From contig OZ020518.1 of assembly GCA_963971425.1 (NCBI GenBank), forward strand, positions 10,085,989 through 10,149,988: a stretch of 64,000 nt of DNA, written 5' to 3'. The position numbers were made by a program, and so were the translations under genes. The notes beneath the pieces were generated by a model. The model was not told the DNA's origin and made no database searches. It was given only the letters and a program-made list of their open reading frames with translations. The DNA comes from Bryoerythrophyllum caledonicum (lineage: Eukaryota > Streptophyta > Bryopsida > Pottiales > Pottiaceae). This document shows positions 1 through 64,000 of the stretch, in pieces. Within the stretch, counting starts at the first letter, position 1, and each line of letters opens with the position of its first letter.

Positions 1-195
1 CATTTGCAGTCAATGATGAGTACCGTAGTAGGTGACATCCGAAGAATCCGAGTTTTGAAAGAGGATGACATATCTCATCCTCAAGCAGCTTTTGAGATTA
101 TTTATTCAAAAGATGGAAATTCAGTTGCTAGAAGAAAAGATTTTAGGGAGCGATTATCAGGATCACGGAAGAGAAGGAGAAACAATACTCAATAG
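1..195 (+). CDS. C-terminal fragment of an unidentified protein, cut by the window edge
   Basis: The frame is open from the first base to a stop at 195, so this may be the end of a gene lying to the left. The last residues are basic (SRKRRR), which could be a nuclear localisation signal. I recognise no family. The AT-rich DNA that follows looks non-coding. It could equally be a chance frame. Confidence 0.25.
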   Translation, partial: HLQSMMSTVVGDIRRIRVLKEDDISHPQAAFEIIYSKDGNSVARRKDFRERLSGSRKRRRNNTQ

Positions 196-440
196 ATGAT
201 ATAATATATACTTTGTAGCCTATGTTTGTTTTGAATATTTGCAACAATATTATTTGAGAAAAGATTCTTTTCTGGATAAATAAATGTTATGATTTTCTAT
301 CATTAATTGATTCATGATATATTATCATCACAGTGCAATACGCGAATGTTAAACGAGAAAAAATTTAATGAATAAATAAATAATTGCATGAAGAGAATGA
401 ACAAGCCTCCAAAGCACCCTTATACAATGATGAGGAAGTT
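196..440. other. AT-rich spacer, no gene seen
   Basis: AT-rich sequence with stops in all frames. It runs directly into the 64-bp tandem repeat. Confidence 0.6.
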
Positions 441-750
441 CTGTGAAATACCCGTCACTAGATGGAATTATCGCATAAAACGTCACTGGTGAAGTACTTC
501 TTTTGTGTGAAATACCCGTCACTAGATGGAATTATCGCATAAAACGTCACTGGTGAAGTACTTCTTTTGTGTGAAATACCCGTCACTAGATGGAATTATT
601 GCATAAAATGTCACTGGTGAAGTACTTCTTTTGTGTGGAATACCCGTCATTAGATGAAATGTTTGCATAAAACGTCACTGTTGCATTAGTGCCACTGTGT
701 AGAATACGTGTCATTAAAGGAAATCATTGCATAAAACGTCACTGCTCAAC
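441..750. repeat. 64-bp tandem repeat, about 5 copies
   Basis: Copies begin at about 442, 506, 570 and 634, exactly 64 bases apart, with a fifth decayed copy near 697. The first three are almost identical. Each unit holds CCCGTCACTAGATGG and AACGTCACTGGTGAAG, so a GTCACT core occurs twice per unit. A related phrase (AAAAAACGTCACTGTCC) recurs near 2350, on the other side of the zinc-finger gene. Such arrays resemble the subterminal repeats of some plant DNA transposons, but I could not define element ends. Confidence 0.85.
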
Positions 751-1095
751 TCACATTGTTTTTTAACAAATATTTGTTTCTCATTTTTAGTACTTGCCAT
801 GAAAACAACAAATTTGATATGCATTTCCTAGAAAAGTGTAAGGGATCATGTTTGGTTAATGTTAAAAAAAAAGGTGATGAACCACAAAAGATTGTAGAAT
901 TTTACTTATAAAATAATGTAAAGAAACCTCATCATATTACATATACATACACATGAAAACATAAGAGAAACCATACCCAAAGTAAAATATACATGAAGAG
1001 ACATGTGAACAAAAAAAAATCCAATAAGTCACATAAAGACCTCAAAAGACATCACACGAACAGAAAGCAAAGACTACTCCAATTCTAAAACCACA
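751..1095. other. AT-rich spacer, no gene seen
   Basis: A-rich sequence between the tandem repeat and the stop codon of the C2H2 gene. It would hold the 3' untranslated region of that minus-strand gene. Confidence 0.5.
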
Positions 1096-2159
1096 TCACA
1101 CGTCATCTTCATTTTCTCCTCCTTCGTCCTCCTCTGATGATTCTTCTTCAGAGCTATCAGAGTCATCCTTCGGTAGATCTTCCGCATGAAGATCTTCATA
1201 TACACTACACGCCCTCTCAATTCGGTGTTGGAAAAGAACATTCTTCACGTAGAAGACGTTTTTCTCCGCATCGAGATAACGTTCAATGAACCTATTCTTC
1301 CCGTCTTTGTAACTTCAATACAACAACAATCAAATTTAGGAAACAAATATAGTAAAACAAATGACTAACAAAGATAATTGAACGAAATTCACAAAGTAGA
1401 AGAGATGTAGTACAAATAAAATGTTTTAACTTACACAGATAGAAGGGTGCATTTGCGTTGCCACTTCACCAACTCTTCCACTTCTTGTTTTCTATACTTC
1501 AAATTTTTCTTCCAATTCTTACGTTCGTTGAAACGTTCTTTTAAACGTTCCAATTCTTCATGGTCACATCGAGACTTCAACTTCATGATAGCGTCAGCAA
1601 AATCGGGGTTGTTTGGGAGCGCATCGACCTTAAACGCATCAATCGCAACACAACCATCCCTCATTTCCCCAAGATAGGTGGAATATTTCTTACCCATGAA
1701 TTTCGCAATCGATGCTTCACTACCACCATTACGCTCGTTGACCTCCTCTACCACTTGTGCCCACAGCACTTCGGCAGACTTCTTCCACCTTTGCACCTTG
1801 TAGTAAAACTCCTTCCTTTCCCGTTTGAAAGGCTTAGACAACACCTTCGCATTCATGCGACGGCTATTGATATGGCGAAGGCTCGACTCTGCTTTCTTTG
1901 GTCGACCGAGGGGTAATGGAGATAGGCGCTTCTGGTGATGACTGCGAAGGTGAGCGCCTAAATGACGGTGACTCGAGAAACGGTATCCTTTGCACACCGG
2001 AACTACACATTGCCATTGCAGCCTCCCCTTCTTCATGTCCTTGTAATCCTCTCCCAAAACAGCCAAAGGTAACCCTGTAAGCACCATTCTGCACTTGGAA
2101 ATAATATAGGAATCAGAACCAACAGTTAAATAGAAGTTGTCTTCAACATCTACATTCAT
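1096..2159 (-). CDS. C2H2 zinc-finger protein with acidic C-terminus, one clear intron
   Basis: Minus-strand gene of unknown function, probably nuclear and nucleic-acid binding. The first exon carries one C2H2 finger (C-x4-C, then FSSHRHLGAHLRSHH), a basic stretch and a long charged, probably coiled-coil region. A GTAAGT donor sits at 1434 and a TTGAAG acceptor at 1313. Joining 1435 to 1312 keeps the frame open to a TGA at 1096. The second exon encodes a short folded-looking stretch and then a very acidic tail (SDSSEEESSEEDEGGENEDD). That the frame survives splicing argues for a real gene. The start is uncertain: an ATG lies at 2159, another at 2087 just after an acceptor-like AG, and a proline-rich upstream exon with a GTAAAA donor may end at 2530. 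It could be host or transposon-borne. Confidence 0.6.
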
Positions 2160-2559
2160 ATGAAAAAGTATGAACAAATCATTAACATCGTCTCTCACAT
2201 CAAGAATTTATGCCATTTCAAATGGATTTAGTGGCATTCAACCTCTCTAAATACTAGGTATTATAAAAGTGTGTGAAATTGGAAAAATCCGTTACATTCA
2301 AACCTCCCTTTCACTAGCAGTATTAGTCACTACACCTCAAAATGCAAAAAAACGTCACTGTCCAACACTTTGGAAACCGTTACAAATGAAACATTTCGTC
2401 CACATTGTCATCAACTTTAAATTCCTACTCTTAGAACAACACCCTACTCATTACAAATCATTAATATGTAGAATTCTCATCATTGACGTGCAATTGACAA
2501 ATTCGCACGAGAGGAGTTTAGGGTTTTACCTTAACAAAAGTAGGTGCGGAGGGCCACTT
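2160..2559. other. AT-rich stretch, possible 5' intron of the C2H2 gene
   Basis: Flanked by donor-like GTAAAACC (minus strand, exon edge at 2530) and acceptor-like TTTCCAAGTGCAG (exon edge at 2088). It contains phrases related to the 64-bp repeat, such as AACGTCACTG near 2353. Confidence 0.35.
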
Positions 2560-3047
2560 GATGGAGGAGGAGCAACGCGATTTGGAGCAGCAGTAGGGCT
2601 TGGGGATTGAAGGATGAGTACATTGACAGGGAGGGGCGAGCTGCGCAGGTGGAGCTGCAGACAGGGAGGACGACCTGGAGCTCCTGGAGGGAAGAGCTGT
2701 GGAGAGGAGCGAGCCCCTGGCGCGAGGGCGTCAAAATTCTGTGGGCGTCGAAATTCTGGTATGGGGGTACGGGTATCACGGGGACTCGGGTATCACAGGG
2801 CGAATTCGGGTATGGGGAGGGCGAATTCGGGTATGGGGCGGGGAGGGCGAGCGTGAATAGCCAGCCAGCGCGGAGCCCGAGGAGCACACTTTTCGAACAG
2901 CCTGCGAGACTGCCCGCGCAGCAGGTCGTCAGACCGCGTTGGCTCGGGAACACGACGGGGAACACGACGAGGAACACCACGGGGAACACCACGGGCCTGG
3001 TTGACCCCCCATTCGTGCACGGGTGGTACGAATGAGGGGGTCAATTC
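2560..3047. other. GC-rich block with short tandem repeats, possible promoter or 5' exon of the C2H2 gene
   Basis: Abruptly GC-rich. It holds a doubled GCGAATTCGGGTATGGGG phrase near 2808-2840 and a 12-15 bp repeat built on GGGAACAC at 2946-2996. Its right end is an inverted repeat, TTGACCCCCCATTCGT (3001-3016) against ACGAATGAGGGGGTCAA (3028-3044). The open frames look compositional rather than coding. Confidence 0.4.
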
Positions 3048-3195
3048 GCCCTGGGCTCACCGCCCGCGCCCATTGACCTTTGCGGGCAACAGACAACTTA
3101 CGACTTTGCCCATCGGTAAGCCCGCGGCCATTAGGTCAACGGTCATAGGCATGACACTTGTGAAGAATTAGGTGCATGTCTTCTCCTTGTCACGA
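3048..3195. repeat. Dispersed repeat, second copy near 22.5 kb
   Basis: This stretch (GCCCGCGCCCATTGACCTTT to TGAAGAATTAGGTGCA) is nearly identical to 22485-22620. Both copies keep the phrase AAGCCCGCGGCCATTAGG. A shorter relative lies at 22775-22885. Confidence 0.85.
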
Positions 3196-3781
3196 GAAAC
3201 ACGCAATTATGCAATTATGCACTCACCAAATAAAAGTGCACTTAGGTACAAAGGCGGCCATTGCGAACATAAGTGGAAAAATTGCAAAAAAAAATTGTTT
3301 TTGAAAGAAAAAAAAATGTTTTTCTAAAAATAAATAAATTAGCTTCTGCAACAATACTATGTACAATCATGGTTGTTAATATTGGAAGCAATTTTTTGGC
3401 ATTTTCAACTAATTTTCAACTAATTTTAGGTGGCCCCTCGTTAATATTAGATAAATGTGTGTTTAATATAGTTTCACAATATTTCAAAGATAGATTTGAA
3501 GGATTGTTATATACAAATAGTCGTAATTAGATAAAAACATACTTTATGCTTGGGTTGGCAATTGATTAAAAGATATTCTACGTAGTACATAACGCATACA
3601 ATGGTGGAAACTAAACATGGATGCTTCTATAAATGGACTTAGCACCAATAGTAAAAACACCTTTACTCTATAGGATTAATGACATAACGTCTTACATCAC
3701 CCTTAGAATATACTACTCTTACTCATACACTATATAGCATTTACCATACACAACTAGTGTATTCTCATAAAGGCACACTAC
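3196..3781. other. AT-rich spacer, no gene seen
   Basis: AT-rich sequence without a convincing frame. The right part would be the 3' flank of the DUF7869-type gene. Confidence 0.5.
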
Positions 3782-6492
3782 CTACTCCATAGAATTTAGG
3801 GCTGCTTGCAAACGGTCGTCATCGATAGCTTCGGTTTGCATTGCAATATATTGTAGTATGTGAGTCTTAGCCGATTGAAAAATGCGAATCATGCTTTCAA
3901 CCTACACTCCAAATACATTGCGCTTTCTCCACCCGCTGGTCCCGGATATGGTTATTTCCGGTGTGTCTACCCATGAAAAAATGCATGCATCTTTCTCTAC
4001 CCAACTATGGCTTTCCATAGATGGCTCCCAGAATGAATCCATGCAGTTTGCATACCGCTGTGTAGATGACCCATGCCCATCAATCCCCCCCTCTTGGATG
4101 ATGGGCCAATACCAACAAAGCTTTATCTTAAGTCTCCATCGATTTTTTCCTTCCTCAATCACTTTCCCTACATAGAATGGTACACCACTTTCTATTTCTG
4201 TTCGATCAACACTCAAGGCTACAAATTGTCCACAACAGATATCAGATTGTGAATTGAATGGTGGAAATGGGTCGTGATTTTCTTCATACCTTGCTCTTTC
4301 TTCGGCTCGTTCCACAACATAGTTGCGCTCTATTCGTTGTGCCCTACGTAGTGCCTGATTAGAAGGTCGTCCTCTACGAGGACCAAAGTATCCTCGAGCC
4401 TCGGCATTTGGAAGCATTGCCACTATCTACTCTACGACATTTATCTCGCAATTTTCTTCACTTGCACCATCTATAACATCCAAAGATGCACCCTCTATTG
4501 ATCCGGTATTGGAGAACTCTGAAGGCCAAAACGGTGAGGAACGATGCTCATTGCTTCGGTCTTTGTGTGGAAATTCAGCTAAATAGATTTTCAATCGTTC
4601 AGCCTCTATTTTTGCCTCACGATTCCTGTCCTCATGCTGCAACCTTTGAATGCACCTTTGTTTATATACGATGAAGTCATCCTAGGCCTTCAACTTCCGC
4701 AAACAAAGGTCGCTCATTGTTTCTTGGCAACGACCTCAAAGTTCTTGTACCTGCCTCCGGTCCCCATGGATCCTTGCAATAATGCTTGTGTTGTACTCGA
4801 ACCTCACGAGTCCCTTCTCAATTGTCCATATAGAATCGCATGTGGTGCGGAAATGTTATGCCCACTAATGAATCCTGACATATCAGTAAGTGAGGTGTTA
4901 TGAACAATTTCCAATCCCATACATTCTCTAGCAGCCTGGCGCTAACATATGCCTCCGTAGGAGATGTTTCTTGTTCTTTAAGGCTCATCATTTCCTTCAA
5001 CGAGTCCACGTCCGACCTCTTCAACGTATTTGATATACAACTGAAGCATTGATCAATATCTTCGTGTGTATAGCCCACTGTGAGAAAAGATACCTTCACG
5101 TCCTGAAAAACCCCAATCCCACCAATGTAGCACATAGAGCAAACATATAAATGTTTTTCTTCTCCGTGTACAGTTGTCTGCTTGGATTCGTAATGTTCGT
5201 GGCAAAAAGCCCTTCCTCCGCAACACATCTCCTATCACATACAACAATGTACTTACAACTTGGTTGCTATCATGTTTGTGGTGAGCCCCAAACCACACGT
5301 CGCAATATAAACCAATCCCATGTACAAGAGCACCACACAGATGGGTCTTCACAAACCGGTGTTCAATGTTCTTCACAGTCTGACGCATCCTGGGTACCAT
5401 GGTTGTGTTTTGGTCCATGCCATCCACTATGATGCACATGTACAACTCAGGGCTAATATAACACAACCTCTTGAATATCCAATAATGCCTACGTTCTTTC
5501 ATCTGGTTGTGCAGATGCAACATAAACAATTCCTTTATCTTTATCCTTGCATCCGCATTGGTGGTTCCCTCCATGGCACATTTATACTCCCAACAATGAT
5601 AACACTTTGAGAATCTCGAGAACGGAGGTACCTGAACGTGGGGATACTTGATGCGCCACATCCTCCGGAAGGAACTGATAGAAATGGTTTCTCCATTACA
5701 AATTCTCTTCACCTCATCATTTACGTAATTGAATATATCAAATTTGGCAGTATTCATAGGAAGCAGAATAAGAGGCACCACTTCGTTGTCACTCTTACGA
5801 CGAATACAACGATGAGATTGAGGACAACCAGATTCATCGACAAATGATTTAAAACAAGCCTCTGCCGCAGACATTCTAGTGCTCTCTCTAATCGGATCTG
5901 AAAGTGAATTGCCGTGAATCGATGTCATTCTTCCATATATTACACAATCCTTCTTCAATTGCTTAAAGCGCCTCTGTAAATATCCAACCCCAAGAGCGTA
6001 GCAAGCATTGCAAATTTCTTTCCCATCTAACTTTGTTCCGAACTTGTCTCGACGAGTTCCTTCCATCCTTGTATAAAAAGAAACCAGCATCTGTCTCATC
6101 CATATACTTCGTACTGAAAATTCATTGGCCCATGCATTATATCGCATGTCTAATAGATACCTTGTTGGAATGTCCCTCAAACAATTCCGTTTGCATCCTC
6201 CTTGTGCCATTGCAATTTACACGCTTCTAAGGGATACCTTAGATGGTGCAGCTTCTATCAATGATGGCTCTCCTGAATCTCTCCTTCTCCAATTTTGCAT
6301 AGAATACGGACGACGTGTTGGCCTAACATAAGCAAATCCATCTACATGGGGCAAATCTTGGATATTTGAGGAATTAGGTTGGGAAAATGGTGAAATTTCA
6401 TCTACGGCGTTAGATGCTTGACTACTGGGTCGAGACCTCTCGGTTGATCTTGGTGTGTTGATGTATTTAGGAAAACCAAATTTTGGGGCCAT
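3782..6492 (-). pseudogene. DUF7869-type (DDE-like, putative mobile-element) protein, broken
   Basis: One long minus-strand protein can be followed from an ATG at 6492 to a TAG at 3782. Motifs in order: KEICNACYALG, a cysteine region (KCYHCWEYKC), VDGMDQ, GALVHGIG, HDSN, RIQADNC, VGYTHEDIDQCFS, a coiled-coil-like stretch, and a C-terminal block with PFYVGKV and KLCWYWP. The DGMDQ / DNC / THEDIDQ trio is the hallmark I know from the DUF7869 family of invertebrates and oomycetes; its acidic residues suggest a transposase-like nuclease. The gene is broken by a +1 shift near 5172, another frame change near 4860, and in-frame stops at 6217 (TAA), 4736 (TGA), 4682, 4427 and 3902 (all TAG). Introns could explain a break or two, but not the set. 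The family name is from memory. Confidence 0.7.
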
Positions 6493-6516
6493 CCTTTATG
6501 TAGGCGCTATTCGTCA

Positions 6517-6948
6517 TCAAAATTCACCAGGGGCACTTGGAATAGCCAGTTCTACTACCACTATACGTAGCAAAGATTGGTGCCAACAAATGATCAAGCC
6601 CACACACATGCCAAACCGTTCTCCTACAATCTCTCTGGTCCAATGCAATGCATCATCTACCCTAGTGATACGCACCGCCACCTCGAACGGGAACAACTTC
6701 GATCCATTCAATTCCATGTCGCTTTTGAATGCATGCTCCCTGTTTGCTAAGCCTACCACATCCCCTCTTTCAGATAGCAATTCTACTGTCCTTCCCAATT
6801 CAGATGTCATGACCTCAAGAGATCTTTGTTGAATTTGCCTTGCACGTGCTGCTCGTACTAATCGGGCCCCCACTGAGATATTGGAAACCATATTATCCCT
6901 TTGTATGTGTGGCCGTATCAAAGGAGTCTGAATTGTATGGCTCTCCAT
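6517..6948 (-). CDS. Small unidentified protein upstream of the DUF7869-type gene
   Basis: An intact minus-strand frame of about 143 residues from ATG (MESH) at 6948 to a double TGA at 6517. It lies 24 bases upstream of the DUF7869-type frame and in the same frame. The middle (RAARARQIQQRSLEVMTSEL) is charged and helix-prone, the C-terminus hydrophobic. I recognise no family. Its position suggests it belongs to the same element, or is the first exon of the same gene with an intron spanning the double stop. Confidence 0.45.
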   Translation of the reverse strand: MESHTIQTPLIRPHIQRDNMVSNISVGARLVRAARARQIQQRSLEVMTSELGRTVELLSERGDVVGLANREHAFKSDMELNGSKLFPFEVAVRITRVDDALHWTREIVGERFGMCVGLIICWHQSLLRIVVVELAIPSAPGEF

Positions 6949-7039
6949 TATCACTATTGAAAAAAAAAACATTATGGTTGCACATTAGTTAAATTCCGGT
7001 ATTCGACTCAATGTAGGAAAAAATTGAACCAAAGTTGTC

Positions 7040-7302
7040 TACTATAAAAACTATAATTTTTCAGTCCGTGCGGTCAAATTTTATGAAACTTTGTGAGTAT
7101 GTTACTTAACCTCTAAAAGCCCGTGACAAATTCACACCAACAACACTTCAAAATTGTTGATTCTAGTGCAATGGATAAGGAAGGAAATAAAACCTTATAT
7201 TTATCATTTTGACCGTAGGATCTCCATCAAGACTAACTAAGTAACATACTTAAAAAATTTCATACACTTTGACCACACAGATTGATAGATTACAGTGTCG
7301 AG
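7040..7302. repeat. Palindromic MITE-like repeat
   Basis: The left arm (ACTATAATTTTTCAGTCCGT, then GCGGTCAAA to GTATGTTACT) is an imperfect inverted copy of the right arm ending near 7300 (AGTAACATACTT to GATTACAGT). A relative with the same core, reading GACCGCACGGATTGAAAG, occurs at 11690-11770. More decayed relatives appear near 24160, 48750 and 51230. Confidence 0.6.
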
Positions 7303-8999
7303 TCTTTGCACTACAGAATGTTTAAGTTCATTACCATTATATTATTGACGATGTTATATTCTTCTAAATGTATTTTTAGAGGTACAAAAGGGGTGTAGCA
7401 TATTCGAAACAATCGTAGAAGGGGTAGAAATTCAAAATTTATCAAGTTGCGTTATTATTTTTTGTGATGTAACCATGTCTTACAATGAGAATCCGTATGT
7501 TTTACGGTGAAAGAGAAGGTTTACACCACATCATCTGATACAAAACAAAAATGAAAATAATATAAAGATCTCTAAGTTTTCTGTGGAAAAGCATAAGTTT
7601 TTTGGATCCCTTGTCTTACAATGCGTGATCATGTGGGCAAATGATTTGAGTTAATGTAGACATTTTCAGTAGAGACAACAAATGTAATCTAAAAATATGA
7701 GAGGAAATAATATTACTTGTTCTCACTGACACCATTGAAACTTGTTACAACAGCTAATACAAGAAAGGATTTGTAATTCCAAATGTAGGTCATTCTAACA
7801 ACAACACCAAACAGAAGATCGATCCGGAATCAATTTCAAATATGAATAAAAAGTAATTTCTCACCTCAAGATACATTGCAAGTGTTAGCAGTACAAGCAA
7901 CGGTATTTGATGGCGTTTAACATTAAATCATCATTCCCTCATTGTTGGTAGACATGCTCTTCAACTCTTTCCTACTTGCGGAACCTGCATAAATTTTATA
8001 TGGTGCTTTGTTGAAACTATGTGATGAAAACTCCAAAGTATCTTTATATTAGATAAGCACAATAATTTAACATAATATGTAAAAATTTTAAACAAATAGA
8101 AAACAAAGTAAAATTTCCAAAGTCCAAAAGTAAAAATTTCACTTTTCAACTTGAGGCACAAGGTTTCAATGTGAATATAAGGTTTCCGTACAAACCTAAA
8201 TGATCACTTATCTTCCCACTTTCAAAGGTAAGCTCTCCTGAAATTGCAACATCAAAACCAAGTGTCTTCATTAGGTCATTTGCTAATAACAGTTAGCTTT
8301 GTTTCTGGTGTGTAGATTGGAGGAGGCAAGTGGAGTTCGAGGCAAATAACGTGAGCTTGGTAAGCATCTCTAACTCTGTTTCATTGCAGAATCAAAACTT
8401 GAAAACTTAACCCCTAAAGGTGAATGGCCTCAAAACAACCAAAAATCCTCAAAACTACCCTCTTTTTATGCAAGATGTAAATTTTCAATTTTTGACAATT
8501 TTTGAAGTATGTAACCTTAAGATCTAGTACCTAACTTGTACATGTAGATGCATACCAAATCTTAGATTCAAATTCCTCACCATTTGTGAGATCGTACTCT
8601 TCAAAGTTGAAAAAAAATAAAATTTCCTTGTTGTAGAATGGAAAACTAATGTTCTGGGGGCCAGAAAAACCATTTTTGAAAGGAAATTTGACATGAAGCT
8701 CTTCAAATTCTTGTTTCTATGTGAGTAAGGAATATGTCCATATAATTTTTACCCTCATAGGACCTGTAAAACCTAAAGAAATGCTTAATTTTTCACATGG
8801 AGGTATGCTGAAATACAAATACAAATGCCCATTTTCAACAATTAAAAAGGCATGTAAAAAATTATTGGATTGAAAATCCAAACGGTGAGATCATGCTTTA
8901 CTACCTCTTTTACATGTACGAAAACAAAATTCGGAAAAAAGTAAAATCTCAATTTTTGGTGAATTTTTGAAGTTACGGCGATCTAATTGATTTTGAGCA
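7303..8999. other. AT-rich repeat remnants, no gene seen
   Basis: Contains phrases shared with 11880-12060 and 51360-51560 (for example AATGAGAATCC and AAGGTTTACA), so it belongs to an old dispersed family. No frame looks coding. Confidence 0.5.
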
Positions 9000-9640
9000 G
9001 ATTTTGAGAATAAATGAGCATACACCGCAGTTTTGGGCAGATTTCAGCATGCCAAACAGTGTTTCACGGTCAAAGCCTAACAGTGTTTTCAATGAGCATA
9101 TACCACAGTTTTAGGAGATTTTCAATGAGCATACCCTACGCTATGGTCAGTTTCGTACATAATTAATTCAAAATGGGGACTTGTCCAAAATTTTGGAAAT
9201 TTCAAGAGAATTGGCTAGGCGATACCTATGTAATACCAAGGTGACACCCGTGCAAGATCTAGGTGATACTCATGCAATACCTATGTGATATCCATTGTGT
9301 CGAATCAATGTGACAGGAAAAAATAAATGCTTCGACAGTTGCCTGTCGAAACTGACCGTAGCGTACGGTATACCGCAGTGTCAATGAGCATTTACCGCAG
9401 TGTCAATGAGCATTTACCGCAGTGTCAATGAGCATTTACCGCAGTGTCAATGAGCATTTACCGCAGTTTCAATGAGCATATACCGTAGTTTCAATGAGCA
9501 TTCACCGCAGTTTCAATGAGCATTCACCGCAGTTTCAATGAGCATATACCGCAGTTTCAATGAGCATATACCGCAGTTTCAATGAGTTTCAATGAGATTT
9601 TAAAAACTGAGGTATATGCTCATTGAAAATGCGGTTAAAC
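9000..9640. repeat. 22-bp minisatellite with an inverted end copy
   Basis: About ten copies of a 22-bp unit (consensus TTTCAATGAGCATATACCGC plus AG) run from about 9370 to 9590. They fall into subtypes with TTTACC, TTCACC or ATACC. Degenerate copies begin near 9010. At 9608-9632 the unit appears once in reverse (GAGGTATATGCTCATTGAAA), so transcripts could form a hairpin. Confidence 0.9.
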
Positions 9641-10020
9641 TTTGACCGTGAATATCTCCTAAAATATGAGAACTTTTGAAGCATGAATAGTGTCATTGGA
9701 AAGGTATGGGAAAACTCTACTACCTGCAAAAAGTTGTAACTTCATACGATCTAAATTAAGTCACTGAGAGCCTGACCAGAGTCAGACCGACCACAATCAA
9801 AGTATAGGTCAGTATGATACAATGAGCTGAGGCAGTATCAATCGTTTGTCACACGAACAAAGCACCAACTTCAATATTTCCAAAACTTTAAACTCATTAA
9901 CAGTTCAGTACGTAAACATGATAGCAGTCATTCGCTACTGAGTTCAACCCGCAGCACGGTACTGCAATGATGACTTCGAAATCTGAGGATTGAATTTGGT
10001 GAGGTCGCCCGAAGTAAGAC
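9641..10020. other. Spacer, no gene seen
   Basis: No supported frame or repeat beyond decayed phrases shared with other spacers. Confidence 0.4.
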
Positions 10021-11420
10021 ACCCCAAACCGTAGCCTCTAGACGTACACCCCAAGCCCTAATTGTGGACCCACATCCCAAACCCTAGCCGCCGCTACCTC
10101 TAATCCAAACCCTAAAAAATCAAACCCTACCCCAAACCCTAGCCGCCGCACGAAGTTCTGACACCAGAGGTGTGCGCGCACACACCCTGCAACTACTTCA
10201 TCTCCAAAAACGCCTTTCACCCCGAAATCCCCTACTCAACCCTACACCCGCACTCCAATGCCCACCTCCTCTTCCCCGCACATCGCAGCGCAGCAACGCA
10301 CCCGGAACCCAGCATTGGCGACACAGCCCGCGTCCACTTGAGCGGCGTCAGGCGCGTCCACTTCGTGCTGTCCACTTCCGCTTCGGTGCCGATACGTGTC
10401 CACTTCGGCGCCGTTGAACTCGGGCGGAGGCCTCGGACGCAACCCGCAGCGCCGACCTCTGGTGCCCTCATAAAACTGCGGCCGCATGTGATCTCCCGAG
10501 TTCGAAGGTTTCCCTCACAGGAAACCCTCCCCGCCCGATGCCCTCTCAGTCCTCTCTCGCCCTCACAGCTCTCTCTTACAAGAAACCCTCTCTCACCCCG
10601 TCTCTCCCACCCGACGCCCTCACAGCCCTCTCTCCCAGAATGCCCTCATAGGATGCCCTCACAGCCCTTTCTCGCCTTCACAATCCTCTCTCGCCCCGAC
10701 TCTCAGGAAACCTTCTCTCGCGCCGACTCTCTCCCTACTTGATAGCCCCCTCTCACCCGACGCCTCACAACCCAACTCTCTCCCCCCTTGATAGCCCTTC
10801 TCTCCCCCCTTGATAGCCCTTCTCTCCCCAATACCCTCCCTCCCGGCCCTCTTTACAAGAAACCCACAGCCCGGACGGCCCTCACAACCCAACCCTCCCC
10901 ACCTCCGCCGCCACCCGACGCCGCCCGGCGCCCTCGCTTTGGCAATTGGGACGTGTTCTCCACTCCTTCTCCTCGTCCTCCGTTGGAATCCCGGATCTCC
11001 GCCGCGAACTGCCCCAGGGTCGTTGTTGGAGATACAATAGCTGGATCTGTCGTTGTTGTTGGTGCACGCCTCGGTTCTTGTTGGTGCACGGTACTTTACT
11101 ATCGCGCAGGAGTTGGATCCGTTGCGCAGGAGCTGGATCTGTAAGTCAGGAGCTCAATCGCGCAAGTCAGGAGCTCGATCGCGCAAGTCAAGAACTCGAT
11201 CGCGCAAGTCAAGAGCTCGATCGCGCAAGTCAGGAGTTGGTACAACGTTGTTGGAGAAGCAGACTCTTGTAGTGCGGTGAGAAGAGCGTCCACTGGCCGT
11301 TCTTGGTGAAGGTAGTATGTCGCTCGAAAACCCTAGCCTCTCGAACCAAAACCCTAGCCTGTCTCACATCGACCCTCCTTCACAACACACGGCAGGGGTG
11401 TGCGCGTGCACACCCTTCTA
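10021..11420. promoter_or_regulatory. GC/CT-rich block with telo-box motifs, promoter or leader-like
   Basis: AAACCCTA, the plant telo-box, occurs at 10079, 10107, 10122 and 10134, and twice more near 11330 and 11348. Between these lie a C-rich block and a long CT-rich tract (about 10500-10860), typical of plant 5' leaders. Near-repeats GGTGTGCGCGCACACACCCT (10170) and GGGGTGTGCGCGTGCACACC (11395) sit at the two ends, each following a telo-box cluster. Long open frames here are CT-tract artefacts. No downstream gene is obvious. Confidence 0.4.
11136..11240. repeat. 21-bp tandem repeat, about 5 copies
   Basis: The unit GCGCAAGTCAGGAGCTCGAT plus C repeats at 11160, 11181, 11202 and 11223, with looser copies upstream at 11105, 11124 and 11141. 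A unit length of 21 keeps any frame open, so the ORFs across it are not evidence of coding. Confidence 0.9.
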
Positions 11421-12406
11421 AGACTACTCAACACCAATACCCTAGTAGATATCCTAGATCTATACCCGCAATTAACATCCTAATTTAATATTTTGAATAG
11501 ATGTCCTAGATTGATAACCAAGAGGTCATACCCTGGTGCTGGTACCCTTGCTTTAATACCCTAAGTGCCCGACGCCCATAAAACATGTAATAATTTCTCA
11601 AGACAAACTCATTAAAACTACTCGTTTAAGTGCAATGAGCAAGGAAGAAAAATTTTAAAAACCAATTTGTAGTTTAAACCGTAGGATCTCAATTATGACT
11701 TATTAAGTAAGATACTAACAAAATTTCATAAATTTTGACCGCACGGATTGAAAGATTATAGTGTTTGAAGTTGAGAAAAGGGTTCATTTTCTTCACAGCG
11801 TTTATTGGATCAGTAGACTTTTACATCACTTGGTGTCTAATTTTTGCGCTTTATAAGGTCTCAATTAATTACCATAATTTTAAGCATGATGTTAGTTCCT
11901 TATACACCAACTTTTAGACGTAGCGGATAAGTGTAGGATGTTAAAAATAATTGTGCAATGAGTGGAGGTTCAATAATTCTCAATACACGTCATATTTTTT
12001 TGTGACTTTGATATTGTATTAAATGAGAATCCAAATGGTCGATTAGAAGGTTTACATCACATAATGCCGTAGGATAAATCATAAGTGAATCATATGAAAA
12101 TCTCAAAGGTTTATGTAGAAAGATAGCAGAATTTTTAGTACCTTGTTCAAAAATGTGTAACAATGTGTGAAAATAACTGACTTGGATTGATAAGCTATTT
12201 AACCAATTTGAAAGAACTTACAACATGCTTAACCCAATGGTATTGGATGTAGATCTTGTGTGGTGCAAAAGTATTTAGAGGTAGACAAAGAATGTAGCAT
12301 ATTCAAAAAAATTGTGCAATGAGTGGAGGTTCAAACATTCAAGTTATTCCATACTAATAGTGACTATTGTTTTGTAATGATATACAGGTTTTATGAGTGT
12401 TGCGTT
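11421..12406. other. AT-rich repeat remnants, no gene seen
   Basis: Holds a second copy of the 7.0-7.6 kb repeat family (GACCGCACGGATTGAAAG near 11740, and the phrase TTGTGCAATGAGTGGAGGTT at 11953 and again at 12311). Confidence 0.6.
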
Positions 12407-15400
12407 ATGGCACCACCAAAAATTGACAGAATCTGGGAGAGCCACGGCTGGTGGATCGCGGAAGTGGATGAGTCGAGCGCCTTCTTGTGGGTGACGGATT
12501 ATCCCTATGAGCTGGGGAAGCGTACATCGGCGTTGGGGAAGAGTTTTGGCAAAATCCAAGCAATGACTCTTCGACGTGATGATATAGTATACGTAACTTG
12601 CGTAGTGGGTCCAGGTCAATCGGAGGTGAAGACTTCTCTTTTGAAGAAGTTGCTTCTTGCATCTGTCCCTTTGAATCTTCTTCAAAATCCAGGTCAAGTG
12701 AAATTCCTCAAATCATTGCAAACGTTTTGGTTTAACATCTCTCTTCTGGTACGTACTGCTAGACACAATAACGTCCTAGCCTCTTTAGCGTTATCACCGG
12801 AGATGGTGTTGAAGGCTAAGAAGATTATGGAGGAACATATTAAATATGAGGCGTTACGGGAGACAGACCCATCACGTGCAACAGCTCAAGCCCCACAAGC
12901 GGAACCAGAAGAAATTGAAGTTTATCGAATTATTGCTGAACCGTTGCAATTGGATTGACAACCAATAGAGCGGAGGAGGGAAAGTAGAGGCCAACATCCC
13001 ACCACAACTTCTGAGGTACAAACATTGCCGAATCCCCTATTACCGAGTAGACGTCCTACGAAGAGGCCACTGCGTGTTGAGGAGGATGTAGCTTCCGGTT
13101 CAAGAGTAGACCTTTCAAGTTTGGATCCAAGCGGGAGGAAGTTGATTGTGAGGAATGTAAGATCCGGTGGCAGGGTTCGTAGGTCGGGGCTAAGGACGTC
13201 TGATGGTCATCGTAGGGCCGTTGCATCTACACCGGGAGATTTAGCTGATTTGTCAGCCATGGCGCCAGAGGAAGAATAATTTCACAACTTTCCAGACAGT
13301 ATACCAGAGGATTTTGAAGACAATGCGAAGATACCACAGGCTGGTCCAACTTCAATGTATTTAAAAGCATCAGTGCCTACAACGGAGGAGATTGCAAAAG
13401 AATCAGTGTGGGGGAATTTTGTGTTTAAAGCACACATAGACCGCATTGTCTTTGTGGAGAATCCGGAAATGAACCACCGGGTTTTATCACAGAAGAGGGT
13501 TATAGAAGTATTTAACCGCTTAAGAGACCCAGAATCCGCGACTCGGGTGAGTAGATTGGTACTTCGATCGATCAAATACATTGTGCATATTACCACCAAT
13601 GATGGTGTCATTGAGAAAGAGAAACTGCCATTTCCATTGGTAGGAACCGTACGAGAGTTTGAGCGCATGTTCGTTGCACACGGGAGTGCTTCTACACATG
13701 GTGCCATAGGATCCCAGTATTCTTGGCTTCAAGATCATATCATTTGGGAACCGGTGGATGGGCAACACATAGTAGCAGTTTGTAAATTTGCACAACAGCA
13801 GTAGAGAGATGGTACTATGCCTCTTAATGAGTACCTAGACACGTTCGATTGGCGGGAGGCCTCTTTGGTGGTGTATGATGATCGTCGCTTTTACATTGAG
13901 AAGTCTGCGCGGATCAACGTGGCGGAGTTCCAGAGACAATCATATTCTACCATGGAGTAGGATTTGAGGAAGCTCCGTCAGATTTGGGATCTATACGAGA
14001 GGCCTGATAGCACCGTTACGTGCAGACGATGCACGCAGGATTGTTGCTTTGGTGAGTGCGGCAAGTGCAGTGCATAAATTGCCCAAGGGGGATGGAGTTG
14101 TCACGGTGAAGAGGTTGGCCAAAAACATGGAGGATCTAACCAATCATGCATGGAATCCGAGCAATGACTGCTTCAAAGCTATCATTTAAGTATGCAAGGA
14201 CCACGAAGACGGCATTCTCTTTTACAGCAAGGAGGAAGAGGACAAGTGGAAGGACATGGCGAGGATGAAAGAGCTGGATCCAAATGAGGACGTACGACCA
14301 ACAAGAAAGGAGATGACCCAGAATTGGTTGAGGCCATTAGGTAGGATTCTAAATCCATATTATCTTCGGTTGGCAAAGTCTGCTGCAGCGAAGTCGGTGA
14401 AGGAGGATGGAGTAAGACCTCGTCAAGCATATTACTTCGACCGTGTCAAAGATAAGAATCCACATCCTCGTACGATTGCCGGTGTGGTTGACCGATATCA
14501 GAGACGAGAAGCTATGATGAATTCCATCCGTTGGTTGATGGTGGAGAACAAAGAAAGTACACCTAATTCCATAGAGGAGTTCTTTCATATTCGTGTAGGG
14601 AAGTATTTTCCAAGGAGTAACGCACAACTTGATACCTTTGGGAAGCTTTTGAATGCTACCACGAAAAAAGCTTGGACTGCTCCTGTGTGGGGGAAGGTAT
14701 CTAAACTGGAAGACATAGGCTACCTCATCCCCCCTTCCATCAGGTATCTTTATGGTGACATTGCAGCACGGGAGCGTGGATACATTGGACTATCCGTGGA
14801 TGTGGGAGGACTGGCTACTGCTTATTGGGAATGGTAGATGGAAGTCAAGAGGCCAGGCCAGAACGACACAAAGAATCTTCTTCCGGTTTGGTATAGACGA
14901 GGATTATACCGCACCGACTACATAGAGTTAGGAAAACCATGTTTGTGGGTGATTGATTATCGACGTGGCGGTGGGAGGCATGGAGATGGTCATTGGGGAG
15001 AAGCCTAGTTATCCGCAGCTTTTGCACAACTGACATTATGGATGGTAAATATTGAACGATGGAATGTCATCTTCTTGTTACCAGCGGCTGTGTATGCGAA
15101 CGAGGAGTTTTTCACAATAGTGAAGCTTCCAGAGGGATGTACTATGCAATGTGGATGTTGGGCATTTGATTCCAACTCGGTTAATCCCTATGCTCTTGAT
15201 TTTACAGAGAATGAGCGTCTGGAGCAAGTGGTACAACCAATTGGCGATGTTGTGATTTGTATGCAGCACCCTGTGGATACTTTTCCTGGCCCGAACTATG
15301 TTTCTGGAGACCTCCTACTTCCACTTATATTCTTGGATCATTGGAGTAAGGCACGCCAACCCTCTGAAGTTGATTCACTTGAGAGATCTTCATCACAGCT

Positions 15401-16372
15401 GGCAAGACTAGTGGACTCTTACTTGCCCCGTGATTGGGGTTTAGTGGCGAGTAACATATCTACAGCCATTCCCACGATCTTTCAAGGAGATTTCCAGGGA
15501 TCTGAGATTTTTATCATTGACGATTGTAGAGACAAAGTTTCATTCTTGTACAATGAGTTGTCCGATAATTTCCAAGGACAACTCTTGGTCACGACTGGTG
15601 GAACAAGTACTGGTTGCATTATCATACCTGAGACCGAAGAGGCGGTTGGTGGAGGGAGGAATGAAGACGACAATGAGGACGGAGGTGGTTTAAATGAGAG
15701 ATTGCCACGTTCAGGTACGACTGAAGATTTCTCATCTCGTAGTAGCCCGAGCTACAAGACTTCAGACACCGATGAAGATGAAGTGAACTAGTCTCCTCCA
15801 AGAGAGAGGATTCCATGAACGCAGCGGACAATGGGAGATATTTCAGGGGAGACGTCTGCAACACCTATAAAGAGGATGCAAGATACCGGTGTAGTGGATG
15901 TTGGTTTGGCAGCAGTGGCAGGAGGGGACGTACATTTGATGGTCCTAGGCTGGAGGTGGAGGAAGAAGAATTAGACTCATTGGAATTTTTTTCGGTGTAG
16001 AGGAGGATTTCACAACCTTCCATGCCTTCTCAATTAGAGCCGGTATCGGAGACACATGAGACGTTCGGAGGTACTCATAGTGATACCAGACCAAGTTTGC
16101 CTTCCGTTCCAAGATCTAACGTATCCGAGGACATCATTGCATTTCAAGGGGCCTTCTCCTCAGAGCGAAAGGTGTCCTTCAATACAAAGGATGGCTTTTT
16201 CTACAATGATGACAACGTAAGGCATACGGGGGAGGGTGTTCCTGGCAATTATCGATATGTTGAGTGTGCGTCCATTAGCACCGAAGATGTCGAAGATCAT
16301 CCAGTGCAGGATCATGAACTGTCTGCTATGGTAGGTAGCGCCATTGGACACGTGGAGGGAGTTGTTGCGTAA
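12407..16372 (+). pseudogene. Decayed ~1,300-residue protein of unknown family
   Basis: A single intronless-looking frame starts at ATG 12407 (MAPPKIDRIWESHGWW) and stays in one frame through stops at 12956 (TGA), 13277 (TAA), 13802 (TAG), 13958 (TAG). It shifts frame near 14005, then continues through 14187 (TAA), 14835 (TAG), 15006 (TAG) and 15789 (TAG), shifts again near 15800 and ends at 16370. Between stops the translation is dense and protein-like, rich in W, Y and acidic residues. The region 14256-15791 is the longest clean part and ends in an acidic, Ser-rich tail. I do not recognise a domain; the size, lack of introns and decay suggest a mobile-element or virus-like protein, but I see no polymerase, integrase or helicase motif. 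Confidence 0.6.
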
Positions 16373-17689
16373 GAAGATGAGCTCTGAGCCCTGGAGCTTT
16401 ATGCTATAGTAGAGCATGCACGTAGTTTAGGTTGCAAGTACGTTAGTATTATGCAGTTTAAGATGTGTCTATCGTTCAGTGAGTGGTATATATTTATATA
16501 TTTGGTGATCCATATGATATGTTTGATTTTAGAATCTCTCAGCAATAGCGTGGAATTGCTTGATTATGTATGTTTTTGCATTATAAAATACAGTGAGGTA
16601 CTTTACACTGTCTGAGGAAATTGCATATGTAATTTTGTATCCCTTACACATTGTATTTGTAGTGCAGTACTTTAAAATCCTTAAACAACTCAAAACACAT
16701 TTATAATCTCTTTGGGTACATGATTATAATTTTGTAGCAAGATTTGCAAACTAGATTAGAAATCATATATTTTCTAAAAAAAGGTAGAAAATTTTAAAAA
16801 TATATCACTTATATGAACATGAAAATGTCAATGTTTGACACGACAAACACCAAAATTTTCTGACATAAAACAAACTAAACTCTTGGCAAATTTTGAGTTT
16901 TTTTTAAGTTACGAGCAAATAATTTGCCGCTTTCTTCTAGCAACCAGTGCACTTGGCTAAGTGCATAATTGCTTAATTGCGTGTTGAGAGGGTTTTACAG
17001 TTTGCAGTAGTCGTCCTCCTTCGCGTTGCCCATTTTTTTTCCTCTTGATAGGGTTTAGGGTTTGTGGTCGAAACTGGAGCAGCCTTTCTTCTTCCTGGAG
17101 TGCAGGTTCAGTGCCATTTGCGAAAGTGAAGTCGTTGACACATGATCGCTTCTTTCAGAGCTCTCTTTCTGGCAGCTGTGCGCGCTAGCTATGGCGAGAC
17201 CTGCCTGCTGCATGGAGTTGAATTGGATGCCTCTTAATGTAGGTCGTATTTCATAATCGTATGACATACTGGCATGTTGTGTTCGCGACTTATGTCTATT
17301 TTTCATGTTCTTCGTGTGAATGAGTGTTGTGGAGTTGGTTTGATTGATTCGAAGCACAAGAACTTCGAAGTTGAGTTAGACTAAGTTTGCACATGAATCT
17401 AAGAGAAAGAAATTCAGTCGGCTTCCTTGACTCACTTCTCAAGTACATCATGTGATCATGGCATACTATTGTTATCAAATGATATCAGTTTCGACGTCCG
17501 TCTAGACTAAGTTTGCACATGAATCATGGGTGAAACAATATATTTGACACACAACAAGTTCTCTTGAGAGCACCTACTGTCTCTGTACTGGTTTGATCTG
17601 TTTGCTGTAGTTGCCTTCAACCCTTACACGTGAGTCGGGAACCATATATACTGGCACGTATTTTACTGTGAACTGGGCCCCGAGATACC
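16373..17689. other. Spacer, no gene seen
   Basis: AT-rich to 16920. Then a phrase (GAGGGTTTTACAGTTTGCAG near 16990) is shared with 22829. From about 17030 the composition is mixed, without a convincing frame. Confidence 0.5.
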
Positions 17690-18267
17690 CGTGCCCGGCT
17701 CAGAACATGATTTTTCCCGACCCTGTCACGATCATCAACCCCCGCCCACGTGCATTTCCCGCTCTTTTCCCATTCACATACATAAGCGAAATGACTTGAT
17801 GATTCGTGAGTCGTTTGTTGTTTATTTTTGGTGAGAACGGAGATATTGTGAGGATGGAGCTGTCGGTTAATTGCTTTTGTGAGGTCGGATCTGTGGAGTT
17901 TTATGATGTCATGACGGAGTTTTGTGATGTTGTGAGGACGGAGGTGTGGAGTTTGTGACGTCTGTAAGGCCCGCCGTGAGGTTTTTTGAAATATCTGTTT
18001 TGGGCTATGGATGCTTTTCTGGTGATTGCCTCGGGGTGAAATCTGAAGACTCGTAGCAATGTGAGGAGTTTTCCGCGTTGTGAGATGTTAGAAATTCTTG
18101 TTCGGAGCTATGGATGCCTGCTGGTTGTGAGATTTGAGCCATCGTGGCCATCTGAGGAATTTTTTTGTTGTGAGAGCTGTGCGAGATTAAGGTGAGATCC
18201 GAGGAATCTGAGCAATTTTTCGCGCTGTGAGGTTCAAGGAATCTGCTCTAGGTGCTTGCATCTGACA
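17690..18267 (+). promoter_or_regulatory. Upstream region of the first F-box gene, co-duplicated with the family
   Basis: This region is also present, inverted, upstream of the 53-54 kb gene (54198-54790), and partly upstream of the 20.8-22.0 kb gene (22034-22350) and the pseudogene (44134-44400). It is built from imperfect internal repeats around GTGAG and GAGCTATGGATGCCTG. As it is preserved next to every copy it probably contains the promoter and 5' leader. I cannot fix a TATA box. Confidence 0.6.
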
Positions 18268-19428
18268 ATGGACGCCGAGGTATGGCGCAACCTCCCATAC
18301 GAGCTCCTCGAGCACACGCTCTCCTTCCTCTCAATCCCCGCCCTCTTCAGACTCCGCACCGTCTGCCGGAGATGGAACGACCTCATCCGCGACCCCGGCT
18401 TCCTCCACCGCGCAACCCAAGAGTACGTCGTTGCGGGCTTTGCGGTCCTCTTCAACGGCGAGGAGTTCGACATGGAGAACCATCGTGAGCTCATCGAGAG
18501 CCATGGCTACAGCTTCCTGGACGTGCACTCGAAGCGATGGTACACCATCTGGTCATACATCGAGCCACCGCTCTGCTTCAGAGAAGTAGGCGACAGCGTG
18601 GCCATGGACGCCGGCCTCGTCTGCGATGTCGGTCTAGATAATCATGACGGCATATTATTCTTCATCGCCAACCCCTTAGTTTACGAAACCCGCAGGTTAC
18701 CTTGCCCGCTGACTTTTTACAACGGCGAGGTCGAGATGAAAGTGGACATGGCAGTCGCAGAGCGCGCCTGCACGATCTTCCTGATGCCCGGCCACAACAC
18801 ACTGGAAGCTCTACATTTTCCGATGGTCACGTACGACACAACATCCAACCAGTGGCGGATAGCAGCAGATCTTCCCTCGCTCCCCACCGGTCAAGAATCG
18901 TGCGTTGAATGCAGCGTCGTCTTCGGAGGATCACTCTACGCGCTGCTTATCTCGAACTCCGACCTGGTCACGACGGAGCACTGGCTGTGGCGCTACGACG
19001 CGTCGTCTTGGATCGACACCGGCGTTGCGATCCTTGGCTGCGTTCTCGTGGACCCGAAGCTGATGGCGAGCGGGGGTTCTCGCATGCTGCTTGCGGCGTG
19101 GAAGCAGTCCAGCTCCGGGGAGTTTATCTACGAGTTGAGCGAGGTGGATCTGGAGCGAAGGGTGGTGGAGGCGGTGGTGAGCGTGGACGTGGAGCGGTTG
19201 TTCGGCGTTGAGATTCGGGATTTGTGGTCTGTGGACGCGGTGAGTATGGGTGAGCGCGTTGTGCTGGTGTGGAAGCCGAGCGGAGCTGTGAGGATTTACG
19301 ATCTGCGAACCGGTGAGTGGGATGAGTCGGTCCCGGATCATCCTGTTGCGGCGATGGAGGGGTTCCGGGAATTTCGCATGTGGTATGGGAAGGCCATGCA
19401 CCTGAATCTGCCGAGCACTACACTCTGA
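18268..19428 (+). CDS. F-box/kelch-type protein 1
   Basis: An intronless frame of 386 residues. F-box proteins are the substrate-recognition part of SCF ubiquitin ligases. The F-box lies at about residues 5-45 (NLPYELLEHTLSFLSIPALF, then RTVCRRWNDLI). The rest looks like a degenerate kelch propeller, with blades such as YDTTSNQWRIAADLPSLPTG, GGSLYALLI, LWRYDASSW and RIYDLRTGEWDESVPDHP. I chose the ATG at 18268 because MDA/MDD-x-x-WR is conserved at the start of all family copies. Compared with the second copy it ends eight residues early (PSTTL, then TGA). Tail to tail with the 20.8-22.0 kb copy. Target unknown. Confidence 0.85.
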   Translation: MDAEVWRNLPYELLEHTLSFLSIPALFRLRTVCRRWNDLIRDPGFLHRATQEYVVAGFAVLFNGEEFDMENHRELIESHGYSFLDVHSKRWYTIWSYIEPPLCFREVGDSVAMDAGLVCDVGLDNHDGILFFIANPLVYETRRLPCPLTFYNGEVEMKVDMAVAERACTIFLMPGHNTLEALHFPMVTYDTTSNQWRIAADLPSLPTGQESCVECSVVFGGSLYALLISNSDLVTTEHWLWRYDASSWIDTGVAILGCVLVDPKLMASGGSRMLLAAWKQSSSGEFIYELSEVDLERRVVEAVVSVDVERLFGVEIRDLWSVDAVSMGERVVLVWKPSGAVRIYDLRTGEWDESVPDHPVAAMEGFREFRMWYGKAMHLNLPSTTL

Positions 19429-20848
19429 ACTAGGTGATGCTTGAAGCGTATCCAACTTGTACAACCTGAAGCTCGACGGTGGATTTCAGTCTGCATGTGG
19501 AATCCATCCATTATGCACCGCCTCATACAATACTTTCCTCAAGAACCCCTGTGCAACTGTCTTGTTTTCAAGTGAAAGACCGCATGTTCGCTTTTGTCTT
19601 TAAATAGGAACACCATCATAGTACTTTACAAAGTCTAGCAGCTGGATGCTTGCTTTTCAATATGGTTGACAATCTTCCAATGCTCCTTCCGCCGATCAGC
19701 CTGATGCGTTGAGAGAATGGTGCATGTGAACCTAAGAAGTATGCACTACTTGTACATGTGTCTGCAAAGCGCGTTAAGTGACAGAAAGAAGAAAGAGGTT
19801 GAAACCACGACTCACCATCAGTATTGCAAACAAGTCTCTCCAGATCCAAGCCTGCAAAAGCGAACACGAGTCAGGACTCCAGCTTTAAGTGTTCAAAGCA
19901 GCATGACAATTCTCATACCAGAAACTCTACAAAATCGTCGATATGTGGCATTACCTTGAAGTGCATACTTGGGGACCCCAAGCTCATACCCATAGTGATG
20001 CCCATAGGGATGATTGTATTCATGGTCGTGTAAAACTTTGATGTTGAAGATGGATTTCGGGAGATTTTGGGTTATTTTAGATTTGTAGGTTTGAGAGGGA
20101 CTGAGATGCCATGGAGTTATCACCGAGGGAAGTGAACAAGCTGGTGCTTAGATGGGACAACAAAGATTGAGCATCAGGTGGGACCACAAATTTTGGGCAC
20201 TAAAGATCCATTTATTTGTAAGCAAATTTTGACCGTCAGATTGCGCGATGAATTTTGAGCACCATGTGCGACGACTTCGATTTCATGGCTTCAGGAATCA
20301 GGTGTGATAATATCAGGCTTCACGCCAATTTCAAAATTCTCACTCCAACTCGCCTCTGCAATTAGATTAAGAAGGTATTGAGATCAAAACCTACAAACTC
20401 ACAAAGATCAGCAGAAGAAACAAACCCACTTATCCACAAAATTCTGCGGAAGAATCAAGGTTATACCTCCCATATGGTTATACCTCCCATAAGTTATACC
20501 TCCCATATGGTTATACCTCCCATAAGTTATACCTCCCATAAGAATTCATGTATACGATGGCTACAAAAGTTTGTATTTATGTCAAGCCCAATCCAATGAC
20601 ACATGACAACTCTAATTTAGATCATTATTGCACCTACAACATTCTAGAGAAGTTGCAAAATGGTCGTGTCGTATTTGGACATGATAAGGTTCATATATTG
20701 AACAACCTCCAAGCGAAAGATGTTAGTTGAATGCGGTCTTTCACTTGAGGAATGTCATATATGAGGCGGTGCATAATCATGGACATGCACAGACTGAGGT
20801 CCCATCGAGCTTCCCCTTGAGCTTCAGGTTGCAAAAATTGGACACGCT
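19429..20848. other. Spacer between convergent F-box genes, with repeats
   Basis: The first 130 bases match, inverted, the 3' flank of the second F-box gene and of the 53-kb gene. The stretch 19620-19800 is related to 52680-52860. A 16/17-bp minisatellite lies at 20460-20542, and 20545-20720 belongs to a dispersed repeat with copies at 37575-37760 and, inverted, 45650-45740. Confidence 0.6.
20460..20542. repeat. Alternating 17/16-bp minisatellite, 5 units
   Basis: Units TTATACCTCCCATATGG (17) and TTATACCTCCCATAAG (16) alternate, giving a higher-order 33-bp unit. Confidence 0.85.
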
Positions 20849-22033
20849 TCAAGCATCACCTGATTCGTGTATCCAGAGTGTAGTGCTCGGCAGATTCAGG
20901 TGCATGGCCTTCCCATACCACATGCAAAACGCTGTGAACCCCTCCGCCGCAATGGGATGATCCGGGACCGACTCATCCCACTCACCAGTTCGCAGATCGT
21001 AAATCCTCACAGCTCCGCTCGCCTTCCAAACCACCACAACGCGCTCACCCACACTCACCGCGTCCACAGACCCCACCTCGAAATCCCACTCGTCCTCAAT
21101 GCCGAACAGCTCCGCGTCCGCGCTCACCACTCGCTCCACCACCCTTCGCTCGAGAACCACCTCGCTAAACTCGTAGAAAGAGGCCCCGGAGTAGGCCAGC
21201 TTCCACGCCCCAAGCAGCATGCGAGAATCCCCTCTCGCCATGAGCTTGGGGTCCACGAGATCGCAATCACGGATCGCAACGCCGGTGTAGCTCCAGGACG
21301 ACGCGTCGTAGCGCCACAGCCAGTGCTCCGTCGTCACGTCCAGGTCGGACCTCGGGATAAGGAGCGCGTAGAGAGATCCTCCGAAAACGACACTGCATGC
21401 GACGCACGATTCTTGACCGGTGGGGAGCGCGGGAAGATTTTCTGCTGTCCGCCACTGGTTGGATGCTGTGTCGTACGTAACCATCGGACAATGTAGAGCT
21501 TCCGGTGTGCCAGGGCCGGGCATCAGGAAGATCGTGCAGGCGCGATCTGTGACTGCCATGTCCACTTTCATGCCCTCGCCGCGGTATGTCGTCCAGAGAT
21601 GGGGCGGGGGAGGTAACCTGCGGGAGAGGTTTAGCACGGGGTTTGTGAGGTAGAAGGAGTTGCCGTATACAAAGTTTAGCACATAGCAGACGAGGCCGCC
21701 GTCCATCGCCACGCTGCCGGCAATGCCAAAGTCATCGCCATCGAGTGGCCCGATGCACCGGAGCGGGTACCATTCCTTCGAGTGCACGTCGAGGAAGCTG
21801 TAGCCCTGGTTCTCGGTGATGTTTGCTCCGTTCTCCCCGTCATCGCCACCTCGAGCCACCCAGCGCGCGACGATGTACTCTTGGGCTGCGCCGTGGACGA
21901 AGCCGGGGTCGTGGATGAGGTCGTTCCATCTCCGGCAGACGGTGCGGAGCCTGAATATTTCAGGAATTGAGAGGAAGGAGAGCGTGCGCTCGAGGAGCTC
22001 TTGTGGGAGGTTGCGCCATACCTTGGCGTCCAT
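20849..22033 (-). CDS. F-box/kelch-type protein 2
   Basis: An intact intronless frame of 394 residues, the inverted paralogue of the 18.3-kb gene. The F-box is at residues 5-45 (NLPQELLERTLSFLSIPEIF, RTVCRRWNDLI), followed by the same kelch-like blades (TASNQWRTAENLPALPTGQE, GGSLYALLI, LWRYDASSW, RIYDLRTGEWDESVPDHP). Start at the conserved MDAKVWR at 22033. It differs from copy 1 by small in-frame indels (a Gly/Asp-rich insert near residue 60, and CIGPLDGDDFGIAG) and keeps the longer C-terminus LWIHESGDA. No broken residues are seen, so the copy is probably functional. Confidence 0.85.
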   Translation of the reverse strand: MDAKVWRNLPQELLERTLSFLSIPEIFRLRTVCRRWNDLIHDPGFVHGAAQEYIVARWVARGGDDGENGANITENQGYSFLDVHSKEWYPLRCIGPLDGDDFGIAGSVAMDGGLVCYVLNFVYGNSFYLTNPVLNLSRRLPPPPHLWTTYRGEGMKVDMAVTDRACTIFLMPGPGTPEALHCPMVTYDTASNQWRTAENLPALPTGQESCVACSVVFGGSLYALLIPRSDLDVTTEHWLWRYDASSWSYTGVAIRDCDLVDPKLMARGDSRMLLGAWKLAYSGASFYEFSEVVLERRVVERVVSADAELFGIEDEWDFEVGSVDAVSVGERVVVVWKASGAVRIYDLRTGEWDESVPDHPIAAEGFTAFCMWYGKAMHLNLPSTTLWIHESGDA

Positions 22034-24557
22034 TGCTAGACGCAAGCACCCAGAGCAGGATTCCGATAACCTCACAGCGCGAAAAATCGCTCAGATTCCT
22101 CGGATCACACCTTAATCAGCTCTAGACAAGGGCTTCTCACACAGCTCTCACAACAAAGAAAAATTCCTCAGATTGCTCTGATCTCACAAGCAGCAGGCAT
22201 CCATAGCTCTAAACAAGTATAATTTCTACCACCTCACAACACGAAAAACTTCTCACATTGCTACGAGTGTCTTCAGATTTCACACCAAAAAGCATCCACA
22301 GCTCCAGACAAATATTTCTCAAACCTCTCGCCGTTACAAAACGTTTGGCGAGGGGAGGCGGTCACCACCAACAGCACACTCGAAGCACAAGACAGCGACA
22401 TCCAGGGAAGTGCCGTGACCCGTTTCTCTCCTGTCTTTTCACAACACCTTCCCTGTAATAACAGAAGTCAGTCCGCGTCCGGTGAGCCCGCGCCCATTGA
22501 CCTTTGCGGCCAACAGATAACTTACAGGGCGTCAAGACTTTGTCCATCGGTAAGCCCGCGGCCATTAGGTCAACGGTCATAGGCATGACATTTGTGAAGA
22601 ATTAGGTGCACTTCTTGATCTCCTATGAATCTTTGGCATCCAGCTTCAATTTGGGGATGGATTCCCAATGAAGAGAGTTCAAATGCAAGTGGAGGCATGG
22701 AGACTGGGAAGTGAAGAAGGGCGTGGGAGAGGCGGGGCCGAGCTGAAACAAGATGTGATCTAGCCCGGGCCGGCATGCATGGCATTTGTGAAGAATTAGG
22801 TGCTCTTCTTCTCTTTGTCTTGCGAGGGTTTTAAAGTTTGCAGCGGTTGTCCTTAGAGTAAGCCCACGGCCATCCGGCCACCGGTCTCAGGTCAAGTAAG
22901 TGAGGGCGTTTCCACGCACTAGTATCACTTTCCTCTTCAGTTTCAAGGATTGCTTGGACATCATACTGAAACCTTTTTGCAACCTTTTTACATGTGAAAA
23001 ATGAAATCTGCTAGTCGGCATTGAAGCAAGGAAAGATGTGGTCGAATCCCAACCATAGTTGCAATGTCTATGGATTAGGGCTCTTCTTCACCTCAACCCA
23101 TATCTGATAAGAGTAGTGCTCAAATATCTAATTTAATGAAACGTGTTTCATTGCAACTATGATTCCTAGATATGCACTGGCAATTGAGATGGGCCTATTT
23201 ATGCGAAAGGAAACTCAAAATACAGCATCATAATTTGACATCAACATGCATGATCAACATACAACATCATAATTTGACATCAAAATGCATGACCCAAAAA
23301 GCACAACCTCTTTGAACGAGCATCGAGATGTCAGGAACTTTGGCGGCATTTCACAATCTTTGGTGGAGAATGATGTCCAAAGTCCATAGATTTTAGAGAC
23401 ATACTCTCCGTCAAAGTTTATGAAATGCCGCAAAAGTTCCAAATATCTCCATGAGACCAAGTTTCATAAAATTCATATCAAGTCGAGCACAAGAGTTGCT
23501 GTCCAAGGAAGAAAGTACAGCATATCTCGTTTCGACGTCAAAGTTGCTACTTTGTCGTCAAAGCACAAGTTGGAAGGTTTCTTGTGTATTTGAACGAAGC
23601 GAGTCAAAGACCGGAGACGGAGTTGCTTGTTCAGATTGCATGAAATCCATTAGGTTGTGAAGTTTGAAGTTTTGATTTGCGCACACATTACATGAACACT
23701 CTGCAAAAATTAGATCATGATTTGGAGTTATAGAACTCATGGAGAAGGCAAGAACACAACACAAAATACATCAAATACACTAAAATACAATGAATATACC
23801 ATGCCGCATACTATGTTGTATTTCATACACGTGCAAAATGATTTTGGTCTTCAATTTTGGTTGAAATTTGTCTTTAAGAGATTCTTCATTGTTTTGAGAT
23901 TGTTGCTCTCTCATTGCATACAAAACTTCCATTTTAATTCGTATTAGTTTGGTACATTTTTGTATACAATGAAGTAGACAAAAGTAAAAAAAAATCATCA
24001 ATAATCATGTATAAATGTTTTCTTCACATACGGTATGTCAATGCAAAGCTATCAACCTAGTGCACATGTGAACCTCTTTTATTCAAAGAACAAAAAATCT
24101 TGCAAGAATCTATAGGTGGATAAAGTAGTATACCCTCCAAAGTCCACAATTTTGATTACCAATATACGTTTAAACACTATAATCTAATCCATCAACGGTT
24201 GGATGTTGTGCAAAGTTTCCCCAAAGTTTAAGTCATGGTTTGAGTTTGATTTTGTAAGTTTGGGTACTAAAATTAGGCATAATTCTATTTCCATGAAAGT
24301 TAGTTCAAAGAAAAAAATCAGGACATATCTTGGTTTTGGAGAAACATGACCCTGGCGCAAAAGGGTTACTGAAAATGATCGGGTCATTGTCATGGATTAT
24401 TGTTTTTAACCCAATGCACTATGCATGTTGCAAATGGTAATCAGGAAGGAGTGGTGAATTTAGGTTAGTTCTACCACACTTCACTTCACATTCTTCCATC
24501 TGATCGACATCAACTTACAACCTGATTAGGCTGATTTGCAGGAGCTACAAATAGGCT
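22034..24557. other. F-box 5' region, then spacer with dispersed repeats
   Basis: 22034-22350 is the shared F-box upstream region. 22485-22620 is a copy of the 3.05-3.19 kb repeat and 22775-22885 a shorter relative. 23127-23200 shares GAAACGTGTTTCATTGCAAC with 44440. The remainder is AT-rich with no credible frame. Confidence 0.6.
22485..22620. repeat. Dispersed repeat, copy of 3048-3190
   Basis: Nearly identical to the 3.1-kb copy, with a small insertion (GGGCGTCAAGAC) in the middle. It begins right after a GC-rich step, as the other copy does. Confidence 0.85.
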
Positions 24558-24566
24558 GGATGCGTC
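24558..24566. repeat. Left target-site duplication of the MULE (GGATGCGTC)
   Basis: The nine bases GGATGCGTC are repeated exactly at 36398-36406, immediately outside the inverted termini. Nine-base duplications are the Mutator hallmark. Confidence 0.95.
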
Positions 24567-25186
24567 CCCGGTCACTACAGTCAATCCGGGTTTGCGGTGT
24601 CAGGGCCCGGTTTTAGTCCTGACACCACGAAGAGCGGCCCTTCTCCCCAAGCGCCTTTTCGCCTCCATGCGCCCTTCTTCGCAATATAACGTTCACTTTC
24701 GCCCACAATTTTTTCGCCCTGCCCGCATCCCTTATCGGCATTCTCGCCGATAGCCCCTTCTCCCCCCGCCACGTGTACTCCAGAATGACTCGTCTTTCTC
24801 GGCGGCTGTGAAGGCGAAGTGTCATCCACATCGTTTCGTACGGCGCCGTCTTTCGCACCATCATTGTGCGAGAAGGGGAGTGCTTGTCTGCGCATGAATG
24901 GAGTTTCTTGATCTCAATCTCCCCATACAGGTCAGGTCTGTTGGGAATTCTAGCGAGACGGCGCCACCAACCGTTGCCGATAATGGGGCAGAAAGGAGGA
25001 AATGGGGGCATCAAGGGAGAAAGAAACCGGTTGGCGTGCATGAGAAGGGGGTGGAGGACCTTGATGCCGCGTTTAGGGAATTGTATCGCATGCAGACTAC
25101 CTGAAGAAACATGCTGACAAGGTTCTTCAGTTGCGCAATTCGAAGAGGAAGCAATCCAAGCTTATCGCCTACATTCTCAGGGATAG
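24567..25186 (+). repeat. Left TIR of the MULE
   Basis: Matches the inverse of 35640-36397 with scattered differences. It lacks about 100 bases present in the right TIR (35670-35772), joined here near 25142. It includes an ATG at 24898 that starts the same N-terminal peptide as the transposase (MEFLDLNLPIQ). This left copy is open only to 25104 (stop TGA). Confidence 0.9.
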
Positions 25187-27654
25187 AAGGAGGAGGCTAC
25201 TCGGTTTAGGGTTGGTTAGGCGTTCATCATGACCATCAACGTAAAACCCTAATACAGTCATGGCAAAGTTGCGTGTGGAGGCACCATTTCCCGCACCTTC
25301 GAACTGTGTTTTTTGCCATCTAATGATATATCCAGGAAGTTCAAGCTCTGTGTCAGCGATCGCTCCTGCAAAATCTTGAAATCGCCGACTCATCTTTTCG
25401 GTAAGTTTCCTGCCCTTCTTGCTTTCTATTTCATTCCATTTCGGTAAGTTCTCTGTCATCCTTTCTTTCCATTTCTTTTCGGTTTAGGGTCCCTATCCTT
25501 CTTTCATTCTATTTCAAATGTGGGGCGTTGGAAAATAAGCTGTGTGAAGATGTAGGAAATTTTGCAAAGCGTCCACGTTTAGGGTTTCAGGGTTTTAGGG
25601 TTCCCGATAATCGTTTCGGGCGATAAGGTTTCATGTTCGGCAATGTCCTACCTCGCAGGACCGTAAAAATGCCGAAGCGGCCGGGGTGTTTCTGCAAGCC
25701 ATTATTTGATGAGATCCCGTTGGAGAACATGAAAGGGATTCCGCCCACCTACAACGAAGAAACGGGGAGGATCGAGCAGCTATTTGTGATTGAGAAGGAC
25801 CACATTTGGCGCCATAGCTCAGAGGTGATGGAGGCGAGGGCCCTTATCCTGGAGCTGCATGGACCGGACTCGCCCATCGTACCGGCTGGACAAACCGGCC
25901 CCAAGCAGATACTATGCATACATTGCAACACGACGCACTAGAAGCACATGTTCAACCTCCACCACAACCATGCATTGTGCGAAGGGAAGGGGAAGGTAGG
26001 CGTGAAGATGCGGTCGTAACCCAATTTGGGAGTCAGGGATGTGGCAAACTTTGTGGCACGACTTCGGGATTGCGGGTCGGAAGAAGAAGCCATTGAGGTT
26101 TTCGACACCATAGAGCCAATAGCCACAAAGAAGAGGCCGAGGTAGACTGCCGATAATCAGGAGGAATTGATCAGTCTAGTCCCAAATAAGCGCGGCAAGA
26201 GGGTTGCATAGGCGGCAGAGGAGAACCGTCCACAGAAGCGTACCGCGGCGCCTTCACGGAAAAGGCCTCCGCCCCTGAAAGCCGAGTCCAGTGACGATAC
26301 TTCTTTGTCGGCAGAGTCGGGAGGAGATCTCAATACAGATCATGAAGCCGATAACGTAGGCACTCTAGCTGTTTACGGCGATAAGGACGTTCTTCGACCC
26401 GGAGATGATGCCTCCAGGAATTTTGCTGCCAATAACCCGGTATCCAGGGTCCGGAAGCCCGCACTCGCACCGAAGAGAGAGAGCAATTCCTCCATCGTGC
26501 ACCGGAAGTCTGAGCCTGCGGAGCAGGCTGTACCGAAGAAGAAGGTGATAAAAGCTGAAGAAGCCAGGAAGAAGGCAAGATTTGAAGAGTCCACGAAGAA
26601 GACAAAAGCTCTCAATCCCCCGGTAGTGGCAAAAAGGCTTACGGGAATGTCTGTGGACAAGAGCGCTGCGGCGATAAGGCCTCGAGCCCTGGAGGCTGCA
26701 TAGAGGTTGACAGAGACCAGTATTGCCGAGAGACCTTCCGACTCTTACATTGGCTCGCCGATAACCTCGGCCCAGATGGACTTTCGGCAGCCGCTGACAA
26801 TGGCCACGATACTTCATGCAGGCTCTGATGAAGGTGCGAATCCTGATAAGCACCTCATTCTGCCGGTCAAAGGTAGAAGAGAGCAAGATTTGGAGTTGGA
26901 GAGGGCCGAAATGATACGGCAAGCACAGGAGGATGCTGAGCGCATTTTCCTGCTTCGGAGGGTGCTCTCTCCCCAAAGGAAGGTACCGATAATGCCGTTG
27001 TACCTACTCCTCAAGCATGGTCTGCTCGACAGTATCACGATAGACAGTTTGAAGAACGAAGATGAGTTGTTGAAATACGTCTTGGGTATGGTGGAGTTTG
27101 GAGGCCACCAGGGCAGGTTCTACCAGGCTCTCGGTGCCTGCTTTTCCGAAGGGGTCGGCTTCGCCGATAACGAGGTTTCGCTTCCACAACTGACAACCCT
27201 TTGCAACCTGGCAAAGAATCACGATGGCGGTGCGTCGCAAGAGCTTTGGAAAGATGCAGTGATGGGAACGTGGGCATACATGACGCACGAGAAGGAGTGC
27301 GACGAGTATGTAGCTAGGCATACAGGCGAGGCGGAGACCACAAAGCGGTTAAGGGAGAGGTTAGCCTGCAACGAGATTCGGAAATTTGATGTTGAAAGGG
27401 CGGTGGAGAGAGAGGCTATTCAGTGGGACTTCAACAACCTCTTCGGGTATTGCGCGATGAACGAAATTCTTTGACCATTGCTACACCCATTGCCGTGGAT
27501 GTACAACATTGACGAGGCTCGAGAGGTCGTGCAGCGTCTAGCGCGGACCAGAATCGAGAGTGTCCCGTCGCCGGCTCTAGCTATGCTGTTGAAGTGTTAC
27601 TTCATTTGCAACGGGCTTTCTCGGGTGTAAGTTTTTTCTTCTCGCCACAGACTT

Positions 27655-27820
27655 GTCTCTTATCGTGTCTTCTTGTCCCTTATCGTCTCTTATCGTCCCT
27701 TATCGTCCCTTATCGTCCCTTATCGTCCCTTATCGTCCCTTATCGTCCCTTATTGTCCCTTATCGTCCCTTATCGTCCCTTATCGTCCCTTATCGTCTCT
27801 TATCGTCCCTTATCGGTTGA
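27655..27820. repeat. 10-bp minisatellite (CCCTTATCGT) inside a MULE intron
   Basis: About 14-16 units of CCCTTATCGT/CTCTTATCGT, nearly perfect. It lies between the GTAAGT donor at 27628 and the TTTTTCAG acceptor at 27841, so it would be spliced out. The unit contains TTATCG, the complement of the CGATAA motif scattered through the element. Confidence 0.95.
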
Positions 27821-29039
27821 CATGACTCCGTTGTTTTTCAGGGGCCGGAATATGTGCAACCCTAGCGTAATCCCCGGACCTGCCAGCATTGCTATGTACG
27901 TCGATGCTCCAGAGACAAATTGGGATGGGCCGTCTCAAATATACGAAGTTCTGAGTCCCTTCCTCTTCGGAAGGGACGCATCCGAACAGCACCTCTCGAT
28001 AACGCAGGTGTTCTTGCGGCTCCGCGACAATAAGCACGGCGAGCGAGATTCTGTTTCAAGCTTCATCGCAATGGTCCACGCTCGCACTGTCGTGGACACG
28101 GCAAGGAGTCACCCAGAGGACTTCGTTTGACACTGGTGTGCTGCCGATAAGGGTACCTACGAACACTGGGATACCCTGGACGAGAACTGCTTGGCGAGGG
28201 AGGATCTGGACTTCATGTATGCCGGCTTCGTTCCACGTAAGATTTATCCGATAACCCCGTCATTCATCTAACTGTTTTCTTCCTCATTTTTGGTTTTTCT
28301 GTTATTTCCATGTGTCTAAACGATAAGCCTTTTGCAGCCACTGTAGATCCTACCTGGGCACGCGAAAGGGAACTTGTAGAGGCAGATTGCAAGAACCCTG
28401 TGTCGCGTCTGGTGACGACAGAATGGGATCGACGAGAAGGGCATCCAGTGACAGCGCATGACGAAATGAGGCGGAAGACATCTACCCGAACAAGGGACCT
28501 CGAGGGTGCAGATGCCCTTCTTCACATGGACGAGGGAACCTCAAATGAATTCCGCGTCCAGAATCGGTACCCGAGGAGTAACGACGACGTAGGATTCTCC
28601 GATAAGGGTCTGGACGAAGTTACGGAGGAAGCACAAGAGCACCCTAGCGATGAAATACTTTAGGGAGGTATTCCCGATACACTCTAGGAAGAGCCCGCTA
28701 CTACAGCGGTGAAGTCACCGGTGAGTCCCGCCGACAACCCACCAGTGACGGAGTTTTCGTGGACGCAAGCAATGAATGACCATACCCTCGGCATTGCGGA
28801 GTCTTCACAGTCGCCGGTGGAGCTAACTCAATTCGACACCCCGGGTGATGATGTTATACACAGGGGTTCGGGGGAGACGGAACATAGCATGCAACCCCAG
28901 CGTCTATCGTTCCCTCTGTCGAGTCAAGGTATTGAAAACCTGGACTCTACTAACAGTCCCCCGGTGGTTCCCGAGGAGCCTTGCGTGACACCCTTGGAAA
29001 ATCATCCAATCTCAAAGAAGGCTCTCTCTTCGGACTCCA

Positions 29040-29330
29040 ATTACGCTTCTCCGCCAGGGCCTGATAACCCTACTCCTCCGCCAGAGCCCGAGAACCCTGC
29101 TAGCCCGCTAGAGCCCCATAACCATGCCAGTCCGCCAGAACCCGTTAAGCCTGCTTCAGCGCCAGATCATGATGGCCCTGTTCTAATATCTGAGCCCGAT
29201 AACCATGCTCCTCCGTCAGAGCCTGATAACCCTGCTCCTTCGCCAGAGCTCAATATGCATGCTCCTTCGCCAGGACCCGTTCAGCCTGCTCCTCCGCCAG
29301 AGCCCGATAACCCTTCTCCAAAGGAGATGA
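29040..29330 (+). repeat. Pro/Glu-rich ~33-bp coding repeat
   Basis: Imperfect 11-residue repeats built on PPEP-x-NPA-S/P within the accessory gene. Several units encode PDN with CCCGATAAC, so the element-wide motif also appears in this coding repeat. Confidence 0.7.
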
Positions 29331-29551
29331 ATCCCGAGGAGATCAGATTGGCATTGCGTTTTATCAAGGAAGCACAGGAATCGCAATTGACCAGTATTTG
29401 GGTTTATCCTAGACTCAAAGAGCGTGTTCAGAACGATATTAGGGCAAAACAAAAGGCGGCATTGTCGGGTAGAGAGGAGCGCGCTTTGAGAATACGCGAG
29501 GTATCTGGCTGCGACTTCTTACAGTCTGCTACGGAGTTCTGTCAAATCTCG

Positions 29552-29605
29552 TAATCTTCGGTCTTCAGTCTCCAGTCTTCAGTCTTCAGTCTTCAGTCTT
29601 CAAAC
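29552..29605. repeat. Short tandem repeat (CTTCAGTCT)
   Basis: About five 7-9 base units CTTCAGT / CTCCAGT directly after the stop codon of the accessory gene. They mark the left edge of the segment that lacks the CGATAA motif. Confidence 0.8.
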
Positions 29606-31350
29606 TCCTTCCCGTTGGCCTATCATGTGGTGGCTCTAAAGGGTTAAGGATAAAGGTGGGTGATAAGAAACCACGGCCTCGGACGGGTAAAACGGGACGG
29701 CTAGACCACAAGCTGAAACCGTCCAAAACATTGGCTCTAAAATTCAAACCCACGGTGACCAGCAAACGTGCCTCACCGGTCGGAACGACATAAACACGAC
29801 CGTGTGGGCAATTAACCCCACTTCGCCGCAACAAAGTTTACAAGAACAGAATTGAAATACAACTAGCCTCCAAAGTTGGCTTGGAATCATAAAAAAAGAA
29901 ATCAGACCACAAGCGACAACACACTTGTCTCCATCTTCTCTTCTCTACAAGCCTCAATTCTTCAATTCCTCCATCCTTCAACTCCAAAGTCTTCAAGTGT
30001 TCAAAAACACTAAGAAACTCAAAAGAAGTGTTCAAAAACACAATGGAAAAGTTTCACCAAAGCTGTAACCTTCAAACAAGTGACACAGATGACTCAAAAT
30101 TTTAAATACTAAGTGTAATAGCTCTCTGGAAAGCTAATTCATACAACAAACACTCCTCTAAATTTCAAGTCAATCTAAACTACTGTCCGAAAGTTATACG
30201 AGTTCAAAGTTTTGCCCTCTAGATATTCAATCGCTCATAACTTCTTCTCTAAAACTCCAAATCTCAATTGTAATAATTTTTTGAAGAGCTATGACCATGG
30301 TTTACGCACCTTTAAATTCTCAAACAATTCTAAACTACTGTCCAAAAGTTATGGACAATCAAAGTTCTGCCTACCCCTATTCATTCAGATCTCTATAACT
30401 TTTTGCTCACAACTCCAAATCTCAATTGTAATATCTTTTTATAAAGCTAAGATAGAGATGCACAGTTCCTCAGAAGCTCAAATCAAATTGAGAACTACAA
30501 AAAAAGTTCTGGTTCCTCGAAACCTCTGCCCCTCAATGGATGGCCTCGGGTTTTCACAGAATTAAAACCTCAATAACTTTTTCTCTACAATTCCGAATTC
30601 AAAATTTAAAACGAGTATGGAAAGCTCTTGAAACAAGGAATAAGATCACAAATTTTCAATTCCATACAATATAAGCTCAACGAGTTACACACAGTCAAAG
30701 TTCTGCTCCAAACCCTTGCTCTCTCACCCGCACACACACACTCACTAAGGAATCTTCCCCCTAACTTTTTCCACCTCAAGTGGACGTGGGCACTCCAGCC
30801 CATGTCACCCAATCCAAAGTACCCCACAAGGTACTTCATTACTTTCTTATCCTTTCCACTTTCAACCACATAAAATCCACTAGTCTTTTATTTATTGGAA
30901 GACGAAAAACTTAGACCCTCCAACCAACAAGATAAGTAAAATAAAAAAAAAAACTAAATAAAAAAAAATTAATCGTAAGATAGCTGATGGTACGGACGTA
31001 TAAAGGTGTTGATTCGCACAATCTGATCGCCAAGTCGTGGACTTGGTTGGCTGGAAATGTCGTGGTCAGTGGTCGCCGCCGGTCCGGGTTCGAACCCGAT
31101 CGAGCCCGTCGAGTGGTTGGGCGGCCCACGGCTTGGCTCGCTAGTGAGGCAGGAAAAATACCAGTTAACCGGCTACCTACCCCCCTGAGCAGTGACAAGA
31201 GCGGTGCAGCACCTACATGCTAACACTTGCCCAAATCCTGAAACCGTGGTTCTCACCACGACCAATCCTTTTTACCTCATCTAACCGCTAGCTGTAATCA
31301 AAACATATCCACACTGGTATTAATATCTACATGATAGAAGAATTTCCATC
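29606..31350. mobile_element. Probable nested insertion in the MULE
   Basis: Unlike the rest of the MULE this stretch is AT-rich, has no MULE-type frame and lacks CGATAA. It contains three or four imperfect ~150-base repeats (CATAACTTCTTCTCTAAAAC, CTCCAAATCTCAATTGTAAT, phrases such as CAAAGTTCTGCC) at about 30176, 30333 and 30570. Around 30938-30970 is an A-rich tract, followed by a GC-richer part with a palindromic GGTTCGAACC at 31088. I could not find target duplications, so the edges are approximate. Confidence 0.5.
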
Positions 31351-31368
31351 AGGACATCGTATACGTAC

Positions 31369-32616
31369 ATGTTGGGGGAGAATCGCGGAGTATGTACTTC
31401 AGACGGTGTTTCTTGGGAGAAAGAGCGCTCGCTCTACTACGAAGCCGAAGAGCATGATGCATCCACGATAGAGAAGAACCTCGAAATTATTGTGGAGGAC
31501 CTAAAACTCAGGTAAATGTCGTCATCTATGTTATCGTGTTCTCCGACACCTGTTGTTTATCGATACTTGTTGTCTAACATCCCCTTTCTTCTGAATTGCA
31601 GGCCTCGTTTTATTCACCCGAAGGACCTGACTGGAGGTATGAGGTTTTTCGGTCCAGACCTTCGGCAAGCCATGGATGTCTCACTTGCACTACAACACTG
31701 GCATTGCGTGCTAAAAGACAAGCGGGAAATGGAAGGCACATTTCTGGATTTCCTCCTTAGGCATATCGTCTACCGTACGAAGGAGCATGTCCGAATCCAG
31801 TATCATCACGCGCACAACTGGTTATCGGCGACGTTGCAATGCTATCTGGCGGATGAAGAGAAGGGCTGGGATGACATCGTGAGCTTTCTCAGCCGCTCGT
31901 TTCATACCACCACCAAGTTGCCGAATACCCTTATCGTCCCTTACCACAATAAGGATCACTGGAGCGTTTTCGTCATGGAGCAAAGGCGAACGTATCACCT
32001 AGACCCAGCGAAAGGTATGCACAAGGGTCGGGAAGTGGACAACTTTATCTTCCTTGTGCACATGGGATGGGCAAACGCGATGGGCGTGAGGATCGGATTG
32101 AGAAGTTGGCGAGAATGGCAGAGTCGTTCGCCGATAAGGTTGCCTCTGCCTAATCAGAAAGAAAGTTGGGAGTGTGGTTTCATGGCAGGCTTGGCCTTCT
32201 GGCAGTACCTTGTCGCACGTGGTGGGCGCAAAGAGGCGGAGGAGAAGACCGTGACAGGGACCAAATATCTAGACTGGGACGGGAAGAAGGTGTACCGATG
32301 GTTCATGCAAGCGCTCTATAGGGAGATTGTCGCACCGCTTCCGTTCCACGATGCCCTTAATCTATGTGGACAGGATACGATGGAGTTCGGAAGCGGAAGT
32401 CCGGACGTAGTTTTCGTGGAAGCCGGTACAAAGATGGCGAAGAAGAAGAAAGTCCCAATTCTCGGTATTTCAGAGACAGTGGGGGATCGTGATCTTCAGG
32501 GCTTCAACGTGCTCACAAACCCACCAATGACTTGAGGAAGGTGGAAGAAGTCAACCGCGCCAAAAAGCCCGAAAAAATCAAGAAAACCAAAGGGCACCAC
32601 CAAGATGAAGAAGTAG
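31369..32616 (+). pseudogene. MULE-borne Ulp1/SENP-like cysteine protease (C48), late stop
   Basis: Predicted to cleave SUMO-like or ubiquitin-like conjugates; its role in MULEs is unknown. Exon 1 starts at ATG 31369 (MLGENRGVC) and ends at donor GTAAAT 31512. Exon 2 starts after TTGCAG at 31602 (PRFIHPKDLTGG). The catalytic set is complete: His in KDHWSVFV (codon 31957), Asp in YHLDPAKG (32002), Gln in LPNQKESW and Cys in WECGFMAG (32173). A TGA at 32533, where CGA would restore Arg, cuts off a basic tail (KSPKKSRKPK) that otherwise ends at TAG 32614; the catalytic domain itself is uninterrupted, so this may still make a protease. The upstream exons may have been shared with the 25.6-29.5 kb gene. 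Confidence 0.75.
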
Positions 32617-32995
32617 GCGATAAGGGGGGGTTGTACACAAGCGATAGACTCCAGGAATTTGTACAGATTAATAGGATGCCAATGTTGTACATTTCATTCA
32701 TTGTAAATGACAAATTTTTCGATAGCGTACATAAACGGAATTTGAGACCTCCTTGCAGAGGCCTGTAAGCGGAACTTAAAATCCAGTCTTTACCGATTAT
32801 ATTGAATGTTGAGTTTTAACTTCATAACTAAAGAAATATCACTTGAATCACTGGAAATTTCAAGAGATGCATGAAACTTAATCTAAAAGCATCTTATTGG
32901 CAGTATTCCACCGATAAGATTACTAATGGTTATCAGCGTAGGTTTGCAGCTAAAATCCTGTGCCCTTTAAATTCAACCACATCGGAGCCGATAAC
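32617..32995. other. Intergenic spacer between the convergent MULE genes
   Basis: AT-rich, with CGATAA motifs at 32913 and 32989. It would contain both 3' ends. Confidence 0.6.
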
Positions 32996-35900
32996 CTAAG
33001 TCGTTTCTTGAGTTAGTCTTTCGCTAGCTGGAACGGACCTCACCCGAAAACCTCTGGAATCCAAGAAGTCATGCAACCTTCGGAGCCTCATTCCAAGGCC
33101 GTCTTCATTTGTGGAGAGCGGTGCAGCTATCTCATGGAGTGGATGAAGCATTCCGGCTTCGATTTCAGCCTCCAACCTTGAGAGGGTGGCGTCGGTGTTG
33201 TGCAAAGCTGCATCCAAGTGCCTTGCTAGCAACGTTTGCCGATAAGCCTTGTCGAGTAGCTTCATGACAAGCTGATGCATACGATTAAGGTCGCATACCC
33301 ATGTCTCGCCTAATTCTCAAAGGTTGGAAGCCACTCGGGTTACATCTCCAGTTTCGGTATCAGAGGGGACATCATTATCGGGGAAGCCCTCGGTATTCGG
33401 GTGTCGACCATTGTGTTGGCAGAGAAGATTCATCATTCCTCCTTGGATTGTGCCACTAAAGGAGCCCAGATATCGAGCAATTTTTCGCTCCACCCGGTCA
33501 GGTCTTGTCATTTTCAGGACCTTAATCTGGTGCTTACAGATGCTACCTTTCTGGGAATGAACACATTGGCAGACGGCCCATTCGGTGCATGGATTGTATA
33601 CCGCATACGTAATGTGTCTCCTATTCGAGGATTTAACGCATGCAGGACCTCCCGACCACTCGGGCAAGGTGACCACATTATCGGGAATTCTATTTGTTTG
33701 GTTGATTGCATTAACCATGATCTGCCGCTGCCTCTTGTTCTTTATAAAACCGTTCAGCTTACACCAGTGACTCTAATCATACTTTTTGATGACATTTCCA
33801 GTGAGCTCATGAATAAGCCATTCCATCCTTCGGCCGATAAGCTTCCTTTTGGATTGCCGGAGCACTGCTTTCATGTTAGAATGGTATGATTCGATTGCTA
33901 CAGTGGTGTCCTGGCCAACATGGGGGATTTTCCAATCTCCCACAACCCACATTTTGATTTTCAGGAGCCATTCATTGTCGAAGTACTTCCAGTATGCATC
34001 AGCGTCTGGCAAGAGAGCCTTAGCTTCGCCGTAGACGTGCCGCATCCACTCTACCAAATTCCACACCTTATCGCCGGGAGCTCTCGCCGAAGGGTCTTGG
34101 AAGTCACTAGGTGTCTCCGATACGTACATAAGTGAGCCCACAATTCACAAGGCTCCGGCCCTCGTCTCCATGTCTTTCAACTTAGCACATGCATTGTTCT
34201 GCCACGCTCGACGAGCATGCGAGAGACATAGAAATAGATGCGAGTTCGGCCAAACCTCCCTGCAATAACGCAAGGTGTCGATAAGTACAACTCGCCGAAG
34301 GCCCGTCACCCGATAACGTAAGAATACTAAATCGCTTACCGAAGAGAGTTGATCTCATTATCGGCGTCGTCAAGTACAAAGGCAGTGGGTCTCCAGTCCG
34401 GCCTTATCTGCACCAACTTCTGCTTCAGAGCGCGCATCCAAGGCACCAGATCTGTTTGTTTGGATTTCGCAGTGATCACGAAAGCCATTGGAACACCATT
34501 TCTCCACTCGTCAAATACCATCATCGTGAAGAGTGGATACTGGACTCGCAAGCAAGAAATTAAGCGGTATGGAAGTGAGTGCTCTTAAATTTTAGATGGA
34601 CCCTACATGGACCACGGTATAGGTATGTGTACCTTTTTGTTGTTCGTTGCGAATGTCCCGTCTATAGCAATAATGTTATCGTGACTGTATTTCAGCATCA
34701 TGTGCGTCTGAAATGGGGTTTGAATCCCAATTACGAAAGGTACGTTATCGGCATTCAGTACTCCGTCAACCTTGCTGCCCGGGTCTTGGTAGTAAAAAAC
34801 CATACCTCAGTTTTCTCTTACCCACATTCTGACACTCTCAGCGTCGTTGTCGTGTTTCTCGTATAGTTCTTTCGCACGGACTCCGCATATGTTGCAGATG
34901 TCCTCCATGCTAGAGAAACAATCCCGAGAAGGCGTAAGAGTGCCCTCATCGCGTGCCTTTAGTACCAGCTTCTGGTACTTCTGTATTATAGCTGCCATCG
35001 GAACTTGCTCCTCAAATTGCCTGAGAACCCAAAGCCTTACTTCCTCCGACATGTACTTCCGAAAGCGGAGCTTTCTCCTCTGCACATTGTCCTTATCGTG
35101 GACGATGAGGCCCTGTGTGTCGACATGTTCCGAGCAAAAGTATCCTATCTCGGCGATATATGGGAGATAATAGTACTTCTTTACGTAGAATCGACATTGG
35201 CAGCCCACTTTCATAAAGCCCCTCTCCTTTGCATCAGTGGCACGAGGGCCTTTCTGGCCAGCGCCGGACGTAACTTGTTCCCCTTTGTGATTGTATTTCG
35301 ATGGCGTTGGTATCATTTTGGGCGTGATAGCTTGGATCTTGTCCTTGTTGTCTTTGGGACTGTATTGACAACGCCATCTGCTTATCGGCAATGACCATTA
35401 AAGATACGTGCAGTACTGAAGAGATATTACGGCACAGCTGATAAGCAAATCTACCGTGCATATCGTGATATCAGAGCTCGAGATTCACTTACCACTGGTA
35501 CTCGATGTGGCAGTTCCACCGATAGTGCGTCTTCTCGCCGACGTTTGTGGGGTCGTTCTTGTCGCGGACGAGGGTAGTCTCTACATCCTTTTGGCCAGAC
35601 TGCTCACCCTCCACAAAATCCGAGATCCTATCCCAAGGAATGTAGGCGATAAGCTTGGACTGCTTCCTCTTCGATGATTGCGGATCCTCTACGAACCTCG
35701 TATCATTCTCGGCCTCCATCTTCCACCTAAGACATTTCCATGTCAAAATTCCTGGAGGAGGGTTCAGTAATGAATCGCGCATCCGAAGTACCTTGTGACC
35801 GTGTTTCTTCAGGTAGTCTGCATGCAGGCCTTCTCGAAACGCGGCATCAAGGTCCTCCACCCCCTTCTCATGCACGCCAGCCGATTTCTTTCTCCCTTGA

Positions 35901-36013
35901 CGCCTCCACTTCCTCCCTGCTGCCCCGTTATCGGCAACGGTTGGTGGCGCCATCTCGCCAGAATTCAATGTTGGCGTGTCCTGTATGGGGAGATTGAGAT
36001 CGAGGAACTCCAT
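32996..36013 (-). pseudogene. MULE transposase with DDE motifs and SWIM zinc finger, four in-frame stops
   Basis: It would cut and rejoin the element's ends in the nucleus. Exon 1 starts at ATG 36013 inside the right TIR (MEFLDLNLPIQ) and ends at GTAAGT near 35489. Then come a Cys/His DNA-binding region (WNCHIEYQ, GCQCRFYVKKYYYL, YFCSEH), the first catalytic Asp in IIAIDGTF (34660), a short intron whose splicing joins NNKK to YPLFTMMVFDEW, the second Asp in FVLDDADNEI (34369), a GTAAGC intron, CLSHARRAW, WKYFDNEW, and IESYHSNMK with the likely Glu (33890). A SWIM finger C-x-C-x8-C-x-H lies at 33530-33571. Stops at 34807, 34145, 33317 (TGA) and 33773 (TAG) break an otherwise continuous frame. 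Confidence 0.9.
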
Positions 36014-36397
36014 TCACGCCGAGACAAGCACTTCCCTTCCGGCAGGGTACAAGACGACACAATAGATGGTGCGAAAGACGGCACCAAACGCAAACGATGT
36101 GGATGACACTTCACCTTTGCAGCCACCAAGAAGGACGGGTCATTCTGGAGTACACGTGGCGGGGCGAGAAGGGGGTTTCGGTGATCCGAAGAAGGCGGGG
36201 AGAGAAGGGGCTGTCGGCGAGAATGCCTATAAGGGATGCGGGCAGGGCGAAAAAATTGTGGGCGAAAGTGGACGTTATCGTGCGAAGAAGGGCGCATGGA
36301 GGCAAAAAGGCGCTTGGAGAGAAGGGCCGCTCTTCGCGGTGTCAGGGCTAAAATCGGGCCCTGACATCGCGAACCCGGATTGACTGTAGTGACCGGG
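35640..36397 (-). repeat. Right TIR of the MULE
   Basis: Inverse of 24567-25186 plus the ~100-base block missing on the left. It carries the transposase start codon and first coding part, so promoter and N-terminus lie inside the TIR. Confidence 0.9.
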
Positions 36398-36406
36398 GGA
36401 TGCGTC
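36398..36406. repeat. Right target-site duplication of the MULE (GGATGCGTC)
   Basis: Exact copy of 24558-24566, directly after the terminus CTGTAGTGACCGGG. Confidence 0.95.
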
Positions 36407-36497
36407 TTATTTATGCTCTTGTTTCATAATGTAACAAGGCTTTTTGGCTCAAAAAGTTGATGTCTCAGACCAGATTTGTTGTTTTTCTTTGTTCTTA

Positions 36498-36840
36498 GGG
36501 CCAGTTTACATTACGGTGGAGAAGTCCACCGGTCATGAATTCTAGGGGAATTCTGAAATTTGATTGGCCAAGAGTGACGCTCTTCTTCGATGGGGGTTTA
36601 CACTACGGCCAAGAGTCCTCCGGTGGAGAACTTTGTGCATGGATGAAAAAATGACATGGCTGCCAATGTGGCGACACTTTTTGGAGGGGAGGTTCTCCGG
36701 AGGTCAAGTTTCTTGGGCGAGCTCAAAGCCTCGGACAAGAAACATGGCCTTGCACAGTGTCCTTTGCCTCAAATAACCATATCTTGGGCTGAAATTCTTG
36801 ACCGACCGGTGCGATTCTTCACCTTAGTGTAAACTGGCCC
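36498..36840. mobile_element. Tourist-like (PIF/Harbinger-type) MITE
   Basis: Termini GGGCCAGTTTACATTACGG and, inverted, GGGCCAGTTTACACTAAGG; the arms extend about 45 bases with mismatches. Both sides are flanked by TTA (36495-36497 and 36841-36843), the three-base duplication typical of PIF/Harbinger elements. 343 bases, no coding frame. Confidence 0.85.
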
Positions 36841-36843
36841 TTA

Positions 36844-38010
36844 ATATATGCCTCACGTATGTGTATGATCAGAACACGAATTGTCTTGATGACATCAGAG
36901 TTTTCCTGAAAGTGCTTCCCGAATGGGCAAGTCGATAGGAATATGGTGCCAGGCAGCCAGAGAGTATGAGATGTATAAACGGAAAAAAAAGCATGAGGAA
37001 ATTTCATATCGCCTTTTTCTACACCAATGAAATGCTTTGCAATCAATGTTTTTGGGCCCTACCCCATGCAAGCTAAAGCTCGGATTTTTTGCCTAAATAC
37101 CCCGGTCGAGCGTTGCACCAAGCCTCAAGCTCGGAAGGGTGGGGGAAGGGTAGGGACAGAACCGGCCCCTATTTTTATGTTGGAGGGGGGGCGTATTTGA
37201 TCGAAGGGGAGGCCACCCTCGGTAATCTCGAGCTGCAGGCCTAAATTTTGTAAAAAAAACCATGGTGAATAAAGAGATCCCTAAAGCTCCCCCATAGTAC
37301 CCTAAGTTCTCACAGGGTTGACCAATAGTTCCCTCAAACCTTTTCCAAGGCAAGACACCATGTGCATGTGGTCCCGGTTACTAACATGAGACCTTAAGAT
37401 TTGGGGTTCCTATCTAGTGTATTTTGGTGACTTTCAGGAAAACTCAATCGTCCGATACGACTGTTCAATGGCCAGTTGAAGGGAATATATGTCCCCTTAC
37501 CAAATGCAAAAGCTTGGAGAACTCTACTCAAGCCACATTTTGTAACATGATATTTTTTGTATATTTGACATACAAGGTGTAAGAATACAATAGTTACAAA
37601 AGTTTGTATTTGTGTTGAGCCGATCCAATGACTCATGACAATTGTAATTTAGATCATTAATGCACCTACAATGTGCTTGCGAAGTTGTGATATGGTCATG
37701 TATTCTACATGGATGGTGTCATATTTGAGCAGGATTACGTTCAGATATTGAAATGACCACCAAACGAAAGATGCTAGTTGAAGAATCTTCAATCCAAAGG
37801 TGTATAGTCTTGCTAAATTTTAATACATTTGTTGTATGTTAAGAGTAAAATACATGACCGTATATATGGTCATCCACTAACCTTTAAGGGTTAATCAATA
37901 GCTGCAAACAACAAAAGGATGTGTGTCAAAAGTGCCTTTTGACAATAGTCAGAGGATAAACTGTGGCCCCTCGTGCTCGACAAATGCCAAGAACAATCTA
38001 TTCAAGACTA
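36844..38010. other. Spacer with repeat remnants, no gene seen
   Basis: 37130-37260 is a decayed relative of 38230-38365 (shared GGCCCCTATTTT-type phrases). 37575-37860 belongs to a dispersed repeat also present at 20545-20720 and, inverted, at 45620-45740. Confidence 0.55.
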
Positions 38011-38201
38011 TTACACTAAATATTGCATTTAGTGTACTAACACAAATAGTGTACTTACCCTAGTACACTAATTGCAAAGAAGTTGACAAATAATGTTAGC
38101 CATCCATGGCATTCATTATACTCCCAAATTCCAATCAACTTTCTTGTGCCAATAAGAATAAAATGAACTAAAAAGATACCCCCTATCAACCGCCTACCAG
38201 C

Positions 38202-38478
38202 GGCCAGGGAGAATTGACCCCCTCGCTCGTCCTTACCCGTGGGGGCCATGAGGTGGTAGGGCAAAACTTGGCCCCTATTTTGTTTTTGGATGGGGCCCTA
38301 TTTATAGCAAAAAGAGACCTCCGCATAAAACAATGCCGTAGGCCCCGAATTTGTCAAAAAAAATCCAAAAAAGCCTCTGGATCCTCCAAAAAAAGAAGAC
38401 CAAAAAAATGACCCCATGCAAACAAGACGGGGGCCCACCTCGGGTAAGGACGAGCGAGGGGGTCAATTCTCCCTGGCC
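38202..38478. mobile_element. Small element with 38-bp perfect inverted repeats
   Basis: 38202-38239 and 38441-38478 are perfect inverted copies (core AGAATTGACCCCCTCGCTCG). The same end motif, GAGGGGGTCAATTC followed by CCCTGG, occurs at 3032-3053, where it is also part of an inverted repeat. This suggests a family of short non-autonomous elements. Confidence 0.7.
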
Positions 38479-38509
38479 CCTACCAGCCCCCATTACTTAA
38501 TTGAATAAA

Positions 38510-39250
38510 ATGCTTCTTTGTGAAAAGGTTATTTTCTCAAAAGTTTATTTTTTCAAAAGACTTCTTTTTCAAATGGTTACTTTTTCAAAATGGGTACTTT
38601 TTCAAAATGGTTACTTTTTTAAAATGGTTACTTTTTTAAATGTATACTTTTGACAAGTAACTGTTGAGAAGGTTACTGTTTCAAACAGGTATTGTTTCAA
38701 ATGGTTACTTTTTTGAAAGACAACTTTTTCAAAAAGTTTCTTTTACAAATGCTTACTTTTAAAAAAGCCTATTTTTCAAAATTATTAATTTTTCACATGT
38801 TAACTTTTTGAAAAGCTTACTTTTTCAAAATGTTACTTTATCAAAAGTTAATTTACCAAAGGTTATGTTTTTTAAATGTTGTTTTTCCAAATGTTTTCTT
38901 TTTCAAATATTTCCTTCTTCAAAAGATTACTTTTTCAAAAGCTTCCTCTTTTAACTGTTTTCTTTTCCAAATTTTTCTGTTTTTATAGTTTTTGTTTTCC
39001 AAATCTTTCCTTTTTCATATGATCCTTCTTTCAAATGTTTTTTTTAGAAAAAAATTCTTATTCTTTTTAAATCTCACTTTTTATTTTCCAATCTCTTTCT
39101 TGAATTTTATTTATTTTGGATTGCAAATTCATGTTTTCTCTCAATTGGTGGTGTTTATGAATTGTTCTTTCTTCAAAGTTGTTGATTTTTCTATATTGTT
39201 TTTTTCTCCAAGTTGTTGTTTTTTCCAATTTTTTCTTTAAAAGTTTTTAT
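38510..39250. repeat. Degenerate ~17-bp T-rich minisatellite
   Basis: Units around GGTTACTTTTTCAAAAT repeat for over 700 bases. Copies near 38580-38640 are almost identical; those beyond 38900 decay progressively into general T-rich DNA. Confidence 0.8.
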
Positions 39251-39484
39251 TTTTTCTATTCTTTACGTTTGATACTCCAAATGTACAAATAACTCTCTTC
39301 TACTTTTGATACACTAAATGATCACGAGTAGAAAAAAATTTATTCCAATCTTTACTGGAATTCCCAATTAGAGTAGTAGTTGGCATTCAATATAATATTT
39401 TGTCATTACACTAATAGTTTAGTTTGCATTGGTGTGCATAGTCGTACTTAGTGTTTGGTACACTAAATACAATATTTAGTGTAG

Positions 39485-40670
39485 TGTACTTACCCGTTGT
39501 TCCCAAGGGCTTAAGGGTAGTCCTTGTCATTTATTTTAGATACTTGAGGTACATTTAGATACCCCTCATTTACTTAAAAAATTTACTTTGAATTTTGGAC
39601 CTCAGGGGTATTGCCACGTATCATCACTAGGAGAAGAGGGTGCCACCTGGGTATCACCGGGTTCCACCACTTGATATAATCCCTTCCTCTTTTATTTTTC
39701 TTCTTCTATCACATATAATAAAAGAGGAGGGGCCAATACCCGCCCGATACCCAAGCAATCCATTGTGTCACGTGGCGATACCTTGCCTATCCCAATACTG
39801 ACCTTCCTTGACACATGGCAATAGCTAGGTAAAAGAAGAAGGGACATACTTGGTGATGGAAGCGGGGGATACCTAGGTGATACCCGTTGTAGGAGACATC
39901 GACATGTGGAATTTCTTTTATTTCTTTTACTTTTACTTTTACTTTTATAGTTTTAGTTACCTTCCATAAACTTACATTACTTGTTGGGGACAATAGATTG
40001 GTATACTAGTTTATTATATATATATAGAAAAAATCCACACAATAAGATTGCATTACTCTACTTACTATACAGTAAATAACAATTCTCATCCTCACTCAGA
40101 ATTCCATATGTGGTCATAGTTTGTATGTGTGAGACTGTATGTAGAGGACTCAGCCTTCACCTATTGCACACACAGAATTCAATTCCTAGTGTGACCATGA
40201 TCGTTTCAAAGTCAAAGATGATCAATGAACTTTTCTTTGCAGAAATTGATAATTATGATTTTGCAATGTACGGTACAGTATGTGACTGAAATATGAAACC
40301 TTACGCAGTTGCAATGTTTCATTTTTTGTTCAGCTATGGCAGATGACCAAATTCCAATCTCGTCCGTGGACGGCCGTTGAAAATTTTCACAACAATTTAG
40401 GGTTTAGCATATGTAAGTTGACTGCCTGTTGTTATTACTTTAGTCTGTTTTTACTTTGGTCTATAAGTCTGCTTTGGTCAAGTGTTGCTTTTACTTTGCT
40501 TGTTGCTTGCACGTTTACTTTTACTTTGATTGAATGAATATATTGACATGTGAATTTGTTTTTCCATTTATTTTTCTTTTGGGACATATTTATATACTAG
40601 TAGCTTATTATCTTTCTGAAATATATTTTGTTCCTCTTGTGCTTGTTAGTTTATCATTCAATTGAAGAAT
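39485..40670. other. Spacer and upstream region of the Dof-like gene
   Basis: 39600-39910 holds several GGTATCACC / GATACC phrases of a decayed repeat, also seen near 9210-9290. A (CTTTTA)n microsatellite lies at 39912-39948. 40400-40530 has many TTTACTTTG phrases. The promoter of the downstream gene must lie here; TATATAT at 40016 and TTTATATACT at 40589 are only candidates. Confidence 0.45.
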
Positions 40671-41498
40671 ATGGGGAACGACAAGATGGTGGATGAATTG
40701 AATGAGAGTGAGCTTGGAGATGTGGTGGACATCCCAATTGATGGTGAACTTGAGAGTATTTTCAATGGTATTGACTGGGACAACAACTTTGACCTACTCC
40801 CGGAAGATATGCCAGATTGCCCATTACCGGGTGATGTGCATGAAAGCAGAGTGAGCATGCAACAACTCCTCTACGATGGACTTAATACTCCACCAATGGT
40901 TGGAGATTTTCTACATCAACAAATGCCTCCACCATCTCCACTGCCACTCCCGAGCATAGATTGCATGGATCAAAGAGGTGTGATCATGCAACATCTATAT
41001 AACAGACCATTGATTGAACAATTTCCGCTTCAACAATGGCTTCCACCACCTCCACCTCTATCTCTATTTCCAAACATGGGTTATAGGGGTCAAAGACATG
41101 TGAACGTGCAACAACAAAGAATTCCAAGTATGGTAGCCTCTCCACTTTCAGATCCACGGCGTGCTTTTACAAGTCATTCAGTTATTGATCCAAACCAACC
41201 ATCAAGCTCTAATTCTCAAGCCCTAAATCATTCAATTATTGATCCAGATCGACCATCCACCTCTAATTCTCAAGCCCCAATGTTTAAGAAGCAAAGTAAG
41301 GGTGGTCCGGGAAGACCAAGACGTATATATGAGCCTGAACACCTAAAAGGGGTGGAAAAAAAATGTCCAAAGTGTTCTTCAGTACAGACCAGGTTTCAAT
41401 ACTTCAACAATTCTGCTACCGTTGGAAAGGCTCAACCAAGATATAAATGTATGAAATGTACGGCAATGTTTACGTACTACCCCGAGTCATCAAAATGA
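40671..41498 (+). CDS. Dof-like zinc-finger protein with the finger at the extreme C-terminus
   Basis: An intact intronless frame of 275 residues, start at ATG 40671 (MGNDKMVDEL). The N-terminus is acidic (activation-domain-like), the middle rich in Pro, Gln and Ser with a doubled module (SVIDPNQPSSSNSQA / SIIDPDRPSTSNSQA). A basic AT-hook-like GGPGRPRR precedes the finger CPKCSSVQTRFQYFNN, then QPRYKCMKC and MFTYY. This resembles the Dof consensus (CPRC-S-T-F-YYNN-QPRY-C-x2-C), but the two CxxC pairs are 24 rather than 21 residues apart and the usual Gly-rich tail after the finger is absent. Probably a nuclear DNA-binding protein; it could be a divergent Dof or a convergent CxxC/CxxC finger. 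Confidence 0.65.
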   Translation: MGNDKMVDELNESELGDVVDIPIDGELESIFNGIDWDNNFDLLPEDMPDCPLPGDVHESRVSMQQLLYDGLNTPPMVGDFLHQQMPPPSPLPLPSIDCMDQRGVIMQHLYNRPLIEQFPLQQWLPPPPPLSLFPNMGYRGQRHVNVQQQRIPSMVASPLSDPRRAFTSHSVIDPNQPSSSNSQALNHSIIDPDRPSTSNSQAPMFKKQSKGGPGRPRRIYEPEHLKGVEKKCPKCSSVQTRFQYFNNSATVGKAQPRYKCMKCTAMFTYYPESSK

Positions 41499-43137
41499 GA
41501 ACATAACTAGTATTCATAATTATACTTGAGAAATAATAACTTTAAGTAGATTACGTTTGAAGCTAGATATCATATTGAAGAGATACTATATTGATATACT
41601 CAAACCACCTTCCCAACAATGTGACAAAAACAACGGGACGGTTTGACAACAACCTATCTTTTTTTTTTCTTTTTTTTTGGTTTAGTTTGTTCTCCAAACA
41701 CCTCAGTTAAAATTCGATATTTCCTTTATAGACATCTCTAACACTATGTGCAAGGTATGTATCTTTTAGTGCAGCCAAACATTTGATTATTTATAGATCA
41801 AATCCTTGTATGGTGGTTGACAAGTGAGAAGTTTTCATGTACACTGCTACAAAAGGATGTCCGGACTTTGTGATGTCACTCAAAGTTGATGTGGTCATCC
41901 GGTTGACACATATCCCTCCATTGTCTTTGCTTCGAGCACTACACAACAACAACAAAACAAACCATGTTTCCTGACACCCGTTGTTGATGCCGTGGATGGA
42001 AAGCATGGTCTTAACACATACCTCTTCACACTTACCAGCAAGTTTGTCTCTATCACTCTATGGTTGTTCATATATTTATAACCATATAAATATTATGCCT
42101 GGAGAAAAGTACAACCCAAAGGCCAGCTTACATCCTGGTCCACTTTTCACACCTATTTAAGTTAATGGGACATCCAAGTGAGAAATTGGCACCACCGCTT
42201 TTCATCTTTTAGTTCCCCTTTTGGTACAAGCAAAAAAAAAACTTTCATTGCTTTAGATTCTCAAGCAAGAAGTATCCATAAAGACTGCAACTTGACGTCT
42301 CTCCAGAGTCAAAAGTAAACTACAATGACGAGTTGATTATGCACTTCAAGGTGATGCCACATATCAACGATTTTGTAGAGTATCTGATATGAAAATTGTC
42401 ATGCTGCTTTGAATATTTCAGGTTGTCGCAAGTCTTGACTTGTGCTTGTTTTTCCAGGCTCGGATCTAGAGAGACTTGTTTGCAATATTGATGGTGAGTC
42501 GTGGTTTCAAATTCTTCTTCTTTCTGTCACTTGTGACTTAATCTAGACTAAAAAAAGGTAACCTTGCTATGTATGCATCCCATGTTGGAGGGTAATCTTT
42601 CTTCATTGGATTGGTACACACTTTGCCCCCTCCCCTAGAAATAATTCGTTTTAGGTTCGATGAGCTATGTCAATGAACACTTTTGTCCTCATCTTCAGCA
42701 AAAACCACCATGTTGGTTAGTCACCTTGTTAATAGTTTGTCACCTTGTTTTGCACTTATTTTAGATAGTTTATTCAAGAAGTGATATGAAGGCTCTTTGT
42801 CAAGAGGCTGCCATGCTGCCATGGTTCTAGTTACTTTCCTTGCAGACACTACATGTACAAATTGTGGAGACTTTTTGGTTACAAATCACTCAACACGTCG
42901 ACCGAAGGAGCTATGGAAGATCATATCAATGGGCAAGCAGGCAGCTACTAGACTTAGTAGAGTGTGAATGTGTTGCTCATTAATGACAAAGATAACTGCG
43001 GTCTTTCACTTACAAAAAAGATGTGCAAAGGGGTAATTGAGGAATGTCATGTATGAGGCGGTCCATTATGGACATGCACAGACTGAGATCCTAGCGAGCA
43101 TCCTCTCGAGCTACAGGTTGCACAAATTGGACACGCT
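41499..43137. other. Spacer, no gene seen
   Basis: AT-rich. 42450-42540 is related to 19780-19860, and 42590-42900 to 52430-52740, so the 3' surroundings of the F-box copies were duplicated too. 42990-43137 is the 3' flank of the F-box pseudogene. Confidence 0.55.
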
Positions 43138-44133
43138 TCAAGCATCACCTGATTCGTGTATGCAGAGTATACTGCTCGGCAAATTCAAGTGCATGGCCTT
43201 CTTATACCACATCTAAAACCCTGAGAATCTCTGCGGCGCACGATACCACATCAACCCCTTCATAGACGAACAAACAAGAATTTCCCCACGCCGCGAAATG
43301 TCCAGAAAGTTTGCGGCGGGGAAGGTAACCTGCGGGAGAGTTTAGCACGGGGCTCGCGAGGTGGAAGGAGTTGCCGTATTCAGAAACTAGGACATAGGAG
43401 ACGAGGCCGCCGTCCATGGCCACGCTGTCGACAATGCCAAAGTCATTGCCATCGAGTGGCCCGATGCACCGGAGGGGGTACCATTCCTTCGAGTGCACGT
43501 CCAGGAAGCAGTAGCCTTGATTCTCGTTGAGGTTCTCCCCGTCCTCCCTAAACGCCTCATCATCTCCTTGAGCCACCCAGTGCGCGACGATGTACTGTTG
43601 GGTTGCGCGGTGGACAAAGCCGGGGTCGTGATCCATCTCCAACAGATGATGCAGAGCCTGAAGAGGGCAGGGATGGAGAGGAAGGAGAGCGTGTGCTCGA
43701 GGATCTAGTATGGTTGGATGACCTATAACCACCAACTTAAGCTTGTTGACCTATTTATAGCGTTCGTATACGTGGTAAGAATTTTTTTGGGAATTCAAAA
43801 TAGGATTTCATGAATATTGCAATTGTCGTGACCATTTATTTCTTCATATTGAAATTGCTACAAATTTTTTAAGTGTATAGTAAGCCGTGACCCGTTCTCG
43901 ACATACAAAACTCTCTACCTCCACAGTAAGTTGTGCTAACAACCACTTGTGCAAGAGACTAAAAACCAAGAGCTTTGAATCAATTATAAACTGACACCCA
44001 ATGATAACTGACTTTTCTAAAATTTTGGAAATGGGGTGGGTGGCTGGTGGTTTTGGCCCACATAAGACTGTTGATTCTGGGGTTGGTGGTGGTGGTAACC
44101 ATATGGAAGGTTGCGCCATACCTTGGCGTCCAT
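43138..44133 (-). pseudogene. F-box/kelch pseudogene split by a MITE
   Basis: The start MDAKVWRNLP is intact at 44133. A 389-base MITE (43712-44100) then interrupts the F-box, which resumes as ILEHTLSFLSIPALFRL. A small deletion removes part of RTVCRRWNDL and shifts frame before DPGFVHRATQQYIV. After residue ~150 most of the kelch part is deleted: NSPAGYLPRRK is followed within about 120 bases by the remnant of the C-terminus (stop equivalent at 43138). It is closest to the 20.8-22.0 kb copy (shared CIGPLDGNDFGI and ENQGYCFLDVHSKEWYPL). Confidence 0.9.
43712..44100. mobile_element. MITE inserted in the F-box pseudogene
   Basis: Begins GGTTGGATGACCTATAACCA. The left end is clear, the right end (GGTGGTGGTAACC) slightly decayed. 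It is almost the same sequence as 51982-52378. Flanking bases are TAT on the left and ATAT on the right, against a single GTAT in intact paralogues, so the target duplication is three or four bases. Confidence 0.85.
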
Positions 44134-44496
44134 TGCTAGATCAAGCACCCAGAGCAGGATTCCCTTAAAAGTAGCTAAGATTCCTCGATTCTCACCTTAA
44201 TCAGCTCTAGACAAGGATTTCTTACACAACTCTCACAACAAAGAAAATTCCTCAGATGGCCACAATTGCTCAGATTTCCCAACCAATAGGCATCCACAGC
44301 TCTAAACAAGTATTTCTACCATCTCACAACACAAAAAACTTCTCACACTGCTTCGAGTCTTCAGATATATTTTTGATGTTTCACCCCAAGGCAAACACCA
44401 AAATATATATCTTAGTTTGACTGGGATCCTAATTTAATGAAACGTGTTTCATTGCAACTAAGACCCCTACGTACGCACTTGCAACTGAGATGGACA
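44134..44496. other. Upstream region of the F-box pseudogene
   Basis: Matches the upstream regions at 22034-22350 and 54198-54460 (shared CCTTAATCAGCTCTAGACA and GGCATCCACAGCTCTAAACA). The promoter was therefore copied with the gene. Confidence 0.7.
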
Positions 44497-45565
44497 TGGG
44501 AGCATCTCCACCCTTGGCGGAGAAATTTCCATGCCAGGGTGGAAAACCTCTGGGTGGAGGAGGCACACTTCAGTAGGCCCGTGCACATGAAGCTAACGAG
44601 GAGCGTGCAATGTTGTATGTGAGGGCGCGGAAAACACGGGTTAGCTCTAGGCAACCCTCACGGCTGAAAGCAAATATTTCGTGCGACCTGAGCCCTCACA
44701 ACTTGTTTACCTCACGTTTTGCCCCTAGGATTCATCAGTCAAGCCCAAAATTAGACGTGTAACCATGCAAGTCTACTCCTCTCTCTATTTTCTCTCTCCA
44801 AGGCATCGACTCTCTCCTTGAGATAGAAAGAGAATTCTACCATGGTGGACCCAAAAACAAGCTTGAAAAGTCAATATGGCTATAAAAATTGGGTGGCTCG
44901 TTGGACGAGGGTGGGGGCCCGCCTTGAGAAATAAGACGTCCAACCCAACCCTGACGGCCATCATGTGTGCAGGCCTAGTGCTTGCCAAAAGAATGATGCA
45001 CCGCTTGAGTGCTTTCAATGGCGTCTTTGGAAACGAGAGCCACAATGGATCTCCGGTATAGGCAGAATGTGGTAGAATGAATACAAGTGTGCCTGAATGT
45101 ATAGTCGGCTCTCTTTACAGCAACCTCGTTGGTTCTGCGTGCTATATTGAGAGGCTGCTATATTAAGAGGTTGTTTTACCGGAAGGGGGGGGTAAATATC
45201 AAAATGAGTGTATTCCAAGTGTTGTTATAACGGGAGAAGATTGGTTTTGATTTCAACTCACTGTGATAATGACATTGTTGTTGTATTAGATGCTTCTACA
45301 AAGAGAGCTCATTGTACCACAATATGCGATGGAGGTAGCCGTAGCCACTCTTGTGCTGCCATGTGGCCGCACGAGAGTGGTCCTTGCCAAGTGGGGAAAT
45401 TAGCGTGAAAGTAGCATAAACCAAATTTCTCCCGTCCCGAAGCATGACCCCCACCGAAATGGCAGACCGGGATGTCGTTTTTTTGTGCGTGGTGAGGAGC
45501 GTTTCTTCAAAATAGACGTTAGACTGGCATTTCTACCAGGGCACCATGCCCCGGTGGAGATGCTC
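44497..45565. mobile_element. Element-like segment with GAGCATCTCCACC inverted ends
   Basis: The left end GGGAGCATCTCCACCC is matched inverted by GGTGGAGATGCTC at 45553-45565. The inner parts (AGAAATTTCCATGCC against GGCATTTCTACC) are also roughly inverted. GAGCATCTCCA is a common terminus of plant TIR elements. Around 45105-45235 an inner piece with repeated GCTATATTGAGAGG / GCTATATTAAGAGG and GTTATAACGG may be a nested pogo/mariner-like remnant. No target duplication seen. Confidence 0.4.
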
Positions 45566-48500
45566 TTAACGGTTGAACGTCAGTTTGGAACCACACATGC
45601 AAGAATGTATTGTACTCTATAGAATACAAAAAAATGTATTAGAGTTTAGCAAGACTTACACCTTTGGATTGCAAATTCTTCAACTAGCATCTTCTATTTT
45701 GGAGGCCATTCAATATCAGACCCTTATCATGTTTAAATACGACTCCATACATGTAGACTACTGTGGCCACCAGTGGCACTGTCTAATGTTTAAGGATTAA
45801 GCAAATGGAAACTCAAAATATAGTATCATATTTTGATATCAAAGTGCATTATCTAGAAATATAATATATACAGAAAGCATGTCCATTGTCAAGCTTCAAG
45901 TCAAAACAAGTGTAATTGTGAGCCAATGTAAAATAAGCTTCGAGAAAATAAGTTTTTTGGTCCCTTGTCCAACAATGTGTGAAAATATTTGACTTACAAT
46001 AAAATAGGAATTTTGCACTAAAGACAAGAGCTGTTATTTCACAACCTCAAACAAAATATTTCTGACCATCTGTATAAAAAATCTCAGTATGGTAATAAAA
46101 ACAAGGTCAAATATTGCGTCAGGGCTCGGAATTTGTTTTAATTTCTTAGTATGTTTTCCCTCTATGTTGTGGCTGTGTAGCGGTGGCAGAGAGTTCCCGC
46201 AATGAATTCAGAGGGCAGCCAAGGTTTTGGGTGATTTGAATTTTTTCCGAGGGGCACAATTGAGTGCAACTAAACTAAAGCCATCATAACCAACAAGTTT
46301 AGCAATGTGCATATATAGAGAGCAAAAAATAATGCATTTGATTACAATAATAGCTGTAGATTTACAATTTCAACCCAAGTGATCTCATATTATTTTGGTG
46401 ATATGTGAGTTTATTAAAAAAAATCAAATTATGACTCATGAGCTACAAATTTTGCCTGTGGCCGTCAATGGTTACCTACAAAAGTGTTGACCAATAGTAC
46501 TTAAAGGTCCTGACTAATAACAAAACTATATTTGGAGCTAAATGGGTGGTTATGAGATGGAAGTGGGTTGGATATACCTCAAATTTTGTAGGTGTCAGTT
46601 ATGGGTTCTGACTAGAGACCAAAGGGATTATTGTATTATGCTTTATGTAAGATTTTTGTATATTTTTTGATGAAGTTAAAATACAAGTCGTGAAGAATAC
46701 ATAGAGTTATATTGATGCATTTAAAATCTTATTTTAGAAGATTTTTATAAAGGTTTGTAATCCTTTTAGGATTTTGAATCACATTTTGATCGCAATTTCT
46801 TTGAATGAAGGTGGCTCATAAGCAACAATGAACTCTCAATCCGTGGTATGGTTGTGCTAGTGTCGATGTTTATGTCCATGACATTGGGCAATTGTACTAC
46901 TTATAAAATAAGAGTGTCTGACGTCCTAGAGTTCATGATGACGTCTACTTTATCTGCTTTACGGTTGATTGCCACAAGGAGGACTAATGCTCTAAGGAAA
47001 TTTTGGGTGGACCTTAGGAAAGAGTTATATTAAAATCATGTTGAACCCATTGTTTGGAGAGCTACAAAGGATATGCATTGTATACAAAATAAAATAAAGC
47101 TCTATAGTATGAGCCCATACACATCTGATCATTTGGTTCTTATGTTGACACCTTATTTAAGGTCACAATTTCTAAATTTTATTAGGCCTCAATTGGAGTT
47201 TAGAAAAAATTGTTGCACAACTTCATAGGTTTGCACAAGGTTATTTTCATGACCACATTACGTATTGTTGAGTAGCTCCAAAATCCACCATTTGATAATG
47301 TGTTCAATGATGATGTGTGGTATTATCATTGGCATAAACAAGTTGTTTAGTAATTGCATTAGCATACACACAAGTGCACGGTTGCAAAGTATGATTGATG
47401 ATTTCTTCAAAATGAGAGGATTGCCAAAGTTACGTTTGTGGTGCAATTGATAGAACAAACATTTTGTTTTTGGGAACAATCAAATTGGATGTTCATTCTT
47501 GCACATAGTAATTTTACATATAGAAAGAAGTTTCCATCTAATTATTTTACATGCAATTTGCAATGCAACCAAGCTTTTTGGAATGTGTGTGCATGTCAAC
47601 TGCAGGTGTTTATAATGGAGAATAATCTAAAGTTTCTAGGGTAAAGGAGCGGAGCAATTTTGCAAACGCCAATTGTGATGTCAGTGGGAAGATGTGCACT
47701 CCATACTTGATTGGCAATATTGCATATCCAATCCACACTTATTTGCAGAAGAACTGTAAGTGACAAAAGGTTAAAAATTAAAAAAAATTGATAACATGAT
47801 GAATTCATAAATGGTAGGAATAAAGCATGCATTCGGATCTTTGAAGAACAAAATGTGTATTCTAAAGAACTTCAACTCTAGAGTTATAGAGCACCAAAAA
47901 TCATCATTAAATATTGTTGGTTGAATAGTTAGAGTGAGATATGGATTTTGCCAGAGCCAGCACATATACAAGTACCATAATAGAGATCCATTACAAGGAT
48001 CCAGAAATGTTTTGCTTCCAATTTTTTGAGAACTAGAGCAAGTTAAAGCAGAGATTGAAGTTTAGAAAAATAATCTATTTGAACAATGGATCATTGTAAA
48101 TTTTGATTTTTTGCGTAAAATTCATAATGTAGTCTTCTTATTTAAAAATGTTGACAACATCCATAAAAAAAAAAGAATTTTGAATACATCAGTGGAGCAA
48201 TGCAATTCCAAAAGTACATGAGTGTTACTTCAAATATGTATTAGGCAATTTAAAGGAGATCACAAAACAAATTGAAGTCAAATCCAAGTTTATAACAACA
48301 TTTAGTGCAAATAATCCGATGCAAAGAGCTCCAAACAAATCATTATATTGCCACTCATGTTAGCGTATTTAAGCTTTGGAAAAAAATTCAAGGTTGGCCT
48401 TTGCCTTTCGAAGGCCTCTCCATACAATGCGATCATCAACAATCGTCCTTATAATACCATCTCCCTTCCTTGCTTTTCACTCTCTACACCTTCTATTTCA

Positions 48501-50429
48501 CGTACACCTTCATTTGATGACTCTCTCTTCCCTCCTTTCCATCATCTATAATCTTTTGAACTTGATATTTTTTTACAATCTCTACAATGCCATCATATAG
48601 ATGAGTGATGGTGGTTGCAATTGCTTGGTCACATGCACTCATACAACGTTGATTATATTTTTTAGGCAAGTTAATTTATTCTCTACGTTTTCAATCGTAA
48701 AATTTGGATTTGCACCAGGTGAACCACATCCTACCAATATTTTAGAATTATTGAATCCTTGGATTGAGAGATTATAATGTTTAAAGTGAAGAAAAAAATT
48801 TCCCTTTCTACTATAATATAAGGATTGGAAGACTTAACTTGGTGTTGAAAGTTTGCACAAAAAAAATATAAATTTCATATTGTTACAATGTATGTAATGT
48901 TAGCTCCATGTATACAAATTTTAATAAATATTAAAGAAGTAAAGCATTTTCAAAATTATTATGCAATGAAAAGATGTTTGGAAGTCAGCAAATCCACGCT
49001 TTGTTAATAGACCTATTCATTCTTGTGTGGTTTAAAATGTTGTGCACACCCGCATCATGCAAAGGTAACATCGTGCTAATGAGGTGAGAGCGCACGGTTA
49101 GAAACAAACCCAGAGGAATGGTGACAAAACCACCAACGTTACCTCTGATAAACAATAAAACAACACACACTTAGACACTATCAACAATCTAGACTTAGGG
49201 AAAAGAAATAAATGACTCATAACCCCGTACATCAAGAAGTAGTAAGCGGTCTACAAGTACCCCTTTACTGAAACAAGTGAAATCCACTTGTAAACATACA
49301 ACAAGTCAAGTCAATGCCATTCTTGAAGAATGATCGCAGAATAACAATGAAGCTAACAAAGTGCACGCACGCACGCACTCCCTCACTCCATCACATGGGA
49401 GACTCAACTTGAGAAAGATGAGTCTCCTTCAACTACACGTAGAGGTCATTTGGACTCCAAGTCCCAAATGAGGTGTCAAAAGACACCATCAATGCCCTAA
49501 AAGTCAAAAGACTCTAATACTAGCTCTAATTACCAACTAGAGCTAGAATCTAGGTCTTCCTTTGACTGCTTAACCTCCTAGTTGGTTTACAACGCATAAA
49601 CCAACCTCCACAAATCCTCCAATGCGCCGAACATGACAAAAAATTGAAATGTTGAAAACAAAGGTTCATGATTTTCTTAAAGCTAGAAAATCCAAATGAG
49701 AAAAAAAATACATATCTCTAATTTGTATAGGAAAATGAAATTTATTTTGGGCAACTTCTTCTAATTTAGTAAGAAAACTTTGAGTACACAAAGACGCTCC
49801 CGGCTCCTAAGACGCCTCTTAGATCGAAGTGCTTCCCCGCTGGAGACGACAAAGCAACTCATGGATTTTAGAAGAATCCAACGTCTTCCTAGAAAAGGAC
49901 ATGAAATCTCTTGCAATAGTAATCACCACTTCCGGATTGTTGTCAACACTTGATTGCAAAGCATTATCCTCAAGCGTGCTCCCCTATGATGGATTGTGCT
50001 TGTCACATGGCAAATCCAAATACGACCATTGACAAATATTCACATATTATACAACTTTCATAAGCCTAACTTGCTTTCTCTATATTTCCAAAGAACTATA
50101 AATATGAATGGTCAAGCTTGTTACGCTTCTTAGGCTTGTTGGTCTCATTGGCATGTTTTCAAGAATATAAAAAAATGGAAATTCATTTTGGGAAATTTTA
50201 TACCATCTCCACTATTAAAAATACCCCATTATATAAACAAGATATACAACCAATAATTCACTTTACAAAGAGAAATCAAAAGAGTATGATAGCAAGGATT
50301 TTTTAAAAACATATGTTATGTCAAAACAACATAGTACTCATAGATCAGATGTGCCAACAAGAAGATGAAAGATACGTTCACTTGTTAAACAACTTACCAT
50401 GCAAATAACAAAGAATTATTTTGACCTAA
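45566..50429. other. AT-rich repeat desert, no supported gene
   Basis: 45590-45740 is an inverted copy of 37690-37870. 46840-48300 holds a string of short plus-strand frames that reads like a badly decayed element, but I recognise no domain. 48720-48960 is related to the 7-kb/11.7-kb repeat. 49330-50030 is mixed sequence without a convincing frame. Confidence 0.5.
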
Positions 50430-50931
50430 GGGGCGCAATACACTACAGACCATGGAGATTGACCACGGCCTTCTAAAATCTGTAATTGGCCAAGGAAGTC
50501 ATCCCGGTCCAAGTTCGCTTTACACTACCTTGAAAAAAAAAGATTGACCACGGAATTTGAGGTTACCTAAGTATGCTATTTTTTGCCGAGTGGATAATGT
50601 TTCTTGGTCGAACAGGTTTTTAGTTGGGTCGAGGCAAATAGGCCAACTCAACGGAAATCAAGGGGACCGTTGAGCTAAAAATCAATGATTGGCTGAAATT
50701 TATTTATTTATTATTTTTTATTAAGTTTTTTCTCGGATTTATAAATATACATTAAAAAACCAGCCCATACTTGTCTTGATCCAAATCCACTTTACACTAT
50801 GAGAAGTGACCAAGACACTCAAAAAATGATTTTTCATTTTTCAAGGTCATGGCTCTCGACCAAGAGCTGTGACCATGAAAATAAATGATTTCTCTTGGTC
50901 AATCCTCATGGTCCATAGTGTAAAGCGCCCC
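50430..50931. mobile_element. Tourist-like MITE, 502 bp
   Basis: Termini GGGGCGCAATACACTACAGA and, inverted, GGGGCGCTTTACACTATGGA. The arms match for about 40 bases, including GACCATG and GATTGACCA. Flanks are TAA on the left and TGA on the right, a possible mutated three-base duplication. An internal ATTTATTTATTATTTTTTAT tract; no coding frame. Confidence 0.75.
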
Positions 50932-51981
50932 TGATTAGAACATGTTTTTCTTCATTAAAAAACAAACCTCTTTGAACATTGTTTAGATTGGAGCTCTTTG
51001 TATAGTACCTCAAATAAAATAAAATCAAAACATCAACAAAAACATGATAGTTTATTTCCAAAAAAATATAAAAATATAAAAATTAGATTGTAGTGGCTAA
51101 GGAAACTCACTAAATTCAAGCTCTAAAAAAACATGTATAATTGGAATTAAGAAAAAAATAGTTGAACTGAGAAAACAAAAAATCTGAAATATGTACAAAT
51201 AACATGCTCACAAAATTTCTTTAAACTGAACCACACAAATTGAGAGATTTAAAGTAAACATAAGGTTGAATCTTCTTCAGTGTTTTGGTAAGATTAGCAT
51301 AGTTTGATTTCACTTGGTCGTACATTTTTGCATTACACAGAGTCTAAATTTGATACCATCATGATTAACATGATCTCACTCGGTTGTACTTCAATTTTCA
51401 GAAGTAGCATATTTGAAACAAGTGTGCAAGAAGTAAAGGTTTAAAAATTGCCTAGACACAATTTAGTTGTTTGTGGATATAATTTGTTATGTATTTGGAC
51501 TTCAAATGGTAAAAAAAAGATTCACACCATCCTTGTAATTAAAAAATAAAAAAATAGAGAGTACGAAAATCTTTAGTCTTTCTGTAGAAAATATTTTTTT
51601 TGGTTTCTTATACAACAGTGTGTGAAAATATCTGACTGGCATCAAAATAGGAATCTCACACTAAAGACAAGGGTTGCTTCTTAACAACCTCAAACAAATT
51701 ATTCTTGTGCATTTGTATAAAAAAAATATCAATGTGTTTAGAAGGTCGTGGCAAAAAATTTGGAGTTGCCCAATAAAGGCACTTAGAAAAGCATAATTTA
51801 TATTGTACAAGTTTGTGTGAAAACAAATCATATTTCCATGAAGATAATACTGTGACACATCTTCATAAAAAAATAAAAAAATAGTGATAATAAGTGACAT
51901 CATAGAAACTTGTCAAAAATGGCATATGCTCTGTAGGAGCCCAGATGCCATTTAGGGGCTAAGAAGAAAAGGATGTACTAA
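50932..51981. other. AT-rich repeat remnant
   Basis: 51180-51620 is another decayed copy of the 7.0-7.6 / 11.6-12.1 kb family (AGCATATTTGAAACA, GTGTGTGAAAATA). No gene. Confidence 0.5.
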
Positions 51982-52378
51982 GGTTGGATGACCTATAACC
52001 ACCAACTTAAGCTTGCTAACCTATTTATAGCATTTGTATAAGTGGTAAGACATTTTTTGGGAATTCAAAATAGGATTTCATGAATATTGCAATTGTCGTG
52101 ACCATTTATTTCTTCATATTGAAATTGCTACAAATTTTCAAAGTGGATAGTAAGCCGTGACCCATTCCTCGGCATACAAAACTCTCTATTTCCACACTAA
52201 GTTGTACAAATGACCACTTGTGCATTGACTAAAAACCGGCAGCTTTGAACCAATCATGAACTGACACCCAATCATAACTGACTTCCTAAAATTTCGGAAA
52301 TGCGGTGGGTCTATGGTGGTTTTGGTCCACTTTAGCTTGTTGGTTCTGGGGTTCGTGGTGGTTATAGGTCATCCAACC
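51982..52378. mobile_element. MITE, better-preserved sister of the one in the F-box pseudogene
   Basis: Clean inverted ends GGTTGGATGACCTATAACCA / TGGTTATAGGTCATCCAACC (with one extra GG pair in the arm). Same interior as 43712-44100 (ATTCAAAATAGGATTTCATG, ATATTGAAATTGCTACAAAT). 397 bases, no frame. No clear target duplication. Confidence 0.85.
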
Positions 52379-53030
52379 TTGTAGTATGCATAGGACAATC
52401 AATGGTAGAACAAGAAAAGAATGACAATGGTTTTCTTCTTTGGATTGGTACACAATTTGGCCGCTTTCCTAGAAGTGATTCATTTCAGGTTCGATGAGCT
52501 ATGGCAATGAACACTTTTGTCCTCATGTGTTGCAAAATAACCATGTTGGTTAGTCATCTTGTTTTGCACTTGTTTTAAACAGGTTATTCAGGAAGTGATC
52601 TAGAGGCCCTTGTCAAGAGGCTACCATGCTATTGATCCGTGTCTCGAAGCCCTCTGCTATCTAACCTAGAGTTTGGTTCTAGTTGATTTTCAACACGCCT
52701 TGCAGACACAACATGTACAAATAGTGCAGACTTTTAGGTCCACATGCACCTATCACTCCACGCATCAGGCTGATCGACGGAAGGAGCATTGGAAGATTGT
52801 GAACCTATTGAAATAGCAAGCATCCAGCTGCTAGGCTTTGTAAAGTACTATGCTCGTACTGCTAATCACTGACAAAAACGAACATGCGGTCTTTCGCTTG
52901 AAAAGAAGACACATGCAAAGGGTACCTGAGGAATGTATTGTATGAGGTGGTGCATAATGGATGCGTTCCACATGCAGACTGAAATCCACCGTCGAGCTTC
53001 AGGTTGTACAAGTTGGACACGCTTCAAGCA
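52379..53030. other. 3' flank of the third F-box gene, duplicated sequence
   Basis: Related to 42590-42980 and, inverted, to 19440-19720. It contains AAGCGTGTCC/AACTTGTACAACCTG-type phrases shared by all F-box copies. Confidence 0.6.
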
Positions 53031-54197
53031 TCACCTAATCCAGAGTGTACTGCTCGGCAGATTCACGGGCATGACCTTCCCATACCACGTAAAAAATTCC
53101 TCGAACCCCTCCATCGCAGTAGCAGGATGATCCGGCACCGACTCATCCCACTCACCGGTTCGCAGATCGTAAATCCTCACAGCTCCGGTCGCCTTATTCA
53201 CCACCACCACGGACTCACCCATGCTCATCGCGTGCACAGACCCCAGACGCCGATTCACAACGCCGAACAACCGATCCACGTCCACGCTCACCACCGCCTC
53301 CACCACCCTTCGCTCCAGATCCACCTCGCTCAACTCGTAGGTAAACTCCCCGGAGCTAGACTGCTTCCACGCCGCAAGCAGCATGCGGGAACCCCCGCTC
53401 GTCATCAGCTTCGTGTCTGCGAGAACGCAGCCGCGGATAGCAACGCCGGTGTCCCTCCAGGACAAGAGGTCGTAGCGCCATAGCCAGTGCTCCGTCGCGT
53501 CCCGTTTGGCGAACGGGATAAGCAGCGCGTAGAGAGATCCTCCGAAGACGACGCTGCATTCAACACACGATTCTTGACCGGTGGGGAGCGAGGGAAGATC
53601 TGCTGCTGTCCGCCACTGGTTGGATGTTGTGTCGTACGTAACCATGGGGGCATGTCGAGACTCGTACCCGGGTTGGCCGGGCATATGGAAGATCGTGCAA
53701 GTGCGCTCTGCGACTGCCATGTCGACTCTCATCTCGACCGGGCCGTTGTAAGAAGTCAGCGGTAAAGGTAACCTGCGGGTTTCGTAACCTACGGGGTTGG
53801 CGAGGAAGAATAAAATGCTGTCATCAACATCTTTGACGACATCGCAGACGAGGCCGCCGTCCATGGCCACGCAGTCGCCTACTTCTCGGAATTCGAGCGG
53901 TGGCTCGATGAATGACGAGATGGTGTACCATCGCTTCGACTGCACGTCCAGGAAGCTGTAGCCCTGCGTCAAAAAGTACTGACAATCGTTCTCCTCCTCC
54001 AACTCGTCGTTTGATACGGCCGACCAGCGCGCGACGACGTACTCTTGTGTTGCGCGGTGGACGAAGCCGGTGTCGTGGATGAGGTCGTTCACTCTCCGGC
54101 AGACGGTGCGGAGCCTGAAGAGGGCGGGGATTGAGAGGAAAGAGAGCACGTGGTCGAGGAGGTGCTCTGGGAGTTTGCGCCATAGTTTGTCGTCCAT
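53031..54197 (-). CDS. F-box/kelch-type protein 3
   Basis: An intact intronless frame of 388 residues, start at the conserved MDDKLWRKLP (54197). F-box at residues 5-45 (HLLDHVLSFLSIPALFRL, RTVCRRVNDLI; a Val replaces the usual Trp of RRWND). Kelch-like blades follow (YDTTSNQWRTAADLPSLPTG, GGSLYALLI, LWRYDLLSW, RIYDLRTGEWDESVPDHP). Of the copies here it is closest to the 18.3-kb gene: both share FREVGD, ANP-x-x-YETRRLPLPLT-type text and over 500 bases of upstream region. The end is LWIR then TGA. Probably a functional SCF substrate-receptor paralogue. Confidence 0.85.
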   Translation of the reverse strand: MDDKLWRKLPEHLLDHVLSFLSIPALFRLRTVCRRVNDLIHDTGFVHRATQEYVVARWSAVSNDELEEENDCQYFLTQGYSFLDVQSKRWYTISSFIEPPLEFREVGDCVAMDGGLVCDVVKDVDDSILFFLANPVGYETRRLPLPLTSYNGPVEMRVDMAVAERTCTIFHMPGQPGYESRHAPMVTYDTTSNQWRTAADLPSLPTGQESCVECSVVFGGSLYALLIPFAKRDATEHWLWRYDLLSWRDTGVAIRGCVLADTKLMTSGGSRMLLAAWKQSSSGEFTYELSEVDLERRVVEAVVSVDVDRLFGVVNRRLGSVHAMSMGESVVVVNKATGAVRIYDLRTGEWDESVPDHPATAMEGFEEFFTWYGKVMPVNLPSSTLWIR

Positions 54198-54790
54198 TGC
54201 TAGATGCAAGCACCAAGAGCAGATTTCTTGAACCTCAAAAATCGCTCAGATTGAGCGTGATTAATCGGATCTCACCTTAATCAGCTCTAGACACAGGATA
54301 TATCACAGGTCTCACAACAAGAAAATTCCTCAGATAGCCACGATTTCTCAGATCTTACAACCAACAGGCATCCACAGCTCTAAACAAGTATTTCTACCAT
54401 CTCACAACACGAAAAACTCCTCACGTTGCTACGAGTCTTCAGATTTCACCCCGAGGCAATCACCAAAAATGCATCCATAGCCGCAGACAAATATTTCAAA
54501 TAACCTCACGGCGGGCCTTACAGACGTCACAAACTCCATACCTCCGTCCTCACAACATCACAAAACTCCGTCATGACATCATAAAACTCCACAGATCCGA
54601 CCTCACAAAAGCAATTAACCTACAGCTCCATCCTCACAACATCTCCGTCCTCACCAAAAATTAACAACAAGCGACTCCCGAACCATCAATTCATTTCGCT
54701 TTGGTATGTAAATGGGAACAGAGCGGGAAGTGCAATAAGGCGGGGGTTGAAGATCGTGACAGGGTCCGGTAAGTCCCGGGCCTAACCGGG
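54198..54790 (-). promoter_or_regulatory. Upstream region of the third F-box gene
   Basis: Inverse of 17690-18267 over almost its full length (for example GACCCTGTCACGATC and TGAGGATGGAGCTGT), ending with AATCTGCTCTTGGTGCTTGC before the start codon. It carries the same imperfect GTGAG-rich internal repeats. Confidence 0.7.
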
Positions 54791-56753
54791 TACTGGTACA
54801 TCCCCGCTCATTTCCATGACTCATTTCCATGACTCATTTCCATGCGTAAGCGTTCGCAGCACCTACCTTGGGGATGAAGTGGACAAGGATGAATCCCTCT
54901 CACCGTCGCCCTGTAGATCCCGAACCTAGGTTTTCCCGAACCTATGGATAGGGTATTGACAGGGCCTGAACCCAAACCCTCCCTCTTCGTTCACCCTCCC
55001 TCCCTCATTCTCTCGCGATCGCCCTCTCGCTGCTATTGCTCGGTGAGGGTGGCTGTTGCTCGGTGTTGGTGGAAGGAATGTGAGTGTTGGGTGCGAGTTG
55101 TTTACGTGTATGGGTGGGTGTTGGGTGCGAAAGTTAGGTGATCTGGAGATGTAGGTGATCTAATCGTTGTTTTTTGCAATGCTGTAGAGCTCTGTTCGTG
55201 GTGTTCGTGGGCGTGGGCGTGGTGTTTGGTGCGGTAGTGTCAGATCGGGTGCACTGCCCGAGATCGTGAACTATACAAGGTGATGATTCAAACCTAGATC
55301 TCTAAATCCTAGCTTCGAGTTTGTAGCGACTTGGCGACTTGGTGACTTTGTGTCGGGCTGCACACGACGAGCGCGGGCGTGACGGGCTTCTCCGCCTGCA
55401 CCTTCTTGCCGGATCGCTCCTCTTCTGATCACTTCGGACGATTGTGATGAGTACGCGGAGATTATCATAAACAACTCATTGCCACCTCAGAACCTAGAGC
55501 TTCCATATGTTAGACGTGGGGCAGATCGCAATGAAAGCGTGCTCATGCCGAGAAGTCCTGTCTCTCGTCGTTGTGTCATATCTTAGCATGGCTTTCTTGT
55601 CTTGCAGCGTTGTACTTTTGGGGTTTCAGATACCGTTTACTGGGATAGGGTATTGACAGCGAAAGTTTCTCGGTTTTTGTTTTGAATATAGGTGGAATGG
55701 TTGTTTTCTTAGAGCGTGAACATGGACAACACGGACGTTCTTTCTGCTTCAGCACTCATTGGTACGTCTCATTCCCACTCTAGTGTTGTGATGCCGCATT
55801 TGTGGCATCACAGCTTTTTTTTTGGTTTCATTTTTCTTGATCAGTACCCTATCCGTCAAATAATCGGACTTGTGCGTTTGTTTTTTGCCTACAGTACTTA
55901 CAAGTGAAGGGGGACTTTGGAGGATCTTGTTTGGCCCATAATTGTTCCATATTGAAATCCTGAAACACCTCGACAGAAAATATGCACAACATGGAAGAGC
56001 GCAATTTTACATATTCTTCTGTCAATACCCTATCTTAGTATAATGGTCGCACTCTACGACCATTGGCTGAAGCAGACATAAATGGATTCTCACAATGCAA
56101 AGACAGTATCCTATCCACAGTTATTGAAGATTTAGGACGATGAATCCGTTGAGAATAATAGACCATGAAACATAGTTCAAACCATGAAGTTTGTACTACT
56201 CCTAGTAAGGAAAGATTCAAAGAATTGTTCAAAGTCGAACCCTAAAACCTGACAATACCCTATCATATAGACCCGCAGAAAATTTGATATATTTGTGGAG
56301 AATGAAGCTACTTAAGCAATAAACAAAGCAAAGTTAGAGAAAACATATATTACCTTGGAGTGCTCTTCAAGAAAGTATGGATGATTGAAAGAATAATGGA
56401 CTCTTACAATGGTATTGAGGTGCACCACACTCCTCCAAAAAGAAAGATGTAGAAGAGAACTTGGGGATGTTGTTCAAAAATTGAGATCCCCTTTTTTAGA
56501 GAACTCATTCCTTGAAGGAGAACACCATGGAGACGTAGTAAGCAAATTAGGTATTAAAATGTTGCAATTGTTTGAAGTTTTGAATAACACTGAAGTGCAT
56601 TGAAGGGAATTGAACGAGTATATTTCTCTACTTAAAAAATTTGTTTAGAATTTTTTTAAAACCTGTAACTATGATGTTTTATTCTAATACACCCAATTAG
56701 TCTAGGATGGTACAACAATTTCCAACAATTTAACCAAATGAATGCAAAAGAAT
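54791..56753. other. Spacer with repeated GATAGGGTATTGACAG motif
   Basis: A 14-bp triplet (CATTTCCATGACT) lies at 54813-54844. The motif GATAGGGTATTGACAG is at 54948 and 55643, and its inverse at 56020 and 56249. A hairpin TGTGATGCC...GGCATCACA followed by nine T lies at 55786-55822. A short frame starting MDNTDVLSASALI at 55722 ends in a donor-like GGTACG, but I cannot assemble a gene. Confidence 0.5.
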
Positions 56754-57190
56754 ATTGAACGAAATACGTGTAGGAGTATAAATAGCTTGCTTAAAACTTA
56801 TAAGCGAAGCTAGTGGAGGGGAAAAAGAAAAATAAAAGGAAAAAATAAATAAAAAAATGTAGATTGAACGAAATACGTGTAGGAGTATAAATAGTTTGCT
56901 TTAAATTTAGAAACAAAGTGAATGGAGGGAAAAAAAAAAAATAAAAGGAAAAAGAAAAAAAAAAAAAAAGATTGAACGAAATACGTGTAGGAGTATAATT
57001 AGTTTGCTTTAAATTTTATAGCAAAGTGAATGGAGGGAAAAAAGAAAAATAAAAGGACAAAGGGAAAAAGAAAAAAAGATTGAACGAAAATCGTGTAAGA
57101 GTATAAATAGTTCTATTTAAATTTTGGTATATGAGAATGTGTCCAAAAAATTGAAGTGAAATAAATTAATTATAAGAACATGGATTTTAT
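56754..57190. repeat. ~108-bp tandem repeat, 4 copies, each with a TATA-like box
   Basis: Copies start with ATTGAACGAAATACGTG at 56754, 56863, 56971 and 57079 (109, 108 and 108 bases). Each has GTAGGAGTATAAATAG (TATAATTAG in copy 3) about 15 bases in, and ends in an A-rich tract. Confidence 0.9.
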
Positions 57191-57942
57191 TATTCAAACT
57201 TAAAAACCTACTGAATGAAAAATTTGTATTCAAAATAAAATAGAATACTTTATATCTAGATTATTAATTTATCTTTTATTAAAAAATAGGTTTAAATATT
57301 TAGAGCGAGTTTGAAGTACTTTGCATTTACTAAAATTTAACATGAAGGTAGTGAGCATTATAATGAAAACCCCAAATTATAAACTGCACAACCTCAATTT
57401 AGAATCCTAAAGTTGTAATGTGTGAACAACGAACCCTAATATGTGATATTCTACAACCCTAAGCTTCAAACTGAACGTGGATGAAGATTGTACGGGATAG
57501 GGTATTGACAGCTCCATCACAACTCCCCTGTCAATACCATATCCAATTTTTATAGCACAGATCTGACCCCACATTAGCGGTTTTTTTTAATGTGGTGATG
57601 GCTAAATTAGAGTTTATTTTAAAAAATCAAAAAAATCTATCCATATTTGGGATTTTCAGTATATAATTCATTATTTGGAGAATTTTGGAAGAATGTGGCA
57701 TCTCCCATATATGCACATGCCACCTCAACTAGTAGATTTTAAATTATAAACCATATTTAGTGGACACAAGGGACACATGGGACACATGGGCGCCACCTAC
57801 CTATCATACATAATTGAAAAGGGGGGAGACAAACACTTTCCCCCCATTTCCGCCCACAACCTACCTCCTTCCTTTTTTCTAAACGTAGGTTTGGAGATGG
57901 CTCCATCCCCTTCTCATCCTTTAAAAAATTACTGCCACCTAG
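57191..57942. other. AT-rich spacer
   Basis: Contains GATAGGGTATTGACAG at 57496 facing an inverse copy at 57529, 17 bases apart. A doubled GGGACACATGG lies near 57775. No gene. Confidence 0.5.
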
Positions 57943-59243
57943 TTACTTAGGTGCTACGAACCGTTGCCCCATATCCATGACAGGCGCCGGATCTAACCCA
58001 GTTGTCCCGTCGAGCTCCCCCATCCTCAATACCCGCTCGCCACCAGGTTCTCTACAAGGGACTACGTAGCAATGGCCATTCAAGAGGCTTTCTATTTGGA
58101 GGTAACGTGACTTAGGACAAGTTCGCAATCGCCATCGTGAGCCTGTGCTTGGGCCTGTGACATGATACACACCGCTCCGTTTGCGTTTGGATGCGGCTGT
58201 AATCTTGTACTGTCGAGCGTTGGTTTGAACGTCCCTGTGGAGGTTTCTTCTTCTTCTCTGAACGAGGACCCAGATCATCATACTCGTCCTCTGCTTTATA
58301 CATCTTGTTTTCACCTATTATTCCTGCCATAGCTTTGTCTGCGCTCTCCCTCCGAGACTCTAAAGTCTTCTTCCCCAAAGCCTCAAGCCTGGCAAGGATT
58401 TGCGATGGCCCAGGTGCGGACCCCTTTTCTTCTTTATCGAGAGGTCGCTCCCTCTCCCATACTTGCAGCAGCTTCCCCTTGCTTCTTTGTGTTTGCCTCG
58501 TAGCCGCAACTGCATCACTTTCGCTGCAATTTGATTACTACGTTAGTTCTGTACCTGAACGTATCTAAAACACAAACCTCATCCAGTTTTTTTCCTTCTC
58601 GTGCAGCTTGCTCTTGTGCCCTTTCCAGTGCTGTCATCCGCCAACTTGCACCGCCATCACCAACACCCGGAGGCGGCCGCAAACGCACACGACCTCCTCC
58701 ACTCAAACCCCCTTTATCGGCTTCCGTAGGCAGTCCTATACCATTTGTGTTTCCAGTATGGATTGAGTTCCTCAACTGTGCTAACAGGTTTCTGAAGAAA
58801 ACACAGATGTCTCAGTAACTGCGCCGAAGAAAAACTCATGCCGATGGCACATACCTCAGAACTTCAACCTAGCACAGTACAGGTTGACAATTAACTCGGG
58901 TTCAAAACGTGGCGCATCATCTTGTACAGGAGCGGGCGCCCGTTCCGGTGCAAGGTTCAGCTATTCCAAACCTGCTTCTTTTCTCTTACTCTCCTGCAAT
59001 CTACGATTTACCTTCCGCATACACACACATCGTCGCTCCCGCGACTCGTCCTCGGTCACCTAATACATTGCAGTTCCGACACACCATCTGGCGCTTGCCC
59101 CGACACAACCAGCACGTCTGGCCTCCGCACCATTTAAAGAGAAGCTGTTGCAGGAACCTGGAAGTCGTTATCTCTGCAACATTGAGAGCACCGTCCTTGT
59201 CACAATCACAAAGTAAAAAAATTCCTGTGCAACGCCTGCACAC
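57943..59243 (-). CDS. Exons of a cysteine-rich, DnaJ-zinc-finger-like protein; structure unresolved
   Basis: At least three minus-strand blocks look coding. 59001-59243 encodes VCRRCTGIFLLCDC, then CWLCRGKRQMVCRNC: CxxCxG-type pairs as in DnaJ-like/BSD2-like plant zinc fingers. CTGTGARSC near 58930-58956 may be another pair. 58574-58790, after a TTCTTCAG acceptor, encodes NLLAQLRNSIHTGNTNG, a Gly-rich part and a charged helix (LERAQEQAAREGKK). 58112-58530 encodes a charged region (ERPLDKEEKG to YDDLGPRSEKKKKPP). Simple splicing does not join these in one frame, so there are unseen exons, frameshifts or decay. Possible role in chloroplast or protein folding, by family only. Confidence 0.4.
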
Positions 59244-59890
59244 ACCGTGGCTTCACCGGTCGAAGAGCGGTTGGGTGCAGGATCGTCTCCAACGCATAGG
59301 AAAACGCTTCCGCAATCTACATCATATCACCAAATCAAACAAAACAGGAAAACTTCATTTCCTCCCTCATGAAAAGCATAGTGAAGGAACATCCTGGAAG
59401 CTGGTGTGATCCGAGCTGCTTTCCAGCTTCGAAGCTAGTAGACAGAAGCTAGACCAACCTCGAGAAGTTTCACTGCTCCTTTGGGTGTCAGATTAGTGCT
59501 GCCACCCATGTGCTTGAGGATACATCAAGTTCGGAAGAGAAAAAAAAGAAGAAGAAATGGTGTGAACACAATGCCGATATGTCAAAAGGTCATGAAATAC
59601 GAACAACCTTCACAAGTGTCATGCCTATCACCGTTGACCCGGCTTACCGACGGACATGTTAAATCTGCACTCACAGGACTCACTGTGGGAACCTAACTGT
59701 TCAGAGAAGGAGTTCGATGGTTGGGGTTTAATACTACGGAGATCAAGAGAGGAAGAGAAAGAGTCAGAATAAAAAAACATCTACTCAACGGAACAGTAAC
59801 AATAATGGTAACCAAGGGTCGGACACTAAGTTCCAACACCCCCTCTTGTTCGATGCTTGGTTTTTTTTTTGCTTGTTTTTTTTTTTCAGA
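59244..59890. other. Possible 5' exons of both divergent genes
   Basis: Open but unassigned sequence. A good acceptor (a run of T followed by CAG at 59887) ends the stretch, so an upstream exon of the next plus-strand gene is expected here. One donor candidate is GTAACC at 59808. Confidence 0.4.
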
Positions 59891-60340
59891 ATGGACGGTC
59901 TACGGCATCTTCGGGATGTATCTCTAGGTCGAGCATTGTTGGTAATGATCTGGGCATTCTTGATTGTCTTGAAGCAATCCATCAGTTGGGTTGTGACTCG
60001 ATTCGAGGGATACATTTTTGCCTCATCTGTAGTAGAAGGAACTCCCTCTGAATCACCGAAGCAGGAAGGTCGATGTTCTTCGGCAGGAGCTTCGTTGGTG
60101 CGGTTACGAGATGCGGTGGTGCAGATACCGATAAAAGGTGAGGTCGGGCTGAAGAAGAGGGATCGACGAGGTCGGTCAGCAAGGAGATATTATGCCGTCA
60201 GGAAGGGAATTCAACCAGGTGTCTACCTTACATGGGAAGAATGTGCAGTGATGGTCATTGGTTTTAAGGGTGCCATCTATAAGAGTTTCGAGACTAGAGA
60301 GGAGGCAACCTGTTTTGTGGGTTTGAGAGAAGAACACTGA
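59891..60340 (+). CDS. Protein with C-terminal RNase H1 hybrid-binding (Cauli_VI-type) domain
   Basis: 149 residues from ATG 59891, one base after an acceptor AG. Residues ~12-35 (LLVMIWAFLIVLKQSISWVV) are hydrophobic, perhaps a membrane anchor. Residues ~95-146 form the domain: RRYYAVRKGIQPGVYLTWEE, GFKGAIYKSFETREEA. This is the small fold that opens RNase H1 proteins and binds RNA/DNA hybrids; here it closes the protein and no RNase H catalytic domain follows. It converges on the copia polyprotein, the two stops lying only 13 bases apart. Upstream exon(s) probable. Confidence 0.7.
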   Translation: MDGLRHLRDVSLGRALLVMIWAFLIVLKQSISWVVTRFEGYIFASSVVEGTPSESPKQEGRCSSAGASLVRLRDAVVQIPIKGEVGLKKRDRRGRSARRYYAVRKGIQPGVYLTWEECAVMVIGFKGAIYKSFETREEATCFVGLREEH

Positions 60341-60353
60341 TTGAGACCTAGAG

Positions 60354-63300
60354 CTAGATTCCAGATGTAATGTTATGTAGACTCTTGAGGCTTAATCGGT
60401 CCCTACCAGTTTCGAATTTTGTCCTCCCCAGAGGCTTTGTAAGCATGTCTGCGGGTTGATCTTTTGTGTTGATATAATCTACCTTAATTTCCCCTGAGTC
60501 GATTTTTTGCCTAGTAAAATGCCAATCAGTTTCAAAGTGCTTGGTTTTGTCATGAAATACTGGGTTGTGTGATATTTTTATGGCACTTTGATTATCAACT
60601 TTGATTGTGGTTGGTAGTGTACCTCCTGAAATAAGCTCTTGAAGAAGCCTCCGCAACCAAATTGCTTCACAAGTGCAGCTAGCCAATGCCCGATATTCTG
60701 ATTCGCAAGAGGACCTTGCAGTGGATGTTTGTTTCCTGGAGCGCCATGATATCGGTGAGCTCCCCAAGAGAAATAAATAGGCTGAGGTGGATATTCTGTC
60801 ATCTGGATCTTGGGCATAGTCTACATCCGAGTATCCTGAGAGCTGATTCTCCTCCCCAGCTTTGTAAAAGATGCCGAGCGATGGGTGACGACGGATGTAG
60901 CGTAAGATACCGCGGGCTGCGTGTAAATGAGCAAGCTGCGGGCTATTTGTGTACCTGCTGCATATTCCGACAGCCAAGGCGATGTCAAGCCGGGTTTTGG
61001 TTAGCCAATGAAGCTGCCCTACGATTGCTCGGTACAACTGTGGATCACACAGGGGCGTGCCTGTGTCCTTGCGTAGCTGCAGGCCCTCATTCATAGGAAT
61101 GAAACTGGGGTTGGCTTCTTCCATTCGAAAGTCATCAAGGATTTGAAGAGCGTAGGAGGTCTGGTGCAGCAATAAACCTTGGTGTGTCCGAGTATATTCA
61201 ACACCTAAATATTTTTTTATTGTTCCCAAGTCTGTCATGCGAAACTCACGGTGCAGTAAGAGCTTGAGCTCATGAATGAGACTCATGTTACTTCCAGTCA
61301 GCTTGAGGTCGTCAACATACAAGATGATGATGGTACCATGCGCATCATGGCGATAGTAAACATTAGGATCGGCGTGAGATTTTTGCATACCTTGGCTTCG
61401 AAGGTATTGATCAACTCGGGAATACCAAGCGCGCGGACTTTGCTTAAGGCCATAAAGAGCTCGGTGTAGACGGCAGACTTTCGATTCTTGACCTGGTACC
61501 ACGAATCCTTCGGGTTGCTCCAAATACACTTCCTCTGTTAGATGGCCATTCAAGAAAGCAGTTTGAACGTCCATCTGATGGATGGGCCAATTGTTGTGTG
61601 CGGCAATCGCTGCTATAGTGCGAATCGATTCCCATCGAACCACTTGCGCGAAGGTTTCTTCGTAGTCAATGCCGTAGCGTTGTTGAAACCCACGGGCTAC
61701 GAGCCTAGCTTTACAGTGGACCGAGTTGCCATCAATTGCAGGTTTCAGTTTGTAGATCCATCGGGCTGTTATCGGTTTCTTGCCAGGTGGAAGGTCCACC
61801 AAGGACCAGGTATGGTTCTGCAGAATGGAGTCATATTCGGATTGCATCGCTTGTCGCCAGTGGGAAGATTGGATTGCATCCCGAAAATTCAAGTTTTCAC
61901 CGCCCTCCATTAGCCCTGCAAAGAGCTCGGCTGAGGCGATGAAGTCGTTGAGGTGGCCTGGGAAATGCCGTTCTCGTTGTGAGCGACGTGGTTGTGATGG
62001 ATCGGCGCTTGCTGGTGGTGGGATCGGCTGTGGGTCAATGTCTGGGCTGCGGAATGATTGCGGTGATGATGTAGGGCTGGTGGGGCCTGTGGCGCGCTCA
62101 ACATTGGTCGTGTCTGGTGATTCTGTAGAAACTGAGCTGGGTGGTTCAGTTGGATCACATGGAATGACTGGTGGAGGCGTCCGGTTGGAGTTAAAATTGG
62201 ATTGGTCAGGAAGGACTGTTGGGCAGTGTTGAACAAATGGGCCGCTGAGGATTGTAGAAGGTGGCTCTCGGCTTAAGTTAGCTTCGGCTCCAGCTTGTTC
62301 CGCCTCCATGATTCTCACGTCGCCTGAGATTATCACCTGTCCTTTTCTAAAATGGAAGCAACGGTAGCCCTTCACGTGGTTGTCATAGCTCAGCAGGATG
62401 CACTTTTCAGTGTGAGAGTCAAGTTTGGATCTCTTTATCAACGGAATGTGGACATATACTATAGATCCAAAAATGCGAAGATGAGAGATGTCAGGTTTCT
62501 TACCAAAGAATAGTTCATCAGGGGTCTTGCCTGGGTTATCTTTAGTTGAGCGTAAGTTTAGAATAATTGTAGCCGCCCGCACAGCTTCAGCCCATAGCAT
62601 CCCAGGAAGATTCTTTCCTAGTAACAGGCACCTTACGATATCTTGGAGTGAGCGATTTCTTCGTTCAGAGATGCCGTTTTGATGAGGACTATAGGGTTGT
62701 GTGAATTGGCGGTGGATGCCTGCTGCTTCACAAAACTTGGTAAATGCTGCTGATATATACTCACCACCGTTGTCGCAACGAAACTTCTGAATTTTTTTCT
62801 TGGTTATGTTCTCCACTTCAGCCTTGAAGATTTTGAACTTATCCAGAGTTTCGCTTTTGTGAGTCATGAAGTAAGTCCATGTTCTTCGCGAAAAATCATC
62901 AATGAATGTCACGTAGTAATACGCACCTCCCAGTGATCTGACTTTAAATGGCCCGCAGACATCCGAATGAATCAGTTCAAGTATATCAGTCGTTCTAGTT
63001 CGTGCCACTTTCGGTATGTGTCTTCTGCTTTGTTTCCCCTGTAAACAAGTTTCGCACGGAGCTGAAATAATTCTAAGAGGTGGTAATCCTGTCACTGCAT
63101 TGTGTGCTATCATCCTCCGCATGCCTTGCTGATTGAAGTGTCCCAATCTGGAATGCCAAAGGTGTGACTTGTGCGCTAATTCGGTGATGCAAGACTGTCC
63201 CTCAACAATGTTTTTCTCTTGAGGATGCGTATAATAATCGGAAGCTGGAATCCTGGATAGAAGAGTTTCAGAGTCCAGTCGATATAGGCCGCTTCTTTGG

Positions 63301-64000
63301 TCTCGTGAAGCACGGGCTATTAATTTGCCATTCTTGCGATCTCTGATGAAACATCCCTCTGTCAAAAATTCTAGGCTAAGGTTTTTATCAGCAATATAAC
63401 CAACAGACATGAGGTTCTTTACGATACCAGGCGAAAACAAAACATCCTCAACTGTCTTTATTTCACCTGAACTCATCTTCATCGACACATTTCCTACGCC
63501 AGTCACTGGATGCCCTTGGCCTCCTGCTGATCGGACCTTAAGTCCATGAGATGGTTTCAGTTTGGAAAATACATCTGCATTGCCTGTAATATGATTCGAA
63601 GCACCTGAATCAAGGTACCAGGAGACTTGAGAGTTGTCCTGGTTAATTGAGTTTACCTCTAATTCGTTGAAGCATGCATCCACCACAGTGTATGCATCTG
63701 TTTCTTCTTCATAAGGCATATCGAAAGCAGGTTCCGATCCTTCTTGTTCCGTGTCGACTTGATGTACGTGGCCACTCAGCCGGTGGGATCGCTTTTCGAC
63801 GAGTCGATGCTCCCAATCCTTTGCTCTGTCAATGTGTGCTTTGATCTCGCACTCGCGTTCAAGGTGACCTTCTTCGCCACAGAAATTACAGACCTCCGAT
63901 CTTGGTTTCTCTGGTCCCCGAGCTTTGAACCTCGGTTGGTAGGATGATGATCTGCCTCTTGAGTGGTTGGAGCCTTGGAACGAAGGTCCTACAGATTGGA
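60354..64000 (-). CDS. Ty1/copia retrotransposon Gag-Pol polyprotein, open to the window edge
   Basis: An uninterrupted minus-strand frame, over 1,200 residues. The Gag zinc knuckle CNFCGEEGHLEREC (CX2CX4HX4C) lies at about 63850-63895. Numbering from the Met at 63719: protease WYLDSGASNHITG (~35-47), GAG-pre-integrase HLWHSRLGHF and CETCLQGK (~185-230), integrase with D-D-E in HSDVCGP, RCDNGGEY and NGISERRNR (~255-360), reverse transcriptase from WIYKLKP through MDVQTAFLNG and LYVDD (~650-850), RNase H from GYSDVDYAQDPDDR to SSCESEYRALA (~985-1040), ending ADMLTKPLGR...LHNITSGI. Domain order protease-integrase-RT-RNase H defines Copia. All catalytic residues are present and no stops occur, so the copy may be young. 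The long terminal repeats are not visible: one would be beyond 64000. Confidence 0.95.
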   Translation of the reverse strand, partial: QSVGPSFQGSNHSRGRSSSYQPRFKARGPEKPRSEVCNFCGEEGHLERECEIKAHIDRAKDWEHRLVEKRSHRLSGHVHQVDTEQEGSEPAFDMPYEEETDAYTVVDACFNELEVNSINQDNSQVSWYLDSGASNHITGNADVFSKLKPSHGLKVRSAGGQGHPVTGVGNVSMKMSSGEIKTVEDVLFSPGIVKNLMSVGYIADKNLSLEFLTEGCFIRDRKNGKLIARASRDQRSGLYRLDSETLLSRIPASDYYTHPQEKNIVEGQSCITELAHKSHLWHSRLGHFNQQGMRRMIAHNAVTGLPPLRIISAPCETCLQGKQSRRHIPKVARTRTTDILELIHSDVCGPFKVRSLGGAYYYVTFIDDFSRRTWTYFMTHKSETLDKFKIFKAEVENITKKKIQKFRCDNGGEYISAAFTKFCEAAGIHRQFTQPYSPHQNGISERRNRSLQDIVRCLLLGKNLPGMLWAEAVRAATIILNLRSTKDNPGKTPDELFFGKKPDISHLRIFGSIVYVHIPLIKRSKLDSHTEKCILLSYDNHVKGYRCFHFRKGQVIISGDVRIMEAEQAGAEANLSREPPSTILSGPFVQHCPTVLPDQSNFNSNRTPPPVIPCDPTEPPSSVSTESPDTTNVERATGPTSPTSSPQSFRSPDIDPQPIPPPASADPSQPRRSQRERHFPGHLNDFIASAELFAGLMEGGENLNFRDAIQSSHWRQAMQSEYDSILQNHTWSLVDLPPGKKPITARWIYKLKPAIDGNSVHCKARLVARGFQQRYGIDYEETFAQVVRWESIRTIAAIAAHNNWPIHQMDVQTAFLNGHLTEEVYLEQPEGFVVPGQESKVCRLHRALYGLKQSPRAWYSRVDQYLRSQGMQKSHADPNVYYRHDAHGTIIILYVDDLKLTGSNMSLIHELKLLLHREFRMTDLGTIKKYLGVEYTRTHQGLLLHQTSYALQILDDFRMEEANPSFIPMNEGLQLRKDTGTPLCDPQLYRAIVGQLHWLTKTRLDIALAVGICSRYTNSPQLAHLHAARGILRYIRRHPSLGIFYKAGEENQLSGYSDVDYAQDPDDRISTSAYLFLLGSSPISWRSRKQTSTARSSCESEYRALASCTCEAIWLRRLLQELISGGTLPTTIKVDNQSAIKISHNPVFHDKTKHFETDWHFTRQKIDSGEIKVDYINTKDQPADMLTKPLGRTKFETGRDRLSLKSLHNITSGI

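Follow-up and report, generated by a model that had tools for sequence, protein, structure and literature searches.

In maize, the Spm/En protein TnpA is encoded by the element itself, has repeated subterminal 12-bp sites and is linked to the reversal of methylation. Sequence-specific anti-silencing has been described for two pairs of Arabidopsis MULEs and proteins, VANDAL21 (Hiun) with VANC21 and VANDAL6 with VANC6, and the VANC21 targets lie mostly in non-coding DNA (PMC5735166). The Drosophila protein BEAF-32B, a BED-finger protein, binds clusters of CGATA whose spacing and orientation are free (PMC5021357). A Mutator-like element from the moss Bryoerythrophyllum caledonicum carries the word CGATAA along its length. 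The word resembles a family docking site, and the element may use it to escape host silencing. "The window" is the 64,000-nt stretch of DNA that was analysed; relatives were searched for in the 437-Mb genome.

The element and its CGATAA sites

The element has long TIRs, whose paired blocks (205, 93 and 214 nt) show 86-94% complementarity, and the 9-bp duplication GGATGCGTC on both sides; MULE duplications measure 8-11 bp. Its features are listed below, with site strands in parentheses where a feature contains both.

24558-24566, no strand: left copy of the target-site duplication GGATGCGTC, 9 bp, read from the letters
24567-36397, no strand: Mutator-like element with inverted-repeat ends, a flanking 9-bp duplication and 42 dispersed CGATAA/TTATCG
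24567-25186, no strand: left TIR, sites 24732(-), 24978(+), 25162(-)
25605-25626, plus: two sites 5' of the left gene (25605, 25621), from the motif count
25669-27624, plus: left-gene exon 1, with an N-terminal zinc-finger-like Cys/His cluster, by homology to P0004/P0005; sites 26151, 26349, 26379, 26672, 26759, 26987 and 27165, all sense
27625-27842, plus: left-gene intron, taken up by the 10-bp array at 27655-27815
27843-28238, plus: left-gene exon 2, sites 27997, 28145, matched in sister copies
28239-28339, plus: left-gene intron, sites 28249, 28321, from the motif count
28340-29460, plus: left-gene exon 3, sites 28600, 29197, 29305, including the 27-bp tandem array at 29045-29319
29461-31357, no strand: nested insertion, 0 sites, missing from the sister copies compared
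31358-31512, plus: left-gene exon 3, continued past the insertion, from the sister-copy join
31513-31602, plus: left-gene intron, antisense sites 31531, 31557, from the motif count
31603-32535, plus: left-gene last exon, Ulp1-like cysteine protease domain, sites 31822(-), 31931(-), 32132(+)
32536-32996, no strand: left-gene 3' UTR and spacer, sites 32618, 32912, 32989, all plus
32997-36013, minus: MULE transposase gene (PF10551), exons 36013-35493, 35380-34633, 34539-34340 and 34259-32997; exon sites 33240, 33375, 33678, 33835, 34068, 34358, 34676, 34745, 35093, 35647, 35928; intron sites 34279, 34311, 35382
35628-36397, no strand: right TIR, overlapping the first transposase exon, sites 35647(+), 35928(-), 36275(-)
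36398-36406, no strand: right copy of GGATGCGTC, 9 bp, read from the letters

Of the 67 CGATAA/TTATCG in the whole window, 56 lie within 24567-36397. To count dispersed sites we took out 27651-27820, where the intron array lies, and 29601-31350, the insert as delimited in the earlier note, which leaves a core of 9,911 bp. This core holds 42 sites against 3.94 expected under an order-1 Markov model and 3.61 under order 2, in good agreement with the count by eye of about 40, with about five expected, that the earlier note had reported outside the minisatellite. CGATAA is the most enriched 6-mer of the core (log10 p -26.0) and CCGATAA its top 7-mer (26 against 1.0 expected). The near-absence from surrounding DNA reported before also holds: there are seven CGATAA in the 24,566 bp of the left flank (10.1 expected), four in the 27,603 bp of the right flank (9.2 expected) and none in 1,750 bp of the insert. 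The insert, however, had been placed at 29.6-31.35 kb, whereas sister copies run from 29460 directly to 31358 and give the limits 29461-31357. Poly-A aside (down to log10 p -13.0), no 6-mer exceeded log10 p -6.3 in nine other window stretches of 7.6-10 kb with tandem repeats masked, and on these controls we rejected the reading of CGATAA as a chance high-scoring word. Across the 437 Mb of the genome CCGATAA occurs 28,103 times, or 0.064 per kb, compared with 26 in the 9.9 kb of the core; its reversed word occurs 37,651 times.

The base 5' of CGATAA at the 42 sites is C in 26, G in 7, A in 6 and T in 3, and the base 3' is G in 19, C in 15, T in 7 and A in 1. The flank that dispersed sites have in common amounts to about two bases on each side. 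On this base pattern we rejected the I-box/GATA reading, which had been suggested from GATAAG: the C before GATAA is kept, and G follows in only 19 of the 42. Sites of like orientation cluster: the 26 plus and 16 minus sites form 13 runs against 20.8 expected (p=0.007). By our own exon model 26 sites fall in exons, seven in 573 bp of intron and nine in TIR, UTR or spacer, so the spread over both strands and all parts of the element is as first described.

Among the 26 exon sites 21 are sense, in two frames (16 and 5), and five are antisense, which bears out the earlier remark on different coding frames; the third sense frame of CGATAA would read a stop. That codon use or amino-acid content of the two related genes accounts for the word is scarcely credible. 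The 16 sites in one frame do read Asp followed by Asn or Lys, but synonymous-codon shuffles gave means of only 2.9 in the left gene (15 observed, 2 of them in the 27-bp array; the shuffled stretch ran to 29554, 94 bp into the insert) and 2.8 in the transposase gene (11 observed). No shuffle among 2000 reached the observed number in either gene, and motif density in introns, TIRs and spacer is equal to or above that of exons. We therefore rejected the codon-use reading, as the earlier note had anticipated. In the transposase the motif displaces residues common to its relatives (ADNE for AQAE/AQGE; HDN for HAS/HKK/HRS), as would a DNA-binding code able to override protein sequence inside the transposase gene.

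Both genes are interrupted in the window copy, with four in-frame stops in the transposase gene and six in exon 1 of the left gene. The joined transposase exons, with X at the stops, match PF10551 (E=5.3e-13, 49.7 bits, cut-off 27.6); a SWIM-type domain was read by eye, and the nearest named relative is from the moss Ceratodon purpureus. In the left protein, Cys/His spacing alone is suggestive of a BED-type finger; zf-BED had no Pfam match in P0004, P0005, exon 1 of the sister family L048 or the cut-out cluster. The Ulp1-like domain keeps H119, D134, Q185 and C191 in order between the window and L048, an order that we take to be the Ulp1/C48 catalytic pattern. A trimmed L048 piece matched PF02902 below the cut-off of 20.7 (E=0.0071, 16.6 bits), and the profile scans of a longer L048 piece and of the window's domain did not list that profile. 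SENP2 matched the window's domain weakly (E=0.5), with no counterpart in the L048 search. DUF1985, the VANC domain, had no match in the left-gene pieces scanned, among which 28340-28687 did not stand alone; a viral-contig scan returned no relatives of the left gene, nor did a protein search with its C-terminal part return a match. For the Ulp1-like exon and P0005, AlphaFold gave models of low quality (mean pLDDT 37.4 and 36.1), which were discarded.

Sister copies, arrays and related families

The genome contains 667 candidate sister copies, of which 68 were scored and 30 fetched. All 30 carry CGATAA, which is the top 6-mer in 26, and they carry it partly at other positions, as the earlier note had asked of related MULEs. 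Stretches of about 10 kb from seven family copies hold 31-55 sites each; low counts were found in the truncated L004 (6 sites) and in L019 (13). Sites were retained more often (499/740) than composition-matched CG words (811/1669). Retention was above the control in 32 of 35 loci and matched it in the other 3. The 35 loci represent 30 elements, five of them entered twice, and the copies share ancestry, so the significance of this comparison should not be read literally.

Among 29 copies, 15 sites reach a frequency of at least 50%, whereas the 19 control words average 1.84 such sites; single-copy sites number 10 against 7.4. Many high-frequency sites combined with single-copy gains near the control indicate retention and not a mutational hot spot. 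The change CGAGAA to CGATAA, common to at least four copies, was seen in 4/15 contexts against 4/193 elsewhere (p=0.0011, uncorrected). A one-base-neighbour test of twelve substitutions, with six at the two end positions left out, gave one of the twelve significant alone and a pooled 6/39 against 85/1716 (p=0.013). Non-motif states at high-frequency sites are CpG transitions in 47 of 83 cases; such transitions are typical of methylated DNA, so in many copies any protection was short-lived. Across 28 copies motif density is uncorrelated with how many stops a copy carries (rho 0.004) and thus does not tell live from dead copies.

The 10-bp intron array, GTC(C/T)CTTATC at 27655-27815, contains 14 exact words antisense to the left gene, and is antisense also in the sister copies displayed; the same intron holds 0-14 words in 31 copies. 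Genome-wide the array pattern has 354 matches and its reverse 0. The 27-bp array encodes a nine-residue peptide repeat; the window has about 10 units of it, and L052 has 13.4. Both arrays grow by slippage.

The transposases of L048 and the window family are 66% identical, and their left proteins 32%. L048 has a relaxed word, CGATA (99 against 24.7 expected), in the form CGATA(A/T/G), also within coding DNA. Two more distant MULE families of the same genome show no CGATAA enrichment. Clear words of their own in these two families did not hold up: AGTGTYAC and TGTAACA (L036-L040, L049, L050) emerged post hoc, were weaker in 10-kb stretches, and are candidates only.

Readings of the word

Because the enrichment survives codon shuffles and sisters carry the word at partly other positions, there is good support for the proposal that CGATAA, dispersed over the element, is under selection as a site for protein binding or regulation. 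The earlier note had raised the transposase as a possible binder, but the data do not favour it over the second element-encoded protein. The transposase has SWIM-type and MULE domains and might use dispersed sites to find or coat its own element, with TIR sites as part of the set; of the three left-TIR sites, 24978 and 25162 have a right-end counterpart. MULE-type transposases are nevertheless known to need sites at their ends, not along 10 kb, and the word relaxes in L048 while the transposase stays much the better conserved protein. The shift of the word with the faster left protein means that specificity tracks that protein better, in one comparison only, and we regard binding by the transposase as unlikely. 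A packaging site, also raised before, is unsupported, and we know of no packaging in DNA transposons.

Two other readings strike us as improbable to an equal degree. GATAA-type words are plant promoter elements and the introns are dense in sites, so a transcription factor of the host, of GATA/MYB type or another, might bind the word, the element having gained copies for transcription. Yet the sites occur on both strands and within exons, and GATAAG is not what has been kept; one host factor would, moreover, serve every family alike, whereas the L048 word is relaxed and distant MULEs are unenriched. Alternatively, the word might spread without function by array slippage, gene conversion or mutation bias. 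Array expansion, the CpG decay of many lost sites and the left TIR, which duplicates part of the transposase end, would fit neutral spread; the short common flank of the dispersed sites, single-copy gains near control and retention above matched words speak against it. A signal at the RNA level (splicing, export or translation) would account for the mostly sense exon sites, but tolerance for particular amino acids can produce the same bias, the array in the intron runs antisense, and TIRs and spacer contain sites too, making such a signal very improbable.

We give a probability of roughly 0.5 to the reading that CGATAA is a family-specific site bound by an element-encoded protein, most likely the left product, that counters silencing; we infer each of its parts, namely binding by a protein, the left product as the binder and the anti-silencing effect. 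The element would accumulate CGATAA along its entire length as a family-specific address. The putative binder, with its N-terminal zinc-finger-like Cys/His cluster and C-terminal Ulp1-like domain, outpaces the transposase by far in its rate of evolution. A high density of sites across 10 kb would let it recognise its own family and leave host genes alone, and tandem arrays might serve as nucleation points. Once bound, the protein would remove silencing marks, either DNA methylation or repressors that depend on SUMO, like VANC on VANDALs.

A broader proposal is more tentative, and we lean somewhat against it: an independent, non-angiosperm anti-silencing code in which each MULE family has its own word, written through coding sequence at the expense of residues that relatives have in common. 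Its reader would be a rapidly evolving finger/Ulp1-like protein, encoded by the element, that changes specificity along with the word. If true, the CpG inside CGATAA would set binding and methylation in competition over shared bases. A second example of anti-silencing would thereby come from a distant host, with 68 scored copies and up to hundreds of candidates, and dated sisters together with relaxed-word and other-word families would make the origin and switching of codes testable by comparison and binding assays.

Comparison with known systems

BEAF-32B and the moss element have the core word CGATA in common, but BEAF-32B is an animal host protein and the left-gene cluster has no zf-BED match, so the shared word may be coincidence. 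Like Spm/En, the element is proposed to encode a protein whose short DNA site is repeated; in Spm the sites lie only at the ends, whereas CGATAA runs through the whole element and its genes.

The sequence-specific anti-silencing of Arabidopsis VANDALs (PMC5735166) is the analogy with the best fit, and one that the earlier note had not raised. Anti-silencing is described for VANDAL/VANC and is a proposal for the moss element. CGATAA contains a CpG, unlike the VANDAL words YAGTATTAY and AGTTGT(C/A)C. VANC21 has mainly non-coding targets, and in the moss element exons contain 26 of the 42 sites, although introns are denser. The moss element has long TIRs and a non-angiosperm host, and its left protein has a zinc-finger-like cluster and an Ulp1-like domain in place of a DUF1985 match. 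Both systems are nonetheless MULEs in which a short word is dense in one family and rare elsewhere, arrays of the word lie in an intron of the non-transposase gene and vary in copy number among copies, and related families differ in their word (CGATAA here, CGATA in L048). In both, the transposase is better conserved than the second protein, and that variable protein carries tandem peptide repeats, here the nine-residue array.

The element and its two genes

The word CGATAA/TTATCG, counted on both strands, is concentrated in a Mutator-like element (MULE) with a minus-strand transposase gene and a second, "left" gene on the plus strand.

24567–36397: Mutator-like element; long inverted repeats, 9-bp duplication, MULE transposase
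25669–32535, plus strand: second (left) gene; Cys/His cluster first, Ulp1-like domain last
Second array, coding DNA: 27-bp units; in the window, ten units with two exact words and two TGATAA

The inverted-repeat blocks measure 205, 93 and 214 nt and match at 86–94%, and the duplication GGATGCGTC flanks the element on both sides. The transposase matches the Pfam profile PF10551 (E = 5.3e-13), and its closest named relative, at 37% identity, is from the moss Ceratodon purpureus, which suggests a moss as host. Between its two domains the left gene encodes a proline-rich 27-bp (9-residue) repeat. By our own exon model, in-frame stops (9 in the left gene, 4 in the transposase) break both genes of the window copy. 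The right terminal inverted repeat (TIR; 35628–36397) takes in the first part of the transposase reading frame, and the left TIR (24567–25186) repeats this coding stretch; one end therefore seems to have been copied onto the other, making the TIRs longer.

The earlier note had recognized a nested insertion at 29.6–31.35 kb. The insertion stands but its limits do not: sister copies join 29460 to 31358, which identifies 29461–31357 as a later insertion. It contains a TCTTCAG heptamer array (29555–29602), and because similar TCTTCA arrays occur at another locus of this genome (L051:6622–7084), that locus may hold a relative of the insertion.

Enrichment of the word in the window and in sister copies

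Counting bore out the earlier estimate of about 40 sites in the element and few outside it: the 9,911-bp core has 42 where 3.9 are expected, the nested insertion none, and the flanks 7 and 4. Counted as the longer CCGATAA, word density in the element is 40 times that of the genome. No comparably enriched word was found in nine other stretches of the window. One-base neighbours of CGATAA lack like enrichment within the element (CGAGAA, 18 vs 6.95 expected; CGAAAA, 14 vs 6.96; CGACAA, 10 vs 5.0; TGATAA, 7 vs 4.2; CAATAA, 7 vs 4.0), and CGATCA is absent where 6.4 are expected. The weaker G-form CGAGAA may be part of the motif, since it is clearly enriched in two sister copies (L031, 29 vs 7.4; L035, 26 vs 7.4). 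Beyond two bases on either side, the flanks of the sites carry little information.

Codon use does not account for the coding sites, as had been argued: 15 in the left gene compare with 2.86 in synonymous shuffles and 11 in the transposase with 2.78, numbers reached in 0 of 2000 shuffles each. Introns, array excluded, carry 7 sites in 573 bp. Read by eye, sites 35382 (GCCGATAAGCAG) and 28321 (ACGATAAGCCTTTTGCAG) adjoin 3' splice sites. With CGATAA masked, the highest-ranking 8-mer of the window core is another word, CCCTTCTC/GAGAAGGG (10 vs 0.5), and the same holds in loci L033 and L035.

The genome (437,360,962 bases, 894 contigs) was searched with P0005, an intact relative of the left gene product. 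Among 667 candidates 68 left-gene copies were scored, nine of them without a stop in the matched exon. Words were counted in 30 excised loci, each roughly 5 kb long. All 30 carry the word, with 6 to 30 occurrences; the expected numbers, where given, are 1.4 to 2.4. CGATAA is the top 6-mer in 26; it ranks second in L003 (behind the overlapping CCGATA) and L019, third in L026 (behind a GA repeat), and outside the top three in the truncated L004, which has 6 sites. Seven stretches of about 10 kb from this family hold 41, 33, 31, 38, 55, 42 and 42 words, arrays included.

Retention, arrays and related families

The excess of the word reflects more retention, not more gain. In a set of 29 copies, 15 sites reach a frequency of at least 50%, and the 19 control words average 1.84 such sites; sites confined to one copy number 10 for the motif and 7.4 for the controls. 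Of 740 comparisons, 499 show the window site intact; for CG words matched in composition the figure is 811 of 1669, with retention of the motif above control at 32 of 35 loci and equal at three. Site totals are equal (window 740, copies 741), and positions differ for a third. At high-frequency sites, 47 of the non-motif states are CpG transitions, another 33 are single changes of other kinds, and 3 involve more than one change; the transitions indicate that sites are often lost by decay of methylated DNA. The change from CGAGAA to CGATAA is shared by at least four copies at 4 of 15 places; in other contexts the same base change is shared that widely at 4 of 193 (p = 0.0011, uncorrected for twelve tests). 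In the left gene the change to CGATAA replaces Glu with Asp. Word density is unrelated to stop number in 28 copies (rho 0.004).

Some transposase sites replace residues common to relatives (ADNE for AQAE/AQGE; HDN for HAS, HKK or HRS), and others (DN of NADN; HDK) are common to some relatives. Seven sites in left-gene exon 1 were compared with P0004 and P0005, both relatives of the left gene product: EADN is plainly motif-compatible in both, ADN (vs GDK/GDT) in P0004 only, and the remaining five are not.

Across 31 copies, word number in the array intron of the left gene varies from 0 to 14, mostly by steps of 10 bp; in the outgroup copies L001 and L002 this intron has a single word and no array. 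The array pattern has 354 matches in the genome and its reverse none, and among the matches listed 17 of 32 array places adjoin a scored family copy. At locus L052 a 27-bp array of about 13 units has a consensus bearing the motif.

A search with P0001, a relative of the transposase, listed 134 matches; 67 of 1,524 candidates were scored and 12 loci cut. Six (L041–L043, L045–L047) belong to one family with dozens of near-identical copies, and show ACGATA at 18–21 vs 2.8–2.9 and CGATAA at 11–12 vs 2.6–2.7. A 10-kb stretch of this family, L048, carries 99 CGATA vs 24.7, followed by A, T or G; compared with synonymous shuffles, CGATA numbers 16 vs 4.5 in exon 1 (observed count reached in 0/1000), 8 vs 2.9 in the Ulp1-like exon (2/1000) and 9 vs 4.2 in one transposase exon (9/1000). 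Its identity to the window element is 66% for the transposase, 32–33% for the left protein and 43% for the Ulp1-like domain. This sister family is a recent burst. Many of its transposase matches are 853-aa open frames without stops, and its inverted repeats are 100% identical over at least 129 bp, the left one being cut by the start of the stretch.

The more distant MULEs L036–L040, L049 and L050 lack the CGATAA excess (1–5 vs 1.1–3.5 expected); the transposases of the last two are about 33–36% identical to that of the window. Weaker candidate words are AGTGTYAC (12 vs 0.7 in L049) and TGTAACA (14 vs 2.2 in L050), and simple AAG repeats score equally in L036–L039. Both candidates were identified post hoc, the former for L036–L039 and L049 and the latter for L040 and L050.

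Comparison with known systems

We give a probability of about 0.5 to the reading that the element encodes a putative word-specific anti-silencing or chromatin-opening protein. Searches of the mostly open-access literature listed no dispersed word of this sort in a non-angiosperm MULE. Alignments compared side by side show that the Cys/His cluster at the start of the left protein is kept between families. It recalls BED fingers, a likeness that stays a lead because the zf-BED profile gave no match. The BED-finger protein BEAF-32B is described, in the accessible text, as binding CGATA clusters without a clear rule of spacing or orientation (PMC5021357).

The accessible text on Arabidopsis VANDAL elements reports that VANC21 binds YAGTATTAY and that AGTTGT(C/A)C is linked to VANC6; each word is dense in the VANDAL family to which it belongs, occurs in fast-changing tandem arrays and marks places of methylation loss, targets differ among related VANCs, and the VANA transposase is more conserved than VANC (PMC5735166; PMC10398659). 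Most of these features recur in the window family. Unlike VANC, the left protein showed no DUF1985 in the pieces scanned; and, as far as that text describes the VANDAL words, the word of the window family differs from them in containing a CpG and in having sites within exons.
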